NCBI RefSeq assembly: GCF_003664325.1
Contig: NZ_RCDA01000002.1
Coordinates: 62,001-126,000 of the forward strand
DNA length: 64,000 nt
Reading direction: 5' to 3'
Origin: Alkalispirillum mobile
GTDB lineage: Bacteria; Pseudomonadota; Gammaproteobacteria; Nitrococcales; Halorhodospiraceae
This document shows positions 1 to 64,000 of the stretch, one piece after another. Below the pieces are notes generated by a model. That model had not been told where the DNA came from, searched no databases, and was given only the letters and a program-made list of their open reading frames with translations. Every line of letters begins with the position of its first letter. Position 1 is the stretch's first letter. Made by a program: the position numbers and the translations under genes.

Positions 1-1
1 C

Positions 2-730
2 CTGCTGATGTTCTTCGTCATTTTCGTGGGGCCGACCCTGCTGATCTTCACGAGCTTCTTCCAGAACCTGATGGCCTACGTGGTCAACCTGCCGGCCTTC
101 TCCATGCCCTTCGGGCGGGAGGATGAGAACTTCAGCCAGGGCTGGACGGCCTTCTACTGGGCCTGGTGGATCAGCTGGTCGCCCTTCGTCGGCATGTTCA
201 TCGCCCGGGTCAGCCGGGGGCGCAGCGTCCGGGAATTCCTGCTGGCCGTGCTGCTGGTGCCCTCGCTGGTGTCGGTGCTGTGGATGAGCGCCTTCGGCGG
301 CGCCGCGTTGGACCAGGTGATGAACCAGGGCTTCGAAGGCGCGCTCGGTGCGGCTACTGAACTGCAGCTGTTCATCATGCTGGGTGAGTTGCCGTTGGCG
401 CAGATCACCTCCTTCATTGGCATTCTGCTGGTGGTGGTTTTCTTTATCACCTCATCCGACTCCGGCTCTCTGGTGATCGACACCATTACGGCCGGGGGCA
501 AGGTCGATGCGCCCAAGCCGCAGCGGGTGTTCTGGGCGATCATCGAGGCCCTGATCGCTATCGCGCTGCTGGTCGGCGGTGGTCTTGCGGCCCTGCAGGC
601 CATGGCAGTGTCCACCGGGTTGCCGTTCACGCTGGTGCTGCTGGTGGGCTGCTACGCCATCATCAAGGGGCTGATGAGTGAGCCGCGCGGGCTGCCCGAG
701 ATCGAGCCCAAGGAGGAGGGCGTGAAGTAA
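2..730 (+). CDS. BCCT family osmolyte transporter, C-terminal part
   Basis: The frame is open from the window edge, so the 5' part of the gene is missing and only the last 242 residues are seen. A Trp-rich stretch (AFYWAWWISWSPFVGMFIAR, in-window residues about 54-73) is the hallmark of betaine/carnitine/choline transporters, followed by several hydrophobic helices including one with the TSSDSGS motif near the substrate site. The family imports quaternary ammonium compatible solutes with Na+ or H+ across the inner membrane. The tail is short and acidic (ending EPKEEGVK), without a long regulatory extension. A strong terminator follows. The substrate (betaine, choline or other) cannot be told from this fragment. 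Confidence 0.9.
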   Translation: MLMFFVIFVGPTLLIFTSFFQNLMAYVVNLPAFSMPFGREDENFSQGWTAFYWAWWISWSPFVGMFIARVSRGRSVREFLLAVLLVPSLVSVLWMSAFGGAALDQVMNQGFEGALGAATELQLFIMLGELPLAQITSFIGILLVVVFFITSSDSGSLVIDTITAGGKVDAPKPQRVFWAIIEALIAIALLVGGGLAALQAMAVSTGLPFTLVLLVGCYAIIKGLMSEPRGLPEIEPKEEGVK

Positions 731-781
731 CCCCGTTGGAGAGGCCTGCCGAGATCGGCAGGCCATAGGGCTTGAGACCAG

Positions 782-816
782 AGGGGCGGCTCGCATGGCG
801 GGCCGCCCCTTTTTGT
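782..816 (+). terminator. Intrinsic terminator after BCCT gene
   Basis: A perfect 9-bp stem (AGGGGCGGC at 782-790 with GCCGCCCCT at 802-810) and an 11-nt loop are followed by TTTTG. A second inverted repeat (GGCCTGCCGA/TCGGCAGGCC) lies just upstream at about 742-763. The site sits between the convergent BCCT and exonuclease genes. Confidence 0.8.
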
Positions 817-1539
817 TCAACTCCAGAGTGCGCTCAAAGGCGTTTCCGGCGAGTAGTGGCGGGCGATCTGCGCCTGCAAAAGCTCGGCAGTGGCCAGGGC
901 GTCGTTCACGGCGTTGTGTGATTGGTAGGCGGGCAGACCGTAACGCAGCCGGCTGTCGTGCAAGCGGATGGGGACCGGGCGCGCCCCAAAAAGCCGGCGC
1001 AGCCGCGACCAGCCTGACTGGCGGTGGCGGCGCGCCTCCAGCTCCATGGTGTCGATCAGCGGGAAGAGCAGCGGCTCACCCAGTCGCGCCCGAACCCCCG
1101 CATCGAGGAAACGCCGCTCGATGTTGCGGAAGTGGACCACAGGCACGCGACCTGCCAGGGCGGTGAGGACGTCGTCCAGTACCTCGCCCAGGTCCGGCGC
1201 CCCCTCCAGATCGGAGTGGGTGATGCCGTGCAGGGGGATGGATTCCCGCAGCAGTGGTCTGGGCGGTCGAAGCAGCCAGTGGCGTCGTTGCGGCAGGTGG
1301 ATGCGCTGTAGGGTGAAGGGCACCAGCCCGATGCTCAGCATGGCGTGCCGGTCGGGGTCCAGACCGGTGGTCTCCATGTCCAGGGCCACCAGCGGCGCCT
1401 CGCCCACCGGGGTCTCCGCGGTGGTGCGCCAGGCCTGGAAGTAGGCCTGTAGGCGGGGGTCGCGGGCCTGCCGCGCACGTTCCGCCATGTAGGCGGGCCA
1501 TTCGTCAGCCGCGGTGCTGTTGAGTCGGAATGAAAGCAT
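817..1539 (-). CDS. DEDD-type 3'-5' exonuclease (DnaQ/PolC epsilon-like)
   Basis: This 240-residue protein has an exonuclease fold. The first acidic motif LDMETTGLD carries Asp54 and Glu56, and a late HNAVNDALAT motif carries His208 and Asp213, matching the DEDDh metal-binding pattern of Pol III epsilon-like exonucleases. The middle motif (VVHFRNIERRFLD) is the variant usual in this stand-alone subgroup. It lies 9 bp downstream of the cNMP/CBS/DUF294 gene on the same strand, so the two are probably co-transcribed. That pairing, often next to a solute transporter, recurs in proteobacteria. It lacks polymerase and UvrC-like domains, so it is not PolC; its substrate is unknown. Confidence 0.85.
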   Translation of the reverse strand: MLSFRLNSTAADEWPAYMAERARQARDPRLQAYFQAWRTTAETPVGEAPLVALDMETTGLDPDRHAMLSIGLVPFTLQRIHLPQRRHWLLRPPRPLLRESIPLHGITHSDLEGAPDLGEVLDDVLTALAGRVPVVHFRNIERRFLDAGVRARLGEPLLFPLIDTMELEARRHRQSGWSRLRRLFGARPVPIRLHDSRLRYGLPAYQSHNAVNDALATAELLQAQIARHYSPETPLSALWS

Positions 1540-1548
1540 AAGCGGCGT

Positions 1549-3441
1549 TCAGGCCAACGGGTAGCGAAAGCGCAGGAAGCGCTGCGCGTTGCTGAGCACC
1601 TGGAAGGCGTCCTTGAGGTTGTGCCGCTCACTGTCGGAGAGGTTCTCCGGCTCGATGTAGTTATCCGGTGGGCGCTCGTCGTGGATGTCCGCCACCTGGT
1701 GGCGGATGCGGACCATGGAGATGAACTCGAAGGCGTAGCGCAGCTTGTCGCCCACGCCCCTGGGCAGCAGGGTCGTCTTGCTGATGTCGTCCAGCCGGTC
1801 GAAGGTGTTCTGGGCCGTGGAGCCGCAGGCCAGGGCGTGCACCCGCACCAGGTCCACCATGGGCGCGGTGCCCCGCCCCTTGATGTTGATGATCTTGTTT
1901 TGCTTGCCGTCCGTCTCCATGACGAAATCGCGCCAGAACCCCAGGGGCGGCGTGCGGTTCAGCGCATTGCGGGCGAGTGCCGCCAGGAAGCGCTCTTGGC
2001 GCGGAGCCAAGCTTGCCAGTAGTTCCTGTAGCTGCTCGACAAAGACTTCCTCCCCGTAGGCGCTGTCCAGGTCGAAAAAGATTGAGCTGTGCAGCAGGCG
2101 CTCGGCGTTGGGTTCCTGTATCCAGTCCCGGAAGTAGGCCTTCCACTGCTTGAGGGGCTGGCGCCACCGGGGGTTGGTGGCCATGATGCCGCCCTTGCAG
2201 TAGGTGTACCCCAACTCGGCCAGGCCGTCGGAGACCTGCTTTGCCAGTTCCGCGAAGTACTCGTCGTGCGCCTCGGGGTCGAAGCGGTCATCCAGGACCA
2301 GGGCGTTGTCCTGGTCGGTGACGATGGTCTGTTCATTGCGGGCCATCGAGCCCAGTACCATGAAGCAGTAGGGCACCGGGGGCGGGCCCAGCTGCTCCTC
2401 GGCCAGCTCCAGCAGGCGACGGGTGAAGCTGCGCCCGATGGCGGACTGGGCGCTGCCGATCATCTGGGAGTTTGCGCCCTCGCCCTCCATGCGCACGAAG
2501 GTCTCGCGGGCGTCACGGCGGAGCCGGGTCAGGTGCTTGGGGCTCTGGGCGCGGTAGATGCTGTCCACCAGGTAGAGGCTGCTGTGGGTCTCGTGCCGCA
2601 GGATGTCGGACAGGTGCAGCAGGCCCACCGGGCGACGCCGGTGCAGCACCGGCAGGTGGTGGATGTTGTTGCGAAGCATGCAGAGGGTGGCTTCCTGCAC
2701 GGTCTCGTCGGACTGGATGGTGATCAGGTCGGTGCTGGCCACCTGGCCTACCGGGGTCTCCGGCGGCAGTCCCTCGGCCACCACCCGGTTGCGGAAGTCG
2801 CTGTCGGTGATCAGCCCGACCAACCGGCGGCGACCCCCGTTGTAGGGCACCAGCAGCTGGTCCGGGTTGTCCTCCTCGGCGTCGCCCAGGATCAGCACCG
2901 AGGGGTTCTGCTCTTCGCGGATCAGCCTGGCCGCCTCCTGCACGCTGCTGTTCTCGTCCAGCAGGAGTGGGCTGCGCGCGATCAGTTTGCGGACCCGGGT
3001 GGTCAGGCTGGAGTGGTCGTGCTGCTTCTCCACCGTGGATTCCAGCCGCGGCTTCTCCAGTTCCACGAAATCGGCGAAGGTTTCGTCCGCATCGCACAGC
3101 CGCATGAAGGTCGCGCGCGGGACGTAGTAGATGAGCGTGTCCTCGATAGCCTTGGCCGGAAAGCGCACCCGCTGGTCGCGGAGCAGGGCGAAATGCCCGA
3201 AGATGTCGCCCTCGCCCAGGCGGTCGTAGAGCGTGCCGTTCCGCCGGGAGACATCCACTGCACCGCTGCGGATGTAGTGCAGGTCGTTGATCTCGCTGTC
3301 CAGCTCGAGGATGTCGCTGCCGGCCTTGAAGTAGGCCACCTCCACCGAGTCCGCCACCGAGTCCAGCAGCTCGTCGGAGAGGTTATCGAAGGGCGGGAAA
3401 CGCCCCATGTGTTGCCTGACTTCCAGGGATTCGATGTCCAT
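1549..3441 (-). CDS. cNMP-binding / CBS / DUF294 nucleotidyltransferase-like signalling protein
   Basis: The 630-residue protein has an N-terminal cyclic-nucleotide-binding (CAP_ED) domain (about 15-135), two CBS domains (about 160-285) and a DUF294 putative nucleotidyltransferase domain (about 310-455) with the GSMARNEQT...TDQDNAL signature, then a helical DUF294 C-terminal domain. The family resembles GlnD-type nucleotidyltransferases, and CBS pairs usually bind adenine nucleotides, so a cytoplasmic energy or second-messenger sensor is likely. The protein target is unknown. The exonuclease gene follows with a 9-bp gap. Members often sit beside acetate or osmolyte transporters, consistent with the BCCT neighbour. 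The domain assignment is firm; the biological role is inference. Confidence 0.85.
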   Translation of the reverse strand: MDIESLEVRQHMGRFPPFDNLSDELLDSVADSVEVAYFKAGSDILELDSEINDLHYIRSGAVDVSRRNGTLYDRLGEGDIFGHFALLRDQRVRFPAKAIEDTLIYYVPRATFMRLCDADETFADFVELEKPRLESTVEKQHDHSSLTTRVRKLIARSPLLLDENSSVQEAARLIREEQNPSVLILGDAEEDNPDQLLVPYNGGRRRLVGLITDSDFRNRVVAEGLPPETPVGQVASTDLITIQSDETVQEATLCMLRNNIHHLPVLHRRRPVGLLHLSDILRHETHSSLYLVDSIYRAQSPKHLTRLRRDARETFVRMEGEGANSQMIGSAQSAIGRSFTRRLLELAEEQLGPPPVPYCFMVLGSMARNEQTIVTDQDNALVLDDRFDPEAHDEYFAELAKQVSDGLAELGYTYCKGGIMATNPRWRQPLKQWKAYFRDWIQEPNAERLLHSSIFFDLDSAYGEEVFVEQLQELLASLAPRQERFLAALARNALNRTPPLGFWRDFVMETDGKQNKIINIKGRGTAPMVDLVRVHALACGSTAQNTFDRLDDISKTTLLPRGVGDKLRYAFEFISMVRIRHQVADIHDERPPDNYIEPENLSDSERHNLKDAFQVLSNAQRFLRFRYPLA

Positions 3442-3541
3442 CTATACCTGCCCCGGCTGTGCCCTGACAGCTTCAGTCTGCAGCCGGGGCTCGGGCGGTG
3501 TAAAGTTGAAGCCCGGCGCCCGGGCGTGCACGACAGCGCGA

Positions 3542-3570
3542 TTGACGACCCCCGGTCGGGCAGGTAGAAT
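3542..3570 (+). promoter_or_regulatory. Sigma-70 promoter for rplU-rpmA
   Basis: TTGACG (3542-3547) and TAGAAT (3565-3570) are separated by exactly 17 bp, about 120 bp before rplU. Each hexamer matches the consensus at five of six positions. This is the only good promoter I see in the 250-bp gap between the divergent DUF294 gene and rplU. Confidence 0.7.
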
Positions 3571-3692
3571 CCGCGCTCTTGAATCCGCTGCAGGCCGAAC
3601 CCCCTCCAGCAGAGGAGCCAGGCGGCCGGTCACTCGATCAGCGGAGTGGCAAGCGAACACCAGCCAACAGATTCACTAACGGAGAACGGGTC

Positions 3693-4007
3693 ATGTACGC
3701 CGTTATCAAGACCGGAGGCAAGCAGTACAAGGTCTCCGAGGGAGACGTCCTGCGTGTCGAGAAGCTCGCCGGTGAGCCGGGTGCTTCCGTGGAGTTCGAC
3801 CAGGTTCTGATGGTCGGCGAGGGCGACGACGTGAAAGTCGGCGCGCCCACCGTGGACGGCAGCAAGGTCACCGCTGAGGTGCTGGATCAGGGCCGTGCCC
3901 GCAAGATCGAGATCCAGAAGTTCAAGCGCCGCAAGCAGTATCGTCGCTTCGCCGGTCATCGGCAGCAGTTCACCGAGGTCAAGATCACCGGCATCGCCGC
4001 CGGCTGA
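3693..4007 (+). CDS. rplU: 50S ribosomal protein L21
   Basis: The 104-residue protein starts [18 protein letters not shown] and contains [10 protein letters not shown] and the [12 protein letters not shown] tail, diagnostic for L21. L21 binds 23S rRNA in the large subunit. An ATG with GGAG nine bases upstream was preferred over a further upstream in-frame ATG at 3579, because L21 begins at MYAVI. rpmA follows after 19 bp, the near-universal L21-L27-ObgE order. Confidence 0.98.
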
Positions 4008-4026
4008 TTCGGGAGGTTCAGCACTC

Positions 4027-4287
4027 ATGGCACATAAGAAGGCAGGCGGCAGCACTCGCAACGGCCGCGACTCAGAGAGTAAACGTCTTGGCGTGAAGCG
4101 CTTTGGCGGTCAGAACGTGCTGGCCGGCAACATCCTGGTGCGTCAGCGCGGTACCCATTTCCACCCCGGCGAGAACGTCGGTCTGGGCCATGACCACACC
4201 CTGTTCGCCAAGGCGGACGGCGAGGTGGTCTTCGAGCGCAAGGGTCCGCGCAACCGCCGCTACGTCAGCGTGCGCACCGTGCAGTAA
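4027..4287 (+). CDS. rpmA: 50S ribosomal protein L27
   Basis: This 86-residue protein has the L27 N-terminus [18 protein letters not shown] and the [10 protein letters not shown]...G.NVG.G.DHTLFA core. Its N-terminal tail reaches the peptidyl transferase centre. The tail begins directly at Ala-His-Lys, without the cleavable extension found in Firmicutes. It lies between rplU and obgE, and a hairpin downstream probably separates the ribosomal pair from the GTPase gene. Confidence 0.98.
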
Positions 4288-4328
4288 CGCCCCGCGCCTG
4301 GGCCGTCCGGCCCGCGTGAGTTATCGGA

Positions 4329-4357
4329 AAGCCTCGTGTGTGCGCACGGGGCTTTTC
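4329..4357 (+). terminator. Hairpin between rpmA and obgE
   Basis: A 10-bp stem (AAGCCTCGTG at 4329-4338 with CACGGGGCTT at 4345-4354, one G-U pair) is followed by a short T-rich tract. It looks like a leaky intrinsic terminator that would lower obgE-proB expression relative to rplU-rpmA. Confidence 0.6.
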
Positions 4358-4376
4358 TTGTATGCGGCAAAGGTAA

Positions 4377-6601
<2,225 letters not shown>

Positions 6602-6624
6602 GCGGTGCGGCCGGACACGACGAA

Positions 6625-6660
6625 AACGCCGGCCCCGTTTGACCGGGGACCGGCGTTCTC
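6625..6660. terminator. Bidirectional terminator between proB and rpsT
   Basis: A GC-rich inverted repeat has arms AACGCCGGCCCCG and CGGGGACCGGCGTT flanking a short loop. There are A residues on the 5' side and T residues on the 3' side, so it can serve the convergent proB and rpsT transcripts. Confidence 0.75.
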
Positions 6661-6710
6661 TGGCGCCAAGCCTGGATGCGGGCCCCTCAGGGACCCGGCG
6701 GAACCAGCCC

Positions 6711-6971
6711 TTACAGGTTGCGCAGGTGCTGGTTCAGGCGGCTCTTGTGGCGTGCGGCCTTGTTCTTGTGAATGAGGCCGCGGGTCGCCATGCGGTCGAT
6801 GACCGGCACAGCCTCCTTGTACGCTTCCTCGGCCCGCGCCTTGTCGCCGGCCTTGATGGCGTTCACGACGCGCTTGAGGTAGGTGCGCATCATGGACCGT
6901 TGCGACTGGTTGTGCTTGCGACGCTGCTCCGCCTGGCGGGCGCGCTTCTTTGCCGAAGGGATGTTAGCCAA
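6711..6971 (-). CDS. rpsT: 30S ribosomal protein S20 (UUG start)
   Basis: The 86-residue product reads (M)[20 protein letters not shown] and is all-helical and basic, the S20 signature; S20 binds 16S rRNA. The start is a TTG codon at 6971, placed 7 nt after an AGGAG Shine-Dalgarno. The only in-frame ATG lies upstream at 7028 and would add 19 unrelated residues overlapping the promoter. The E. coli rpsT gene also starts with UUG, and S20 represses its own translation there. A sigma-70 promoter is found at 7018-7046. Confidence 0.96.
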
Positions 6972-7017
6972 AGCTCGACTCCTGATTGAATCACTGCAGT
7001 GCGAACGAAAGGCCGGT

Positions 7018-7046
7018 AATATGCGCACCCTTCAGCGTGATGTCAA
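7018..7046 (-). promoter_or_regulatory. Sigma-70 promoter for rpsT
   Basis: On the minus strand a perfect TTGACA (7041-7046) is followed by 17 bp and CATATT (7018-7023). The expected transcript start is about 40 nt before the UUG start codon of rpsT. Confidence 0.7.
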
Positions 7047-7109
7047 CCCTGTTCAGGCCTATCGGAAGGACGGCATGGAAGAACCCATCACAATCAGGAA
7101 CGGAAGGCC

Positions 7110-8678
7110 ATGAAGGCGGGCATGTTCCGCTCGGTGTTCACCTTCGGCTCGCTGACCCTGGTCTCGCGGGTGCTGGGGCTGGTGCGCGACATGGTGGTGG
7201 CGGGGGTGTTCGGCTCGGGGCCGCAGACCGACGCCTTCATCGTCGCCTTCAAGATCCCCAACTTCATGCGGCGGCTGTTTGCGGAGGGCGCATTTTCGCA
7301 GTCCTTCGTGCCCGTGCTTTCCGAATACCGTACCAAGCACCCGGACCAGGTCGGAAACCTGGCCGCCAACACCCTGGGGGTGCTGGGTGCTGTCCTGCTG
7401 GTGCTCACGGCCCTGGGCGTGGCAGGGGCCCCCTGGGTGGTCAACCTGTTCGCGCCCGGGTTCACGAATGAGCCGGAGAAGTACGGCCTGGCCGTGGAGA
7501 TGCTGCGCTGGACCTTCCCCTACATCCTGTTCATCTCCCTGACCGCGGCGGCAGCGGGCATTCTCAATACCTGGGGGCGGTTCGGCCCGCCGGCCTTCGC
7601 GCCGGTATTGCTCAATCTGTGCATGATCGGCGCGGCCATCGGTATCGCGCCCTTGCTGGAGACACCGATCCTGGCCCTGGCGGCGGCCGTGCTGGTGGCC
7701 GGAGTGCTGCAACTGTTGCTGCAACTGCCCTTCCTGGCGCGCATCGGGATGTTGCGTTGGCCCCGTTTCGGGTGGCGACACCCGGGGGTGCGGAAGATCA
7801 TGCGGCTGATGGCGCCGGCGGCGTTCGGCTCCTCGGTGGCGCAGATCAACCTGCTGCTGGACACGGTGCTGGCCTCCTTTCTGATCACCGGTAGCGTGAC
7901 CTGGCTCTACTTCTCCGACCGGCTGGTGGAGTTCCCGCTAGGGGTGTTCGGGGTGGCGCTGGGCACGGTGCTCCTGCCGCGACTGTCCTCGGAGCACGCC
8001 GCAGCCAGCCCCGAGCGCTTCAGCCGCACCATGGACTGGGGCCTGCGCTGGGTGCTGGTGCTGATCGCGCCGGCCACTGTCGGCCTGTCCGCCATGGCGC
8101 TGCCCATTATCGCCACGCTGTTCCATTACGGTCAGTTCGGTGAACTGGACGTGATGGCCGCCGGCCTGAGCCTCGCCGGCTACAGCCTGGGGCTGTTCGG
8201 GTTCGTGCTGGTCAAGGTGCTGGCGCCCGGGCACTTTGCCCGTCAGGACATGCGCACGCCGGTGCGCTGCGCGGTGATCAGCCTGCTCTGCAACATGGTG
8301 CTGAGCGTCACGGTGGTGCTGTGGCTCCACGACACCGGGGTGGGGCACGTGGGCCTGGCCATGGCCACGGCGGTCGCCGCCTGGGTGAATGCCACGTTGC
8401 TCTACCGGGCGCTGCGACGCACGGGCCATTACACCCCGTGCCCCGGCTGGCGCCGGCTGGGCCGGCAGGTGGGGCTCGCCACCCTGGTGATGGCCGTCCT
8501 GCTGCTCTGGCCCGCCAGCCAGGCCGAGCACTGGCTGCAGACCGGCGTGTGGGAACGGGTGCTGCATCTGAGTGGCTGGCTGGCGGTCGCGGCCCTGGTC
8601 TATTTCGGCGCCCTCCGGCTGTTCGGCTGGGACTGGCGCGGCATGAAAGAACCCCCGTCCGGCGAGCGCGCAGGCTGA
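7110..8678 (+). CDS. murJ: Lipid II flippase MurJ
   Basis: This 522-residue inner-membrane protein has about 14 hydrophobic segments. It begins with the MurJ/MviN signature (SRVLGLVRDMVVAGVFGSG, then DAFIVAFKIPNFMRRLFAEGAFSQSFVPV). MurJ flips lipid-linked peptidoglycan precursor to the periplasm. The ATG follows GGAAGG with short spacing. It is divergent from rpsT and precedes ribF-ileS-lspA-ispH on the same strand, the usual gammaproteobacterial order. Confidence 0.97.
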   Translation: MKAGMFRSVFTFGSLTLVSRVLGLVRDMVVAGVFGSGPQTDAFIVAFKIPNFMRRLFAEGAFSQSFVPVLSEYRTKHPDQVGNLAANTLGVLGAVLLVLTALGVAGAPWVVNLFAPGFTNEPEKYGLAVEMLRWTFPYILFISLTAAAAGILNTWGRFGPPAFAPVLLNLCMIGAAIGIAPLLETPILALAAAVLVAGVLQLLLQLPFLARIGMLRWPRFGWRHPGVRKIMRLMAPAAFGSSVAQINLLLDTVLASFLITGSVTWLYFSDRLVEFPLGVFGVALGTVLLPRLSSEHAAASPERFSRTMDWGLRWVLVLIAPATVGLSAMALPIIATLFHYGQFGELDVMAAGLSLAGYSLGLFGFVLVKVLAPGHFARQDMRTPVRCAVISLLCNMVLSVTVVLWLHDTGVGHVGLAMATAVAAWVNATLLYRALRRTGHYTPCPGWRRLGRQVGLATLVMAVLLLWPASQAEHWLQTGVWERVLHLSGWLAVAALVYFGALRLFGWDWRGMKEPPSGERAG

Positions 8679-8690
8679 GTCGCGTGCTTG

Positions 8691-8696
8691 TATAAT
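8691..8696 (+). promoter_or_regulatory. Possible -10 element before ribF
   Basis: A perfect TATAAT lies 27 bp before the ribF start, in the short gap after murJ. No good -35 hexamer is visible 16-18 bp upstream, so only weak or activator-dependent use is suggested. Confidence 0.35.
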
Positions 8697-8723
8697 GGAC
8701 GTTTTGCGAGCAGATCCCTCCGT

Positions 8724-9665
8724 ATGGAATTGGTACGTGGCCTACACAACCTGCAGCCCCGCCACCATGGCTGTGCGCTGACCATCGGCAACTTCGATGG
8801 CGTGCACTTGGGGCACCAGGCCATGCTGGACACGCTTTGCATTAACGCCGAGCGGTTGGGTGTGCCACCGGCGCTGCTCACCTTCGAACCCCACCCGCTG
8901 GAAGCACTGCGCCCGGAGCAGGCCCCCACCCGCATCACCCCCCTGCGCGACAAGCTGGCGGCACTGGCCGATACGCCGCTGGCCCGCGTGCTGGTCGCGC
9001 GTTTCGGGCCCGACCTCTCGGGCATGTCCGCCGAGGCCTTCATAGAAACGCTGCTCATCGAACGGCTGGGTGTGCGCTTCCTGCTGATCGGTGACGACTT
9101 CCGCTTCGGGCGGGCGCGCGCGGGTGATTTCAGCATGCTGGCTGCGGCCGCCGAGCGCCACGGGTTCGAGCTGGACCGGCTGGAGACCCTGGCCACCGAG
9201 GATGGCGAGCGCATCAGCAGTACCCGGGTGCGGGGCGCGCTGGCCGAGGGGGATTTGGCCGAGGCCGAGGACCTGCTGGGCCGGCCCTATGAGCTCTCGG
9301 GCCGCGTCGTGCGCGGGGATGCCATCGGCCGGCAGCTCGGTTTCCGCACCGCCAATATCGCCTTCCGGCCCAACCAGCGCCCGGCGTTGGGGGGCATTTT
9401 CACCGTCAGCGTCGAGGGTGTCGCCGACCGCCCCCTGCCGGCGGTGGCCAACGTGGGCACCCGCCCCGCCGTGGGCGGGCGCAAGCACCTGCTGGAGGTG
9501 CATTTGCTGGACTGGCAAGGCACACTGTATGGCTGCCACCTGAAAGTGCGGTTCCTGCAGCGATTACGCGCGGAATGGCACTTCGATTCGCTGGACGCGC
9601 TCAGCGCCCAGATCGGCCGGGACGTGGACCAGGCCCAGGCCCTGTTCGCCGAAAATCCTCTTTAG
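8724..9665 (+). CDS. ribF: Bifunctional riboflavin kinase / FMN adenylyltransferase
   Basis: The 313-residue protein makes FMN and then FAD. The N-terminal adenylyltransferase domain carries [13 protein letters not shown] (about 20-32) and ISSTRVR near 175. The C-terminal kinase domain begins near 185 with [15 protein letters not shown] and contains NVGTRPAV. The ATG at 8724 was preferred to one at 8688 because the family starts [10 protein letters not shown]. The gene lies just before ileS, as in many gammaproteobacteria. Confidence 0.97.
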
Positions 9666-9690
9666 ACGATCCGACCCCAAGGACCGCAAC

Positions 9691-12516
9691 GTGAGTGACT
9701 ACAAGCACACCCTGAACCTGCCGAAAACGGGCTTTCCCATGCGCGGCAACCTGGCCAAGCGGGAGCCGGAGCGGCTTGCCGGCTGGCACCAGGCCGACCT
9801 CTACGGCCGCCTGCGCCGTGAGCGCGCCGGGAAGACGCGTTTCGTGCTCCACGACGGCCCGCCCTACGCCAACGGCGATATCCATATCGGTCACGCGGTC
9901 AACAAGATCCTCAAGGACATCATCATCAAGTCCCGCAGCATGGACGGCTACGACGTGCCCTACGTGCCGGGCTGGGACTGCCACGGCCTGCCCATCGAGC
10001 TGATGGTGGAAAAGAAGCTGGGCAAGGCCGGCGCCAAGGTGAGCCCGCGTGAGTTCCGCGATGCCTGCCGCGAGTTCGCCGCCAGCCAGGTGGACGGCCA
10101 GCGCGAGGACTTCAAGCGCCTGGGCATCCTGGGCGACTGGGACAACCCCTACCTCACGATGAACTACCGCACGGAGGCCGATATCCTCCGTGCCCTGGGC
10201 CGGATCATCGCCCGCGGCCACGTCACCCGCGGCTTCAAGCCGGTGCACTGGTGCGCCGACTGCGGCTCCGCCCTGGCCGAGGCCGAGGTGGAGTACGAGG
10301 AGAAGACCTCTCCGGCCATCGACGTGCGCTTTGCCGTGCTGGAGCCCGAAGAGCTGGACCGCCGGGCCGGTCTGAGCGGCGATGCGGCCAACGCGGGACG
10401 GGTGTCCATCCCGATCTGGACCACCACCCCCTGGACCCTGCCCGCCAACCAGGCGGTGGCCCTGCACCCGGAGCTGGACTACGCCGTGGTGGCCTTCGGC
10501 GATGAGCTGCTGGTGCTGGCCGAGGCGCTGGTGGAGTCGGCGATGAACCGCTACGAGGTGGAGGACTACCGGGTGGTTGGCCGGTGCACCGGCGCCGCGC
10601 TGGAGGGCCTGCAGCTGGCGCACCCCTTCCTGGAGCGGCAGGTGCCGGTGATCCTCGGCGAACACGTCACCACCGATGGCGGCACCGGCGCGGTCCATAC
10701 CGCTCCCGGGCACGGCCAGGACGACTACGTGGTCGGTCAGCAGTACGACCTGCCCACCGAGAACCCGGTGAACGGCAACGGCGTCTTCTTCGACGAGACC
10801 CCGCACTTCGGCGGCCAGCATGTCTTCAAGGCCAACCCCAAGGTAGTGGAACTGCTGGAGACCCGCGGCACCCTGCTGCACCACGAGGCCTACCGCCACA
10901 GCTACCCGCACTGCTGGCGCCACAAGACCCCGATCCTGTTCCGCGCCACGCCGCAGTGGTTCATCAGCCTGGACAGGGCCGGCATGCGCGACCACGCGCT
11001 GGCGGCCATCAAGGGCGTCAGCTGGCACCCGGAGTGGGGCGAGGCGCGCATCGAATCCATGGTCAACGGCCGGCCGGACTGGTGCATCTCCCGCCAGCGC
11101 AACTGGGGTGTACCCATCGCCCTGTTCGTGGACAAGCGCACCGGCGAGCCGCATCCGGAGAGCGATCGGCTGATCGAGGCGGTGGCCCGAAAGATGGAAG
11201 AGGGTGGGGTGGACGCCTGGTTCGAGCTGGAGCCGGCCGAACTGCTGGGCGCCGACGCCGAGCGTTACGAGAAGGTCACCGACATCCTCGACGTCTGGTT
11301 CGACTCCGGCGTGACCCACGCCACCGTGCTCGAGCAGCGCGACGAGCTGCAGGTGCCGGCGGAGCTTTACCTGGAGGGCTCCGACCAGCACCGCGGCTGG
11401 TTCCAGTCCTCGCTGCTCACCTCGGTGGCGGTACGGGAGACCGCGCCCTACAAGGCGGTGCTCACCCACGGCTTCACCGTGGACGAGAAGGGCCACAAGA
11501 TGTCCAAGTCCCGCGGCAACGTGGTGGCGCCGCAGAAGGTCATGGACACGCTGGGCGCCGACATCCTGCGCCTCTGGGTGGCCTCGTCCGACTACTCCGC
11601 CGAGATGGCGGTCTCCGACAGTATCCTCAAGCGTACCGCCGACGCCTACCGGCGCATGCGCAACACCTCGCGCTTCCTGCTGGCCAACCTCAACGGCTTC
11701 GAGCCGGCAGAGTATGCCGTGGCCGCGGCGGACATGCTGCCCCTGGACCGCTGGGCGGTGGACCGGGCCTGGCTGGTCCAGCAACAGGTGCGCGAGGCGT
11801 ACGACCGCTACGAGTTCCACCGCATCTACCAGCTGGTGCACAACTTCTGCGTGGTGGATCTGGGCGGCTTCTACCTGGATGTCATCAAGGACCGTCAGTA
11901 CACCACCCGGCCCGACAGCCTGGCCCGCCGCTCCTGTCAGACCGCGCTCTGGCACGTGGCCGAAGCGCTGGTGCGCTGGCTCGCGCCCATCATCTCCTTC
12001 ACCGCCGACGAGATCTGGGAGCACCTGCCCGGGGCGCGCGGCGACTCCGTGCTGCTGGAGACCTGGTACGAGGGCCTGTTCCCGCTGGACGAGGAGGACC
12101 AGTTCGATCGTGCCTTCTGGGACGAGGTGCTGGCCGTGCGGGCCGGCGTCAACCGGGAGCTGGAGCAGCTGCGCAACGACAAGGTCATCGGCGCCAGCCT
12201 GCAGGCCGAGGTGCAGCTCTTCTGCCCGCCGGCGCTAAAGGCCAGCCTGGATCGCCTGGGCGACGAGCTGCGTTTTGTGCTGATCACCAGCGACGCACGC
12301 GTGGAGGACCTGGAGAAGGCCCCGGTGGAGTCGGTGGAGGTGCCCGGCGAGAACGGTCAGGGCTTCCGCCTCTATGCCGCTGCCAGCGGGCATGCCAAGT
12401 GCAGCCGCTGCTGGCACCACCGCCCTGATGTGGGCCACCATGCCGATCACCCGGAACTGTGTGGCCGTTGCGTGAGCAACGTCGACGGGGAAGGGGAGAC
12501 CCGGCACTACGCCTGA
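9691..12516 (+). CDS. ileS: Isoleucyl-tRNA synthetase
   Basis: This 941-residue class I synthetase attaches isoleucine to tRNA-Ile. It has the HIGH motif in [15 protein letters not shown] (about 57-71), the CP1 editing domain with [12 protein letters not shown], and KMSKS in [13 protein letters not shown] near residue 605. A C-terminal zinc finger (CSRCWHHRP...CGRCVSNV) is usual for the bacterial IleS1 type. The start is GTG at 9691 behind an AAGGA; no suitable ATG precedes the conserved N-terminus. Confidence 0.98.
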
Positions 12517-12523
12517 GGCGCGG

Positions 12524-13003
12524 ATGAACCCCTGGCTGCTGTTGGCGCTGCTCGTCATGAGCCTGGACCAGCTCACCAAGCTGATGGCCGAGCAGTGGCT
12601 GATCTACCACCAGAGCGTGGAGCTGGTGCCGGTGCTCAGCTTCACGCTGAGCTACAACCCGGGCGCGGCCTTCAGCTTCCTCGGGGAGGCGGGGGGCTGG
12701 CAGCGCTGGTTCTTCTCCGTGGTCGCGTTGGGGATCTCAGGCTACATCATCTGGTGGCTGCAGCAGATCCGCGGCCAGCAGCACTTTCTGGCCTGCGGGC
12801 TGGCACTGGTGCTGGGCGGTGCCGTCGGCAACCTGATCGACCGGGTGCTGCACGGCCACGTCATCGACTTCATCCATGTCTACTGGCAGGACTGGCACTA
12901 CCCGATCTTCAACGTGGCCGACATCGGCATTACGGTGGGCGTCGGTATCGTCATCATCTACATGGTGTTCCTGGAACCCAAAGCCAATGACGAGGGCCGG
13001 TGA
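12524..13003 (+). CDS. lspA: Lipoprotein signal peptidase (signal peptidase II)
   Basis: The 159-residue protein has four transmembrane helices. The catalytic Asp motifs are GGAVGNLIDRVLHGHVIDFI and FNVADIGI near residue 133. LspA cleaves prolipoproteins before the lipid-modified Cys; clients in this window include the M48 protein, YdbL and FlgH. It begins 7 bp after ileS, so the two are co-transcribed. The fkpB peptidyl-prolyl isomerase that often separates lspA and ispH is absent. Confidence 0.97.
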   Translation: MNPWLLLALLVMSLDQLTKLMAEQWLIYHQSVELVPVLSFTLSYNPGAAFSFLGEAGGWQRWFFSVVALGISGYIIWWLQQIRGQQHFLACGLALVLGGAVGNLIDRVLHGHVIDFIHVYWQDWHYPIFNVADIGITVGVGIVIIYMVFLEPKANDEGR

Positions 13004-13090
13004 CCAGAGCCATTGACGCCTCAGCCGCCTTGCCCCAGCCCCACAACTCCTGACAAACTAACTGCGAAATCCGACCCAGGTACCACCACC

Positions 13091-14041
13091 ATGACCCAAG
13101 TCCTCCTCGCCAACCCCCGCGGCTTCTGCGCCGGCGTCGACCGCGCCATCGACATCGTGGATCGCGCCCTGGAGCTATTCGGCGCGCCCATCTACGTACG
13201 CCACGAGGTCGTCCACAACCGCTACGTGGTGGACAACCTGCGTGAAAAGGGCGCGGTGTTCGTCGAGGAACTGGACGAAGTGCCGGACGACACCATCGTC
13301 ATCTTCAGCGCCCACGGCGTCTCGCAGGCGGTGCGCCGCGAGGCCGAGCGACGCGGTCTACGCGTGTTTGACGCCACCTGCCCCCTGGTCACCAAGGTGC
13401 ACATGGAGGTGCAGAAGTACGCCCGCGAAGGGCGCGAGGTGGTGCTGATCGGTCACGAAGGCCACCCCGAGGTGGAGGGCACCATCGGCCAGTACGAGCG
13501 GCTGGGCGGCACGGCGGGGGACATCTACCTGGTAGAGAACCCGGAGGACGTCTGCAACCTGACGGTGCGCGACCCCGACACGCTGGCCTTCGTCACCCAA
13601 ACCACCCTGTCCATGGACGACACTGCCACCGTGATCGACGCCCTGCGGGAGCGGTTCCCGAACATCACCGGGCCGAAAAAGAACGACATCTGCTATGCCA
13701 CGCAGAACCGGCAGGACGCGGTCAAGGAGCTGGCGGACCAGGTGGACCTGATGCTGGTGGTGGGTTCGGTCAACAGCTCCAACTCCAACCGGCTGCGCGA
13801 GCTGGCCGAGCGGAAAGGGGTGGAAGCCTACCTGGTGGACTCGGCCGAACAACTCCAGCGCGAGTGGCTGGAGGGGCGCAAGGCCGTCGGCGTGACGGCC
13901 GGGGCCTCGGCGCCGGAGGTGCTGGTCAAGCAGGTGCTGGAGCAGTTGCGGGCCTGGGGCTGCCAGGCTCCCGCTGAACTTCGGGGCCGCGAGGAAAACG
14001 TGGTGTTCTCTATGCCAAAAGCGCTCCGGTCCGCAAGCTAA
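13091..14041 (+). CDS. ispH: 4-hydroxy-3-methylbut-2-enyl diphosphate reductase
   Basis: This 316-residue iron-sulfur enzyme catalyses the last step of the MEP isoprenoid pathway. It has the N-terminal [13 protein letters not shown] (first cluster Cys near 13), the [11 protein letters not shown] motif (second Cys) and [11 protein letters not shown] (third Cys near 197). A start at 13091 was chosen because IspH begins [13 protein letters not shown]; an in-frame upstream start at 13013 would add an unrelated Pro/Thr-rich stretch. The stop overlaps the stop of the convergent FimT-like gene. Confidence 0.96.
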
Positions 14042-14637
14042 GGGTCCGGCGCGGGACAGGGCAGGTATTCCGTGCGGTTAGCGGGCCGCACGCGCCCGCT
14101 ACTGGAAATGACCAAGCCCCTGGCGGCCTCGTCTGAAGCCGGGGAGGGGCAAAACGATAATCGGCCGTTATATCCAGGACTGGCCCCACGAGGGTTGTAA
14201 CGGATACGTTCCCGGACATTGTGGTTGTGCGCTACAACCACGCCTCCGGGCAAAGAGCCTTCACTGATCAGCAGTCGGCCTCCGCTGTGGCAGTACCCAT
14301 CACCGTTGTTATCGACACAGTCCGCAGAAAGCCCCGGGTCTTCAAAAACCAGCCAGCCTGAGTCCCAGCCTTTTTTCCCTCCGCAGCCGGCGGCAGGGCC
14401 CCCACTGCTTTTGCAGATAACGACACTGACGCCATTCAATACGGCATGTTGGCGGCCGGCGTAGAGAGTGGTAGTGAACCGCTGTTGGGCTGCCTGTGTC
14501 CGGTGGTTATCCAACATGCGACTGAGGTGGGGTGCGGCTAACGAGGCCATTACAGCCAGCACGATCAATACTACCGCAAACTCGATTAAAGTAACGCCAG
14601 ACTGGCGTTGGGGTGCGCTTCCTTGCGCAACGATCAT
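14038..14637 (-). CDS. FimT/GspH-like type IV pseudopilin, Cys-rich
   Basis: The 199-residue prepilin has a class III signal: a short basic leader, then [21 protein letters not shown] (Gly before the cleavage site, Glu at +5) and a GspH/FimT-like domain. PilD would cleave and methylate it. Six Cys residues lie in the C-terminal half, and a DNNGDGY loop resembles a Ca2+-binding site. It is the last gene of the minor-pilin operon, 53 bp after pilE, with AGAGGA before the ATG. It is a second FimT-type paralogue; the first opens the operon. FimT proteins can bind DNA for uptake, but that role is untested here. Confidence 0.85.
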
Positions 14638-14690
14638 TTGGCTTTTCCTCTAAAGCATTCAAGCCCTGGGGCGAGACACCTTGCATGTCA

Positions 14691-15107
14691 TTACCAACAA
14701 TCCTCAGGGTCTCCGCTACCTGACTGGCTGCGGGTCCCAGTATGGTCCAGCGTGTAGGTGCCGCAAGTAGTGTCGTTCTTTACCCGTCCGGTTTGTGGTG
14801 CTGCGGAGAGCGAGAACGATGTGCTGTCGTCTACCGTCACCGTTACGGTGTAGTATCCGCTCTCCGAGTCGATTTCATCGCCATCAGACACGCTGCAGTC
14901 GGCGTGATCGTAGCGGCTGAACTGGCTGTAGCAGCGCTCGAGGCGTTGTGCCGTGTCCGTGAGGGTCACCACGGCTTCTGTGCGCTGCGCACTGAGTACC
15001 TGGTTGGTGTAAATCGGGTAGGCAATACTCGCCAGGATGCCGATAATCGCCACCACGATCATCAGCTCGATAAGGGTAAGACCCTGGCTCGCTCTTCTTG
15101 ATGTCAT
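14691..15107 (-). CDS. pilE: Type IV pilin PilE
   Basis: The 138-residue prepilin has the classic N-terminus QGLTLIELMIVVAIIGILASIAYP, followed by a globular domain of the PilE minor pilin type with paired Cys residues (for example ERCYSQF...ADCSV and a terminal DCW). In Pseudomonas aeruginosa PilE is a minor pilin encoded after pilY1, as here. The mature protein sits in the pilus or in its initiating tip complex. The start ATG has only a weak ribosome site, so translation may depend on the upstream pilY1 gene 89 bp away. Confidence 0.9.
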   Translation of the reverse strand: MTSRRASQGLTLIELMIVVAIIGILASIAYPIYTNQVLSAQRTEAVVTLTDTAQRLERCYSQFSRYDHADCSVSDGDEIDSESGYYTVTVTVDDSTSFSLSAAPQTGRVKNDTTCGTYTLDHTGTRSQSGSGDPEDCW

Positions 15108-15196
15108 GTTTTGATTCCGTGTTGGCCTTCTGATTCATCCGACCCTCTACCGGGGCGCCTGCTTTAGGCCACCCCGATGTGGGGCCGGCTTCCCTC

Positions 15197-18100
15197 TTAC
15201 CGCAATTGCCGCCAGGCCCTGGGGCCGGCCCCGTCTGTATCACCCGTGGTTGGAGGCGCATCGAGTTCGGTAATCGGCTCGTCCTCCGGGGCGTCCGTTC
15301 CGCCGATAAGACGGGTTCGCTGACCATCCGGGCCGAGCATCAACGTAGGGGCCGCGAGTATGCCTCGGTCCAAGTTCACGGCACTGACCGGTACCATTTC
15401 GCCCTCGTGGTACACCATTTCAGCAGAGTCGAATTGCCCGTCGCCGGTCAGATCGAAGGGCGGACGATCTGGTCGTCCGCCTGTCGCTGCATTCAAGGAG
15501 AAGAGGTACGAGGTGCCGCCTCCTGCACAGGGGTCATCCGACGGAATCAGGGTCACGAACTCCACCCGGCCATCGACGATCGAAGCAGGCTCCACCACGC
15601 GTTCGCCGCGGGGAGCGGGATAATCCAGATTCAGGACCCAGCCATCGTGCGTGCTCCCGTCGAAGTCCTCGCCGGACGTGGTGACGCGCACGTTCTGGTT
15701 TGCCACCGTTGCCTCCGTGAGAATATCGATCTGGTAGAGATCGTTGCGGTTAACAGGGAGAGAAAGGTTGCTGTAGTCCCGAATACCATAAAAGCTTTCC
15801 ACCCTCGGGGAGTCCACGATCTGATTATCCTGGTTTTCCAGGTACTGGCCGGTCCCGAACAGCACGATGCGCCCGCCATCGGGGTGGGTGCCCAGCGCCG
15901 GCTTGGCCGTTATGGGCTGCCGTTCATCGCCAGGCGATCTTGCAGTAAACAGGCGGGTCGAATCCTCATCCTGCAGGTCGAATCGCCATAGATTGCCCCG
16001 GAGGTCCCCGGCGTATGCGGTGTTGCGATCCGAGGCCACCACGACTGGCGAAAGGCCATTGCCGTTGCTTGCGCCGGTGCTTATTTCCTCGGTCCACTGG
16101 CGAATATTTTGATGGGGCTCAAGGTCGGCCTTGATCAGGGTGGCACTCCCATCGGAGCTCCCATAGCCATTGCTGAACGTTACAAACCAGTTCTCTCCGC
16201 TATCGGGCATTACCATGGGTTCGCCATAGACGTGTCCGATGCTATCGAGATCATCGGGGCCCAACTCCCACAGCACGTTGTCTGCGGAGAAGTCATCCGG
16301 GTCCGTTACGTCCAGGGCGTAAACACCCTTGCCTCCGGCACCCAGTGTGCCAATCAGCACGGTGCGCCAGTCACCGTCAATCTGCGCATGCGCGATGGTT
16401 TGCTGGCCGTCCACGAAGAAGCGGTGGCTGTAATCCGGATCGGCCAGCTCGGGTAGGTGGTCGAACACCTGGCTGGGTATGTATGCAAATAATTCCCGGC
16501 CGGTTTCAGCATCGAAGGCGTGCAGCTTGCCTGCGTTGCCGCCAACATATACGACCTCCGGCCGGTTCTGGTTGTCAGACAGGAAATCGGAGTAGCCGTC
16601 GATGTTGTTGTAGTTAAAGCGAAGACCGGGGCCTTGGTATGCCGGGTTGGAGTTGATGAAATCACCGAGCGGAGAGGGCCGGTTGCGCCACTCGCCGCCA
16701 TTACGTAACTCACCGGTCGGGTCGCCACGGAGGTAATCAAGCAGGTCGGGGTCTTCGTTCAGAGATTCCTCTTGTGCGGAGGAGATGCCTTGTCCTTGGC
16801 CATTGCCCCAACGGAAGGGTACGCCGCTGTTTCCATCGTAGGTGTAAATGTTCCGCGTCGAAGCGCTCGGGAGCTCGTCTGAAGCGTTCCAGACCTCCAC
16901 GTAGGTACGTTCGTTGAAGTCGAACTCAAAACCAGTCAGGTCGCCAGACCAGTCCGTAGAGTTGAAGGTGGCCTGGAATAGCAGGTTAGTCTCTTCGGGC
17001 TGGTAGGTAGACGAGGCTGCGGAGACTGCAGATGCACTACCGGTAGCCTGTGCGACGATAGTGGCAAAAATCTCCGACATCGCAGCATCCAGGCTGGCTT
17101 CGTCTGTGGCGTCGAATGCCCGCTCGGTGCCGCCCGCCTCCGCGAGACCACTCAGTGGATCATCCCCGACGCCCGGTAGAGAACTAACGCCTGGCGGTAA
17201 CGCGAAACCGACGATATAGGTGTCCACTCCGGTTTGCTCGTGGAACTCTCTGATAGCGGCACGGGCGTTGGCAAGTGCGGTGCCCGGGCTATCACCGAGC
17301 TCATTACCGTCCGCATCAACCGACGGTAGGCCATCCGTAACCCAAATGGCTGCGTTGACATCGCAACTCTCAGGTATCGTCAGATTACCGGTGTTACCTT
17401 GGTCCGGCCCGAAATTATTGCTTCGGCCCAAGAAATAGTCTTGGGCTGTCTGAATCGTGCCTTCTAGCGGTGTTAGACCTGATGCGATCAAAGGCCAATC
17501 CGGGTTAGTCATGGCGTCCCTTGCCCAGTCGTGAATTTGGGGCTGAAGCTTAGCCTCTATGGCTTCCCAATGCGCCTCATCGGGATTGCCATCCTGATCT
17601 AAGCCACCAATTGGCACGTGCAGATAACCTAGACCAGGAGAACTTGTGCTTCGCCATTCCAATTGATTCAGTGGCAGGAACGGAACGTAATCGCCCCAGC
17701 TATCAATGCCCCGTTGCCTGAGGCTGTCCACCAAGGGCACGTTAAAGTTTTGTAGGTAGTTCTGGTGGACAATATTATCCAAGTTTGTCGTTAATACTTG
17801 GTACGCTCCCGCAGACAAAAGGCCGGTCTGCGTCGTAAAGTCTAGGAAGATTGTCTGATCATCATTGGGTATCCCGAAGTCTCCAGAATCGCCAGGACGC
17901 CACCAGTAGCCAGGGACAGCAGCATTGAAGAAAATCCAAATGTCTTCATCTGGGTCTGGGTGTTCGACTCGAAACCTTTTGGTATCTGAGTCCCAACTAC
18001 CATCGTAATCTGGGCGATACCAACTCGGATCCTTATCGAGGGAATACCTGGCATCAACGATTCTCTCTACCAGTCTCCATCTCACTGTGTACCCGCGGTC

Positions 18101-18529
18101 AAAATCAGCCCGACGGCGGCTGGCTGGACTCTGTTGATAGGACAGCAGGCCCATGTTGACCTGATCATTATAACGGTCGATCAGGTCTAGTCCCACGCGT
18201 TTTACGATGCTGGCTTTACTTTGGGGATTTCGCGCACCGGCGGGGCACTCCTCTGGGTCCATATCGAGGCCGGGTTCACAGTTAGCGTCCAATGCTACAC
18301 GCCCATCCCGCAGCCCCTCCTGCATGCTCTCGGAGGTGTCAGGGATGAAAAGGATGTTGGGTGGCAGGCCCGATTCCTGGAGAAACAGGGGCGTCTGCGC
18401 GATGTCGAGCGCCAGTGCCCCATTGGCGAACGTGATGGCAGCTACTCCAGTAAACGTCGCGAGACCGTGGGCTGTTCGTCCAGTCTTTTGGCGTTGGCGC
18501 TTCCGATGCTTCGTGTGACTTGCGGTCAT
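15197..18529 (-). CDS. pilY1: Type IV pilus tip/biogenesis protein PilY1
   Basis: The 1110-residue exported protein starts with a Tat-independent-looking signal (basic KHRKRQRQK, hydrophobic core, ALA cleavage). An N-terminal von Willebrand A-like domain follows, with DTSESM matching the DxSxS metal-site pattern and IWVTDGLPSVDADGNELGD. The C-terminal beta-propeller holds VVYVGGNAGKLHAFDAETGREL and the Ca2+-loop-like DLTGDGQFDSAE. PilY1 acts at the pilus tip in adhesion, mechanosensing and control of retraction. The N-terminal half appears lower in GC than neighbouring genes, consistent with a rapidly evolving surface domain. AGAGGA precedes the ATG. Confidence 0.95.
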   Translation of the reverse strand: MTASHTKHRKRQRQKTGRTAHGLATFTGVAAITFANGALALDIAQTPLFLQESGLPPNILFIPDTSESMQEGLRDGRVALDANCEPGLDMDPEECPAGARNPQSKASIVKRVGLDLIDRYNDQVNMGLLSYQQSPASRRRADFDRGYTVRWRLVERIVDARYSLDKDPSWYRPDYDGSWDSDTKRFRVEHPDPDEDIWIFFNAAVPGYWWRPGDSGDFGIPNDDQTIFLDFTTQTGLLSAGAYQVLTTNLDNIVHQNYLQNFNVPLVDSLRQRGIDSWGDYVPFLPLNQLEWRSTSSPGLGYLHVPIGGLDQDGNPDEAHWEAIEAKLQPQIHDWARDAMTNPDWPLIASGLTPLEGTIQTAQDYFLGRSNNFGPDQGNTGNLTIPESCDVNAAIWVTDGLPSVDADGNELGDSPGTALANARAAIREFHEQTGVDTYIVGFALPPGVSSLPGVGDDPLSGLAEAGGTERAFDATDEASLDAAMSEIFATIVAQATGSASAVSAASSTYQPEETNLLFQATFNSTDWSGDLTGFEFDFNERTYVEVWNASDELPSASTRNIYTYDGNSGVPFRWGNGQGQGISSAQEESLNEDPDLLDYLRGDPTGELRNGGEWRNRPSPLGDFINSNPAYQGPGLRFNYNNIDGYSDFLSDNQNRPEVVYVGGNAGKLHAFDAETGRELFAYIPSQVFDHLPELADPDYSHRFFVDGQQTIAHAQIDGDWRTVLIGTLGAGGKGVYALDVTDPDDFSADNVLWELGPDDLDSIGHVYGEPMVMPDSGENWFVTFSNGYGSSDGSATLIKADLEPHQNIRQWTEEISTGASNGNGLSPVVVASDRNTAYAGDLRGNLWRFDLQDEDSTRLFTARSPGDERQPITAKPALGTHPDGGRIVLFGTGQYLENQDNQIVDSPRVESFYGIRDYSNLSLPVNRNDLYQIDILTEATVANQNVRVTTSGEDFDGSTHDGWVLNLDYPAPRGERVVEPASIVDGRVEFVTLIPSDDPCAGGGTSYLFSLNAATGGRPDRPPFDLTGDGQFDSAEMVYHEGEMVPVSAVNLDRGILAAPTLMLGPDGQRTRLIGGTDAPEDEPITELDAPPTTGDTDGAGPRAWRQLR

Positions 18530-18630
18530 CGCTGATTCCTCTTGCTTCAGGCCCTTCTAGCCCCTCTCCGACCGTGAGCCCGGGATTCAAAGCCCGAATT
18601 CATGGCATCTTGCTGCGTGTGCGATCGAGG

Positions 18631-19182
18631 TTATCTGTCCACGACGGACTGGAGGATGACGTACCCCGTCTGCGACTGTCCGTATCCAATGGCAGTGACT
18701 GAATACTGCATATGATCCGGCGTAGTTCCCCCTGATGCTGGCCCGAAAGCATCATCAACCACCTCATTGGCAGACTGTTGCCCCGCTGGTCCCATGGCAG
18801 GCCCTAGCTCATGAATGACAAATCTTGGAGCGCGCGAGACATTGGGCACGTTATCGGGATGCGGATGGCTTTGTTGTCCGTCCAGCATTTCCTTCCACGC
18901 CGCCAACCAGGCTGTGCGGTCGCCATCATGATCGCCGTAAAGTCTAGGTCGGTCCGCGGATGAGTGAGATACGGTGTGTATGCTTCGTTCGCCTCCTCTG
19001 AGGGCCGCCTCCGCAGCCTGGAATGCGAGCTCTTGGTCAGTGCTGTGGCCGGCCATTCTTTCTTGCAGGGTCGTGGTCTGCATGGCGGTAACGCCTAGCA
19101 GTGTCAGCACCAGGAGGATAAGCAGCGCAACGATCAGCGCGGCCCCATTCTCTCCAGATCGTTTGGTCATGGTTGACTGCAT
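18631..19182 (-). CDS. pilX: Type IV minor pilin PilX
   Basis: The 183-residue protein has the PilX signature: a basic start, then GAALIVALLILLVLTLLGVTAMQTTTLQERMAG, and AFQAAEAALRGGE further on. Unlike other minor pilins it has Ala rather than Phe after the cleavage site. It begins 10 bp after pilW and lies before pilY1, the canonical order, and is expected to act with PilV, PilW and PilY1 in the pilus-priming tip complex. Confidence 0.93.
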   Translation of the reverse strand: MQSTMTKRSGENGAALIVALLILLVLTLLGVTAMQTTTLQERMAGHSTDQELAFQAAEAALRGGERSIHTVSHSSADRPRLYGDHDGDRTAWLAAWKEMLDGQQSHPHPDNVPNVSRAPRFVIHELGPAMGPAGQQSANEVVDDAFGPASGGTTPDHMQYSVTAIGYGQSQTGYVILQSVVDR

Positions 19183-19192
19183 GGCGATAGAC

Positions 19193-20317
19193 CTAAAAAG
19201 TTCGGTTGCGCAGGCTGATGGTTGTTGAATACACGTGAGTCATCCGCTGCTGATCTTCCCCGGAACGGGGGATCGCGGATCCATCTGGGGCGGTTTGGAA
19301 AGGAATGGGCCACGCCGTGGAAGGGTCATCGAGTAGGCGCCCATCCGCGGACACCACAAGCAGATGGATCCGTACCGCAGCTATCGGTTCGTCACCGGCT
19401 GGGGAAAAGTCGACCGTCTCCCCGCTATCTACAACCTCGTAGGCATCACCCTCTCTGCGCAAATACTGTACCTGCATGCCGATTACGCCTTCGGCAATTT
19501 CCTCGGCGTTATCGTTCCCTTGCTGGCGCATCAAGGCTTGTACAGCGTTTCCCGTCGCGTCCACTCGGCCCGTATCCGCGATATAGTACCGTACCCCTGT
19601 GCCCCCGAATTGACTGAAGGTGGAATTCAGTTCCGGACGCATCCCCCCTTGCCCACAGGTCCCAACCGGTTGGCCCAAACTGTTCGCATTACCGGAAAAT
19701 CCGAGGTTGATCCGGTCACCGCCAATAGGCTGAACATTCGTGACCTCTCCGATGATGGTATAGCTGGGGCCGACGAACGCGAGGATCTGGCCATCCAGGG
19801 AATCCGGATTATCGATTGCTTCGTCTGATATAAAGGTATTGCCCTGACCATCGACGTGCACAGCCCGGGCGGATGTTCCGGCGGTATCATCGTCCTCGAA
19901 CCGGACATGGATCTCGTCACGCCACATTTCTCCGGATCCGGCATGGCTGCGAATAGTGACGGGATCATTCGCCTGGATGATGTCATCGACATCGAATGGC
20001 GGGTCTCCAGACCCAGTATGTAATGCGGTCGCAATGACGCATAGCGCATCCGCATTGAAGTCGTCCGGTATGCCAAAGCCCGCCATGCGGACGTCTCGCT
20101 TCAATTCATAGGATGCGAACCGCCCTGTTTCCTGCATTCGGGACAAGTTTTCCTGTACCCGGTATGTTTGGCTGCTGCTGAGGTAAATCTGACCGATACC
20201 CAGCATCAGCAACGATGCGATGACCAGAGCGACCATGAGCTCAACGAGGCTCAGTCCTCGTTGTTGGCGCGCAACGGATGGAGCGTTGGGGGTCTTGAAC
20301 ATTCTTGCCATGACCAT
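19193..20317 (-). CDS. pilW: Type IV minor pilin PilW
   Basis: The 374-residue protein carries the prepilin motif RGLSLVELMVALVIASLLMLGIGQIY and the PilW-specific continuation (LSSSQTYRVQENLSRMQETGRFASYELKRDVRMAGF). The large beta-rich C-terminal domain is usual for PilW. It starts 6 bp after pilV. Two in-frame ATGs (20317 and 20311) are possible; the first is used here. Confidence 0.93.
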   Translation of the reverse strand: MVMARMFKTPNAPSVARQQRGLSLVELMVALVIASLLMLGIGQIYLSSSQTYRVQENLSRMQETGRFASYELKRDVRMAGFGIPDDFNADALCVIATALHTGSGDPPFDVDDIIQANDPVTIRSHAGSGEMWRDEIHVRFEDDDTAGTSARAVHVDGQGNTFISDEAIDNPDSLDGQILAFVGPSYTIIGEVTNVQPIGGDRINLGFSGNANSLGQPVGTCGQGGMRPELNSTFSQFGGTGVRYYIADTGRVDATGNAVQALMRQQGNDNAEEIAEGVIGMQVQYLRREGDAYEVVDSGETVDFSPAGDEPIAAVRIHLLVVSADGRLLDDPSTAWPIPFQTAPDGSAIPRSGEDQQRMTHVYSTTISLRNRTF

Positions 20318-20323
20318 CTTGTC

Positions 20324-20854
20324 TCAGATCTCCGTCGCCATCGATACCGTAGATACCGCCCGTGGGTTATCCGGGTCATCAGGATTCCTGTCGTGCCAGG
20401 TTACGGTGACGCATACCATGTCTCCGCCGTTGCATGGCCCGACCTGCGCCTGCACCTCCGAGCTGTCATCGGCGGGTAATTCGCATACTTTCTCTATCCA
20501 GCTTCGTAGGTCGTTAGTGGCCAAGGCGTCTCCCGTCGTGATGTTCGATCCGGGGTTGGCGGCGAGACAATCTCGACTTTCGAAGGTCAGGTCGTAGTGT
20601 CCATCTTCGGCGGCCTCGCGGTTCGCCCGCATGCGGTCTGTGATGTCGTAGGCAGTCAATGTGGCCTGCGAGCGGGTGTAGGCTTCATGGTTGAAACCAA
20701 GGCTGGTGGCCTGCAGCGTAGCAAGGCCAAGAAGCCCAATGGAGAGCACGACGACGGCAATTAACACCTCGAGCAGGGAAAATCCTGAAGACCGTTCGGA
20801 GGCGGTTATTGATTTGGTAACGCGGGGCATATAGGTATCTGGTTGTTTGGTCAC
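20324..20854 (-). CDS. pilV: Type IV minor pilin PilV
   Basis: The 176-residue protein has the prepilin motif SGFSLLEVLIAVVVLSIGLLGLATLQA and the PilV continuation DRMRANREAA. The longest frame starts at GTG (20854) behind AGAGG; an ATG at 20830 would give a leader of more usual length but lacks a clear ribosome site. Together with PilW, PilX and PilY1 it forms the initiation complex of the pilus. Confidence 0.92.
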   Translation of the reverse strand: MTKQPDTYMPRVTKSITASERSSGFSLLEVLIAVVVLSIGLLGLATLQATSLGFNHEAYTRSQATLTAYDITDRMRANREAAEDGHYDLTFESRDCLAANPGSNITTGDALATNDLRSWIEKVCELPADDSSEVQAQVGPCNGGDMVCVTVTWHDRNPDDPDNPRAVSTVSMATEI

Positions 20855-20878
20855 GGTGTCCCAGCCTCTTCCAGAGCG

Positions 20879-21373
20879 TTAGTCCCAGCAGGAGCCACTG
20901 TTGTCGGTAGTGCAGACACTGGCTTGCCCCATCCGACTGACCCGGATCTCACGCGCATCAATCAACGGGTTTTCCTCGCGGTGCTGGTAACGGATGATCT
21001 GGCTGCCGCTGTCTACTCTTCCCATTGAAGTGAAAGTGATGCTATCCGGGCCACTGCCCTGGCCTCCGGCGCCGCTGGTTACCGCCTGGCCACCCAGGGC
21101 CGACGTTTCGCGCAGCAACTCGGCGTTTTCGTCAGTGATCTGCCAGCCCGAGGACCAATTGCCCTGTTCAGGGGTCAGGGTGACGGTGAGGCCTCGCTGC
21201 ACGGCCTCGGAACGCGCAAACGCCAGGTCAGATATCAAGCGGTTTACGTCCGACGACGTGGTGCTGCGCGCGATCGTCCATTGAAGGCTGGGATAGGCAA
21301 TGCCAGCCACCACCGCAAGAACGATCACGGTGATCATGAGTTCAACAAGTGTGAAACCGCGCTGCGTCTGCAT
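20879..21373 (-). CDS. FimU/FimT-type minor pilin (GspH family)
   Basis: The 164-residue prepilin has a six-residue leader (MQTQRG) then FTLVELMITVIVLAVVAGIAYPS and a GspH/FimT domain. As first gene of the operon it corresponds to fimU or fimT of Pseudomonas; the two cannot be separated without alignment. GGAG precedes the ATG. It lies 112 bp after psd on the same strand; I could not identify a convincing promoter in that gap, so the operon may use an activator-dependent or unusual promoter there. Confidence 0.88.
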   Translation of the reverse strand: MQTQRGFTLVELMITVIVLAVVAGIAYPSLQWTIARSTTSSDVNRLISDLAFARSEAVQRGLTVTLTPEQGNWSSGWQITDENAELLRETSALGGQAVTSGAGGQGSGPDSITFTSMGRVDSGSQIIRYQHREENPLIDAREIRVSRMGQASVCTTDNSGSCWD

Positions 21374-21485
21374 GGAGATGCTCCTGGTTCCTATGAATAC
21401 AACATAGGGGTGCTCACGATGATAGCGGAGTGGTAGGGGGGTGAGCGGTCGTCGTGGCCCGACAACCGGTGTGATTGTTTAGTGG

Positions 21486-22376
21486 TTACCCGTGGGAATT
21501 GCTGAAGGTGCCAATGTGATGGGCCATGCGGATGGGCTGGGCCGTAGCGGTGTCCGACGCAGGAAGTTGGTTCGCGGTCAGCACCACGACGGTAGACCCC
21601 ATATTGAAACGCCCTAACTCTGCCGCTCGGGGCAGATGGAGTGGGCGGTGTTTGCCATCTGTGAGGGTTACATGGTTCCCGGCCGGCGGGGTCACCTCCC
21701 CCGCCCAAACCGTCTCAATACTCCCCACGTTGATAGCCCCCACCAACACCACCGCCATCGGCCCGTGCTCGGTGTCGAAAATACAAGCCACCCGCTCATT
21801 GCGCGCAAACAGCTTGGGCACCGTCCGCACCGTAAAAGGCGCCACGCTGAACAACCGCCCCGGCACGTGAATCATCTTCCGCAAGGTGCCGCTCATCGGC
21901 ATGTGCACCCGGTGATAATCCCGGGGTGACAGGTAGATGGTGGCGAACCACCCGTCCCGAAACTCCTCCGCCAAGGCTTCATCGCCGCCGAGCAGTTCGG
22001 CGGTGGTAAAATCGTGCGCCTTGGCCTGAAAGATCGTATCGCCCTCGATCGGCCCCATCTGGCTGATCGTGCCGTCCGCTGGTGACAGGATGGCGTCCGG
22101 GTCGTCCGGCATCGGCCGGGCCTCGGGCTTCAGCGCCCGCGTGAAGAAGGCGTTGAAGGTGGGGTAGGCGGTGGGGTCCTCCTCCAGCGCCTCGCTCATG
22201 TCCACCTTGAACACGCGGATGAAGGTCTTGATCAGCAGGTTCTTGAACCACGGCGTCTCCACGCGCACCGCCCAGTGGGTGATGCGGGAGATCGCGTGGT
22301 GGGGCAGGGGGTAGAGCAGAGCGGCCTTCAGGTGGTCCAGCCAGGTGGCAGGGCTCTCGTCTCGGTAGACACTCAT
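21486..22376 (-). CDS. psd: Phosphatidylserine decarboxylase proenzyme
   Basis: This 296-residue membrane-associated enzyme makes phosphatidylethanolamine. It cleaves itself between Gly260 and Ser261 in the MGSTVVVL motif (LGST in E. coli), and Ser261 becomes the pyruvoyl group. Conserved NAFFTRAL, ILSPADGT (with the catalytic Asp) and DYHRVHMP motifs are present. Length matches the family. It is a single-gene unit upstream of the pilin operon. Confidence 0.96.
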   Translation of the reverse strand: MSVYRDESPATWLDHLKAALLYPLPHHAISRITHWAVRVETPWFKNLLIKTFIRVFKVDMSEALEEDPTAYPTFNAFFTRALKPEARPMPDDPDAILSPADGTISQMGPIEGDTIFQAKAHDFTTAELLGGDEALAEEFRDGWFATIYLSPRDYHRVHMPMSGTLRKMIHVPGRLFSVAPFTVRTVPKLFARNERVACIFDTEHGPMAVVLVGAINVGSIETVWAGEVTPPAGNHVTLTDGKHRPLHLPRAAELGRFNMGSTVVVLTANQLPASDTATAQPIRMAHHIGTFSNSHG

Positions 22377-22507
22377 CCGGGGGGCGTTCTCAAGCAGTGG
22401 TTCATCACAGGTTGACGCAGAGCATACCGGAAAAGTGCCCGGTAGCGGCAGCCTGAGGTCACTGACCTGGGTGGCCCTATGACGCTGAAGCCAGCGAGTG
22501 GACCGGC

Positions 22508-23146
22508 TTACCCCTCGTGATACGCCCTCATCTGGCGGAAGTCCGAGGCAATTGACTCCGGCTCGTGCGGATACCGGAAAATCGCCTGCAGATGCCCATC
22601 CGGGTTGATCAGCAGGAACTGGGCGCTGTGGTCGATCTGGTAGTCGCCGTCGCCGTCGCCGTCGCCGGTGTCGTGCCGTGCGTGCACGATGCCCAGGTCG
22701 CGGGTTAGCACCTCGATGCGCTCCATCTCGCCCGTCACCCCCAGGTAGTCCTCGCCGAACCAGCTGACGTACTCCGCCAGCCGCTCCGGGGTGTCGCGCT
22801 CCGGGTCCACGGAGACGAACACTACCTGCAGGTCCTCATCATCGCCGGTCTCCGCCAGCAGGGACTCGATCTGGTTCATGGCCGCTAGTGACATGGGGCA
22901 GATGTCCGGGCAGTAGGTGAAGCCGAAGAACATGAAGGTCCACTGGCCCTGCAGCCGCTCGTTGTCAAAGCGGGTCTCATCCTGGTCGATCAGGTCGAAG
23001 TCCGTGATGACCCGGCCGCCCTCAAGCCAGGTGGCCTCGGTCTCCGGGGGTTCCGAGGGGCCGGAGCCGCTCAGCCAGGCAGCGCTCCAGGCGCCGCCGC
23101 TCAGGGCGATCAGGGCGACGAGAATCCAGGGCATCCAGTGTTTCAT
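22508..23146 (-). CDS. SCO1/SenC family copper chaperone
   Basis: The 212-residue protein has an N-terminal membrane anchor (about 5-25) and a periplasmic thioredoxin-like domain. The copper ligands are Cys79 and Cys83 in FTYCPDICP and His173 in DYQIDHSAQF. Such proteins deliver copper to the Cu-A site of cytochrome oxidase. The ATG at 23146 has GGAG upstream and was preferred over a longer frame from 23221. Just before the His ligand, a (GD)n run is encoded by a hexamer repeat. No oxidase genes are adjacent. Confidence 0.93.
   Translation of the reverse strand: MKHWMPWILVALIALSGGAWSAAWLSGSGPSEPPETEATWLEGGRVITDFDLIDQDETRFDNERLQGQWTFMFFGFTYCPDICPMSLAAMNQIESLLAETGDDEDLQVVFVSVDPERDTPERLAEYVSWFGEDYLGVTGEMERIEVLTRDLGIVHARHDTGDGDGDGDYQIDHSAQFLLINPDGHLQAIFRYPHEPESIASDFRQMRAYHEG
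22644..22667. repeat. Hexanucleotide microsatellite (TCGCCG)4
   Basis: Four perfect TCGCCG copies in the SCO gene encode alternating Gly and Asp just before the metal-ligand His173. The unit is in frame, so slippage would change the number of Gly-Asp pairs without a frameshift. Confidence 0.8.
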
Positions 23147-23276
23147 GGGGTCTCCAGTCGAGCGTGGGTGCGGTGTGCTTGTAGCGGACGCGGCATCGTC
23201 CGCGGCCCGTCTCCAATTCACTTATGCCAAGTGTAGCGGTGTTACCATTTGGCGGAAGTCAGGAGGGCAGTCACAC

Positions 23277-24209
23277 ATGGACAATTTGCAGAATGTACCC
23301 CCGGAGCTGGAGACGCTGCGCGACTTCGTGCGCTATTCGGCCAGCCGGTTCAACGAGGGTGGCCTGTTTTTCGGTCACGGCACGGACAACGCGCTGGACG
23401 AGGCGGCCGCCCTGGTGCTCCACACGCTCCGGTTGCCACCGGACCTGCCGGCGGCCTGGTGGGACAGCCGGCTCACGGCCAGCGAACGGCAGGCCATCAT
23501 GGCGCGGGTGCGCCGGCGCATCGAGGAGCGGCTGCCGCTGCCCTACCTGACCCACGAGGCCTGGTTCGCCGGCCTGCCGTTCTACGTGGACCGGCGGGTC
23601 CTGGTGCCACGCTCGCCGCTGGCGGAATACATCCAGCGCGGGTTCGAGCCCTGGCTGGTGGGTGATGACGTGCGCAGGGTGGTGGACGTGGGGACCGGTG
23701 GCGGCTGTATCGCCATCGCGTGTGCCTACGCGTTCCCGGAGGCCAAGGTGGATGCGGTGGATATCTCCCGCGATGCGCTGGACGTTGCCGCCATCAACAT
23801 CCAGCGCCACCACCTGGAGGAGCGGGTTTCCCTGGTGCCCTCCGACCTGCTGGACGGGCTGCCCAGGGAGAACCGCTACGACCTGATTATCAGCAATCCG
23901 CCCTACGTGGACGCCCGGGACATGAGCGAGCTGGCGCCGGAGTTCCGGCACGAGCCGCGCCTGGGCCTGGAGGCGGGCCAGGACGGGCTGGATCTGGTCC
24001 GGCGGCTGCTGGCGCGGGCGGGTGATTTTCTCACCGAGGAGGGCATACTTGTGGTGGAGGTGGGCAACAGCGCGCCGGCGCTGGAGGCAGCCTACCCGAC
24101 AGTGCCCTTTCTGTGGCTGGAGTTCGAGCACGGCGGCGACGGGGTGTTCCTGCTGACGGCGGACCAGCTGCGGGAGCACGCGGACGCGCTGGCACTGCCC
24201 GAGAGTTGA
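23277..24209 (+). CDS. prmB: Ribosomal protein L3 N5-glutamine methyltransferase
   Basis: The 310-residue SAM-dependent methyltransferase has VVDVGTGGGCIAIA (SAM site) and the glutamine methyltransferase NPPY motif at Asn207 (IISNPPYVDARDMSELAPEF). The sequence after NPPY and the N-terminal region match PrmB, which modifies L3, rather than PrmC, which modifies release factors. A strong AGGAGG lies 10 nt before the ATG. It is transcribed divergently from the SCO gene. Confidence 0.93.
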   Translation: MDNLQNVPPELETLRDFVRYSASRFNEGGLFFGHGTDNALDEAAALVLHTLRLPPDLPAAWWDSRLTASERQAIMARVRRRIEERLPLPYLTHEAWFAGLPFYVDRRVLVPRSPLAEYIQRGFEPWLVGDDVRRVVDVGTGGGCIAIACAYAFPEAKVDAVDISRDALDVAAINIQRHHLEERVSLVPSDLLDGLPRENRYDLIISNPPYVDARDMSELAPEFRHEPRLGLEAGQDGLDLVRRLLARAGDFLTEEGILVVEVGNSAPALEAAYPTVPFLWLEFEHGGDGVFLLTADQLREHADALALPES

Positions 24210-24229
24210 TCAACACCTGGTGAGTGGCC

Positions 24230-25513
24230 ATGAAAATGCTGAAACACTTTTTCCTCCTGAGCGTCGCCGCGCTAGTGCTGGCGGGCTGTGGGGTCAATCC
24301 GGTGACCGGCGAACGGCAGCTGGCCCTGGTTTCCGAGCGTGAGGAGATCTCCATTGGTGAGCAGCATTACGGCCAGACGCAGCAGTCGATGGGGGGCGCC
24401 TACACCACGGACGAGGCATTGACCCGGTACGTCCAACGGGTGGGCCAGAGTCTGGCGGAGGTCAGTGACCGGCCGAACCTGCCCTACGAGTTCGTGGTGA
24501 TCAACGACAGCACGCCGAACGCGTGGGCGCTGCCTGGCGGCAAGATCGGCATCAACCGCGGCCTGCTGCTGGAGATGGACTCCGAGGCGGAGCTGGCCGC
24601 CGTGCTCGGCCACGAGATCGTGCATGCCGCCGCCCGACACGGTGCGCAGCGCATGGAGCGCGGGCTGCTCTTGCAGGCCGGCATTATGGCCGTGGGCATT
24701 GGGGCATCGGCGGCCGAACGGGATATCGGGCCGCTGCTGGTGGCCGGCGCGGGTGTGGGAGCCACACTGATCATGCAGCGCCACAGCCGCAGCCACGAGC
24801 TCGAGGCCGACTACTACGGCATGCAGTACATGGCCCGGGCCGGTTACGACCCGCAGGGTGCGGTAGATCTGATGGAGACCTTCCTGCGCATGTATGACCG
24901 GCGCGAGCCCAGCTGGTTGGAGGGGATGTTCGCCAGCCACCCGCCATCCCGCGAACGGTTGGAGGCCAACCGGGCCACGGCGCAGGAGCTGGAGAGCCAG
25001 TGCGGCGAGTGCGTGATGGGCCGGGATGCCTACCAACAGGCGATTGCGGACCTGCGGGATCGCCAGGAAGCGTTCGAAGCCCATGACAAGGCCCGCAAGG
25101 CGCTGAAGGATGGCAAGCCGGACGAGGCTCTGCGATTAGTGGACCAGGCCATCGAACGGCACCCGGACGAGGCGATCTTCCACGGCCTGCGCGGCGACAT
25201 ACTGGGCAAGCAGGGGCGGCACGAGCAGGCGGTTCAGTCCTATGACCGGGCGCTCTCGCGTAACCCCGACTTCTTTGCTTTCCACCTGGGCCGCGGCATA
25301 TCCCACCGGGAGTTGGGCAACAACAGCCAGGCCCGGCGGGACCTGCAGCGGAGCAACGACCTGTTGCCCAATGCCATTGCCCACAACGCCCTGGGCAAGC
25401 TGGCACTGGCCGCCGGTAACCGGGACCGCGCCCGCGGGCACTTCACGGTTGCCGCGCAGTCGGACAGCCCCGAGGGCCGCGAGGCGCAGGCGTTGCTGCA
25501 GCGGCTCCAATAG
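24230..25513 (+). CDS. BepA-like M48 metalloprotease lipoprotein with TPR domain
   Basis: The 427-residue protein has a lipobox LVLAGC with lipidated Cys20. The M48 peptidase zinc motif HEIVH is at 128-132, with the third ligand in SHELEADYYGMQY about 60 residues later. Tetratricopeptide-like helices fill about 285-425. BepA (YfgC) clears stalled LptD and BAM substrates at the outer membrane, and the architecture is the same. The ATG at 24230 was chosen over a GTG at 24224. It is 20 bp downstream of prmB. Confidence 0.88.
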   Translation: MKMLKHFFLLSVAALVLAGCGVNPVTGERQLALVSEREEISIGEQHYGQTQQSMGGAYTTDEALTRYVQRVGQSLAEVSDRPNLPYEFVVINDSTPNAWALPGGKIGINRGLLLEMDSEAELAAVLGHEIVHAAARHGAQRMERGLLLQAGIMAVGIGASAAERDIGPLLVAGAGVGATLIMQRHSRSHELEADYYGMQYMARAGYDPQGAVDLMETFLRMYDRREPSWLEGMFASHPPSRERLEANRATAQELESQCGECVMGRDAYQQAIADLRDRQEAFEAHDKARKALKDGKPDEALRLVDQAIERHPDEAIFHGLRGDILGKQGRHEQAVQSYDRALSRNPDFFAFHLGRGISHRELGNNSQARRDLQRSNDLLPNAIAHNALGKLALAAGNRDRARGHFTVAAQSDSPEGREAQALLQRLQ

Positions 25514-25526
25514 TAGCTGGGGGGTA

Positions 25527-25565
25527 GGTTCGGGTTCGCGCAGCCAGGCCGCGCGAGCCCGAACC
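25527..25565. terminator. Terminator hairpin between convergent genes
   Basis: A 15-bp stem (25527-25541 with 25551-25565, one G-U pair) has a 9-nt loop. It lies between the convergent M48 gene and ydbL. The T-tract is weak and interrupted on the plus side. Confidence 0.65.
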
Positions 25566-25572
25566 CCGGGCT

Positions 25573-26190
25573 TTATTTCTGTCGCCAGTTCCCCCGGCTG
25601 TCCTGGTAGTACCAGCCATCGGGCAAGCGGCTCTGCCAGCGCTCCGTGAAGGTGCGGCGGATGTCACCCTCCCAGTCGGGCCGGTTGTTGGCCTCGGCGA
25701 TCTCCCGGTAGAGCGCCCTGCGGTCGCTGTTGTCCTGCTCCACCAGGTTGCGCACCCGGTTGCGGTCAGGCAGCGGGATGGCGCTCTGGTCGCGAATGGA
25801 GAGGAGCCCGTCATTGGTCAGGCCGATGGCGCCGCTCTCGTAATGGGCACGCAGGTCGGAGTGGCGGTCGCGCATGCGGCTGGTCAACTCATGGATGCGA
25901 GGTGTTTCCACCTCCAGGTCGGCCTGTGCGTGGGCGGTCGGCACCACGCGGTTCAGTACCCGCATGGCCATGGGTTGATCCTGGCGCTCCAGGCGCTGGG
26001 ACTGGGGCTCCCCTTCCTCCTCGGGCGGGTTGGAGCGCTGCTGGGCCTCCGGCCCCCAGACATCGTCGATGATCCGGTCCGCGGCACGCTCAGCGGCCAC
26101 AGTGGGGAAGTAGACATTGATGGTCACGCAGGCACTGAGCAGCAGCAGGGCGCTGAACAGGGCGCCGAAACGCCAGGGTGATGCAATCAT
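25573..26190 (-). CDS. ydbL: YdbL-like DUF1318 lipoprotein
   Basis: The 205-residue protein has a lipobox LLLLSAC (Cys21), then VTINVYFP and a DUF1318 region with HELTSRMRDRHSDLRAHYESGAIGLTNDGLL. E. coli YdbL is the periplasmic partner of YdbH and YnbE in intermembrane phospholipid transport; there it is not a lipoprotein, so the lipobox here is a difference. The ATG has AAGGAG upstream. The C-terminal third (after about 140) is unusually long and Arg/Asp-rich for the family. It lies 98 bp downstream of ydbH. Confidence 0.82.
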   Translation of the reverse strand: MIASPWRFGALFSALLLLSACVTINVYFPTVAAERAADRIIDDVWGPEAQQRSNPPEEEGEPQSQRLERQDQPMAMRVLNRVVPTAHAQADLEVETPRIHELTSRMRDRHSDLRAHYESGAIGLTNDGLLSIRDQSAIPLPDRNRVRNLVEQDNSDRRALYREIAEANNRPDWEGDIRRTFTERWQSRLPDGWYYQDSRGNWRQK

Positions 26191-26288
26191 GGAGTGGCTC
26201 CTTGTGGGCATGGTCACTTGCAGTTAGATCCTTGAAACCACGATTCGGTTCTCGCCAGTATCGCCCGACCAGTAAAGCGCAATCGCTG

Positions 26289-28337
26289 CTATTCCACCAC
26301 AGGGCCGTCGTCCTGCTGCAGGGCCTGGTGGATCTGCTGGCGCAGTGCGGGCCAGCTGACCTCGCGGGCGAAGCCGATGACGTTGATTCGGGGGATCGAG
26401 CGGCCCTCGATCAGGTAATAGCCGCCGTTCGCTGGCGCCACGCCATCCATGTGGCAGATGCCCTGTTCCAGGCGACAGCTCATCCCGAGACGCCGGTAGC
26501 GGAAGGCGTCGAACACCCGCAGGAACTGCCGGGAGACCCAGTCCGCCGGTGTGCTTCCGCCGATCTGGGCGATGTCCTCGACCGCCCGCTGGCTGATCCG
26601 GCGACGCTCGCGGGTGCGCTCCGGTGACCAGGCGCGGGCATCGAAGGCCACCGGCTCCCAGCCAATCATGTGCAGCCCCAGTACGTCGGCATGTACCAGG
26701 CCCTCGATGCGACCCACCTGCAGTACCTGGGTGAAGTGGTCCAGGTCCCAGCTGCGCATGCGCAGGTCGGCGCGGAAGACCGGCGCCGGGCCGAAGGGGT
26801 CCTCCAGGCTGAGGTCGTCCACGCGGAGCAGGCCGTCGAAGACCTGGGCGATGAGGGTGCCGCCCAGGTTGAGGTGGCCGTCGCGGTAGGTCATTTCCGG
26901 CAGATTGCCGGACAGGATGCCGGAGAGCGGCGGCCAGCCCAGCTCCCGGGTCAGCTCCCCGAGGTCGATGGGCAGAATGTCTGCCTCGAACAGGATATCC
27001 AGATCGTCGGTGCCGATCTGGGCCACCTGCAGCTGGTTTACCCGCAGTCCTCCGCCCAGGATGGGCAGCACCTGGCGGGGCTGCAGGCGAACGTCCCGCC
27101 CCCTCGCGGAGAAGCCCAGCCGGGCCTCGCCAAGGGGCAGTTGCATCAGGCGGGCCTCTCGCCACTGTACCCGGCTGTCCGCCGGTGCCTCGGCATCAGC
27201 GGCCGCCCAGTTCACCAGGCCGTTGAAATCGCGCAGGGCGAAGCGCTGGTCGGCATCATCCAGCTGCAGGCCATGCGCCTGCAGCCTGGCGGCATGGGGG
27301 GCACCGTCCCGCCACTCCAGTGCCCCATCCAGCCGCCCCTGGAGGGAGAGCTGGTCCAGGTTGCTGCCCACCAGCCAGGGGTGTGCATAGACGCTGTAGA
27401 GGCCACCGGCGCGGCCATTGCGCAGCCGGACACGGGCCGTTTGAAATTCGAGGCCAGTCAGCAGGGCCTGACCGCTCAGCTCGCCCAGGCCCTGCTGGTT
27501 CAGGTTGAATTGGCGGACATCCAGTTGCCCGGTCTCCGGGTGCCAGTCGGCCCCGGCGGTCAGGTGCAGGGGATGGTCGTCCAGCTCCAGAAAGATCGGT
27601 TCGGCGTAGGCCTGGCCGCGGTCGCTGCGCAGCGAGGTGCGCAGGGCCCAGGGGCCGGCGCCATGGCGAAGCGCCAGCAGCCGGCCATCGAGGGCCAGTC
27701 CCTCGCTGGCCAGCCGCCCCTCGGCATCGTGCGCGGTGAGCTCGGACTGCCATTCCAGCCAGGCGCGGGTGCGGCCGTCGTCCGCCCTCAGCCGGCCCTC
27801 TAGCGCCAGCCAGCCCTCCGCGCCATGGTCGGCCGGCAGCCAGTCGGCCAGCAGGGCGCCGGGCTCCGTGATCGTCAGCTCCGCCACGTCCACGGTCCAG
27901 CCGCCATCGTCGCTTTTCACCGCGAACTCGGCGGTGCCCACATCGGTGGTGAGCTGCCACTGGCCCTCGACCCGGCTGCCGTCCAGCTTCATGGTCAATT
28001 CACCGGCCCCCTCGACCTTGCCCAGCCAGGGCAGGGTTGTCGACAATGTGGCCCCGTCACAGCGCAGCGTGGTGGGCGTCAGGCCTAGATCGCCGCAGCG
28101 AAGGCGCAGGTCTGTCAGCTGGGTGTCGCCGGGCAACTGCACGCGCTTGACCCGCACCTCGGCCTCCCCGCCGCGCAGGGGCAGGCGCAGGTCCAGGCCC
28201 TCGGCGCGCCAGCCCTCGCCCTCGATATCACCGATGCTCAGCGATACGCGGTCGATGGCCAGGGCCGGGCCGGCGAACACAAGGCCGGTCAGGCACAGGA
28301 GCAGGCTGCAGGTCAGGCGGGCCACCGCGGTCATCAT
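26289..28337 (-). CDS. ydbH: YdbH-like AsmA-related intermembrane protein
   Basis: The 682-residue protein has a signal/anchor (about 5-28) and a long beta-rich periplasmic region. The C-terminal DUF748/YdbH-like part includes ADILPIDLGELTRELGWPPLSG and LNLGGTLIAQVFDGLL. With ydbL downstream, this is the YdbH part of the YdbH-YnbE-YdbL system that bridges inner and outer membranes redundantly with TamB and YhdP in E. coli. The usual small lipoprotein gene ynbE is not found in the gap. The protein is shorter than E. coli YdbH (about 880 residues). Confidence 0.8.
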   Translation of the reverse strand: MMTAVARLTCSLLLCLTGLVFAGPALAIDRVSLSIGDIEGEGWRAEGLDLRLPLRGGEAEVRVKRVQLPGDTQLTDLRLRCGDLGLTPTTLRCDGATLSTTLPWLGKVEGAGELTMKLDGSRVEGQWQLTTDVGTAEFAVKSDDGGWTVDVAELTITEPGALLADWLPADHGAEGWLALEGRLRADDGRTRAWLEWQSELTAHDAEGRLASEGLALDGRLLALRHGAGPWALRTSLRSDRGQAYAEPIFLELDDHPLHLTAGADWHPETGQLDVRQFNLNQQGLGELSGQALLTGLEFQTARVRLRNGRAGGLYSVYAHPWLVGSNLDQLSLQGRLDGALEWRDGAPHAARLQAHGLQLDDADQRFALRDFNGLVNWAAADAEAPADSRVQWREARLMQLPLGEARLGFSARGRDVRLQPRQVLPILGGGLRVNQLQVAQIGTDDLDILFEADILPIDLGELTRELGWPPLSGILSGNLPEMTYRDGHLNLGGTLIAQVFDGLLRVDDLSLEDPFGPAPVFRADLRMRSWDLDHFTQVLQVGRIEGLVHADVLGLHMIGWEPVAFDARAWSPERTRERRRISQRAVEDIAQIGGSTPADWVSRQFLRVFDAFRYRRLGMSCRLEQGICHMDGVAPANGGYYLIEGRSIPRINVIGFAREVSWPALRQQIHQALQQDDGPVVE

Positions 28338-28440
28338 CCTCCGTGAAGGGGCTGCACTGGTGCGGTTTGCGTCGGCAACCGGCCGGTGCTAGCGTGCCGT
28401 CATTCCAAATCAGGGGCGCAGGGAAGCGCAGGGTGTCTTG

Positions 28441-30276
28441 ATGTCTAACGTAGTGGATCATAGTACCGTCGAAACGGCTGATCCGGCATCGGACCTGCTG
28501 CACCGGGTGTTCGGTTTCCGCGAATTCCGCGGCCAGCAGGGGGATGTCGTGCGCCACGTGAGCGCCGGGGGCGATGCCCTGGTGGTCATGCCCACCGGTG
28601 GTGGCAAATCGCTTTGCTACCAGTTGCCGGCACTGCTGCGGCCGGGGGCGGCCATCGTGGTCTCGCCGCTGATCGCGCTGATGCAGGATCAGGTGCGGGC
28701 GCTGCGCCAGGCGGGCGTGCGTGCCGCCTCGCTCGATTCCACTCGCACCCTTGATGAGCTGCGGGAGATCGAACAGGGCCTGCTGCAGGGCGAGCTGGAT
28801 CTGGTCTACATGGCCCCCGAGCGGCTGATGACCCCGCGCATGCAGGAGCTGCTGCAGCGGGCGCGGATCGCGCTGTTCGCCATTGACGAGGCGCACTGCG
28901 TCTCCCAGTGGGGGCACGACTTCCGGCCGGAATATCTGCAGCTCAGCGTCCTGCACGAGCGCTTCCCCGACGTGCCCCGCATTGCCCTGACGGCCACGGC
29001 GGATGCCCGCACCCGCGAGGAGATCGCCCGCCGGCTCGGGCTGGAAGCGGCCCGGCAGTTCCTCTCCAGCTTCGACCGGCCCAACATCCGCTACCGGGTG
29101 ACGCCGCGCCGCAATGCCCGCGACCAGCTCTGGCGCTTCCTGCAGAACGAACACCCGGAGGATGCGGGTATCGTCTACTGCCTGTCGCGGCGCAAGGTGG
29201 ACGACATGGCGGAGTGGCTGAACAGCAAGGGCCGGGAGGCGCTGCCCTACCACGCCGGCCTGGATTCGGCCACGCGCCAACGCAATCAGCAGCGTTTCAT
29301 CGAGGAGGAGGGGCTGATTGTGGTGGCCACCGTTGCCTTCGGCATGGGGATCGACAAGCCGGACGTGCGCTTCGTGGCCCACCTGGACCTGCCCCGCAGC
29401 GTGGAGGCGTACTACCAGGAGACTGGCCGTGCCGGGCGGGACGGCCTGCCGGCCAATGCCTGGATGAGCTACGGGTTGCAGGACGTGATCACCCTGCGCC
29501 AGATGCTGGACAGCTCCGAGGCGGCGGAGGAGCACAAGCGGGTGGAGCGGCACCGGCTGGAGGCCATGCTGGCGTTCTGCGAACTCACCGGGTGCCGCCG
29601 CCAGTCCCTGCTCGGTTATTTCGGCGAGGACCTGTCGGAGCCCTGCGGCAATTGCGACACCTGCCTGGAGCCGGTGGAGACCTGGGATGCAACCGAAGCC
29701 GCGCGCAAGGCCCTGTCTGCCGTCTACCGGACCGGCCAGACGTTCGGGGTCAGCCACCTGGTGGATGTGTTGCGGGGCCGGGAGACCGACCGGGCGAGGC
29801 AGTTCGGCCACCATCGGCTGTCCGTCTTTGGCATCGGGGCGGACATGGAGCCGGGGCAGTGGCGCACGATCTTCCGCCAGTTGGTTGCCCTGGGCCTGGT
29901 CGACGTGGACCTGGATGGCTACGGCGGGCTGCGTCTGGCCGAGCGGTGCCGGCCGGTGCTGCGGGGCGAGCAGCCGCTCTACCTGCGCCGCGACCCGGCC
30001 CCGGTACGGGGCCGGAAAAAGCGGGGGGTGCCGGATGCGCCCTTCGACCGGCCGGAGGACGAGCAACTTTTCAACGCCCTGCGCAGCTGCCGCCGCGAGT
30101 TGGCCAAGGAGCAGGGGGTTCCCCCTTACATGATCTTCCATGACGCCACTCTGCGTGAGATCGTGGAGGCGCGCCCCGATACACTGGCGCAACTGGCCGA
30201 GATCAACGGCGTGGGCGAGCGCAAACTGGAGCTCTACGGTGATGAGTTCCTGGGCGTGGTGAGGGAACAGCTTTAA
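28441..30276 (+). CDS. recQ: ATP-dependent DNA helicase RecQ
   Basis: This 611-residue superfamily 2 helicase unwinds DNA 3'-5' in recombination and fork repair. The Walker A PTGGGKS contains Lys57, and DEAH (149-152) leads into the RecQ aromatic loop HCVSQWGHDFRPEY. The zinc Cys set lies near 380-410 (CELTGC, CGNCDTC), followed by a winged helix. An HRDC domain occupies about 535-611. The ATG at 28441 directly follows a TTG; the ATG gives the normal N-terminus. The next gene starts 12 bp downstream. Confidence 0.97.
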   Translation: MSNVVDHSTVETADPASDLLHRVFGFREFRGQQGDVVRHVSAGGDALVVMPTGGGKSLCYQLPALLRPGAAIVVSPLIALMQDQVRALRQAGVRAASLDSTRTLDELREIEQGLLQGELDLVYMAPERLMTPRMQELLQRARIALFAIDEAHCVSQWGHDFRPEYLQLSVLHERFPDVPRIALTATADARTREEIARRLGLEAARQFLSSFDRPNIRYRVTPRRNARDQLWRFLQNEHPEDAGIVYCLSRRKVDDMAEWLNSKGREALPYHAGLDSATRQRNQQRFIEEEGLIVVATVAFGMGIDKPDVRFVAHLDLPRSVEAYYQETGRAGRDGLPANAWMSYGLQDVITLRQMLDSSEAAEEHKRVERHRLEAMLAFCELTGCRRQSLLGYFGEDLSEPCGNCDTCLEPVETWDATEAARKALSAVYRTGQTFGVSHLVDVLRGRETDRARQFGHHRLSVFGIGADMEPGQWRTIFRQLVALGLVDVDLDGYGGLRLAERCRPVLRGEQPLYLRRDPAPVRGRKKRGVPDAPFDRPEDEQLFNALRSCRRELAKEQGVPPYMIFHDATLREIVEARPDTLAQLAEINGVGERKLELYGDEFLGVVREQL

Positions 30277-30288
30277 GGGAGCGGGCCG

Positions 30289-30606
30289 ATGGTGCTGAGG
30301 GATGAACTGAAGGAGATGATCGTCAACCGCGTTCGGGAGGCCGTGCCGGCCGAAGCCATCTACCTCTATGGCCCCGGGGTGGAGGGGCCGGAAGCGGAAG
30401 ACCGCCACCTCGAGTTGCTGGTGGTGGTGCCGGAAGCTTACGAGCCGCCATCCCGTCGGGGTATCCACCTCAAGCGCAGCCTGAGCCGGATCAACCGGCC
30501 CATTGAGGCGCGGGTGGTCACCCACGATGAGCTGGAGCGGGAGCGCCACCACCTGCACTCGCTGGAGCACCGGGTGCTGCTCAAAGGCGAGCGTATCTTC
30601 GGTTGA
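30289..30606 (+). CDS. Small degenerate nucleotidyltransferase-like protein
   Basis: The 105-residue protein resembles a minimal (MNT-type) nucleotidyltransferase domain: helix, then AIYLYGPGVEGP where active enzymes have GS, and LELLVVVPE where active enzymes have an Asp-x-Asp strand. Both catalytic motifs are degraded (Pro29 for Ser; no Asp pair). A conserved basic stretch PPSRRGIHLKRSL follows. It is 12 bp downstream of recQ and probably co-transcribed. No HEPN partner gene is nearby, so it is not an ordinary MNT-HEPN toxin pair. Function is unknown. Confidence 0.7.
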   Translation: MVLRDELKEMIVNRVREAVPAEAIYLYGPGVEGPEAEDRHLELLVVVPEAYEPPSRRGIHLKRSLSRINRPIEARVVTHDELERERHHLHSLEHRVLLKGERIFG

Positions 30607-30627
30607 CGGGCTGCCACCGGTAGCCGG

Positions 30628-31554
30628 TCAAAACAGCCAGAGCGTGAGGCCCAGCACGAGCGGCAGGGTAATCACCGCGAGCGCGGTCTGCACCGTCAGG
30701 ATGGTGGCCATCAGCACCGCGTCGCCGCCCAACTGTCGGGCGAGGATGTAACAGGAGGCCGAGGCGGGCACGGCGCTGAACAGTACCAGCACCGCCAGGG
30801 TCGTCTCGTCCAGCCCCATCAGCCAGCCGCCGACGGCGGTGACCATCGGCAGGACCAGCAACTTGAGCACACTGGCGAGTGCCAGCGCGCCCGGGCTGCG
30901 CCCGATCTCCCCCCAGTACAGGCCGGCCCCCACCGCCATCAGCCCCAGCGGCAGCGCGGCCTGTCCCAGGCCGTCCAGGAACATCAGCGCGGCGCCCGGC
31001 AGCCCCGGGGTCAACACGTTGAGGAGTATCCCCACCACACAGGCCATTACCAGCGGATTGCGCACGATACTGCCGATGAACCCGTTGCCGCCCCGTTCCC
31101 CCTTTTTTCCGTAGCGCATCAGCGCGATCACGGCCAGGATGTTCACCAGTGGTACCAGTACCGCCAGGCTGATGGCGGCGAGGGTCAGCCCCTTGTCGCC
31201 GAAAAGGGCGATGGCGGTGGCCAGGCCCACGTAGGTGTTGGGCCGCATGCTCCCCTGCAGCACGGAGGTGAAGGCAGGCCCCCCGTCTGGTGTGCTGGGC
31301 CGCAGCAGCGCCCACTGCGCCAGGTAAATGAGCAGCACGGCGCCGATCAGGACGGTGATGATCGGCAGCAGGTCCAACGTGTGCAGGGGGGCCTCCGACA
31401 GGCGGGCCACCAGCAATGCGGGCAGGGCCAGGTAGTAGGTCAGCCTCTCGGCGGTGGGCCAGAAGCCGTCGGCCGCAAAGCCGGTGCGGTAGAGGATATG
31501 CCCCAGGGCGATTAGCCCGAACACGCTGATGAGCGCGGCGATGGTGGACCCCAT
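30628..31554 (-). CDS. AEC family permease (auxin efflux carrier-like)
   Basis: The 308-residue inner-membrane protein has about ten hydrophobic segments and AEC-type features: LGHILYRTGF at the start, GSMRPNTYVGLA in the middle and KLLVLPMVTA later. Family members export or exchange organic acids such as malate or malonate. The ATG at 31554 follows AAGGGAG. It lies downstream of the TRAP permease but is separated from it by a terminator, so it is probably a separate unit. The substrate is unknown. Confidence 0.85.
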   Translation of the reverse strand: MGSTIAALISVFGLIALGHILYRTGFAADGFWPTAERLTYYLALPALLVARLSEAPLHTLDLLPIITVLIGAVLLIYLAQWALLRPSTPDGGPAFTSVLQGSMRPNTYVGLATAIALFGDKGLTLAAISLAVLVPLVNILAVIALMRYGKKGERGGNGFIGSIVRNPLVMACVVGILLNVLTPGLPGAALMFLDGLGQAALPLGLMAVGAGLYWGEIGRSPGALALASVLKLLVLPMVTAVGGWLMGLDETTLAVLVLFSAVPASASCYILARQLGGDAVLMATILTVQTALAVITLPLVLGLTLWLF

Positions 31555-31576
31555 GGCCACTCCCTTGCTGCCAACG

Positions 31577-31612
31577 AAAAGAGGGCCGACCCGGTGCCCC
31601 GGGTCAGCCCTC
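31577..31612 (-). terminator. Terminator after TRAP permease gene
   Basis: Read on the minus strand, a 14-bp stem (31599-31612 with 31581-31594, one G-U pair) and a GGCA loop are followed by TTTTC. It lies between the TRAP permease stop and the AEC gene. Confidence 0.75.
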
Positions 31613-31646
31613 GCAGATGATACCGCAGGGCGGCCCCGCGTGGGGG

Positions 31647-33920
31647 TTAAGTCTGCGGCGGTTTGGGTGCCTGGTCGGCGGAAGCGGCCAGTTCCCCGGT
31701 CCGCTTCTTGAAGATCAGCTGCAGTGCGACCAGTGCACCGCCGATGCTGATGCCGATCAGGTCGGTGGTCCAGCCACCGGCGATCATCGACAGGGCACCG
31801 ACCAGCAGGCCGATCCGCAGGTACCAGACCATGTGGCCGAAGAACCAGCCCTGCACCGAAGCCGTCAGCAGGTAGATACCGATACTGGCGGTTGCCACCA
31901 CGCGAGCGATCTCGGCCCAGGTGCCTTCACCCAGCAGCGCGGGGCTGTAGAAGAACATGAAGGGCACGATGAACGCGGCTAGTCCCACCTTGAAGGAGGT
32001 GACCGAGGTGCGCAGCGGGTCGGTGTTGGCGATGGCCGATGCCGCGTACGCCGCCAGGGCCACTGGCGGGGTAATGGCCGAGATGACCGCGAAGTAGAAC
32101 ACGAAGAAGTGCGCCACCAGCGGGTCGATGCCCAGCCGTTGCAGGCCGGGTGCCACCACCGATGCGGCCACCGCGTAGGCAGCCGTCGTGGGCATGCCCA
32201 TGCCCAGCAGGATGCTGATGCACATGGCGAAGAACATCGCCAGCAGTTGGCCGCTGCCCTCGATGGTCCAGTTGATTAGCGGAATGGTCACGTCCACCTG
32301 GGCGATGCCCAGCAGCATGGACGCGAACCGTGCGCCCACCCCGGTGAGACTGATAACGCCGACGATGATGCCGGCGCAGGCGCAGACCGCCACCAGCGGG
32401 ATCACCATCTTCGCGCCCAGCTCCAGCGCACGCAGGATGGCCCTGGGGCCCATCCAGTGCGGTGTCAGCCAGGAGACCACGGCGGCACTGAGCATGGCCA
32501 CGGTGCCGGCGCGGATCACCGAGTAGCCCATGAACAGAGCGCCGATCAGCACAATGATGGGGATGAACAGGTAAACCTTGCGCAGCATCTCGCCCAGCTG
32601 TGGCAGCTGATCCCTGCGCAGGCCGGTCATGCCCATCTTGCGGGCCTCGAGGTCCACCATGAAGTAGATGGACAGGAAATAGAGCACCGCCGGGATGATG
32701 GCCGCCACCGCAAGCTCGGTGTAGGGGATGCCGGTGATCTCCGCCATGATGAAGGCACCGGCGCCCATGATCGGCGGCATGATCTGCCCACCGGTGGAGG
32801 CGGCTGCCTCGATGGCCCCGGCGCTGCGCGGGTGGTAGCCCACCTTCTTCATCAGCGGGATGGTGAGGCTGCCGGTGGCCACCACGTTACCGGCTGAGGT
32901 GCCGTTGATCATGCCCATCAGGCCGGAGGCAAATATGGACACCTTGGCCGGCCCGCCCCGCGCGCGACCGGCCGCGGCGAAGGCGAAGTTCACGAAGTAG
33001 TCACCCACCTTGGAGGCCTGCAGGAAGGCCGCGAAGGTGATGAACAGGATGATGTAGGTGGACGACACCGCGGTGGTCGGCCCAAGTATGCCGTTGTCCG
33101 TATAGACGTAGCTGAAGAAGCGCGGGAAGGAGTAACCGCGATGCTCCAGGATGCCCGGCAGCCAGGGGCCCGCAAAGGCGTAAAACAGGAAAACGCCGGT
33201 GATAATCACTAGCGCGAGGCCCGCGACCCGGCGTGTCATCTCCAGGATGAGCACGATACCGGTGAGCGAGACCAGGAATTCGGTGGTGCCGACGAAGGAG
33301 GTGCCAGCCGCCATGCGCCAGCGCGACAGGGCGAATATGATGAACGCTGCCACCACGATGGCCGCCAGTGACAGCAGCCAGTCCGGCCAGTGCACCCGGT
33401 TGGCCGGGCTGCGGAAGACCCAGCTGGAGAGCAGCGCGATGCCGGTGCCGCCGATCAGCGCGTAGCGCATGTGCTCGAAGACCCAGTCCGGCGGGTTGGG
33501 CTGGCCGCCCATCTCGCGCAGGTACCACGCCAGGCCCACGCAGAAGGCGGCATAGCCGATGGCCGTTGCGCCGGCCAGCAGCGGGACGATCTGCGCGGTG
33601 GTCAGGGCGCGTGGATTGGCGGTGCGGTTCAACGTGGCCGCCGTGGTCAGCAGAAAGCCGATCACCAGCCCGCCCGCCACGTGGCTGATGCGGAACGCCC
33701 AGGTCTCGATGGGCGCCACGTTGAGGGAATACAGGTGGAACGCCGTGTACAGCACGCAGATGCTGTACAGCAGCCAGCGCTGCCAGCCGATGACGTCGCG
33801 CTCGTTATGGCCGAGCGGAATCTCGGTCACGTCGTCGGCGACGACAGTGGGTGCGCCCTGCTGCGCTTGCGGGTCCTTCTCGTCGGGTGACTTCTGGTTG
33901 TCTTGCCTTTGTGAATTCAT
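31647..33920 (-). CDS. TRAP transporter, fused 4TM/12TM permease
   Basis: The 757-residue protein fuses the small DctQ-type (about 40-230) and large DctM-type membrane subunits, the arrangement paired with TAXI-type binding proteins. Motifs include FINGTSAGNVVATGSLTIPLMKK-like GMINGTSAGNVVATG and MPTTAAYAV. The transporter imports organic acids using a Na+ gradient. The ATG at 33920 was chosen; an in-frame upstream start at 34031 would run through the intergenic hairpin. The N-terminal 40 residues are hydrophilic and Gln-rich. The TAXI gene is immediately upstream. Confidence 0.92.
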   Translation of the reverse strand: MNSQRQDNQKSPDEKDPQAQQGAPTVVADDVTEIPLGHNERDVIGWQRWLLYSICVLYTAFHLYSLNVAPIETWAFRISHVAGGLVIGFLLTTAATLNRTANPRALTTAQIVPLLAGATAIGYAAFCVGLAWYLREMGGQPNPPDWVFEHMRYALIGGTGIALLSSWVFRSPANRVHWPDWLLSLAAIVVAAFIIFALSRWRMAAGTSFVGTTEFLVSLTGIVLILEMTRRVAGLALVIITGVFLFYAFAGPWLPGILEHRGYSFPRFFSYVYTDNGILGPTTAVSSTYIILFITFAAFLQASKVGDYFVNFAFAAAGRARGGPAKVSIFASGLMGMINGTSAGNVVATGSLTIPLMKKVGYHPRSAGAIEAAASTGGQIMPPIMGAGAFIMAEITGIPYTELAVAAIIPAVLYFLSIYFMVDLEARKMGMTGLRRDQLPQLGEMLRKVYLFIPIIVLIGALFMGYSVIRAGTVAMLSAAVVSWLTPHWMGPRAILRALELGAKMVIPLVAVCACAGIIVGVISLTGVGARFASMLLGIAQVDVTIPLINWTIEGSGQLLAMFFAMCISILLGMGMPTTAAYAVAASVVAPGLQRLGIDPLVAHFFVFYFAVISAITPPVALAAYAASAIANTDPLRTSVTSFKVGLAAFIVPFMFFYSPALLGEGTWAEIARVVATASIGIYLLTASVQGWFFGHMVWYLRIGLLVGALSMIAGGWTTDLIGISIGGALVALQLIFKKRTGELAASADQAPKPPQT

Positions 33921-34012
33921 GTTTGGATTCACTGTCCGTTGTCGGGCTTTTGGCCCGTTGCGGATAGGGGGTCTGCCGGGCAGGCCGACGGGTATGTCAG
34001 TTTTGGCTGCCC

Positions 34013-34051
34013 GGACAAACAGAACCCCCACCCGCGGTTGCGGATGGGGGT
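34013..34051 (-). terminator. Intercistronic hairpin between TAXI and TRAP permease genes
   Basis: On the minus strand a 12-bp stem (34040-34051 with 34024-34035, one G-U pair) has an AACC loop, followed by TCTGTTTG. A partial terminator or 3'-stabilising hairpin here would yield more binding protein than permease, as is common in transport operons. Confidence 0.65.
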
Positions 34052-34074
34052 GGTTTCACCGGATACGCAGTGGC

Positions 34075-35061
34075 TTAGCCGCGCAGATCATCCGGGATGT
34101 CGTAGCCGTTCTCTTCGAACCAGCGGACCGCACCGGGGTGGAAGGGAAGCCAGTCGTTGACCTCCCAGTTCTCCGGCAGGGTCTCCTTGGACGCGCCGTG
34201 AATCTGAACCATCTCATCGTTGTTCTCCATCACGGTCTTGGTCACACCATAGACCAGACTCTCGGGCATGTCCTTGTGCGTAATGGCGAAGTTCCAGATG
34301 GAGATGGCGTGGATGTCATCGTCCAGGGTCTGGTAGGCGTCGGCCGGAATGGTGGAGGCGGCCAGCTCCGGGAAGGCCTCCAGCAGCTGGGCCTGCTCGT
34401 CCTCGGTAACGGAGAAGATGTTGACGTCAGTCTGGGCCTCGGCCTGGCTGAAGGCGGAGATCGGGATGCCGGCCGCAAAGGCGAAGGCATCGATCAGGCC
34501 GTCCTGCAGCTGACCCACCTGGTCGGAGGCACCGCCGTTGCGGGTGCGGACGTTGAGGCCAAGCTGCTCGAAGAACTGCGGGAAGTACATGTCGGAGGTG
34601 CCGCCGGACGGGCCGATACCCACGGTCTTGCCGTCCAGGTCTTCCATGGACTCGATACCGGAGCCCTCAAGGGTGATCACCGAGAAGGCGGTCTGGTACA
34701 TGGGGAATACGGCACGGATGTCGGTGTGCTCCAAGCCCGGGGCCAACTCACTCTCGCCTTCCCAGGCCGCCAGGGCCGGACCCATGGTGACCATGCCGAA
34801 CTCGTGGTCGCCGGTCTGCACCAGGGTGGCGTTTTGCACCGGGCCGCCGGTGACCTCGGCGCCGGCATTGATATCCAGCGATTCGCCAACCATGTTGGCC
34901 CAGCCGGAACCGTAAATGTAGTAGGTGCCGCCCTGGCTGGCGGTGCCCACGGTGATGCTGCGGGGCCAGTCGCCGCGATCGTCGGCAATGGCGGCGCCAC
35001 CGGCTGCGACCGCTGCGCCAGCGCACAGGCTTACGAATACATTGCGGGTGCTGTTAAACAT
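34075..35061 (-). CDS. TAXI family TRAP transporter solute-binding protein
   Basis: The 328-residue periplasmic protein has a signal peptide (about 1-25, cleaved near AIA-DD). The mature part has the TAXI signature ITVGTASQGGTYYIYGSGWANMV and GKTVGIGPSGGTSDMYFPQFFEQLG. It presents an unknown carboxylate substrate to the fused permease encoded downstream. The ATG at 35061 has GGAG upstream; longer frames run into the promoter region. The ALDH gene lies 281 bp upstream on the same strand. Confidence 0.93.
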   Translation of the reverse strand: MFNSTRNVFVSLCAGAAVAAGGAAIADDRGDWPRSITVGTASQGGTYYIYGSGWANMVGESLDINAGAEVTGGPVQNATLVQTGDHEFGMVTMGPALAAWEGESELAPGLEHTDIRAVFPMYQTAFSVITLEGSGIESMEDLDGKTVGIGPSGGTSDMYFPQFFEQLGLNVRTRNGGASDQVGQLQDGLIDAFAFAAGIPISAFSQAEAQTDVNIFSVTEDEQAQLLEAFPELAASTIPADAYQTLDDDIHAISIWNFAITHKDMPESLVYGVTKTVMENNDEMVQIHGASKETLPENWEVNDWLPFHPGAVRWFEENGYDIPDDLRG

Positions 35062-35131
35062 TTTAATCGCTATCTCCGCTGATGGCTGATCGGAAAAATG
35101 CTGCGGTGGCCCAAGGCAGGCACACCGGACG

Positions 35132-35174
35132 GTCAGACATTCAAGGATAGGAATGATCGGGTAAATGGTCTGAC
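35132..35174. repeat. Inverted repeat upstream of TAXI gene
   Basis: GTCAGAC (35132-35138) and GTCTGAC (35168-35174) form perfect 7-bp arms with ATT/AAT next to them, about 70-115 bp before the TAXI start. They may be a regulator site or frame a promoter. No other clear signal is seen in the 281-bp gap. Confidence 0.4.
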
Positions 35175-35342
35175 ACCGCGTTTTTATGTCAGCCGTGTGG
35201 CGGCTGTCAACGGTGGGTTGTTGTGCAGCACCGCATGCGATGTGCGCCATTACACGCCATTACGCAGTTACCTGCTGCGCTTTTCCGGCGTTTTTTCACA
35301 TGGCGCACACCGCGTGTTGCGGCAAATTGTCGCAAACTGGGG

Positions 35343-36794
35343 TCAGTTGCCCCGCGGGACCGTCTGCGGCTCGACGAACTCGAACAGCCCTTCGGTGCCC
35401 CCCTCGCGCCCCCAGCCGCTGGATTTCATACCGCCGAAGGGGGCCTCCGGCGTCGGGCCGGTGCCGGTGTTATGCCCCACGTGGGCGAACTCCAGCGCCG
35501 GGATGATGCGCTGGGCCCGGGCCTCGTTCTGGGTGAACAGATAGGCGGCCAACCCGAACTCGGTGTCATTGGCCAGTTTCAGGGCGTGGTCCTCATCCCG
35601 AAAGGGGGTGATGGGCACCAGGGGGCCGAAGGTCTCCTCGCAGGTGCAGTCCATGCCGGGCTGGACCCCGCGGAGCACGGCCGGGGGGAAGAAGCCGCCC
35701 CAGTCGTCGTGGATCTCGCCCGGGTCCTCGCCCAGCACGACGGTGGCGCCGTTTTCCACGGCGTCATTAAAGTGCCGGCGGACCTTCTCGTAGCCGTTAC
35801 GGTCGATGAGCGGGCCCAGGTCGGTGTCCGGCTCCATCCCGTCACCCACCTTCAGCTTGGCGGCGCGTGTTGCCACTTTCTCAGCGAAGGCCTCCTCTGC
35901 CGAGGCCTCGACCAGGATGCGGTTGGCGCAGACGCAGGTCTGGCCGCCACCGCGGAATTTGTTGGCGATCAGGTGGTCCGCCGCCTTGTCCAGGTCGGTG
36001 TCGGCAAAAACGATGAAGGGCGCGTTACCACCCAACTCCAGGGTCAGCTTTTTGACCCCGGGCGCGCTGGCCTTGATGAGCTTGCGCCCCACCTCGGTGG
36101 AGCCGGTGAAGCTCACCACCCGGACGCGGTCATCCTCCATGAGGGTGTCCCCGATGGGGCCGGAGGACCCGGTGACCAGGTTGACGAAACCGGGGGGCAG
36201 GTCCACTTCCCGGTCCATGAGCGTAAACAGCGCGATCATGGTGAGCGGCGTCTTGGAGGAGGGCTTGATTACGCTGGGGCAACCGGCGGCGATGGCGGCC
36301 GAGAGCTTCTTGGCGATCATACCGATGGGGAAGTTCCAGGGGGTGACCAGCCCCACGACACCGGCAGGCCGGTTGTAGACCGTCCAGGTCGCGTCCTTGG
36401 GCCGCTCGTGCAGGGTGCGCGGCCCTAGGGAATAGAGGTTGCGCGCGCAGTACTCGAAAAAGCCGGCGGCGTAGAGTACTTCGCCCTCCGCCTCCTTCAG
36501 CGGTTTGCCGTGCTCCAGGGTGAGGATGCGGCCCACTTCTTTTTTGTGGGCCTTGAGGGTGTCGACGATGCTGTCGAGCCACGCCTGGCGTTCCTCCAGG
36601 CTACTGCCCGCGCGCAGGGCGGCCTGGGCGGCGTCAATCGCCCGTCGGGTCTCATCGGCCCCCAGGGACGAAACCCGTGCCAGCTCATCGCCGTTCACCG
36701 GGTTGCTCACGGAAAAACACTCGCCGCTGTCGGCGGGTGTCCAGGCGCCGTCGATGTAGCCGTGCAGGTTCGGCAGCAGGGGGGATTGGACCAT
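35343..36794 (-). CDS. NAD(P)-dependent aldehyde dehydrogenase (succinate-semialdehyde DH-like)
   Basis: The 483-residue enzyme oxidises an aldehyde to an acid. It has TPWNFP with Asn154, the general base Glu253 in LELGGNAPF and the nucleophile Cys287 in GQTCVCANR. The CVC pair is typical of GabD-type succinate-semialdehyde dehydrogenases, where the second Cys can form a redox-switch disulfide. Length matches GabD. No gabT is adjacent; neighbours are a hydroxyacid dehydrogenase and TAXI-TRAP genes, so another semialdehyde substrate is possible. Confidence 0.88.
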   Translation of the reverse strand: MVQSPLLPNLHGYIDGAWTPADSGECFSVSNPVNGDELARVSSLGADETRRAIDAAQAALRAGSSLEERQAWLDSIVDTLKAHKKEVGRILTLEHGKPLKEAEGEVLYAAGFFEYCARNLYSLGPRTLHERPKDATWTVYNRPAGVVGLVTPWNFPIGMIAKKLSAAIAAGCPSVIKPSSKTPLTMIALFTLMDREVDLPPGFVNLVTGSSGPIGDTLMEDDRVRVVSFTGSTEVGRKLIKASAPGVKKLTLELGGNAPFIVFADTDLDKAADHLIANKFRGGGQTCVCANRILVEASAEEAFAEKVATRAAKLKVGDGMEPDTDLGPLIDRNGYEKVRRHFNDAVENGATVVLGEDPGEIHDDWGGFFPPAVLRGVQPGMDCTCEETFGPLVPITPFRDEDHALKLANDTEFGLAAYLFTQNEARAQRIIPALEFAHVGHNTGTGPTPEAPFGGMKSSGWGREGGTEGLFEFVEPQTVPRGN

Positions 36795-36858
36795 GGTTCG
36801 CTCCTCGTGGTGTCATTCGTGTGCCCCCGCGGGTCGGGGCCGTGTCGGGTTGTTCGGT

Positions 36859-37845
36859 TCAGGGGGTGGGCGGGACGTAACCGCGGCCCTTGTCCACCTG
36901 GTTGTGCAGGGCCTCGCCCTGCTGCCAGCGCTCCAGGTTGGCGATGAACTGCTCGGAAAGCGCGCGCCGCCAGCCCACCACGTCGCCGGCCATGTGGTGA
37001 GAGATGATCACGTTGTCCATGGCCCAGAGCGGGTGGTCAGCGGGCAGCGGCTCCTCCTCGAAGACATCCAGCGCGGCCCCGGCCAGCTCTCCGGCTTGCA
37101 GGGCGGCGACCAGGTCGTCCGTGCGGACGATGGGGCCGCGCCCGATGTTGATCAGCCGGGCGTGTCCGGCCATGTGGCGGAATAGCGCTTCATCGAAAAG
37201 GCCTTCGGTGGCCGGCGTCAGCGGGGCGGCGATGACCACGTAATCCTGCTCCGGCAGCACGGCCTGCAAGCGGTCATTGCCGTAGACCGCCTGGAAGTCC
37301 GGGTCGTCGTCGCGGTCGCGGCTGGCGATGCCGGTGACCTGCATGCCCATGGCGCCGCAGGCGCGGGCGATCTGCCGGCCGATGGAGCCGGCCCCCACCA
37401 CCAGTACCCGCTGGCCCTCGATACGCTCGGTGTCACGGTGCTGCCAGCGATGCGCGCGTTGCAGGTCGCGCGTGGTGTGGAGATCCTTGGCGTAGGTCAG
37501 GATCAGGCCAAGCACGTACTCCGCGATGTGGCGGTCGAAGATGCCCCGGGCATTGGTGAGCGGGATGTCGCTTTCGCGCAGCGCCGGGAAGAGCAGCCGG
37601 TCGACGCCGGCGGAGGTGGCGTGCACCCAACGGACCTTGCGTGCGGCCGGCCAGGCCTGTTCCACCACGTCGGTATTGAAATCGGTGACCAGCAGGATAT
37701 CGGCCTCGTCCAGCGCTGCGCGTAGCTCATCCACCGTGCGGGTGTGGATGAGCCGCGCCCGACCTTCCAGCGCCTCCAGGCCGGGCGGGATGTCCTCGTC
37801 CACGGCGGTCAGCAGGGCGATGACCGATTGTGCGTTGGCTGACAT
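36859..37845 (-). CDS. D-2-hydroxyacid dehydrogenase family protein
   Basis: The 328-residue NAD(P)-dependent oxidoreductase has the Rossmann motif GAGSIG at 151-156. The catalytic Arg236 (NIGRGPIV), Glu cluster 263-265 (DVFEEEPL) and His284 (ISHHMAG) are in place. Members interconvert 2-oxoacids and D-2-hydroxyacids such as glyoxylate/hydroxypyruvate. The ATG at 37845 has GGAG 8 nt upstream and was chosen over a longer frame from 37938. It is 64 bp upstream of the ALDH gene on the same strand and divergent from the aminotransferase. Confidence 0.88.
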   Translation of the reverse strand: MSANAQSVIALLTAVDEDIPPGLEALEGRARLIHTRTVDELRAALDEADILLVTDFNTDVVEQAWPAARKVRWVHATSAGVDRLLFPALRESDIPLTNARGIFDRHIAEYVLGLILTYAKDLHTTRDLQRAHRWQHRDTERIEGQRVLVVGAGSIGRQIARACGAMGMQVTGIASRDRDDDPDFQAVYGNDRLQAVLPEQDYVVIAAPLTPATEGLFDEALFRHMAGHARLINIGRGPIVRTDDLVAALQAGELAGAALDVFEEEPLPADHPLWAMDNVIISHHMAGDVVGWRRALSEQFIANLERWQQGEALHNQVDKGRGYVPPTP

Positions 37846-37962
37846 TTGTCCTACTCCCTGTGCTGGCGCTCTGGCTGATCCGCGAAAGCCGGGGGCCCCG
37901 GGGTGCTGCACCCCGGAAACCCCCGTCACTGTGCCCATTAGTAGCCCTCAGCGGAGGGTCGC

Positions 37963-37999
37963 GTCAATTGTTGACCCGGCGCATTGCCGGGCCTACTGT
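37963..37999 (+). promoter_or_regulatory. Candidate promoter with overlapping small palindrome
   Basis: TTGACC (37971-37976) and TACTGT (37994-37999) are 17 bp apart upstream of the aminotransferase gene. A GTCAA-TTG-TTGAC palindrome (37963-37975) overlaps the -35 and could be an operator between the divergent genes. The -10 match is weak. Confidence 0.4.
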
Positions 38000-38080
38000 G
38001 GACCTTAGCGCACAAGTCGGGATCGCCGCATGGGGCGACGATCACCAGTCATCCGCAGCCGCTGCATAGGAGGAACGGGC

Positions 38081-39283
38081 ATGGTGGCGGATCCGGTCGA
38101 GCTGGAGTACTCCGAAACCCCGGAACCCATGTGGAATCCGGCCCTGAGGGCGCTGCCCATTCCGGGCATCCGGCGCATGGTCAATATGGCCGCCGAGATG
38201 GAGGACGTGATCCACCTGTCCATCGGCCAGCCCGACTTCCCGGTGCCCGAACATGTGATCGAGGCCCACATCGACGCGCTGCGTCACGGCCAGACCGGTT
38301 ACACCATGGACGCAGGGCTACCGGAACTGCTCGAGGCGATCGCGGAGTATTACTCCGAGCGCTACCACCGTCCGTTGACTCCGGATAATGTGCTGGTCAC
38401 CACCGGTGCCACGGAGGCGATCTACCTGGCACTGGCCGCCACCGCGGCTCCGGGGCGGCAGTTCCTGGTGCCGGACCCCTGTTTTCCCCTTTACGCCCCG
38501 CTGATCCGGATGAATGGCGGGGAGGTGAAGCCGATACCGACCCGGGCAGAGAACGGCCACCAGCTCGACCCGCAGGAGGTGATCGACAGTATAGGGATGC
38601 GAACCTTCGGCATCATCCTGAACTCGCCGAACAACCCCACCGGCACGGTCTATCCGCGGGAGACCATAGAGGCCATCGTGCAGGAGGCCGCCTACCGGGG
38701 CGTCTACGTGTATAGCGACGAGGTGTATGACCACCTGCTGCTGGACGACCTGAAGTACGCCAGCGTGCTCAACTGCACCTCCGACCTGGACCACGTGATG
38801 ATGATGTCCAGCTTCTCCAAGACGTACAGCATGTCTGGCCTGCGTATCGGCTGGATCATCTCCAGCCAGGGGGCGATCAAGAAGCTGCGGAGGTTCCACA
38901 TCTTTACCACCACCGTGGCCAACACGCCGGCCCAATGGGCGGGGGTGGCGGCGCTCAAGGGAGAGAAATCCTGCCTGGACCACATGGTGGAGGAGTACCG
39001 CCGGCGCCGGGACCGGGTGGTGCAGCTGGTCAGCGACGCGCCCCATCTGACTGGTTACTGGCCCCAGGGGGCGTTTTACATCTTCCCGTCTTTGCCGCAG
39101 AACACCGACGCCACCACGGTGGCCATACGCATGCTGCAGGAGACCGGCGTTTGCGTGGTGCCCGGTGATGCCTTCGGCGACAGCTGCCCCAACTCGTTGC
39201 GCATCAGTTTCTCGGCGAGCATGAATGATATCGAAGAGGCCTTCGAGCGCATGATCCCCTGGCTGGCCAAGCAGCGGTTCTGA
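38081..39283 (+). CDS. PLP-dependent class I/II aminotransferase
   Basis: The 400-residue enzyme has the fold-type I aminotransferase pattern: LSIGQPDFPVPEHV, NSPNNPTG with Asn185, YSDEVYD with Asp213, and the PLP lysine Lys247 in SSFSKTYSMSGLRIGW. It transfers an amino group to a 2-oxoacid; specificity is not readable. A perfect AGGAGG sits 7 nt before the ATG at 38081. It diverges from the hydroxyacid dehydrogenase, suggesting a shared amino acid or hydroxyacid pathway. Confidence 0.9.
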   Translation: MVADPVELEYSETPEPMWNPALRALPIPGIRRMVNMAAEMEDVIHLSIGQPDFPVPEHVIEAHIDALRHGQTGYTMDAGLPELLEAIAEYYSERYHRPLTPDNVLVTTGATEAIYLALAATAAPGRQFLVPDPCFPLYAPLIRMNGGEVKPIPTRAENGHQLDPQEVIDSIGMRTFGIILNSPNNPTGTVYPRETIEAIVQEAAYRGVYVYSDEVYDHLLLDDLKYASVLNCTSDLDHVMMMSSFSKTYSMSGLRIGWIISSQGAIKKLRRFHIFTTTVANTPAQWAGVAALKGEKSCLDHMVEEYRRRRDRVVQLVSDAPHLTGYWPQGAFYIFPSLPQNTDATTVAIRMLQETGVCVVPGDAFGDSCPNSLRISFSASMNDIEEAFERMIPWLAKQRF

Positions 39284-39297
39284 TCATTCCCTCCTCA

Positions 39298-39330
39298 CCG
39301 TCAGGCGCGGATGCCCTGCGCGCCTGACGG
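39298..39330. terminator. 12-bp stem hairpin after aminotransferase gene
   Basis: A perfect 12-bp inverted repeat (39298-39309 with 39319-39330) with a 9-nt loop lies 15 bp past the stop codon. There is only a short, C-interrupted T stretch, so it may be a weak terminator or a transcript-end stabiliser. Confidence 0.55.
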
Positions 39331-39454
39331 CCGTTCCCCCACCTGCTGTCTCCGCGAAACCCTGCCGGCTACACGCTGGCGAGGGGCTTTCTGCGGGTCT
39401 TTGCGCTGCCATTCAGGAGTTTAGACGTGCTCTAATCTCTTGTAATAGGGTTGC

Positions 39455-39475
39455 AAATACGAATGACTCGCATTA
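39455..39475. promoter_or_regulatory. Fur box-like site upstream of TonB receptor
   Basis: The 21 bp starting AAATACGAATGACTC at 39455 match 17 of 21 positions of the classic AAATGAGAATGATTCTCATTA form of the Fur operator, with the two AATG/CATT half-sites conserved. It lies about 100 bp before a TonB-dependent receptor, the expected place for iron-dependent repression. Confidence 0.65.
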
Positions 39476-39505
39476 GCTTTCGTTCTGGAACATGTGAAGC
39501 GGCTT

Positions 39506-39545
39506 GGCGGCACACGGAAAGAGAACCAGGTGCCGCCGTTTTTTT
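39506..39545 (+). terminator. Terminator-like hairpin in the TonB receptor leader
   Basis: GGCGGCAC (39506-39513) pairs perfectly with GTGCCGCC (39530-39537) across a 16-nt loop, followed by GTTTTTTT. It lies downstream of the Fur-like site and only 32 bp before the start codon, leaving little room for a promoter after it. It may therefore act as a transcription attenuator of the receptor gene. An ATGTGA start-stop pair precedes it at 39492. Confidence 0.65.
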
Positions 39546-39577
39546 GGCCGTGCAAGCACCTTTCTGAGGGGGGATTT

Positions 39578-41851
39578 ATGAGAACATTCAAGTTGCGCGT
39601 GGATCTGCCACTGGTAGCGGCGGCGGTTGCCATGACTTTCGGGGTTCAGGGGGTCAAGGCGGAAACCGAATCCAGTTCACGCCTACTGGACAGGATTACC
39701 ATCACGGGCGACCCGGATCGGATTCGTCCCGTGCCGGGGTCGGCCCAGTCGCTGGACCGGGAAGTGCTGGACCGCCACGGCTACTCCGACCCCCATCGCA
39801 TCCTGCGGGCGGTGCCGGGGGTCAATGTCGTCGAGGAGGAGGGCTACGGCCAGTTCCCCCATATCAGCATGCGCGGCACGCCGCCGGAACGGAACAGCCG
39901 GATCACGGTGATGGAGGACGGGGTGCTGGTCGCACCCGCACCTTATGCGGCACCGGCCGCCTACTACTTCCCCCCGATGGCGCGTATGGACCGGGTCGAG
40001 GTCCAGAAGGGCTCCAGCGCCATTCGCCACGGGCCTTATACCACCGGTGGCGCCATAAACATGTTGTCAACGCCTATCCCCGGTCAGACCAGCGGGCGGG
40101 CGGATGTGCTTTTCGGGTCCAACAACGGGCGGCGAATCCATGCCAATGTCGGTGATACCGTTGCATTGGGCGAAAGTGGCAACCAGTTCGGCTGGGTGCT
40201 GGAGGGGTTTTCTGAACAGTCCGACGGATTCAAACGGCTGGACAACCCGGCTTCCGGCCCGAACCAGCCTGATCTGGATACCGGCTTCGACCGTCGCAAC
40301 TTCATGACTAAACTGCGCTGGAACACCGACCCGGCAGCCGCTGTTTACCAGGAGTTGGAGTTCAAGTACGCCCGGGATGATCGTAGCATTGATGACACCT
40401 ATCTGGGCCTGACCCAGGAGGACTTCGATGCCAACCCGTTCCGCCGCTACGTGGGCTCGGCGCGCGATGAGATCAACACGGAGAACGAACTCTTTCAGCT
40501 GCGCCACTACATTACCCCGACGGCCAACACCGATTTGACCACCACGATTTACCGTACGGACACGGTGCGGAACTGGTACAAGCTCCATGAGGTCGATGGC
40601 GACGGTGACGGGAATTTCACCGGCATCTCGGCGATTCTTGACTACCCGGGGCAGTTCGCTGACGAGTTGGCCTGGGTGCGAGGCGAAAATACCCAGGGAC
40701 GCGGCGCGTTGCGCGCCAATAATCGTGAGTACTATGCACAGGGCATCGACCTGAAGGGCGGCTATTGGTTTGACACCGGCGCGTGGTCGCATGAACTGGA
40801 GGTGGGGGTCCGATACCACGAGGACGAAGAGGATCGCTATCAGTGGCATGATATCTATGCCGTCAGCGATCAGGGTGATCTCTTCCTCGACGAGCGCGAG
40901 CCGTTCGGGTCGAAGACCAACCGTCTGACAGAGGCGGATGCCATCGCCACCTACGCGCAGAACACCATGGTCCGGGGTCCGTGGCAGATTGCCGCCGGCC
41001 TGCGTTATGAGGACATCGAGATTCGGCGGCGCGACTGGGGCACGCCCCAGAGGAATTCTTCAAGCCTGGACCGGGATCGCTCCAACACTTACCGGGTCTG
41101 GATTCCCGGTTTGGGGGTGACCTATGACATCGACTCGAATTGGAGTGTGCTTGCCGGTGTGCACCGCGGGTTCGCGCCTGGCGGGGCCAGCCCGGACGAC
41201 AAGGAGGAGCGGAGCACCAACTATGAGGTGGGTTTCCGTTATAGCGGGCCGAACACGCGGTCCGAAGTGATCGCCTTCTTCAACGAGTACTCCAACATAA
41301 ACATCGAGTGCACGGCAGTGGGCGGCGGCTGCGGAGCCGCGGATATCGGGGATACGGTTTCCGCCGGCGAAGTCGACATCTATGGTCTGGAGGCGCTCCT
41401 GATCCACGATCTCGGTCGCTCCCAGGATCTGGGCATCAGCGTGCCGATCAGCCTCGGTTATACCTGGACTCAGAGCGAGTTCAAGCAGGATATCGGGGGT
41501 GATGCCCCGAATCAGTGGGCCAACGCGCGGCGGGGTGATTCCCTGCCGGAGGTGCCGGAGCACCAGATCAATGCGAGCATTGGACTGGCCCAGGAAGTGT
41601 GGCGCTTGACCCTGAATGCCAACTACGTCAATTCGGTCAATGCCAAGGCAGATCCGGCTTTGAGCAGCCAACGGATCGATTCCCGTCTGCTCTTCGATGT
41701 GTCCGGTGAATATCGGGTGCACGATAACGTGCGGCTCTTCGGGGCTGTGGAGAACCTGACCGACAAGGAGTATGTCGCGCACTATCGGCCGGCCGGCGCG
41801 CGGCCCGGCAAGCCGCGTGAGTTCTGGGCCGGGGTGAAAGTCGATTTCTGA
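39578..41851 (+). CDS. TonB-dependent outer-membrane receptor (FecA/siderophore type)
   Basis: The 757-residue protein has a signal peptide (about 1-28, ending GVKA). A plug domain (about 45-165) includes [28 protein letters not shown] and [28 protein letters not shown] 22-strand barrel follows, ending in Phe (FWAGVKVDF), as outer-membrane proteins do. Such receptors import iron chelates with TonB energy. The start at 39578 follows GAGGGGGG. No siderophore, exbBD or FecIR-like genes are adjacent and no FecR-interaction extension is visible, so it is an orphan. The ligand cannot be named. Confidence 0.92.
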
Positions 41852-41908
41852 TCCATCCTCCGCGTTTTGCTGAGCAGGACGGGGTGGCCGCCGGCCGCCC
41901 TGCTGCGG

Positions 41909-41939
41909 GCCCCCGACAGGGATGGTCGGAGGCTTTTTT
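41909..41939 (+). terminator. Intrinsic terminator of TonB receptor gene
   Basis: GCCCCCGAC (41909-41917) pairs with GTCGGAGGC (41925-41933), one mismatch, with a 7-nt loop followed by six T. The group II intron begins two bases after the T-tract, so the stem probably served as its insertion target. Confidence 0.8.
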
Positions 41940-42533
41940 GGTGTGCGCCAGGCATGGCGCGCAGCGCCTTGAGTGGCGCTATTCCGGGGGCTGTGGTGGT
42001 TTCCGGATGACTTGGAGGTGCAAGTCCTCTACCGGCCCGGCAAGGGGAACGGTTAGCCGAACGGCAAGGGTGTCCATCGTGAGGTGGAATCTGAAGGAAG
42101 CCGAAGGCAAAGCACTGGTCCGACGAACAGGAATCGCATACGAGGCGACGGCAGTGGGTGAGAAGGCGTCTATCTTCAAAGCCCGGTACTTGCACGGGAG
42201 CTGTCGGCGTAGATGCGGCGGGCATAAGTGTGAAGGTCGCGCGCATTACCCTGGGAGGTCTGCACGCCTGCCACAGGCTAGCGCTGCTGCGAGGTGGCGT
42301 GATGGGTGCGCAGAAGTCAGCCGAGGCCATAGTAGGTGGGGTAACCGTCCACTGAAGGGCCGAACATGTGAGATGGATTGGGTGCCGGATCGCTCGATGG
42401 GGAGTGGAGTTGCAGACCGGGAGGCTGAGAGGCCTTTCCTTGCCTGGGGCGGTAGCGGGCGGAACCTGCGAGATAACCGGGACAAGGCGACAAGCCCTGC
42501 GGCGCGATCGGGGATGACCCATGAGGGGCCGAC

Positions 42534-43802
42534 ATGGGACTGATGTCGGCGGTACTGGAACGGAGCAATTTACACCGGGCCTATGACCGAGTGGTGCGCA
42601 ACAAGGGCGCCGCTGGCGTGGACGGGATGACGGTGGCCGAGTTCAAAGGCTACCTGAAGGTCCATTGGCCCGGGATCAGAGCGCAGTTGGAAGCGGGCCA
42701 CTACCGACCGGCCCCGGTGCGTAAGGTCGAGATCCCGAAACCGGGGGGCGGCCGCCGCATGCTGGGTATCCCGACGGTGCTGGACCGCTTTATCCAACAG
42801 GCCCTGCATCAGGTGCTGAGTCCCCTGTTTGAGGGGACGTTCTCGGAGCACAGCTACGGCTTTCGCCCGGGTCGGAGCGCAGGCCAGGCGGTCTGTGCGG
42901 CGCGCGGGCACATCGAAGAAGGCCGGCGCTGGGTGGTGGATGTGGACCTGGAGAAGTTCTTCGACCGGGTGAACCACGACGTGCTGATGGCGCGCGTGGC
43001 CCGGTGGGTGGACGACCGCCAGGTTCTGAGGTTGATCCGCCGCTACCTTCAGGCCGGGATCATGGAAGGCGGAGTGGCGACGGCACGCACGGAGGGGACG
43101 CCGCAAGGCGGTCCGCTCTCGCCGCTGCTGTCGAACATTCTGCTGACCGACCTGGACCGGGAACTGGAGCGCCGGGGCCACCGATTCTGCCGTTATGCCG
43201 ATGACTGCAACGTGTACGTGCATAGTCAGCGTGCGGGAGAGCGGGTGCTGGCCTCGATGACGCGCTTTCTGGAGCAACGGCTCCGGCTTCGCGTCAACCG
43301 CGAGAAGACCGCGGTGGACCGCCCCTGGAAACGGAGCTTTCTGGGCTACACCGTGTGCAACCGCAAACGCAACGTCCGCCTGAAGGTGGCGGCCAAGCCG
43401 GTGGAACGGCTCAAGGCCAGCGTCAAGGCGGTGTTCCGACGCGGTCGCGGATGCTCTCTACGGCGCACCATTGCCGAGCTGGCGCCGAAGCTGCGGGGGT
43501 GGTTGAACTACCTCCGCCATGCCGGGGTGAAGCGCGTCTTCGAGGAACTGGATGGGTGGATCCGCCGGCACCTGCGCAAGCTACTATGGCGGCAATGGAA
43601 ACGCCCGCGCCGTCGGGCGGTGATGCTCATGCGCCTGGGACTGGGTGAGGAGCGAGCCTGGCGCAGCGCCACCAACGGACGCGGTCCGTGGTGGAATGCC
43701 GGGGCCTCGCACATGAACCAGGCGCTGCCCAAAAAGCGCTTTGATCGGCTTCAACTGGTATCGCTGATGGATCATCACCATCGGCTCAAGTATCTTGCGT
43801 GA
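42534..43802 (+). CDS. ltrA: Group II intron reverse transcriptase/maturase
   Basis: The 422-residue protein has RT blocks typical of LtrA-like enzymes: [50 protein letters not shown], and the catalytic YADD at 221-224. The group II maturase (X) domain includes [30 protein letters not shown] (about 318-348). There is no HNH endonuclease domain, as usual for class C. The ATG at 42534 follows GAGGGG; an alternative ATG is at 42543. The frame is uninterrupted, so the intron may be splicing-competent and mobile. Confidence 0.95.
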
Positions 43803-43874
43803 ACCGCCGTGGTACGGAACCGTTCGCCCGGTGGTGTGAGAGGACGGGGGAGGCAACTCCCCCTCCTACTCGAT
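43801..43874 (+). ncRNA. Group II intron domains V and VI
   Basis: Just after the RT gene, GAACCGCCGTGGTACGG...CCCGGTGGTGTGAGAGG (43801-43842) forms the conserved domain V hairpin. A GGGGGAG/CTCCCCC stem (43846-43866 region) forms domain VI with the branch-point region before the 3' splice site. Domain V overlaps the RT stop codon by two bases. Confidence 0.85.
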
Positions 43875-43937
43875 TCCGGGCGCAGACGGGTCCCTTTCTG
43901 GTAACCTGACACCAGGTTCACACGTGAGGGCTGTCCA

Positions 43938-44405
43938 GTGGCGCAGGACGTCAAAACCGCTGACATGCTCCAGATGGCGCGGGAGTTCTTCCAGCTACTG
44001 CCTCATGGGCGGTTGCTCGGCATTGAGGTCCGCCAGGCTGACGCCGAGCGCGTACAGACACGGCTCGCCTATCGCGACGACCTGGTGGGGGATCCGCAGG
44101 GCGGCCATCTCCACGGCGGCGTCATCACCACGCTGATCGACCAGACCAGTGGTTCGGCGGTGCTCTGCCGGCTCGGCCGGCTGGAGGCCGTGGCCACCCT
44201 GGACCTGCGCGTGGATCACCTGGCCCGGGCCCGGCCTGGCCAGGCCGTGGTGGCGGAGGCGGAGTGCTACCGCGTGACCCCCAACATCTGCTTTGCGCGT
44301 TGCACGGTGTTCCCGGAAGGCGAGCGGGCCCGGCCCGTCGCTGCCAGCATGAGTAGCTTCATGCGCACGGGGCAGGTGCCTGGTTTCGTGGAGGGCAGCC
44401 GGTGA
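43938..44405 (+). CDS. PaaI-type hotdog thioesterase (copy 1)
   Basis: The 155-residue hotdog-fold protein has the PaaI-like motif GDPQGGHLHGGVITTLIDQTSG, with the HGG turn and an Asp in the catalytic helix. Such enzymes hydrolyse acyl-CoA esters, often as tetramers. The start is GTG at 43938; the upstream gap holds the end of the intron. The second thioesterase gene overlaps its stop by four bases (GTGA), so the two are translationally coupled. The substrate is unknown. Confidence 0.88.
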   Translation: MAQDVKTADMLQMAREFFQLLPHGRLLGIEVRQADAERVQTRLAYRDDLVGDPQGGHLHGGVITTLIDQTSGSAVLCRLGRLEAVATLDLRVDHLARARPGQAVVAEAECYRVTPNICFARCTVFPEGERARPVAASMSSFMRTGQVPGFVEGSR

Positions 44406-44860
44406 GTGCAGAGCCCATCGAATCAAGGTTCCGGGCGTTACAGGCCGCCATTGAGCAATGGCCTTACGCGGCGTTGATCGGCATGCAGCCATTGCTGCAC
44501 GACGAGGGCCTGCAGTTCCGGCTGGCTTATCGCGAGGAGTTGATCGGCAATCCGGCATTGCCGGCGATTCACGGCGGCGTGCTGGGCGGTTTCATGGAGC
44601 TGTCGGCGCAGGCACAGATCCTTTGGGAGGCGGACTGTCAGCTGGCGGCCCTGCCCCGGGTAGTGGACTTTTCCATCGACTACCTGCGCCCGGGCAGGCC
44701 GGAGGATGTCATGGGGGACTGCCGGGTCTGGCGTCAGGGCCAGCGGGTGGCCAACATTGCGGTGGCCGCCTGGCAAGGGGATCCGGACCGGATCATCGCC
44801 ACGGCCCGCGGGCATTTCCTGATGCCCGAGGCCGAGGCCGGGGCCGTCGGTGCCCGGTAG
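44402..44860 (+). CDS. PaaI-type hotdog thioesterase-like protein (copy 2)
   Basis: The 152-residue paralogue of the preceding gene keeps the hotdog motif AIHGGVLGGFMELSAQAQ. It has Glu where copy 1 has Asp in the catalytic helix, a substitution also seen in some 4-hydroxybenzoyl-CoA thioesterase-like enzymes. Start GTG at 44402 overlaps the stop of copy 1. Tandem coupled paralogues suggest a hetero-oligomer, which is inference. Confidence 0.85.
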   Translation: MSAEPIESRFRALQAAIEQWPYAALIGMQPLLHDEGLQFRLAYREELIGNPALPAIHGGVLGGFMELSAQAQILWEADCQLAALPRVVDFSIDYLRPGRPEDVMGDCRVWRQGQRVANIAVAAWQGDPDRIIATARGHFLMPEAEAGAVGAR

Positions 44861-44865
44861 GGTGT

Positions 44866-44893
44866 GTGCCCCGCCCGAGGGTCGGGGCACCGT
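44866..44893 (+). terminator. Weak terminator after thioesterase pair
   Basis: GTGCCCCG (44866-44873) pairs with CGGGGCAC (44883-44890), followed by CGTTTAA. The site lies between the thioesterase genes and the convergent yhcB-like gene. Confidence 0.5.
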
Positions 44894-44907
44894 TTAAGGC
44901 GGGCTTG

Positions 44908-45378
44908 TCAGCGTTTGTCGTCGCGGGTGCCGGCCTGGCCTTCTTGGGCCTGTTGTCCCTTTTTCTCTTCCGGTGTCTCTTCCGGAGCATAATCCGCCGG
45001 CCGTTCCGGGGCCGGGGCTGTCTCGTCAGTCTCGGCGTCGGCTGTGCCGTAGTCTAGTCGGGTTTGCTCCTGCCGGGCCGGGTCCGCCTCCAACAGCGGA
45101 TCGCTTGGTCCGACGCCCAGCTTGCCGCTGCTCTCCGCCATGTGGTTGTAAAGCGAGCGGTAGGCGCCGGTCATGTCCTTGAACAGCTCGGCCGTCTTCT
45201 CGAAGTGGGTGTTCACTTCCTGTTTATAAGAGTCGTGGGCCTCCTTGGCCTCTTTCAGTTCCTGCTCCAGCTTGTGCGATTGGCCACTGCCAGATGATGT
45301 GGCGCGACCCACCACAAAACCGACGATGGCGACCGCTACCAGCCCCAGGAATACGATCAGCAGTTCTCCTCCGGTCAT
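44908..45378 (-). CDS. YhcB/ZapG family (DUF1043) inner-membrane protein
   Basis: The 156-residue protein has one N-terminal transmembrane helix (about 5-24). A coiled coil follows with the DUF1043 motif YKQEVNTHFEKTAELFKDMTGAYRSLYNHMAESS. The acidic, Pro/Glu-rich tail is low complexity. E. coli YhcB (ZapG) links cell division and envelope synthesis, interacting with RodZ and the divisome. The gene stands alone, divergent from rpsP. The length and topology match the family. Confidence 0.9.
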   Translation of the reverse strand: MTGGELLIVFLGLVAVAIVGFVVGRATSSGSGQSHKLEQELKEAKEAHDSYKQEVNTHFEKTAELFKDMTGAYRSLYNHMAESSGKLGVGPSDPLLEADPARQEQTRLDYGTADAETDETAPAPERPADYAPEETPEEKKGQQAQEGQAGTRDDKR

Positions 45379-45766
45379 TGTCTGGTTCTCCGCCCTGTTT
45401 TGTTGAGGATGACCAAGGAACCATGCACTAAACCCCAGGGTAGTTCAACGGTACACAACGCCCAGGATCAGGCGGTTGCGCCCCATTCTGATGACCACCC
45501 TGACAGAGATAACGCGGCTGGCCATCGGCATGGGCGCAGGCACCAATGTCGGCTGCCAGTTGCGTCAGCGCGCCGTCGGTCCTGCTGGCCGGGGAGAGAG
45601 TACGGTGCGCGCAGGGCGTCTGCCGCCGGCATTCCGCGATGCAATCCAGGCTCTTCACTTTGCGTGCAAAACCGGTACAATGCCCGGCTTACTCAAGTTT
45701 GCCGTAGCCGTGTCTGCGCTCCCAGGTGGGCGCGGCTTTGTTCAGTTGAAGAGGTTGGTTTACGCA
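45379..45766. other. 388-bp gap between yhcB-like gene and rpsP
   Basis: No convincing gene is seen. Short open frames on both strands have no recognisable product. A TAGTTCAACGGTA stretch near 45447 resembles a tRNA D-arm but no other tRNA parts follow. The right end holds the rpsP promoter candidate; the left end should hold the yhcB-like promoter. Confidence 0.6.
45654..45681 (+). promoter_or_regulatory. Candidate promoter of rpsP operon
   Basis: TACAAT (45676-45681), five of six matches to the -10 consensus, has TTCACT 16 bp upstream as a possible -35. It would start transcription about 80 bp before rpsP. Confidence 0.5.
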
Positions 45767-46033
45767 ATGGTAACCATTCGTTTGGCGAGGACCGGAGCCA
45801 AGAAGCGCCCGTTCTACCACATCGTGGTGACGGACAGCCGCAACGCCCGTGATGGCCGTTTCATCGAGCGCCTGGGCTTTTTTAACCCCATCGCTGCCGG
45901 CCAGGAAGAGCCCCTGCGGGTGGACCTGGAGCGTGCGCGTCACTGGCTGGACAAGGGTGCCCGCCCGTCCGAGCGTGCCGCCAAGCTGCTGCGCAAGGCC
46001 GAGGCCCAGGGCGCGACTGCGGCTGCCGAGTAA
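45767..46033 (+). CDS. rpsP: 30S ribosomal protein S16
   Basis: The 88-residue protein begins [21 protein letters not shown] and contains ERLGFFNP and [13 protein letters not shown], diagnostic for S16, which is needed for 30S assembly. The ATG at 45767 gives the exact family N-terminus; longer in-frame starts are spurious. It opens the rpsP-rimM-trmD-rplS operon. ffh, often upstream, is not present. Confidence 0.98.
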
Positions 46034-46054
46034 CGCTGCCCGGGGCAGTAGGGG

Positions 46055-46561
46055 ATGGCCGACGACATCGTGCTGATGGGCGAGGTGGTTGGCCTGCATG
46101 GCGTGCGGGGCTGGGTGAAGGTGTTTTCCCACACCGAGCCGCGAGCCGCCATTCTGGACTATCCCCGCTGGTACCTGCGCCGCGGTAACGCAGACTGGGC
46201 CCCGGTGGAGCGCACCGGGGGCCGTGCGCAGGGCAAGGGGCTCGTTGTTGCCTTTGAGGGTGTGAACGACCGCGACGAGGCCCGCGAGTATATCGGTCTG
46301 CAGATCGGCATCCCGCGCGGTGACCTGCCCGAACTACCGGAAGGGCAGTATTACTGGGCGGACCTGGAGGGGCTGACAGCCCGCACGCCCGACGGCGAGA
46401 CGCTGGGCCGGGTAGCCCACCTGTTCGCCACCGGCGCCAATGACGTGCTGGTGATCAAGGGTGACAGGGAGCGGTTGGTGCCCTTCGTCTACGGCGAGAT
46501 TGTCCGCCGGGTAGACCTGCAGGCCGGCGTGATCGAACTGGACTGGGATCCCGACTTTTGA
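46055..46561 (+). CDS. rimM: Ribosome maturation factor RimM
   Basis: The 168-residue protein binds S19 and helps assemble the 30S head. It has the N-terminal RimM motif [16 protein letters not shown] and the PRC-barrel C-terminal domain with YYWADLEG and GANDVLVI...ERLVPFV. It lies 21 bp after rpsP and its stop overlaps the trmD start. Confidence 0.97.
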
Positions 46562-47361
46562 CCACCGGGGCGCAGGACAACGGTGAGGGCGCACGCGGCA
46601 CGGGCCGGCTACGGCGGGTCGACGTGGTCACGCTGTTCCCGGAGCTGGTCGCCCAGGTGGGCGAGCACGGCATCACCGGGCGCGCGGTGGAGCGGGGGTT
46701 ACTCGACCTGCAGCTCTGGAACCCGCGCGACGATGCCACCGATCGCCACGGTACGGTGGATGACCGTCCCTACGGTGGCGGTCCCGGCATGGTCATGAAG
46801 GTGGAGCCACTGGCTACCACGCTGCGCAAGGCCCGGGCGGCCAGTGACTTGCCCACGCGGGTCATCTACCTGAGCCCGCAGGGGCGCAGGCTGGACCAGG
46901 CCGGGGTGCGCGAGTTGGCGGCGGAAGAGCGCCTGATACTGATCTGTGGGCGCTACGAGGGCATCGACGAGCGGGTGATCGAATCCGAAGTGGACGAGGA
47001 GTGGTCCATCGGCGATTACGTGCTCAGCGGGGGCGAACTGCCGGCCATGGTGCTGGTAGATGCAGTCACCCGGATGATCCCGGGGGCGCTGGGCCACCAG
47101 GATTCCGCCGAGGAAGACAGCTTTACCGAGGGGCTGCTGGATTGCCCTCATTACACCCGGCCGGAGTGCTGGGAGGGCCAGCAGGTGCCGGCGGTGTTGT
47201 TGTCGGGCGATCATGGCAAGGTGGATCTCTGGCGGCGCAAACAGGCCCTGGGGCGGACCTGGCTGAGGCGGCCGGAATTGCTGCAGGCTCAGGAGCTGGA
47301 CGATAATAGCCGCCGGCTTCTGGAAGAATTCATTGATGAGCACCGGACAGCGGACCGGTAA
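46558..47361 (+). CDS. trmD: tRNA (guanine-N1-)-methyltransferase
   Basis: This SPOUT-class enzyme methylates G37 of tRNAs. The trefoil-knot motifs are [24 protein letters not shown] and [16 protein letters not shown]. The start appears to be TTG at 46558, overlapping the rimM stop in TTGA. It adds about 20 residues before the conserved [10 protein letters not shown], longer than usual, and no ATG lies closer in frame. The true start is therefore uncertain. Confidence 0.95.
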
Positions 47362-47383
47362 ATCGAGAACCGAGGGTACAGGC

Positions 47384-47737
47384 ATGAACATCATCGAGCA
47401 GCTCGACAAGGAGCAGATGGAGGCCCGCGAGGCCAAGATTCCCGAGTTCGGTCCCGGCGACACCGTGACCGTGCAGGTCTGGGTCAAAGAGGGTGGCCGT
47501 GAGCGTCTGCAGGCCTTCGAGGGCGTCGTGATCGCCAAGCGCAACCGGGGCATCAACAGCGCCTTCACGGTGCGCAAGGTCTCCCACGGTGAGGGCGTCG
47601 AGCGCGTCTTCCAGACCTACAGCCCCATCATCGAGAGCGTGAAGGTCAAGCGCCGGGGTGATGTGCGCCGCGCCAAGCTCTACTACCTGCGCGAGCGCAG
47701 CGGCAAGTCCGCCCGCATCAAGGAAAAGGTCAAGTAA
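47384..47737 (+). CDS. rplS: 50S ribosomal protein L19
   Basis: The 117-residue protein shows L19 features: [29 protein letters not shown] and [18 protein letters not shown]19 sits at the 30S-50S interface. The ATG at 47384 with GAGGG upstream gives the standard N-terminus [11 protein letters not shown]. It closes the rpsP operon before a strong terminator. Confidence 0.98.
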
Positions 47738-47779
47738 AGCGACCCGGACCGGCCCGGTTCTGCACCGGGCCCGTGCAGC

Positions 47780-47815
47780 AAAAAGCCCCCACGGCATGGC
47801 CGCTGGGGGCTTTTT
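47780..47815. terminator. Strong bidirectional terminator after rplS
   Basis: A 12-bp arm pair (AAAAAGCCCCCA and TGGGGGCTTTTT) flanks a CGGC/GCCG-containing apex. A and T tracts on the two sides make it usable from both strands, between rplS and the convergent flagellar cluster. Confidence 0.9.
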
Positions 47816-47839
47816 GCGTCAGGTCACCGGGAAAGGGGC

Positions 47840-48238
47840 TCAGGACAGGGCGGCGATGGCCCGCTCGGCGCGCTCGCTATCGCTGGTTTCAAACCCGGCA
47901 CTGGCAGCGGCCAGGGCGGCCTCCGGTTGCTCGGCCACCGCCTCGCTGACCTCATTCGCCAGGGCGGCCGCGGCCTCACTGTTCTGGGCGCCCGAGTCCG
48001 CATCGTCGACCGGGTCCTGGCCGGTACTCAGGGTCACCTGGTCACTGCCCGAGTTGGGCTCGACCGGGCGGGCGGCCTCGTTGCCGGGCGTGTTGTTCAC
48101 CGGGTTGGCGGTGTCAGCAGCGGGTTGGTTCGCCTGCTGTTGGGTGGTGTTCGCCGGGTCGTTACGCCGCGCTTCCTGGGTGGCGCCTGAGTTGGCGACC
48201 TGCTGCGCGATTGTCGGGTTCGCGTTGATCTCGACCAT
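47840..48238 (-). CDS. Uncharacterised Ala/Asn/Gln-rich protein next to flgN
   Basis: The 132-residue protein begins MVEINANPTIAQQVANSGATQE and is low complexity: rich in Asn, Gln, Ala and Asp through residue 95 with DQVTLSTG in the middle, then a helical Ala-rich C-terminus (NEVSEAVAEQPEAALAAASAGF). It has no signal peptide, membrane segment or Cys. A GGAGG precedes the ATG. It lies 142 bp downstream of flgN on the same strand. I do not recognise a family; position suggests a flagellum-linked or secreted protein, but this is inference. Confidence 0.65.
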   Translation of the reverse strand: MVEINANPTIAQQVANSGATQEARRNDPANTTQQQANQPAADTANPVNNTPGNEAARPVEPNSGSDQVTLSTGQDPVDDADSGAQNSEAAAALANEVSEAVAEQPEAALAAASAGFETSDSERAERAIAALS

Positions 48239-48351
48239 GCGGCCTCCGGGAACTGCGAATGAATGACTTACTATAGCTCGTACTGCTGAGACAATACACG
48301 CCTGCCGACGTTCACCGACGGCAGGGAATCGGGGCGGGTTATCGAACCGGC

Positions 48352-48367
48352 GCGCTGAAAACAGCGC
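48352..48367 (-). terminator. Small hairpin downstream of flgN
   Basis: GCGCTG and CAGCGC form a perfect 6-bp stem around a four-base loop, 14 bp past the flgN stop, without a T-tract. A second hairpin with CCTGCCG/CGGCAGG arms lies at 48301-48325. Together they may end or attenuate the flgMN transcript. Confidence 0.4.
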
Positions 48368-48380
48368 CGTGGTGGGGGGG

Positions 48381-48881
48381 TCAGGCGCGGGTGATGCTGC
48401 GGCCAACGCCGCCCTGGCCGGCGGTAACGCGACTGCCCTGAATGCCGTCGCTGCCGTAGGTGGCGGGTGTGCCCGCGCCGCCCCCAGTGAGAATGGCCAG
48501 CACCTCGCTGGTCTGCTCGAGGCTGCGATGGATCAGCCGGCCATTGGCCTCATTGGTGGTCTGCAGCGTGCGCAGCTGATCCGTCAGGGCGCGCCAGGCA
48601 GCCTCCAGCTCGGGCTGCTCATGGTCTTTCAGCAATCGTTGCATGCCTTCCGGCCCGGCCGGGTAGCCCAGCGCCTTGGCCGCTTCCGCCCGCTGCTGCT
48701 CCGCCTTTTCCAGGGCGGACAGTGCCTCCAGCTTCTCCGGCATCAGCGCGGTCAGGCCCTCCGCGTCGCGCTCATCCAGCAGTGCGCGCTCGCGCCGCAA
48801 CACCGCCATGACCGACTGCGCGCAGTCGCTGCAGCGTTGCAGGGCGTCGACGATGGCAGGCTCTACGGCGGTCATGGTCAT
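48381..48881 (-). CDS. flgN: FlgN-like flagellar export chaperone
   Basis: The 166-residue all-helical protein has the FlgN fold: long N-terminal amphipathic helices with LRRERALLDERDAEGLTALMPEKLEAL and a NEANGRLIHRSLEQTSEVLAIL helix near the end. FlgN escorts FlgK and FlgL, both encoded in this window, to the export gate. It lies 26 bp downstream of flgM, the canonical pair. A second in-frame ATG at 48875 is possible. The Gly/Thr-rich tail is flexible. Confidence 0.9.
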   Translation of the reverse strand: MTMTAVEPAIVDALQRCSDCAQSVMAVLRRERALLDERDAEGLTALMPEKLEALSALEKAEQQRAEAAKALGYPAGPEGMQRLLKDHEQPELEAAWRALTDQLRTLQTTNEANGRLIHRSLEQTSEVLAILTGGGAGTPATYGSDGIQGSRVTAGQGGVGRSITRA

Positions 48882-48907
48882 GTCAGTCCGTCATCCGTTG
48901 CCGATGC

Positions 48908-49225
48908 TCAGCGCTGCAGCAGGCTCTCCAACTCGACCATCCGGCTGGCGATCTTGTCGGCATCCACCGGGTACTCACCGTTGGCGATGCGCTCCTTCAG
49001 CGCCTCGACCCGCTCCTGATTAACCTCGGGCGTGGCGTCGATTTGCTGGCGCACGGCCTGCAGGCGATCGGACACGTTGGCCTGATCCGCACCGCGGTTG
49101 TCGGCAGTGGCTGGCCGGTCGGCGGCGCCTTCCTGCCGGCTCGCGTTGCCCGCCTTGCCTGCACCGCCGGGGTTCAGGCCGGGGGAGCCGGGCAGCCGAT
49201 TGCCGTTGTTGATGGGGTCGGTCAT
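48908..49225 (-). CDS. flgM: Anti-sigma-28 factor FlgM
   Basis: The 105-residue protein has a disordered Gly/Asn/Pro-rich N-terminal half and the conserved C-terminal helices that bind FliA: VSDRLQAVRQQIDATPEVNQERVEALKERIANGEYPVDADKIASRMVE. It is exported when the hook is complete, releasing FliA. A sigma-28-type promoter stands 70 bp upstream, giving a negative feedback loop. Confidence 0.95.
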   Translation of the reverse strand: MTDPINNGNRLPGSPGLNPGGAGKAGNASRQEGAADRPATADNRGADQANVSDRLQAVRQQIDATPEVNQERVEALKERIANGEYPVDADKIASRMVELESLLQR

Positions 49226-49294
49226 TGTCGTCTCTCCGTCCAGGTCACGTTACCCGGCCCTGTGGTCAGCGGCCGGACGCCCACTCTGGATAAT

Positions 49295-49321
49295 ATGTCG
49301 GCAGGTGTTCCGAAGACTTTA
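49295..49321 (-). promoter_or_regulatory. Sigma-28 (FliA) promoter of flgM-flgN
   Basis: On the minus strand TAAAGTCT (49314-49321) and GCCGACAT (49295-49302) are separated by 11 bp. This matches the FliA consensus TAAAGTTT-N11-GCCGATAA at 13 of 16 positions with exact spacing. Confidence 0.8.
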
Positions 49322-49373
49322 GCCTTCTCCTGCCGGTTTGAGAACATGCGAATTCCGTGCCCGGTGATCCGGC

Positions 49374-50093
49374 CTATTGCCCGACAGCGATCAGCGATTC
49401 GCCGACCACCCGGCCCTCGATGACCCGGCCGGAGCTGCCTGATTCCACGCGGACGATATCGCCCATGCTACCGTTTTCCAGGGCCTTGCCGCGACCGGTG
49501 ACGGCCACGGCGCCGTTGCCGGCCCGCAGGGTAACGGTGCGGCCGCGGTGCACCAGCTGCGGTTGCGCCAGTGCCGTCTGGCTGATCAGGTCGCCCCGGC
49601 GCAGGGAACGGCGAACCTCCATGCCCATCAGGCGGTCCGCTTCGGTCTCATAGGGGCGGTTCAACGAGGACAGCGACCGGGTCTCCAGGGTCAGGCTGCC
49701 CGGGCGGATGCGCTCGCCGCGGCGCAGCGGCTGCGCGGCCACCAGCACCTCCACCTCGGTGTCCACCCGGGCGGTGACGTAGACCGTCCAGGGCTGGGTG
49801 CCGGTACAGCGCACCCCGACCGTCAGATTGCCGACACCGCGATCGCCGTGGGGGGAAAACCCCTCAAGCTCGCCGTCGCAGCGGGCCAGGCGGAGGCGGG
49901 GGTCCAGCCGGCCGATCTCCACCTCCAGCGTGTCGCCGTGCTCTGCGTAGGCCTGTTGGGCCCACTCCGCCGCCGTGGCGCGGATATCCTCGAGCGGCTG
50001 CCGCTCCGCCTGAGCCGCCCATGGGGCCGTCAGAAAAATGGCTGCCACCAGAGTCATGCCAATGCGCCTTATCGACATTCTTCCGTTCAGCAT
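49374..50093 (-). CDS. flgA: Flagellar basal body P-ring assembly chaperone FlgA
   Basis: The 239-residue periplasmic protein has a signal peptide (about 1-30, ending AAQA) and a C-terminal SAF/FlgA domain with RGERIRPGSLTLETR, RRGDLISQTAL and the family ending RGKALENGSMGDIVRVESGSSGRVIEGRV. It chaperones FlgI, the P-ring subunit encoded at 57.6 kb. A second in-frame ATG lies at 50078. A sigma-54-type site precedes it, and a sigma-28 site for flgM lies downstream. Confidence 0.95.
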   Translation of the reverse strand: MLNGRMSIRRIGMTLVAAIFLTAPWAAQAERQPLEDIRATAAEWAQQAYAEHGDTLEVEIGRLDPRLRLARCDGELEGFSPHGDRGVGNLTVGVRCTGTQPWTVYVTARVDTEVEVLVAAQPLRRGERIRPGSLTLETRSLSSLNRPYETEADRLMGMEVRRSLRRGDLISQTALAQPQLVHRGRTVTLRAGNGAVAVTGRGKALENGSMGDIVRVESGSSGRVIEGRVVGESLIAVGQ

Positions 50094-50145
50094 GAGTGGA
50101 TTTTCCCCATTTCAGGCCCGTCCGGGCGATTGCTGAAGGGAAGCA

Positions 50146-50161
50146 AGCATGATCCATGCCT
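50146..50161 (-). promoter_or_regulatory. Candidate sigma-54 promoter of flgA
   Basis: On the minus strand AGGCATG-GATC-ATGCT carries the invariant GG and GC dinucleotides at the correct 12-base offset. It differs from TGGCAYG-N4-TTGCW at two positions. The predicted start is about 40 bp before the flgA ATG. Confidence 0.5.
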
Positions 50162-50330
50162 ATGTCTGGCGGGGTGCCCGTAGCAGGCCCGGTGTCCAAA
50201 CATGATAATGTCTGTTGGAATAGGTCGGAAAAACAGGCTCGGTGACAGCGGGGCTCAAGTCCGGCCGCCCTTGTCCGATGACTGTAAGAGCACGGGCGCA
50301 TCGGGCGTCTTTCGTATCTTGGGGGAAGTC

Positions 50331-51269
50331 ATGTCGCAGATCCTGCACGCGGTAAATCAGCGGACCCAGCTGGCCGGGCGTAACCGGATGGAGCTGTTGC
50401 TGTTTCACATGGGGCGCTCGCAGCGATATGGCATCAATGTGTTCAAGGTGCGCGAGGTCATTCCGGCGCCGAAGCTGAGCCGCGTTCCCAACAGCCATCC
50501 GGTAGCGCGGGGCATTGCGCATATCCGGGGACAGACCATTCCGGTCGTGGATCTGAGCATGGCCATCGGCGGGGCGCCCCTGGACGTGGAGGGGGGCGGT
50601 TACGTGATCGTCACCGAGTACAACCGCAGCGTGCAGGGGTTCCTGGTGGGCGGTGTGGACCGCATCGTCAACATGAAGTGGGAGGACGTGCTGCCGCCGC
50701 CGTCCCAGGGCTCGGGCGGTACCTACCTGACCGCCATTGCCCGCCTGGATGGGCAGATGGTTCAGATCATCGATGTCGAGAAGGTCCTGGCGGAGCTCAA
50801 CGCCGCCGGTGGTCTGGACCCGAGGCAGATCGAGGGCGGTGCCGACGAAGCGCTGGCGGGGGCCGATGACTGGCATGTACTGGTGGCGGATGACTCGGTG
50901 ATCGCCCGCAGGCAGGTGGTCCATACCGTGGAGGACCTGGGCCTGCAATGCACGGCCGTGCGCGATGGCCAGGAAGCGCTGGAACTGCTCCAGACCTGGG
51001 CGGAGGAGGAAGGCTCTCCGCTGGAGCGGCTGCTGATGGTCATTTCCGACGTGGAGATGCCCCGCATGGATGGCTACACCCTGACCAGCCGTATCCGCGA
51101 TGACCAGCGACTGGCCGGGCTCAACGTCCTGCTCCACTCCTCCCTGTCCGGCGTGTTCAACGAGAAGATGGTCGAGCGGGTGGGGGCGGATGACTTCCTC
51201 TCCAAGTTTCGCTCGAACGAACTCGCCGAGAAGTTAGAGGCGCGTCTTCAGACTGTCTCGGCGGGCTGA
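50331..51269 (+). CDS. cheV: Chemotaxis protein CheV (CheW-REC)
   Basis: The 312-residue protein couples receptors to CheA. A CheW-like domain (about 15-160) includes GINVFKVREVIPAP and RGQTIPVVDLS. A receiver domain (about 175-310) has DDS at its acidic pocket, the phospho-acceptor Asp in VISDVEMPRMDGY, and FLSKF with the conserved Lys. The ATG at 50331 follows GGGGGAAG. It lies next to cheR before the flg operon, as in Pseudomonas and Vibrio. Confidence 0.95.
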   Translation: MSQILHAVNQRTQLAGRNRMELLLFHMGRSQRYGINVFKVREVIPAPKLSRVPNSHPVARGIAHIRGQTIPVVDLSMAIGGAPLDVEGGGYVIVTEYNRSVQGFLVGGVDRIVNMKWEDVLPPPSQGSGGTYLTAIARLDGQMVQIIDVEKVLAELNAAGGLDPRQIEGGADEALAGADDWHVLVADDSVIARRQVVHTVEDLGLQCTAVRDGQEALELLQTWAEEEGSPLERLLMVISDVEMPRMDGYTLTSRIRDDQRLAGLNVLLHSSLSGVFNEKMVERVGADDFLSKFRSNELAEKLEARLQTVSAG

Positions 51270-51387
51270 TCCCGAGGCCCCGGGCAGCGTCGGCGTGGGG
51301 CGGTCGGGGTGTTATACTGCGCCGGCACGCCGTCACGGCCACCGGGAAGGGCCGGCTTTCAGGGGTCGAACACGCAAGGAGCCCAGC

Positions 51388-52215
51388 TTGAGCGTTTCAG
51401 CCATCAAAGAGCAGGATTACCAGGCATTCCGCCAGATTCTGGAGACCTCCAGCGGGATCGTGCTGGGCGATAACAAGCAGTACCTGGTGGCCAGCCGCCT
51501 GGGGCCATTGATGGCCGACCAGGGGGTGTCCGACCTGGGCGAACTGGTCGCACGCCTGCGCCGGCCGGGCAGCGGCACGCTGCAGGCCCGGGTGATTGAG
51601 GCGATGACCACCAACGAGACCCAGTGGTTTCGTGACGGCTACCCCTTCCGCGTGCTCAAGGAGCACATCCTGCCCGCTTACGTGAAGCAGAACCAGCGCT
51701 CGGTGCGCGTCTGGTCCGCCGCCTGTTCCTCCGGACAGGAGGCCTACTCCATCAGCATGACGGTGGACGAGTTCAACCGGACGGGCAGGGGCAGCATCGA
51801 TGCCGAGATTGTCGGCACCGATATCGCCCCCCGGATGATCGAGGCGGCCCGCCAGGGGCGGTACCGCGCCAGCGTCGCCCGGCGTGGTTTGACCTCCGAG
51901 CGCCAGCAGCGCTACTTCCGTGAGTTGGGGGATGACGTCTGGGAGGTGCGCCCGGAGATCAAACGGCGGGCCACCTTCAAGCTGCACAACCTGCTGGACA
52001 GCTACGCCTCGCTGGGCCGGTTCGACATTATCTTCTGCCGCAACGTGCTGATCTATTTCTCCACCGACTCCCGCCGGGACATCATCCACCGTATGGCGCA
52101 GAGTGTGCGACCGGGTGGCTGGCTGATCATCGGCGCCTCCGAGTCCCTCTCCGGGTACGCCGGAGATTTCGAAATGCATCGGCTGGATGGCGGCGTGGTT
52201 TACCGCCGGCCCTGA
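51388..52215 (+). CDS. cheR: Chemoreceptor methyltransferase CheR (TTG start)
   Basis: The 275-residue SAM-dependent enzyme methylates Glu residues of chemoreceptors. It has the CheR N-terminal helical domain, then AMTTNETQWFRD, VWSAACSSGQEAYSISM (SAM site) and FDIIFCRNVLIYF. No ATG is near the expected N-terminus. TTG at 51388, six bases after AAGGAG, gives the normal length. It is 118 bp after cheV. Confidence 0.93.
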   Translation: MSVSAIKEQDYQAFRQILETSSGIVLGDNKQYLVASRLGPLMADQGVSDLGELVARLRRPGSGTLQARVIEAMTTNETQWFRDGYPFRVLKEHILPAYVKQNQRSVRVWSAACSSGQEAYSISMTVDEFNRTGRGSIDAEIVGTDIAPRMIEAARQGRYRASVARRGLTSERQQRYFRELGDDVWEVRPEIKRRATFKLHNLLDSYASLGRFDIIFCRNVLIYFSTDSRRDIIHRMAQSVRPGGWLIIGASESLSGYAGDFEMHRLDGGVVYRRP

Positions 52216-52316
52216 CAGCCTGGAATCCGGTTGGGGGTTGCCGCTGAGCGGAAAACCCTGGCCGCCCACCCTGCAGCCCTTCACCGAACCCTCTTTATTC
52301 CCCACCCCTTTTTAGT

Positions 52317-52332
52317 TGGCATGCCGTTTGCT
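52317..52332 (+). promoter_or_regulatory. Sigma-54 promoter of the flgB operon
   Basis: TGGCATG-CCGT-TTGCT matches the RpoN consensus TGGCAYG-N4-TTGCW, with GG (52318-52319) and GC (52330-52331) at the required spacing. It is 35-50 bp before flgB. Confidence 0.85.
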
Positions 52333-52366
52333 TTATCTCTCACAGGAAACTCGTGTGAGGTGAGCA

Positions 52367-52771
52367 ATGAGCCTTTCGCTGGATAAAGCCTTCGGAACCC
52401 AGGAACTGGCGCTTCGCCTGCGCGGCGAGCGCTCGCAGATGCTGGCATCCAACATCGCCAACGCCGACACGCCAAACTTCAAGGCGAAGGACATGGACTT
52501 CCAGGCGGCCATGCAGGCCGCCGAGAGCCGTGGGACCGGGCCCATGCAGGCAACCCACGAGAAGCACTTCAATGTCAGTCCCGGCGGTGGGCTGGACGGT
52601 GACCCGCAAGCGCTGTACCGGGTGCCGCATGGTCCGGCGCTGGATGGCAACACGGTGGAGAGTCACGTGGAGCAGGCCAAGTTCGCCGAGAACTCGGTGC
52701 AATACCAGGCCTCGCTGACCTTCCTCGGTGACCGGATCACCGGATTGCTCGGCGCGATCCGGGGCGAATGA
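52367..52771 (+). CDS. flgB: Flagellar proximal rod protein FlgB
   Basis: The 134-residue axial protein begins with the rod-family helix and motif ERSQMLASNIANADTPNFKAKDMDF. The C-terminal helix (VEQAKFAENSVQYQASLTFL) pairs in the rod. FlgB is the most proximal rod subunit. AGGTGAG precedes the ATG. It opens flgBCDEFGHIJ. Confidence 0.97.
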   Translation: MSLSLDKAFGTQELALRLRGERSQMLASNIANADTPNFKAKDMDFQAAMQAAESRGTGPMQATHEKHFNVSPGGGLDGDPQALYRVPHGPALDGNTVESHVEQAKFAENSVQYQASLTFLGDRITGLLGAIRGE

Positions 52772-52785
52772 CGGAGATTTGACAC

Positions 52786-53244
52786 ATGTCTTTATTCAAG
52801 GTCTTTGACGTATCCGGCTCGGGCATGAACGCCCAGCAGACCCGCCTGAACACCGTGGCCAGCAACCTGGCCAATGCGGAGACGGTGGCGGGAAGCCCGG
52901 AGGCGGCCTACCGCTCGCGTCAGCCGGTCTTCGCCTCGGTGCTCCAGGCAGCCCAGCAGGGGCAGGGCAGTGGCAGCGTGATGGGCAACCCCGGTCAGCC
53001 CGATGGCACCAATGTGGGCGTGCAGGTGGATGAGATCGTCGAGAGCGACGCCCCGGTGCAGCCCATGTACATGCCCAATCACCCGGAGGCGGATGATGAA
53101 GGGTACGTGTACCGCTCCAACGTCAACTCCGTGGAGGAGATGACCAACATGATCTCCGCCTCGCGCAGTTACCAGAACAACGTGGAGGTAATGAATACCT
53201 CCAAGGAACTCCTGCTGCAGACCCTGCGACTCGGGCAGCAGTAA
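52786..53244 (+). CDS. flgC: Flagellar proximal rod protein FlgC
   Basis: The 152-residue rod protein has SGMNAQQTRLNTVASNLANAETVAGSPEAAYR at the start and the FlgC ending VNSVEEMTNMISASRSYQNNVEVMNTSKELLLQTLRLGQ. It forms the proximal rod with FlgB and FlgF. It is 14 bp after flgB. Confidence 0.98.
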   Translation: MSLFKVFDVSGSGMNAQQTRLNTVASNLANAETVAGSPEAAYRSRQPVFASVLQAAQQGQGSGSVMGNPGQPDGTNVGVQVDEIVESDAPVQPMYMPNHPEADDEGYVYRSNVNSVEEMTNMISASRSYQNNVEVMNTSKELLLQTLRLGQQ

Positions 53245-53286
53245 CGGGCGGCAGCCGGACACCGGCACTAGACGGAGGGAATCACC

Positions 53287-53955
53287 ATGAACGTGAGCGG
53301 CGCCGAAGCCAGTGACAGCCAACGGCAACAGCCGACCCAGCGCGAGATGGGCAATGAGATGGGGCAGGAGGACTTTCTCAAGCTGATGATCACCCAGCTT
53401 CAGAACCAGGACCCGATGAACCCCATGGAGAGCGGCGAGTTCATGTCGCAGATCGCCTCGTTCACCACGGCCTCGGGCATGGACGAGTTGCAGAAGTCGT
53501 TCTCCGAGTTCCAGAGCGACATGCGCTCCAACCAGGCGCTGCAGGCCGCCTCTCTTGTCGGCCGTGACGTGCTGGTGGAGACCGATCAGGGGCGCTTGCC
53601 GGCTGAGGGGGAGCTGACGGGCATCGTCAAACTTCCGGCAGCGGTGGGCAACGCCAACATCAGCATCCACAACGCCGCCGGCGAGCGGGTCCGGACCCTC
53701 TCCACCGGTGAGCAGCCAGCCGGCGACCTGCCCTTCGCCTGGGACGGGCTGTCCGATGACGGGCGGGAGATGCCTCCCGGTGACTACCGCGTGAGCGCCA
53801 CCACGCAGGTGGACGGCGAGGAAAAGGGCCTGCCGATCATGAATGCCGCCTCCGTGCTCAGTGTGACGCTGGCCGGGGAGGGCGAGCGGGGCCCGAGGGT
53901 CAACCTGGACGGTCTGGGCGAGATGGCCCTGTCCGACATCCGTCGAGTGCAGTAA
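53287..53955 (+). CDS. flgD: Flagellar hook-cap protein FlgD
   Basis: The 222-residue protein caps the growing hook and is removed at the end. The N-terminal motif GQEDFLKLMITQLQNQDPMNPMES is diagnostic. The C-terminal half has the FlgD tudor/FnIII-like domains (FAWDGLSDDGREMPPGDYRV). It begins 42 bp after flgC with GGAGG upstream. Confidence 0.97.
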   Translation: MNVSGAEASDSQRQQPTQREMGNEMGQEDFLKLMITQLQNQDPMNPMESGEFMSQIASFTTASGMDELQKSFSEFQSDMRSNQALQAASLVGRDVLVETDQGRLPAEGELTGIVKLPAAVGNANISIHNAAGERVRTLSTGEQPAGDLPFAWDGLSDDGREMPPGDYRVSATTQVDGEEKGLPIMNAASVLSVTLAGEGERGPRVNLDGLGEMALSDIRRVQ

Positions 53956-53982
53956 CAGCGATCAATAAAAAGGGGAAGCATC

Positions 53983-55203
53983 ATGTCATTCGGAACCTCG
54001 CTGACCGGCCTGAACGCCGCGCAATCAGACCTGGACATCACGGGCAACAACATTGCCAACAGCAATACCACGGGCTTCAAGGAGAGCCGGGCGGAGTTCG
54101 CCGACCTGTTTTCCTTCAGCAACCTGGGGGTGACGAGTCTGTCCATCGGGCAGGGCGTGCGTCTGCAGAACGTAGGCCAGCAGTTCAACCAGGGGCAGTT
54201 CGACTTCACCGAGAACAGCCTGGACCTGGGGATCAGCGGTAACGGCTTCTTCCGCATGAGCGATGACGGGGATGTGACCTACACCCGTGCCGGGGCGTTC
54301 CAACTGGACCGGGATGGCTGGATCACCAACTCGGCGGGTAAGCGGCTGACCGGGTACAACGTGGATGAAGACGGCAACAATGTCGGCGACGGCACGCAGG
54401 AACTCCGGGTTCAAACCGGGAATGTGGCTCCGAGCGCTACCACTGAGGCGAGTGTTCAGGCGAATCTCGATGCGGGTGCAGAAGTAATCGACGAGGAAGA
54501 CGCCTTCGACCCATCGGACACGGCGACCTACAACGAATCCACTAGCACCACCTTCTTCGACTCGCAGGGCAACCAGCGCACGGCAAACTTCTTCTTTAGG
54601 AAGGTCGACGATAATAAGTGGGATGTGCACGCGCAAGTGGATGGCCTTGATGAGCCTGTTCGACTTGGTGCGGACGACGACCCATCGCTGGAGTTCGATG
54701 GAAACGGCGTATTGGAGAGCGACGGTATTTTCGAGAACTTGGATTTCGGGCTGGGCGAAGACGAAGAAGTTGAGTTGGATTTCTCCGAGATCACCCAATT
54801 CGGCTCCCCCTTCGCCGTCAGCGACATCAACCAGAACGGCTTCGCCGCTGGTGAATTCTCCAGCCTGGACGTGGAGTCCGATGGCACTATCTTCGCCCGC
54901 TACACCAACGGCCAATCCGAATCGCTGGGCCGTGTGGGCATCACCAAGTTCCCCAGCCAGGAAAACTTGCAGCCGGTTGGCGATACCGAATGGGCGGACA
55001 CCTTCGAGGCCGGTGAGCCGGTTATCGGCACGCCGGGCACTTCCGATTTCGGTCAGATCGAATCGGGCGCCCTGGAGCAGGCCAACGTCGATATCTCCGA
55101 ACAGCTGGTCAACATGATCGTCGCGCAGCGGAACTTCTCCGCCAACGCCAAGATGATCAGCACCGAAGACCAGATCACCCAGGAAATCCTCAACATCCGC
55201 TGA
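53983..55203 (+). CDS. flgE: Flagellar hook protein FlgE
   Basis: The 406-residue hook subunit has N-terminal TGLNAAQSDLDITGNNIANSNTTGFKESRAEFADLF and C-terminal QLVNMIVAQRNFSANAKMISTEDQITQEILNIR, the conserved D0/D1 regions. Its central domain (about 150-290) is strongly acidic and its DNA there looks less GC-rich than the flanks. This may reflect a surface-exposed, variable part in a halophile. Confidence 0.97.
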   Translation: MSFGTSLTGLNAAQSDLDITGNNIANSNTTGFKESRAEFADLFSFSNLGVTSLSIGQGVRLQNVGQQFNQGQFDFTENSLDLGISGNGFFRMSDDGDVTYTRAGAFQLDRDGWITNSAGKRLTGYNVDEDGNNVGDGTQELRVQTGNVAPSATTEASVQANLDAGAEVIDEEDAFDPSDTATYNESTSTTFFDSQGNQRTANFFFRKVDDNKWDVHAQVDGLDEPVRLGADDDPSLEFDGNGVLESDGIFENLDFGLGEDEEVELDFSEITQFGSPFAVSDINQNGFAAGEFSSLDVESDGTIFARYTNGQSESLGRVGITKFPSQENLQPVGDTEWADTFEAGEPVIGTPGTSDFGQIESGALEQANVDISEQLVNMIVAQRNFSANAKMISTEDQITQEILNIR

Positions 55204-55260
55204 TGAGGCATGACCGCCGCGCCGGGCCCTGCGCCCGGCCAGGGCGGGGAGGCAAGATCC

Positions 55261-56001
55261 ATGGACCGCATGGTTTACCTGGCCATGACCGGGGCGAAGC
55301 ATTCCCTGGAGGCCCAGCACCACAACAACCACAACCTGGCCAACGTGGACACCCCCGGGTTCCGCGCCGATCTGGATGCCCTGATGTCCGCACCGGTGAG
55401 CGGCCCGGGCCATGACTCCCGGGTCTACTCCGAGGAGTTGACGGTGGGCAGCGATTTCACCCAGGGCGGCATCGTGCAGACGGGCCGGGACCTGGACGTG
55501 GCCATCAACGGTGACGGTTGGCTGGCGGTGCAGGGCCCGGATGGCAACGAGGCCTACACCCGCCGGGGTGACCTGCAGATCGCCGACGGCGGTTTGTTGA
55601 CCACCGGTGACGGCAACCTGGTGATGGGTGAGGCCGGCCCGGTGGCCGTGCCGCCGGCGGACGAGATCGAGATCGGCGATGACGGCACGATCAGCATCAT
55701 ACCGGCCGGCCAGAACCCCAACCAGTGGGTAGAGCTGGACCGCATCAAGCTGGTGGATCCGGGCAATGAGAACCTGCAGAAGGGCGAGGACGGCCTGTTC
55801 CGCCTGGCTGACGGCGAGGAGGCCGAGGCCGACGCCGGGGTGCGTCTGGTTTCCGGCGCTTTCGAGGGCAGCAACGTCAACATGGTCGATGCGCTGGTGA
55901 AGATGATCGACCACGCCCGGCAGTTCGAGACCTACGTGAAGATGATGTCCGCGGCGGAAGAGAACGACCAGACCAGCGCCCAGCTGCTGCGCAACAGCTG
56001 A
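55261..56001 (+). CDS. flgF: Flagellar proximal rod protein FlgF
   Basis: The 246-residue rod protein has MVYLAMTGAKHSLEAQHHNNHNLANVDTPGFRADLDA at the start and the FlgF-type end VDALVKMIDHARQFETYVKMMSAAEE. The ATG at 55261 with GGGGAGG upstream was preferred to an in-frame ATG at 55210, which is 7 bp past the flgE stop and would add 17 residues. It connects proximal and distal rod. Confidence 0.96.
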   Translation: MDRMVYLAMTGAKHSLEAQHHNNHNLANVDTPGFRADLDALMSAPVSGPGHDSRVYSEELTVGSDFTQGGIVQTGRDLDVAINGDGWLAVQGPDGNEAYTRRGDLQIADGGLLTTGDGNLVMGEAGPVAVPPADEIEIGDDGTISIIPAGQNPNQWVELDRIKLVDPGNENLQKGEDGLFRLADGEEAEADAGVRLVSGAFEGSNVNMVDALVKMIDHARQFETYVKMMSAAEENDQTSAQLLRNS

Positions 56002-56064
56002 ATGGCCCGGAGCTTGCAAGTAAGCCGGTAACGGCAGGAATTCGACACCACGGAGGCAGATGCC

Positions 56065-56850
56065 ATGAATCCAGCACTTTGGGTGGCCAAGACCGGCCTG
56101 GATGCGCAGCAGACGCGCATGCAGGTGGTGTCCAACAACCTGGCCAACGTCAACACCACCGGCTTCAAGAAAGACAGGGCCAACTTCGAGGACCTGATCT
56201 ACCAGAACGTCCGGCAGGCGGGCGGCCAGAGCACCCAGGACACCCTGCTGCCCACCGGGCTCAATCTGGGTACCGGTGTGCGGGTGATGTCCAGCGAGAA
56301 GATCCACATGCAGGGCAATATCCAGCAGACCGAGAACTCGCTGGATGTGGCCATCGAGGGCGACGGCTTTTTCCAGATCCTGATGCCCGACGGTGAGATC
56401 GCCTACAGCCGGGACGGCAGCTTCAACGTGGATGACCAGGGCCAGATGGTGACCTCGTCCGGTTACCAGCTGCAGCCCCCGATCAATATCCCCGAGGATG
56501 CCACCAGCGTCACCATCGGCCGCGACGGGACGGTGAGCGCGAAGCTGCCGGGCCAGGCGGAGCCGCAGCAGCTGGGCAACATCCAGCTGGCGGACTTCGT
56601 GAACCCGGCCGGCCTCGACCCAATGGGCGGCAACCTGTTCCAGGAGACCGCGGCCAGCGGGCCGCCGCAGATCTCCGACCCCGGGCTGGATGGCGTGGGC
56701 ACCCTCATGCAGGGGGCGCTGGAGAGCTCCAACGTGAACATTGCCGAGGAGCTGGTGAACATGATCGAGACCCAGCGCGCCTTCGAGACCAACACCAAGG
56801 CCATCTCGTCCACGGACCAGATGCTGCAGTTCATCAATAACAATATCTAG
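56065..56850 (+). CDS. flgG: Flagellar distal rod protein FlgG
   Basis: The 261-residue rod protein has [54 protein letters not shown], including the FlgG-specific insert, and the ending [34 protein letters not shown]. FlgG makes the straight distal rod. Length matches the family. GGAGG precedes the ATG. Confidence 0.98.
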
Positions 56851-56860
56851 GGGGCGGGCC

Positions 56861-57535
56861 ATGGATAACCGGCTAGTCAAACTGCTGTTCCTGGTGCTCG
56901 CCACCGCGGTGCTGGCGGGGTGCGCCTCCGTGCCGGATCAGGCGCCGGAGCCGCTGCCGCTGCCCGAGATCGCCGAGCCGGAGCGTCAGAACAACGGCGC
57001 CATCTTTCAGGCGGGGGGCGAACAACGTCTGTTCGAGGACCGGCGCTCCCGCCGAGTGGGTGACGTGATCACCGTGCTCTTCGAGGAGAACACCGACGCC
57101 AGCAAGTCCACCAGCAGTTCCATGAACAAGAGCAGCAACGCCAATCTGCCAGCGCCCACCTGGGCCGGCCGTGAGGCCACCCGGGGCGGCGTGCCGTTGG
57201 AGTTCGATGCCGAGGCGGACCGCAGCTTCAGCGGCGACGGCGCGGCGGACCAGAGCAACGAACTTACAGGCACGCTGACCGCCATCGTCACCGACACCAT
57301 GCCGAATGGCTACCTGGTCATCGAGGGGCAGAAGAAGCTGACCCTCAATCAGGGCGCCGAGTACGTGACCATCTCCGGCATCGTGCGGCCGGACGACGTG
57401 GGTGCCGACAACACCGTGTCGTCGCTGCGGGTGGCCAATGCGCAGATCGCCTATACCGGCACCGGCGCGCTGGCCGAGAGCAACCGGCCCGGCTGGCTGA
57501 CCCGCGTGTTCAACAGCCGCTGGTGGCCGCTGTGA
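56861..57535 (+). CDS. flgH: Flagellar L-ring lipoprotein FlgH
   Basis: The 224-residue lipoprotein has a signal with lipobox VLAGC, then the FlgH core [27 protein letters not shown] and [25 protein letters not shown]. It forms the outer-membrane L-ring bushing. It is 10 bp after flgG. Confidence 0.97.
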
Positions 57536-57555
57536 AGGCAGTGCAAGGGGGGATC

Positions 57556-58686
57556 ATGCGACAGCTCAATCTGGTACTACGGGTAACGCTACCCGCTCTG
57601 CTCCTGGCCCTGGTGCTGCTGCTCACCGGCGTGGCCCAGGCCGAGCAGCGCATCAAGGACATCGCCTCGGTGCAGGGCGTACGGAGCAACCAGCTGGTGG
57701 GTTACGGCCTGGTGGTGGGGCTTGACGGCACCGGCGACCAGTCCAGTCAGGCGCCTTTCACCATCCAGAGCATCCGCTCCATGCTGTCTTCCCAGGGTAT
57801 CGCCATCCCCGAAAACGTGAACATGCAGGTGGACAACGTGGCGGCGGTGATGGTCACCGCCGAACTGCCACCCTTTGCCCGCCAGGGGCAGGAGGTGGAT
57901 ATCACCGTCTCCTCCCTGGGCAACGCGGATAGCCTGCGAGGCGGGACCCTGTTGATGACACCCCTGCGCGGCGCGGATGGAGAGATCTACGCCATGGCCC
58001 AGGGCAACATGCTGGTGGGCGGCTTTGGTGCCGAGGGGGCAGACGGCTCCAGCATCACCGTCAATATCCCCAGCGCCGGCACCATTCCCAATGGAGCCAC
58101 GGTGGAGCGGGAGGTGAACAGCCCCTTCTCCGAGCAGGGCGATATCGTGCTGAACCTCAATACCCCGGACTTCACCACCGCCCACCGTGTGGCGGAGGCC
58201 ATCAACGAGAACCTGGGGCCGAACACCGCCCAGGCGCAGGATGCCGTCTCGATCCAGGTCCAGGCGCCGCGCACGCCCAACCAGCGGGTCAGCTTCATGA
58301 GCTTTCTTGAAGAGATCCGAGTGACACCGGGGGATGCCCCGGCGCAGGTGATCGTCAATGCGCGCACCGGTTCGGTGGTGATCGGCAGCGAGGTGAAGGT
58401 ACGTCCGGCGGCCATTACCCACGGCAGTCTGACGGTGACCATCACCGAGGCGCCCTTCGTCAGTCAGCCCGATCCCTTCACCGAGGGCGAGACCATGGTG
58501 GTACCGCAGACCGATATCGAGATCGAGGAGGAGGCGAACCCCATGTTCGTCTTCGGCCCCGGCACCACGCTGGATGAGATCGTCAACGCGGTGAACCAGG
58601 TGGGCGCGGCGCCGGGGGACCTGGTGTCTATCCTCGAAGCGCTCAAGCGCGCCGGGGCCCTGCGGGCGGAACTGATCATCATCTGA
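57556..58686 (+). CDS. flgI: Flagellar P-ring protein FlgI
   Basis: The 376-residue periplasmic protein has a signal peptide (about 1-28, ending AQA) and the FlgI start [31 protein letters not shown]. Its ending [35 protein letters not shown] is typical. The ATG at 57556 follows AAGGGGGG; an upstream in-frame start at 57523 overlaps flgH. FlgI assembly requires FlgA. Confidence 0.97.
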
Positions 58687-58697
58687 GGTCAGGCGCG

Positions 58698-59804
58698 ATG
58701 AGCATCCATAACCAGTCGGCACAGGTACACGCCAACAATGCCCTGGACCCGGCATCGGGCACGGCGAAGTTGCGCCAGGGGCTGCAGAACCCATCGCGGG
58801 AATCCATCTCGCAGGTGGCCGAGCAGTTCGAGAGCCTGTTCATCCAGATGATGCTCAAGCAGATGCGTTCAACTACCCCGGGCAACGACCTGTTCGGCGG
58901 CAACGCCGAGGACCAGTACATGGAGGTCTTCGACCAGCAGATCGGCATGGACATGGCCGGGTCGGGGCAGGGCCTGGGGCTGGCCGAGATGGTGGAGCGG
59001 CAGATGCTGCAGCACGCCGGATTGGACGATGAGGGCGGCAACCCGGCCCCCCGGGATCTGGAGGACTACCGCCGCCAGGCCATCCCCGCCCGGGCCACCC
59101 CGGCGGAGCGGGCCCAGCCGTTGATGGACGGTGCGGATGCCGAGCGCGAGGACGTGGTGCCGGCGATGAGTGGTCTCAAGATGCCGGAGATCGAGTCCGA
59201 GGTGCCGAGTAGAGAGGCGGAAAAACGCGACGGTGCCGTGGATGATGCCGCTGGGGCGGCGGGCGAGCCGCGGGCGTCGGCCGGCGGCCCCCCCTGGGAC
59301 AGCCCGGAAGCCTTCGTGAACGACCTGTTGCCGGCGGCGAAGGAGACGGCGGCCGAACTGGGCGTTTCGCCCCGTGCGCTGATCGCCCAGGCGGCGCTGG
59401 AGACCGGTTGGGGGCAGCACGTTATAAACCAGGGTGAGGGCAGCAGCCACAACCTTTTCAACATCAAGTCCCACGGCTGGGAGGGCGAGAGCGTTACTGT
59501 GCCCACCCTGGAATACCGTGACGGCGTGGCCCAGCGTGAGCAGGCCAGCTTCCGTGCCTACCAGGGCGTGGCCGACAGCTTCCGCGACTACGCCGACTTC
59601 CTGCAGCGCAACCCGCGCTATAGCGAGGCACTGGCCCAGGGGCAGGACCCCTCCGCCTTTGTGCACGCCTTGCAGGATGCCGGCTATGCCACCGACCCGC
59701 GCTACGCCGAGAAGCTGGAGCGGGTGATGAACAGCGAGCACCTGCGGCACGTGGATGACAACCCCCTGCGCATGGCCGACAGCGGCGAGTCGGGTGCCGG
59801 GTGA
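58698..59804 (+). CDS. flgJ: Flagellar rod-capping protein and muramidase FlgJ
   Basis: The 368-residue protein is bifunctional. The N-terminal rod-cap domain (about 30-105) has FESLFIQMMLKQMRSTTPGNDLFGG. An acidic linker (about 105-200) follows, then a C-terminal glucosaminidase domain (about 205-350) with ALIAQAALETGWGQHV (catalytic Glu) and SSHNLFNIK. It scaffolds the rod and opens peptidoglycan. The linker is longer than in E. coli FlgJ (313 residues). Confidence 0.96.
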   Translation: MSIHNQSAQVHANNALDPASGTAKLRQGLQNPSRESISQVAEQFESLFIQMMLKQMRSTTPGNDLFGGNAEDQYMEVFDQQIGMDMAGSGQGLGLAEMVERQMLQHAGLDDEGGNPAPRDLEDYRRQAIPARATPAERAQPLMDGADAEREDVVPAMSGLKMPEIESEVPSREAEKRDGAVDDAAGAAGEPRASAGGPPWDSPEAFVNDLLPAAKETAAELGVSPRALIAQAALETGWGQHVINQGEGSSHNLFNIKSHGWEGESVTVPTLEYRDGVAQREQASFRAYQGVADSFRDYADFLQRNPRYSEALAQGQDPSAFVHALQDAGYATDPRYAEKLERVMNSEHLRHVDDNPLRMADSGESGAG

Positions 59805-59813
59805 CGCAGCCGG

Positions 59814-59840
59814 TCAAGTTGGCGGTGCGATGGCCGATAA
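59814..59840 (+). promoter_or_regulatory. Sigma-28 (FliA) promoter of flgK-flgL
   Basis: TCAAGTTG (59814-59821) and a perfect GCCGATAA (59833-59840) are 11 bp apart, matching the FliA consensus at 14 of 16 positions. It lies about 50 bp before flgK in the 83-bp gap after flgJ. Confidence 0.85.
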
Positions 59841-59887
59841 CAGTATCTGAAGGGCTGCAAGGCGGCCTTTTGAGGGAGTAACCAGGC

Positions 59888-61894
59888 ATGGCGGGCACAA
59901 TGCAGACAGGCATTTCGGGGTTGATGGCGGCGCAGAGGTCGCTGGCGACCACGTCGCACAACATCAGCAACGTCAACACCGACGGCTACAGCCGCCAGCG
60001 GGTGGAGCAGAGCACCCGGCCGCCCTCCGGCACCGGTGCCGGCTTTGTCGGCAACGGCACCCAGGTGGACACGGTCCGCCGTCTCGCCGACCAGAACCTG
60101 ATCGAGAACGTCCGCAAGAACACCTCCGAGTTCGAGCGCCTGGACACCATGGCCGGCCTGTCAGGCCGGGTGGATAACCTGCTGGCGGACGCCGATGCCG
60201 GTCTCAGCCCGGCGCTGCAGGACTACTTCGCCGCCCTGGACGACCTGGCCAACGACCCCAACTCCACCACCGCCAAGCAGCAGGTACTGAGCGCCGCCGA
60301 CAGCCTGGCCACCCGCTTCAACACCCTGGACCAGCGCACCGCCGAACTGGAGCGCGAGGTGAACCAGCAGATGAAGCAGAAGGTCACCGAGCTGAACCAG
60401 CTCTCCGAGGCGGTGGCCGACCTGAACCGCGAGATCGTGCGAGAGGGCAACCGCGTCGGGCAGCCGCCCAACGACCTGCTGGACCAGCGCGATGAGCTGC
60501 TGCGCGAGATGGCGGAGATCACCGACGTGCGCGTGGTGGAGCAGGCCGACGGGGCGGTGAACGTCGCAATCGGCAGTGGCCAGCCGGTGGTCAACGGCGT
60601 CAATGCGAACGAACTTGATATTGCCCCCAGCGATGGCGACCCGGAGCAGTTCGACCTCTTCGTGGAAACCCCGAGCAGCCGCACCAATGTCACCCGCAAC
60701 ATCTCCGGCGGGTCGCTGGGCGGGCTGATGGAGTTCCGCGACGACGTGCTCAACCCGGTGAATGATGACCTCGGGCGCATCGCCATCACCGTGGCCGAGG
60801 AAATGAACCGGCAGCACAACCTGGGTGTGCAGTTCGACTCGGGCGAACCGCAGCCGGGCGCGGACCTGTTCAGCGTGGCACCGCCGCGGGTCACGTCGGT
60901 CTCCGTTTCAGACGATACGGACAGCCAGCCCGAGGTCAGCTTTGACCGGGACAACATCGGTCAGTTGACCGGGCAGAACTACCGGATGGAGTTCGACGGT
61001 GATGAGTGGACCGTCACGAACCGCTCCACTGGAGATTCGGAAACGTTCGGCGAGGATGACATCGACGACGGTCAGTTCTCCATGGAAGGGCTGACCTTTG
61101 ATGTTTCCGATGAATATGCGGAGGGCGACCGTTTCGAGGTGCAGCCGACCCGCAACGGCGCCTCCAGCATTGATACCCGCCTGAGCCGCCCCAATCAGGT
61201 TGCGGCCGCCTCGGCACTGATCTCCGGCGAGGGCGTTGGTGATGACGGCCAGTCCTCTAACACCGGCACGGGCGAAATCAGTCCCGTTCAACTGACTGCC
61301 GCGAATGATTCGTTGCCTTTTGACGACGAAATTGAGCTCGAATTTGTTCAGGATGAAGGTGAAGGCCCGGGGTTTAGCGTCGAGGTAGACGGGGAAGATA
61401 TCTTTCTGCCGTACAACCCGGATGATCCGGAGAATGGGTTCGATATCCAGCAGGGTAAGGTATTCAGCCTGAGTGATGACCTTGATCTCGATGGCTTGGA
61501 CGGTGAGTTCACGATCTCCGGTGAACCCAGAGAAGGCGATACCTTCACCATTAAGGGCAACCAGAACGCCGTGGGTGACAACGGCAACGCCCTGGCCATG
61601 GTCGGCCTTGAAGATCTGGAAACCATGGACGGCGGCAACAGCACCTTCCAGGAGGCCTACAGCAGCCTGGTCGGGGACGTGGGCGCCAACACGAGCCGCT
61701 CCCAGTCCAACCGGGATGCCCAGGAGACCCTGCTGGACCAGTCCGTCGAGGCGCGCGAGGCGCTCTCCGGCGTCAACCTGGACGAGGAGGCGGCCAACAT
61801 GCTGCGCTTCCAGCAGGCCTACGCCGCCTCGGCGCAGGTCATCTCCGTCTCCAATGAATTGTTCCAGACCCTACTGGGCGCGGTGCAGAGGTAA
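59888..61894 (+). CDS. flgK: Hook-filament junction protein FlgK (HAP1)
   Basis: The 668-residue protein has N-terminal TGISGLMAAQRSLATTSHNISNVNTDGYSRQRVEQ and C-terminal SGVNLDEEAANMLRFQQAYAASAQVISVSNELFQTLL, the D0/D1 helices. The acidic central domain (about 340-560) has DNA that looks less GC-rich than the ends. FlgK joins hook to filament and is chaperoned by FlgN. A FliA promoter precedes it and flgL follows after 6 bp. Confidence 0.97.
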   Translation: MAGTMQTGISGLMAAQRSLATTSHNISNVNTDGYSRQRVEQSTRPPSGTGAGFVGNGTQVDTVRRLADQNLIENVRKNTSEFERLDTMAGLSGRVDNLLADADAGLSPALQDYFAALDDLANDPNSTTAKQQVLSAADSLATRFNTLDQRTAELEREVNQQMKQKVTELNQLSEAVADLNREIVREGNRVGQPPNDLLDQRDELLREMAEITDVRVVEQADGAVNVAIGSGQPVVNGVNANELDIAPSDGDPEQFDLFVETPSSRTNVTRNISGGSLGGLMEFRDDVLNPVNDDLGRIAITVAEEMNRQHNLGVQFDSGEPQPGADLFSVAPPRVTSVSVSDDTDSQPEVSFDRDNIGQLTGQNYRMEFDGDEWTVTNRSTGDSETFGEDDIDDGQFSMEGLTFDVSDEYAEGDRFEVQPTRNGASSIDTRLSRPNQVAAASALISGEGVGDDGQSSNTGTGEISPVQLTAANDSLPFDDEIELEFVQDEGEGPGFSVEVDGEDIFLPYNPDDPENGFDIQQGKVFSLSDDLDLDGLDGEFTISGEPREGDTFTIKGNQNAVGDNGNALAMVGLEDLETMDGGNSTFQEAYSSLVGDVGANTSRSQSNRDAQETLLDQSVEAREALSGVNLDEEAANMLRFQQAYAASAQVISVSNELFQTLLGAVQR

Positions 61895-61900
61895 GCAGCC

Positions 61901-63130
61901 ATGCGTTTATCCACCAGCCAACTGGCCCTCCAGGGCGTGAACAATATCCTCTCGCAGCAGTCCTCGCTGTCGAAGACCCAGGCGCAACTGGCCAGCGGTA
62001 AAGAGATCCTCAACCCCTCTGATGACCCGGCGGGGGCCTCGCGCATCCTGGAGCTGGACAAGGCCATCAACACGGTCGAGCGCTACAACCGCAACGCCGA
62101 CCAGGCCGAGACCCGGCTGGGGCTGTCGGAGAACGTGCTGTCCGAGTTCGGCAACACCCTGCAGCGGGTGCGCGAGCTCTCCGTGCAGGCCGCCAACGGC
62201 TCCCAGGACAGGGAGACTCGGGCCTATATCGCCTCGGAGCTGCGCGAGGCCCAGGACCAGCTGGTGCAGCTGGCCAACACCGACGACGGCAACGGCGAGT
62301 ACCTGTTCGCCGGCTCCGAGACCCGCACCCAGCCCTTCACCAAGACTGCCGGCGGCAAGGTGGAATACAACGGGGACCAGGGCCAGCGCGAGGTCCGCAT
62401 CGGCCCCTCCCGCACCATCGCGGTGGACAACTCCGGCTTCGATGCCTTCATGAAGATCCCGAATGGCAACGGGCAGTACCAGGTGTCCGAGGATTCGGAG
62501 AACGCTGGCAGCGGCATCATTACCGTGGGGGATACCCCAGCAAGGTTGAACCCGGATGAGCGGTTCGTGGTGGAGTTCTCCGAGGATGGAGGAGAGCTCA
62601 CCTACACCGTTTACGCGGGTGACCCGAGTGAGGAGAATCCCGTTGATGGTTTAGAGCAAGAACCCTACGAGCCCGGCATGACCATCAGCATCCCGACCGG
62701 TAACGATAACGCTCAGGAACTCCAGGTGAAGATGGACGGCAACCCGGCCGACCGTGACAGCTTCAACGTCGAAGCCGCGCAACCCCAATCCATCTTCAAG
62801 TCCGTGGACGACCTCATCAAGACCCTGGAAAACGATGGCGACGGCCCGGCCATGAACAACGCCATCAACCGCTTCCTTGCCGACATCGACCAGGGCATGG
62901 AGAACGTCGTCCGGGTCCGGTCCGAACTGGGCGCGCGCATGAACGCGCTGGACTCCAGCCGCGACGCCAACGAGGGGGCGCTGCTCGACCTGAAATCGGC
63001 CAAGTCGAAGCTGGAGGATCTGGACTACGCCGAGGCCAGCGGCCGTTTCAACCAGGAGCTGGTGGGCCTGCAGGCTGCCCAGCAGACCTATACCCGGCTG
63101 CAGGGCCTGTCCCTGTTCGACTTTATCTGA
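61901..63130 (+). CDS. flgL: Hook-filament junction protein FlgL (HAP3)
   Basis: The 409-residue flagellin-like protein has N-terminal STSQLALQGVNNILSQQSSLSKTQAQLASGKEILNPSDDPAGASRILEL and a C-terminal helix ending FNQELVGLQAAQQTYTRLQGLSLFDFI. It is the outer junction protein at the filament base. The acidic middle (about 195-280) is the variable part. It ends the flagellar run, meeting the convergent glycosylase gene 3 bp away. Confidence 0.96.
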   Translation: MRLSTSQLALQGVNNILSQQSSLSKTQAQLASGKEILNPSDDPAGASRILELDKAINTVERYNRNADQAETRLGLSENVLSEFGNTLQRVRELSVQAANGSQDRETRAYIASELREAQDQLVQLANTDDGNGEYLFAGSETRTQPFTKTAGGKVEYNGDQGQREVRIGPSRTIAVDNSGFDAFMKIPNGNGQYQVSEDSENAGSGIITVGDTPARLNPDERFVVEFSEDGGELTYTVYAGDPSEENPVDGLEQEPYEPGMTISIPTGNDNAQELQVKMDGNPADRDSFNVEAAQPQSIFKSVDDLIKTLENDGDGPAMNNAINRFLADIDQGMENVVRVRSELGARMNALDSSRDANEGALLDLKSAKSKLEDLDYAEASGRFNQELVGLQAAQQTYTRLQGLSLFDFI

Positions 63131-63133
63131 GGG

Positions 63134-63808
63134 TCAGGCTGACCCCGGTTGATCGGCGGTTGGGCAATCGGCCGCCAGCGGGCAGGCCCCGCAACGGGGC
63201 TTCGGCCGGCAGGTATCCTTGCCCAGGGCCACGATCTGGGCGTGGTAGTCGTTGTACAGCGCCACGTCCGGCCCCAGTGCCTGCTCAATGGTCCCGCGCA
63301 GCACGTCATACCCCTCATCCCCCGACACCAGCCCCAGCCGGGAGAGGATGCGGCGGGTGTAGGCATCAATGACAAACACCGGCCGCTCGAAGGCGTAGAG
63401 CAGGATGTCGTCGGCCGTCTCCCGGCCCACCCCGTGCACCGCCAGCAGGCGCTCGCGCAGGGGGTCGGTGTCCAGCCCCGCCAGCCCCTGCTCGCCCCCG
63501 TTCTCCAGCCAGGCGGTGCACAGCGCCCGCAACCGCTTCGTCTTGACGTTGAAGTAGCCGGAAGGGCGAATCGCCTCGGCCAGGGTGTCGGTGGGACAGT
63601 CCAGCATGGCCCGCGGCGCCAGCAGGTCCTCTGCCTGCAGCCGGGCGATGGCCTTTTCCACGTTGGTCCAGGCGGTGTTCTGGGTGAGCACTGCACCCAC
63701 CGCGATCTCGAAACGACCGTCTCCGGGCCACCAGTCCAGGTGGCCGTGGTGGGCGCGCAGCGCCTGGTAGATGGCCTGGAGCCGGGGGCCGGTGAGCGCC
63801 TGGGGCAT
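63134..63808 (-). CDS. HhH-GPD DNA glycosylase, MagIII-like
   Basis: The 224-residue protein belongs to the endonuclease III superfamily. The helix-hairpin-helix VHGVGRETADDILLYAF has Glu130 where Nth has its catalytic Lys, while Asp148 (VIDAYTRR) is kept. That pattern fits 3-methyladenine glycosylase III (MagIII), a monofunctional enzyme, more than Nth. Cys200, 206, 209 and 215 form a [4Fe-4S] site with C-x5-C-x2-C-x5-C spacing, one residue shorter than in Nth at the first gap. It lies 9 bp downstream of the SDR gene on the same strand. Confidence 0.85.
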   Translation of the reverse strand: MPQALTGPRLQAIYQALRAHHGHLDWWPGDGRFEIAVGAVLTQNTAWTNVEKAIARLQAEDLLAPRAMLDCPTDTLAEAIRPSGYFNVKTKRLRALCTAWLENGGEQGLAGLDTDPLRERLLAVHGVGRETADDILLYAFERPVFVIDAYTRRILSRLGLVSGDEGYDVLRGTIEQALGPDVALYNDYHAQIVALGKDTCRPKPRCGACPLAADCPTADQPGSA

Positions 63809-63817
63809 GCGGACCGA

Positions 63818-64000
63818 TCAGCGGCCGAGGGTCAGGGACTGGCCGTGGACGTCCCGGCTTTCCGGACCCAGCAGCCAGGTGAAGGCGCCGGCCACGTCGT
63901 TGCCGGTGGGCAGCTTGCTCTGGTCTTCGCCGGGGTACCCCTGATAGCGCAAGTGGGTGCGGACGGGGCCCGGGTCCAGGCTATTGACCCGCACCGATGT
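63818..64000 (-). CDS. SDR family oxidoreductase (YciK-like), C-terminal part
   Basis: The last 60 residues of a gene running past the window edge read VRVNSLDPGPVRTHLRYQGYPGED...LPTGNDVAGAFTWLLGPESRDVHGQSLTLGR. The VN.L.PG..RT segment and final GQ motif are those of short-chain dehydrogenases, closest to YciK-type proteins as I recall them. The catalytic region lies outside the window. The glycosylase gene starts 9 bp after its stop. Confidence 0.8.
   Translation of the reverse strand, partial: TSVRVNSLDPGPVRTHLRYQGYPGEDQSKLPTGNDVAGAFTWLLGPESRDVHGQSLTLGR

Follow-up and report, generated by a model that had tools for sequence, protein, structure and literature searches.

Alkalispirillum mobile carries a full-length class C (IIC) group II intron of 1932 nt, located on the forward strand at positions 41943-43874 of the window (the whole stretch of 64,000 nucleotides analysed here), directly behind a terminator-like hairpin that follows a gene for a TonB-dependent receptor. 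The preliminary description of this element was right in substance. Since terminators are a known target of class C introns, the insertion site is ordinary and is a further instance of a well-recorded habit of the class. Of more lasting interest is the intron's domain V, a variant form of the most strongly conserved segment of a group II intron. In our best explanation, which we hold to be very probably correct, a class C intron reached the lineage by horizontal transfer and reverse-spliced into place behind the receptor hairpin, guided by this hairpin and by the EBS1-IBS1 pairing.

The intron begins with GTGCG and ends with CGAT, and all its parts lie on the forward strand. Two Rfam blocks of the D1D4 type, which cover domains I-IV, were found at 42073-42244 (the domain I block, group-II-D1D4-3, 141.6 bits) and at 42278-42360 (group-II-D1D4-1, 64.8 bits); the second contains AGC at 42319-42321, which by our own reading is J2/3. 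EBS1 (GTCTA, 42168-42172) occupies a hairpin loop of domain I, as judged from an alignment of 70 loci and a pairing test, and IBS1 (TTGGT, 41938-41942) forms the final five bases of the 5' exon, a placement derived from the pairing register over 69 distinct loci. An open reading frame at 42534-43802 encodes a reverse transcriptase (RT)/maturase of 422 amino acids with a YADD motif and no stop codon across its length. Domain V extends from 43803 to 43835 according to fold prediction, comparison with other domain Vs and our own covariance model R2, and domain VI from 43837 to 43872 according to predicted fold and R2, with a bulged branch-site A at 43868, the seventh base counted from the intron 3' end. 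The GUGYG 5' end, the AY 3' end and the bulged A in domain VI are thus all present. The domain I block, uninterrupted YADD reverse transcriptase and domains V and VI that had been reported for this element are confirmed by the Rfam blocks, the reading frame, RF00029 (29.6 bits) and R2 (89.3 bits), and the RNA has a standard layout as far as its predicted fold goes, with the protein part open.

The ends were placed by comparison with relatives. Genome contigs scanned with the RT gave at least 578 relatives, of which the best 80 were kept; with seven loci of one genome of the same order and the A. mobile intron itself, 88 sequences were examined. Searching these with the pattern GTG[CT]G placed the 5' end in 70, the other 18 being dropped because the sequence was incomplete or the pattern absent. 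The start is GTGCG at 69 of the 70 loci and GTGTG at one. A second reading two bases earlier is possible at 14 loci, the A. mobile intron included; there the later reading was taken, and our covariance models, built from 20 (R1) and 25 (R2) relatives with the A. mobile intron excluded, inherit this choice. The common start is therefore partly built in, both through the GTG[CT]G pattern and through the preference for the later reading. The 56 loci with a single reading, and the empty site described below, are independent of that choice. R1 puts the 5' end at 41943 (83.2 bits) and R2, whose match covers 43802-43874, puts the 3' end at 43874 (89.3 bits).

The preliminary description had the intron start at 41941 with GTGTG. 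This does not hold: with that start EBS1 would form one Watson-Crick pair of five, as against two plus two G-U pairs with a start at 41943, R1 selects 41943, and an empty plasmid site does not contain the register two bases earlier. Alignment, covariance model, pairing and empty site all favour GTGCG at 41943. A covariance model that moved the 5' end had been named as grounds for rejecting the original reading; the end did move, by two bases only, while the class assignment stands, as does the 3' end at 43874, on which R2 and RF00029 agree.

The empty site comes from the closest relative found, a class C intron of IncC plasmids whose RT (WP_082261857.1) is 75.5% identical to that of A. mobile. 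Five plasmid records show this identity, and the three inspected were typed as IncC. Hosts include Serratia marcescens (p11663) and Citrobacter freundii (p50935_IncC), and the intron occupies the same place in Klebsiella pneumoniae KP38731. It is 82.7% identical to the A. mobile intron over intron bases 1-444, shares the GTGCG start and the CTACTCGAT end, and likewise stands behind a stem and T tract; its domain V differs, with the usual 30-letter core and an AC bulge. A plasmid search with 3301 bases around this intron returned 995 records, four of which cover at least 80% of the query. Among the 20 matches listed, 16 align end-to-end in two or three pieces covering 41-42% of the query and thus lack the intron. 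The E. coli plasmid p1540-2 has the two flanks directly joined, and the point of junction corresponds exactly to an intron that starts with GTGCG and finishes with CTACTCGAT; the register two bases earlier does not occur there. The IncC intron (2405-4334 of locus L139) is located between genes for an Ig-like and a DsbC-family protein, and intron-free versions of this arrangement exist in many plasmids.

Assignment to class C, as first proposed, is supported by the RT, the class being set here by scores against solved structures. The best match is the GsI-IIC RT (6ar1, named IIC in its record), with 465 bits over RT residues 1-418, a likeness assessed at the protein level only. It is followed by 7uim (379 bits), which we take to be a IIC enzyme, and at a wide distance by 6me0 (135 bits), presumably a IIB enzyme, and by LtrA (5g2x, 123 bits). 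NCBIfam places the protein among the group II intron reverse transcriptases/maturases (420.6 bits, cut-off 300). A Pfam search of the 422 residues found RVT_1 and GIIM only, and no endonuclease domain. This last feature would also suit a member of class D, E or F, since the available part of PMC4424553 describes all four classes, C, D, E and F, as lacking that domain. Such an origin nevertheless seems extremely improbable, as the highest-scoring solved structure belongs to a IIC RT, far above the non-IIC ones, the insertion is targeted to a terminator, and the domain V triad, CGC at 43805-43807, is that of the IIC intron of Oceanobacillus iheyensis in the text seen of PMC7275048.

The target hairpin lies at 41909-41939, behind the TonB-receptor gene. 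Its stem comprises nine positions (41909-41917 with 41925-41933), eight of them paired and one a C.A mismatch, around a 7-nt loop, and is followed by T6. A simple terminator scan of 3 kb found two terminator-like sites, with the 5-bp core of this hairpin among them, against 1.6 expected in shuffled sequence. As the scan is at chance level, we base the terminator claim on a comparison of insertion sites instead. Control windows, 345 in number, were taken from the same loci, and at 68 of the 70 sites (all but L007 and L042) the hairpin score exceeds their 95th percentile, although the sites include several copies from one genome and are thus not independent. The A. mobile hairpin, with a score of 22, is the fifth weakest of the 70, between the control 95th percentile of 19 and the median site at 28. 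The siting immediately after a rho-independent terminator, part of the original reading, is therefore upheld by the hairpin and T6 directly upstream and by the comparison of sites. Insertion of class C introns behind terminators is in print (PMC4424553 and PMC8919778, both from partial text). The available part of PMC4424553 also mentions class C introns that use attC sites, and an intron of that kind could lie behind a hairpin by chance. We find this very improbable, given that the site consists of a stem and then T6 and that the closest relative found, between its Ig-like and DsbC-family genes in IncC plasmids, stands behind a stem and T tract too.

EBS1 supports the junction across the relatives. 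Over 69 distinct loci it forms on average 4.01 Watson-Crick pairs of five with the bases immediately before the junction, against means of 1.07-2.74 in 12 other registers; the exceptions are L029 (0 of 5) and L004 (1 of 5). Compared with this locus mean, the A. mobile pairing of GTCTA with TTGGT is weak, with two Watson-Crick and two G-U pairs of five, the wobbles falling at positions -1 and -2. When 50 distinct EBS1/exon pairs are compared, 45 have a Watson-Crick pair at position -1 and four a mismatch, A. mobile being alone with a G-U there; at -2 a G-U occurs in two, one of them A. mobile. Near position 1885 of L029, an intron end CTACCCGAT is followed directly by another intron start GTGCG, either a head-to-tail pair or an assembly artefact.

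Neither neighbouring gene is interrupted. The TonB-dependent receptor gene upstream occupies 39494-41851 (forward strand; Pfam matches over 39572-41848 to PF00593, 121.3 bits, and PF07715, 59.4 bits), and a thioesterase-superfamily gene follows downstream at 43938-44405 (forward strand; PF03061, 53.8 bits). The suggestion that the intron is retained where no gene is broken agrees with what PMC8919778, in the portion available, says of class C introns. The downstream gene overlaps a second small gene at 44402-44860; both have thioesterase-superfamily matches, and two adjoining matches of this kind also occur in five genomes of the same family. A syntenic empty site sought in the genomes of relatives was not found: in two of them (G001 and G006) the upstream gene has its homologue far from that of the downstream gene, and at four loci (L113, L114, L115 and L117) there was no intron start within 150 bases behind the receptor homologue.

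The intron is sparsely distributed, which fits its horizontal entry. The A. mobile genome contains a single RT match, and with one copy only no mobility is visible there. At E<=1e-60 the RT found nothing in 11 genomes of the same family, five of which are 77-83% complete, and matched one of 58 relatives, G038, where seven copies show 65% identity. The exact domain V pattern was present in two of 369 genomes drawn from the class, including that of A. mobile, and no viral contig matched it exactly; a phage collection yielded five records at E<=1e-60, all below 60% RT identity. Two G038 copies (L085 and L086, at 1730425 and 1732537 of contig C1) are 2112 bases apart and have the same 45 upstream bases, as would result if the intron had been duplicated in tandem along with its hairpin. 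At a Thermoanaerobacter wiegelii locus (L076), a purine riboswitch (4431-4532, 87.4 bits) lies shortly downstream of a class C intron, and a tRNA upstream at 2289-2362.

Domain V is where the A. mobile intron departs from most of its relatives. We looked for this domain in 91 sequences and found it in 82, some genomes contributing more than one copy; the nine others include cases beyond the strand or distance searched. The core has 30 letters in most relatives and 31 in A. mobile; among the 82, nine have 31 letters and one has 32. The additional letter is predicted to be a bulged U (43810), so that the helix below the catalytic bulge keeps the ten pairs of the usual form. A different fold was predicted for L008, L023 and L025, which have the extra letter, and for L012, which does not. 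The two-nucleotide catalytic bulge is AY in 79 of the 82 sequences, UU in L003 and L018, and UC (43824-43825) in A. mobile only, which thereby deviates from the AY consensus. In the group IIC intron of O. iheyensis, compared from the portions of published text available (PMC7275048, PMC3669008), the CGC triad, a two-nucleotide bulge and J2/3 are shared, whereas the bulge is A376-C377 instead of UC. The initial characterization of the element as apparently intact is thus borne out for the open RT and the domain layout and not clearly for the ribozyme active site, which departs from consensus in its extra U and UC bulge. We found no paper on an altered bulge or a longer domain V in class C introns among the titles and abstract openings searched, which cover subscription journals poorly.

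A defect peculiar to the A. mobile copy does not account for the extra nucleotide, since eight other domain Vs share it. In the RT tree, A. mobile groups with Aliidiomarina maris (L002) and isolates NORP350 (L003) and C1.bin.33 (L004) with 100/100 support. All three have an RT 68-71% identical to that of A. mobile and the extra domain V nucleotide, with bulges AU, UU and AU, respectively, in place of UC. More widely, the extra nucleotide was found in introns on contigs labelled as five phyla, and it does not define a single clade. The first RT tree requires five changes for the eight labelled rows, although its well-supported branches force only one and 2 of 500 shuffles were as low; a quick tree that also contains the IncC intron requires six, with two forced and 28 of 500 shuffles as low. 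Holding the introns with the extra nucleotide together as one clade costs 65.26 log-likelihood units (p-AU 0.0144). The nucleotide was thus gained or lost more than once, or swapped between introns: repeated gain, repeated loss (one gain followed by several losses) or domain exchange may each explain the pattern.

Copies with the extra nucleotide occur at more than one site in each of two genomes. In Aliidiomarina maris, two such copies stand behind different hairpins and are identical at 1839 of 1987 aligned columns; these copies, L132 and L133, differ in length (1986 and 1923 nt). The genome of L025 has four pattern matches, and of the three inspected, two share a 3' end and are followed by different sequence, and the third stops at a contig edge. 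The extra nucleotide is thus compatible with past mobility. Two intron copies in Acanthopleuribacter pedis (L134 and L135), on different contigs, are identical, as are the flanks compared, and are therefore uninformative on mobility; they could represent a larger duplication or a redundant assembly. None of the copies in these three genomes has U at the first bulge position, so the compatibility with mobility extends to the extra nucleotide and not to the UC bulge.

Is the A. mobile intron still active? If it splices, a lariat route would have the bulged A at 43868 act on the 5' junction (41942/41943) with the encoded protein helping, and the predicted ligated junction 41942/43875 would read TTTTTTGGT/TCCGGG. 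Hydrolysis is otherwise the main splicing pathway of group IIC introns, according to the text available of PMC7161350. The UC bulge and the wobbles at -1 and -2 make activity doubtful. The same element could be a crippled copy, with an open RT and a ribozyme whose activity was largely lost through the changed bulge and the weak EBS1-IBS1 pairing. Its unique UC bulge against AY in 79 of 82 domain Vs, the sole G-U at -1 and one of the two at -2 among the 50 distinct pairs, and its single copy in the genome are in keeping with such a loss, to which we give appreciable weight, somewhat short of an even chance. Set against it are an RT with no stop across 422 residues, a predicted domain V fold that is usual apart from the extra base, and the presence of U at the first bulge position in L003 and in L018, whose EBS1 pairs with the exon at 5 of 5 positions. 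On balance we lean slightly towards an RNA that is still catalytically competent.

The variant form of domain V also affects how such introns are detected. RF00029 matches A. mobile end to end at 43802-43874 in an 86-base search, with 29.6 bits, below its gathering score of 40; in a 2201-base search the match was missed at E<=1. The A. mobile score would pass the threshold of 24 bits used in the survey of PMC8919778, as given in the part of that paper available. Across 19 loci, the gathering score was reached by 10 of 12 introns with a usual domain V (L014 and L083 being missed) and by none of the seven with the extra nucleotide. Surveys relying on that score could therefore lose such introns. 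It is conceivable, though we think it unlikely, that the A. mobile intron and its relatives retain ribozyme activity with a remodelled domain V, containing an extra bulged U in the lower helix and, in three of them, U in place of the bulge A. Were this true, domain V would be able to absorb one additional nucleotide as well as a change in its metal-binding bulge, and the Rfam gathering score would be overlooking introns of this kind.
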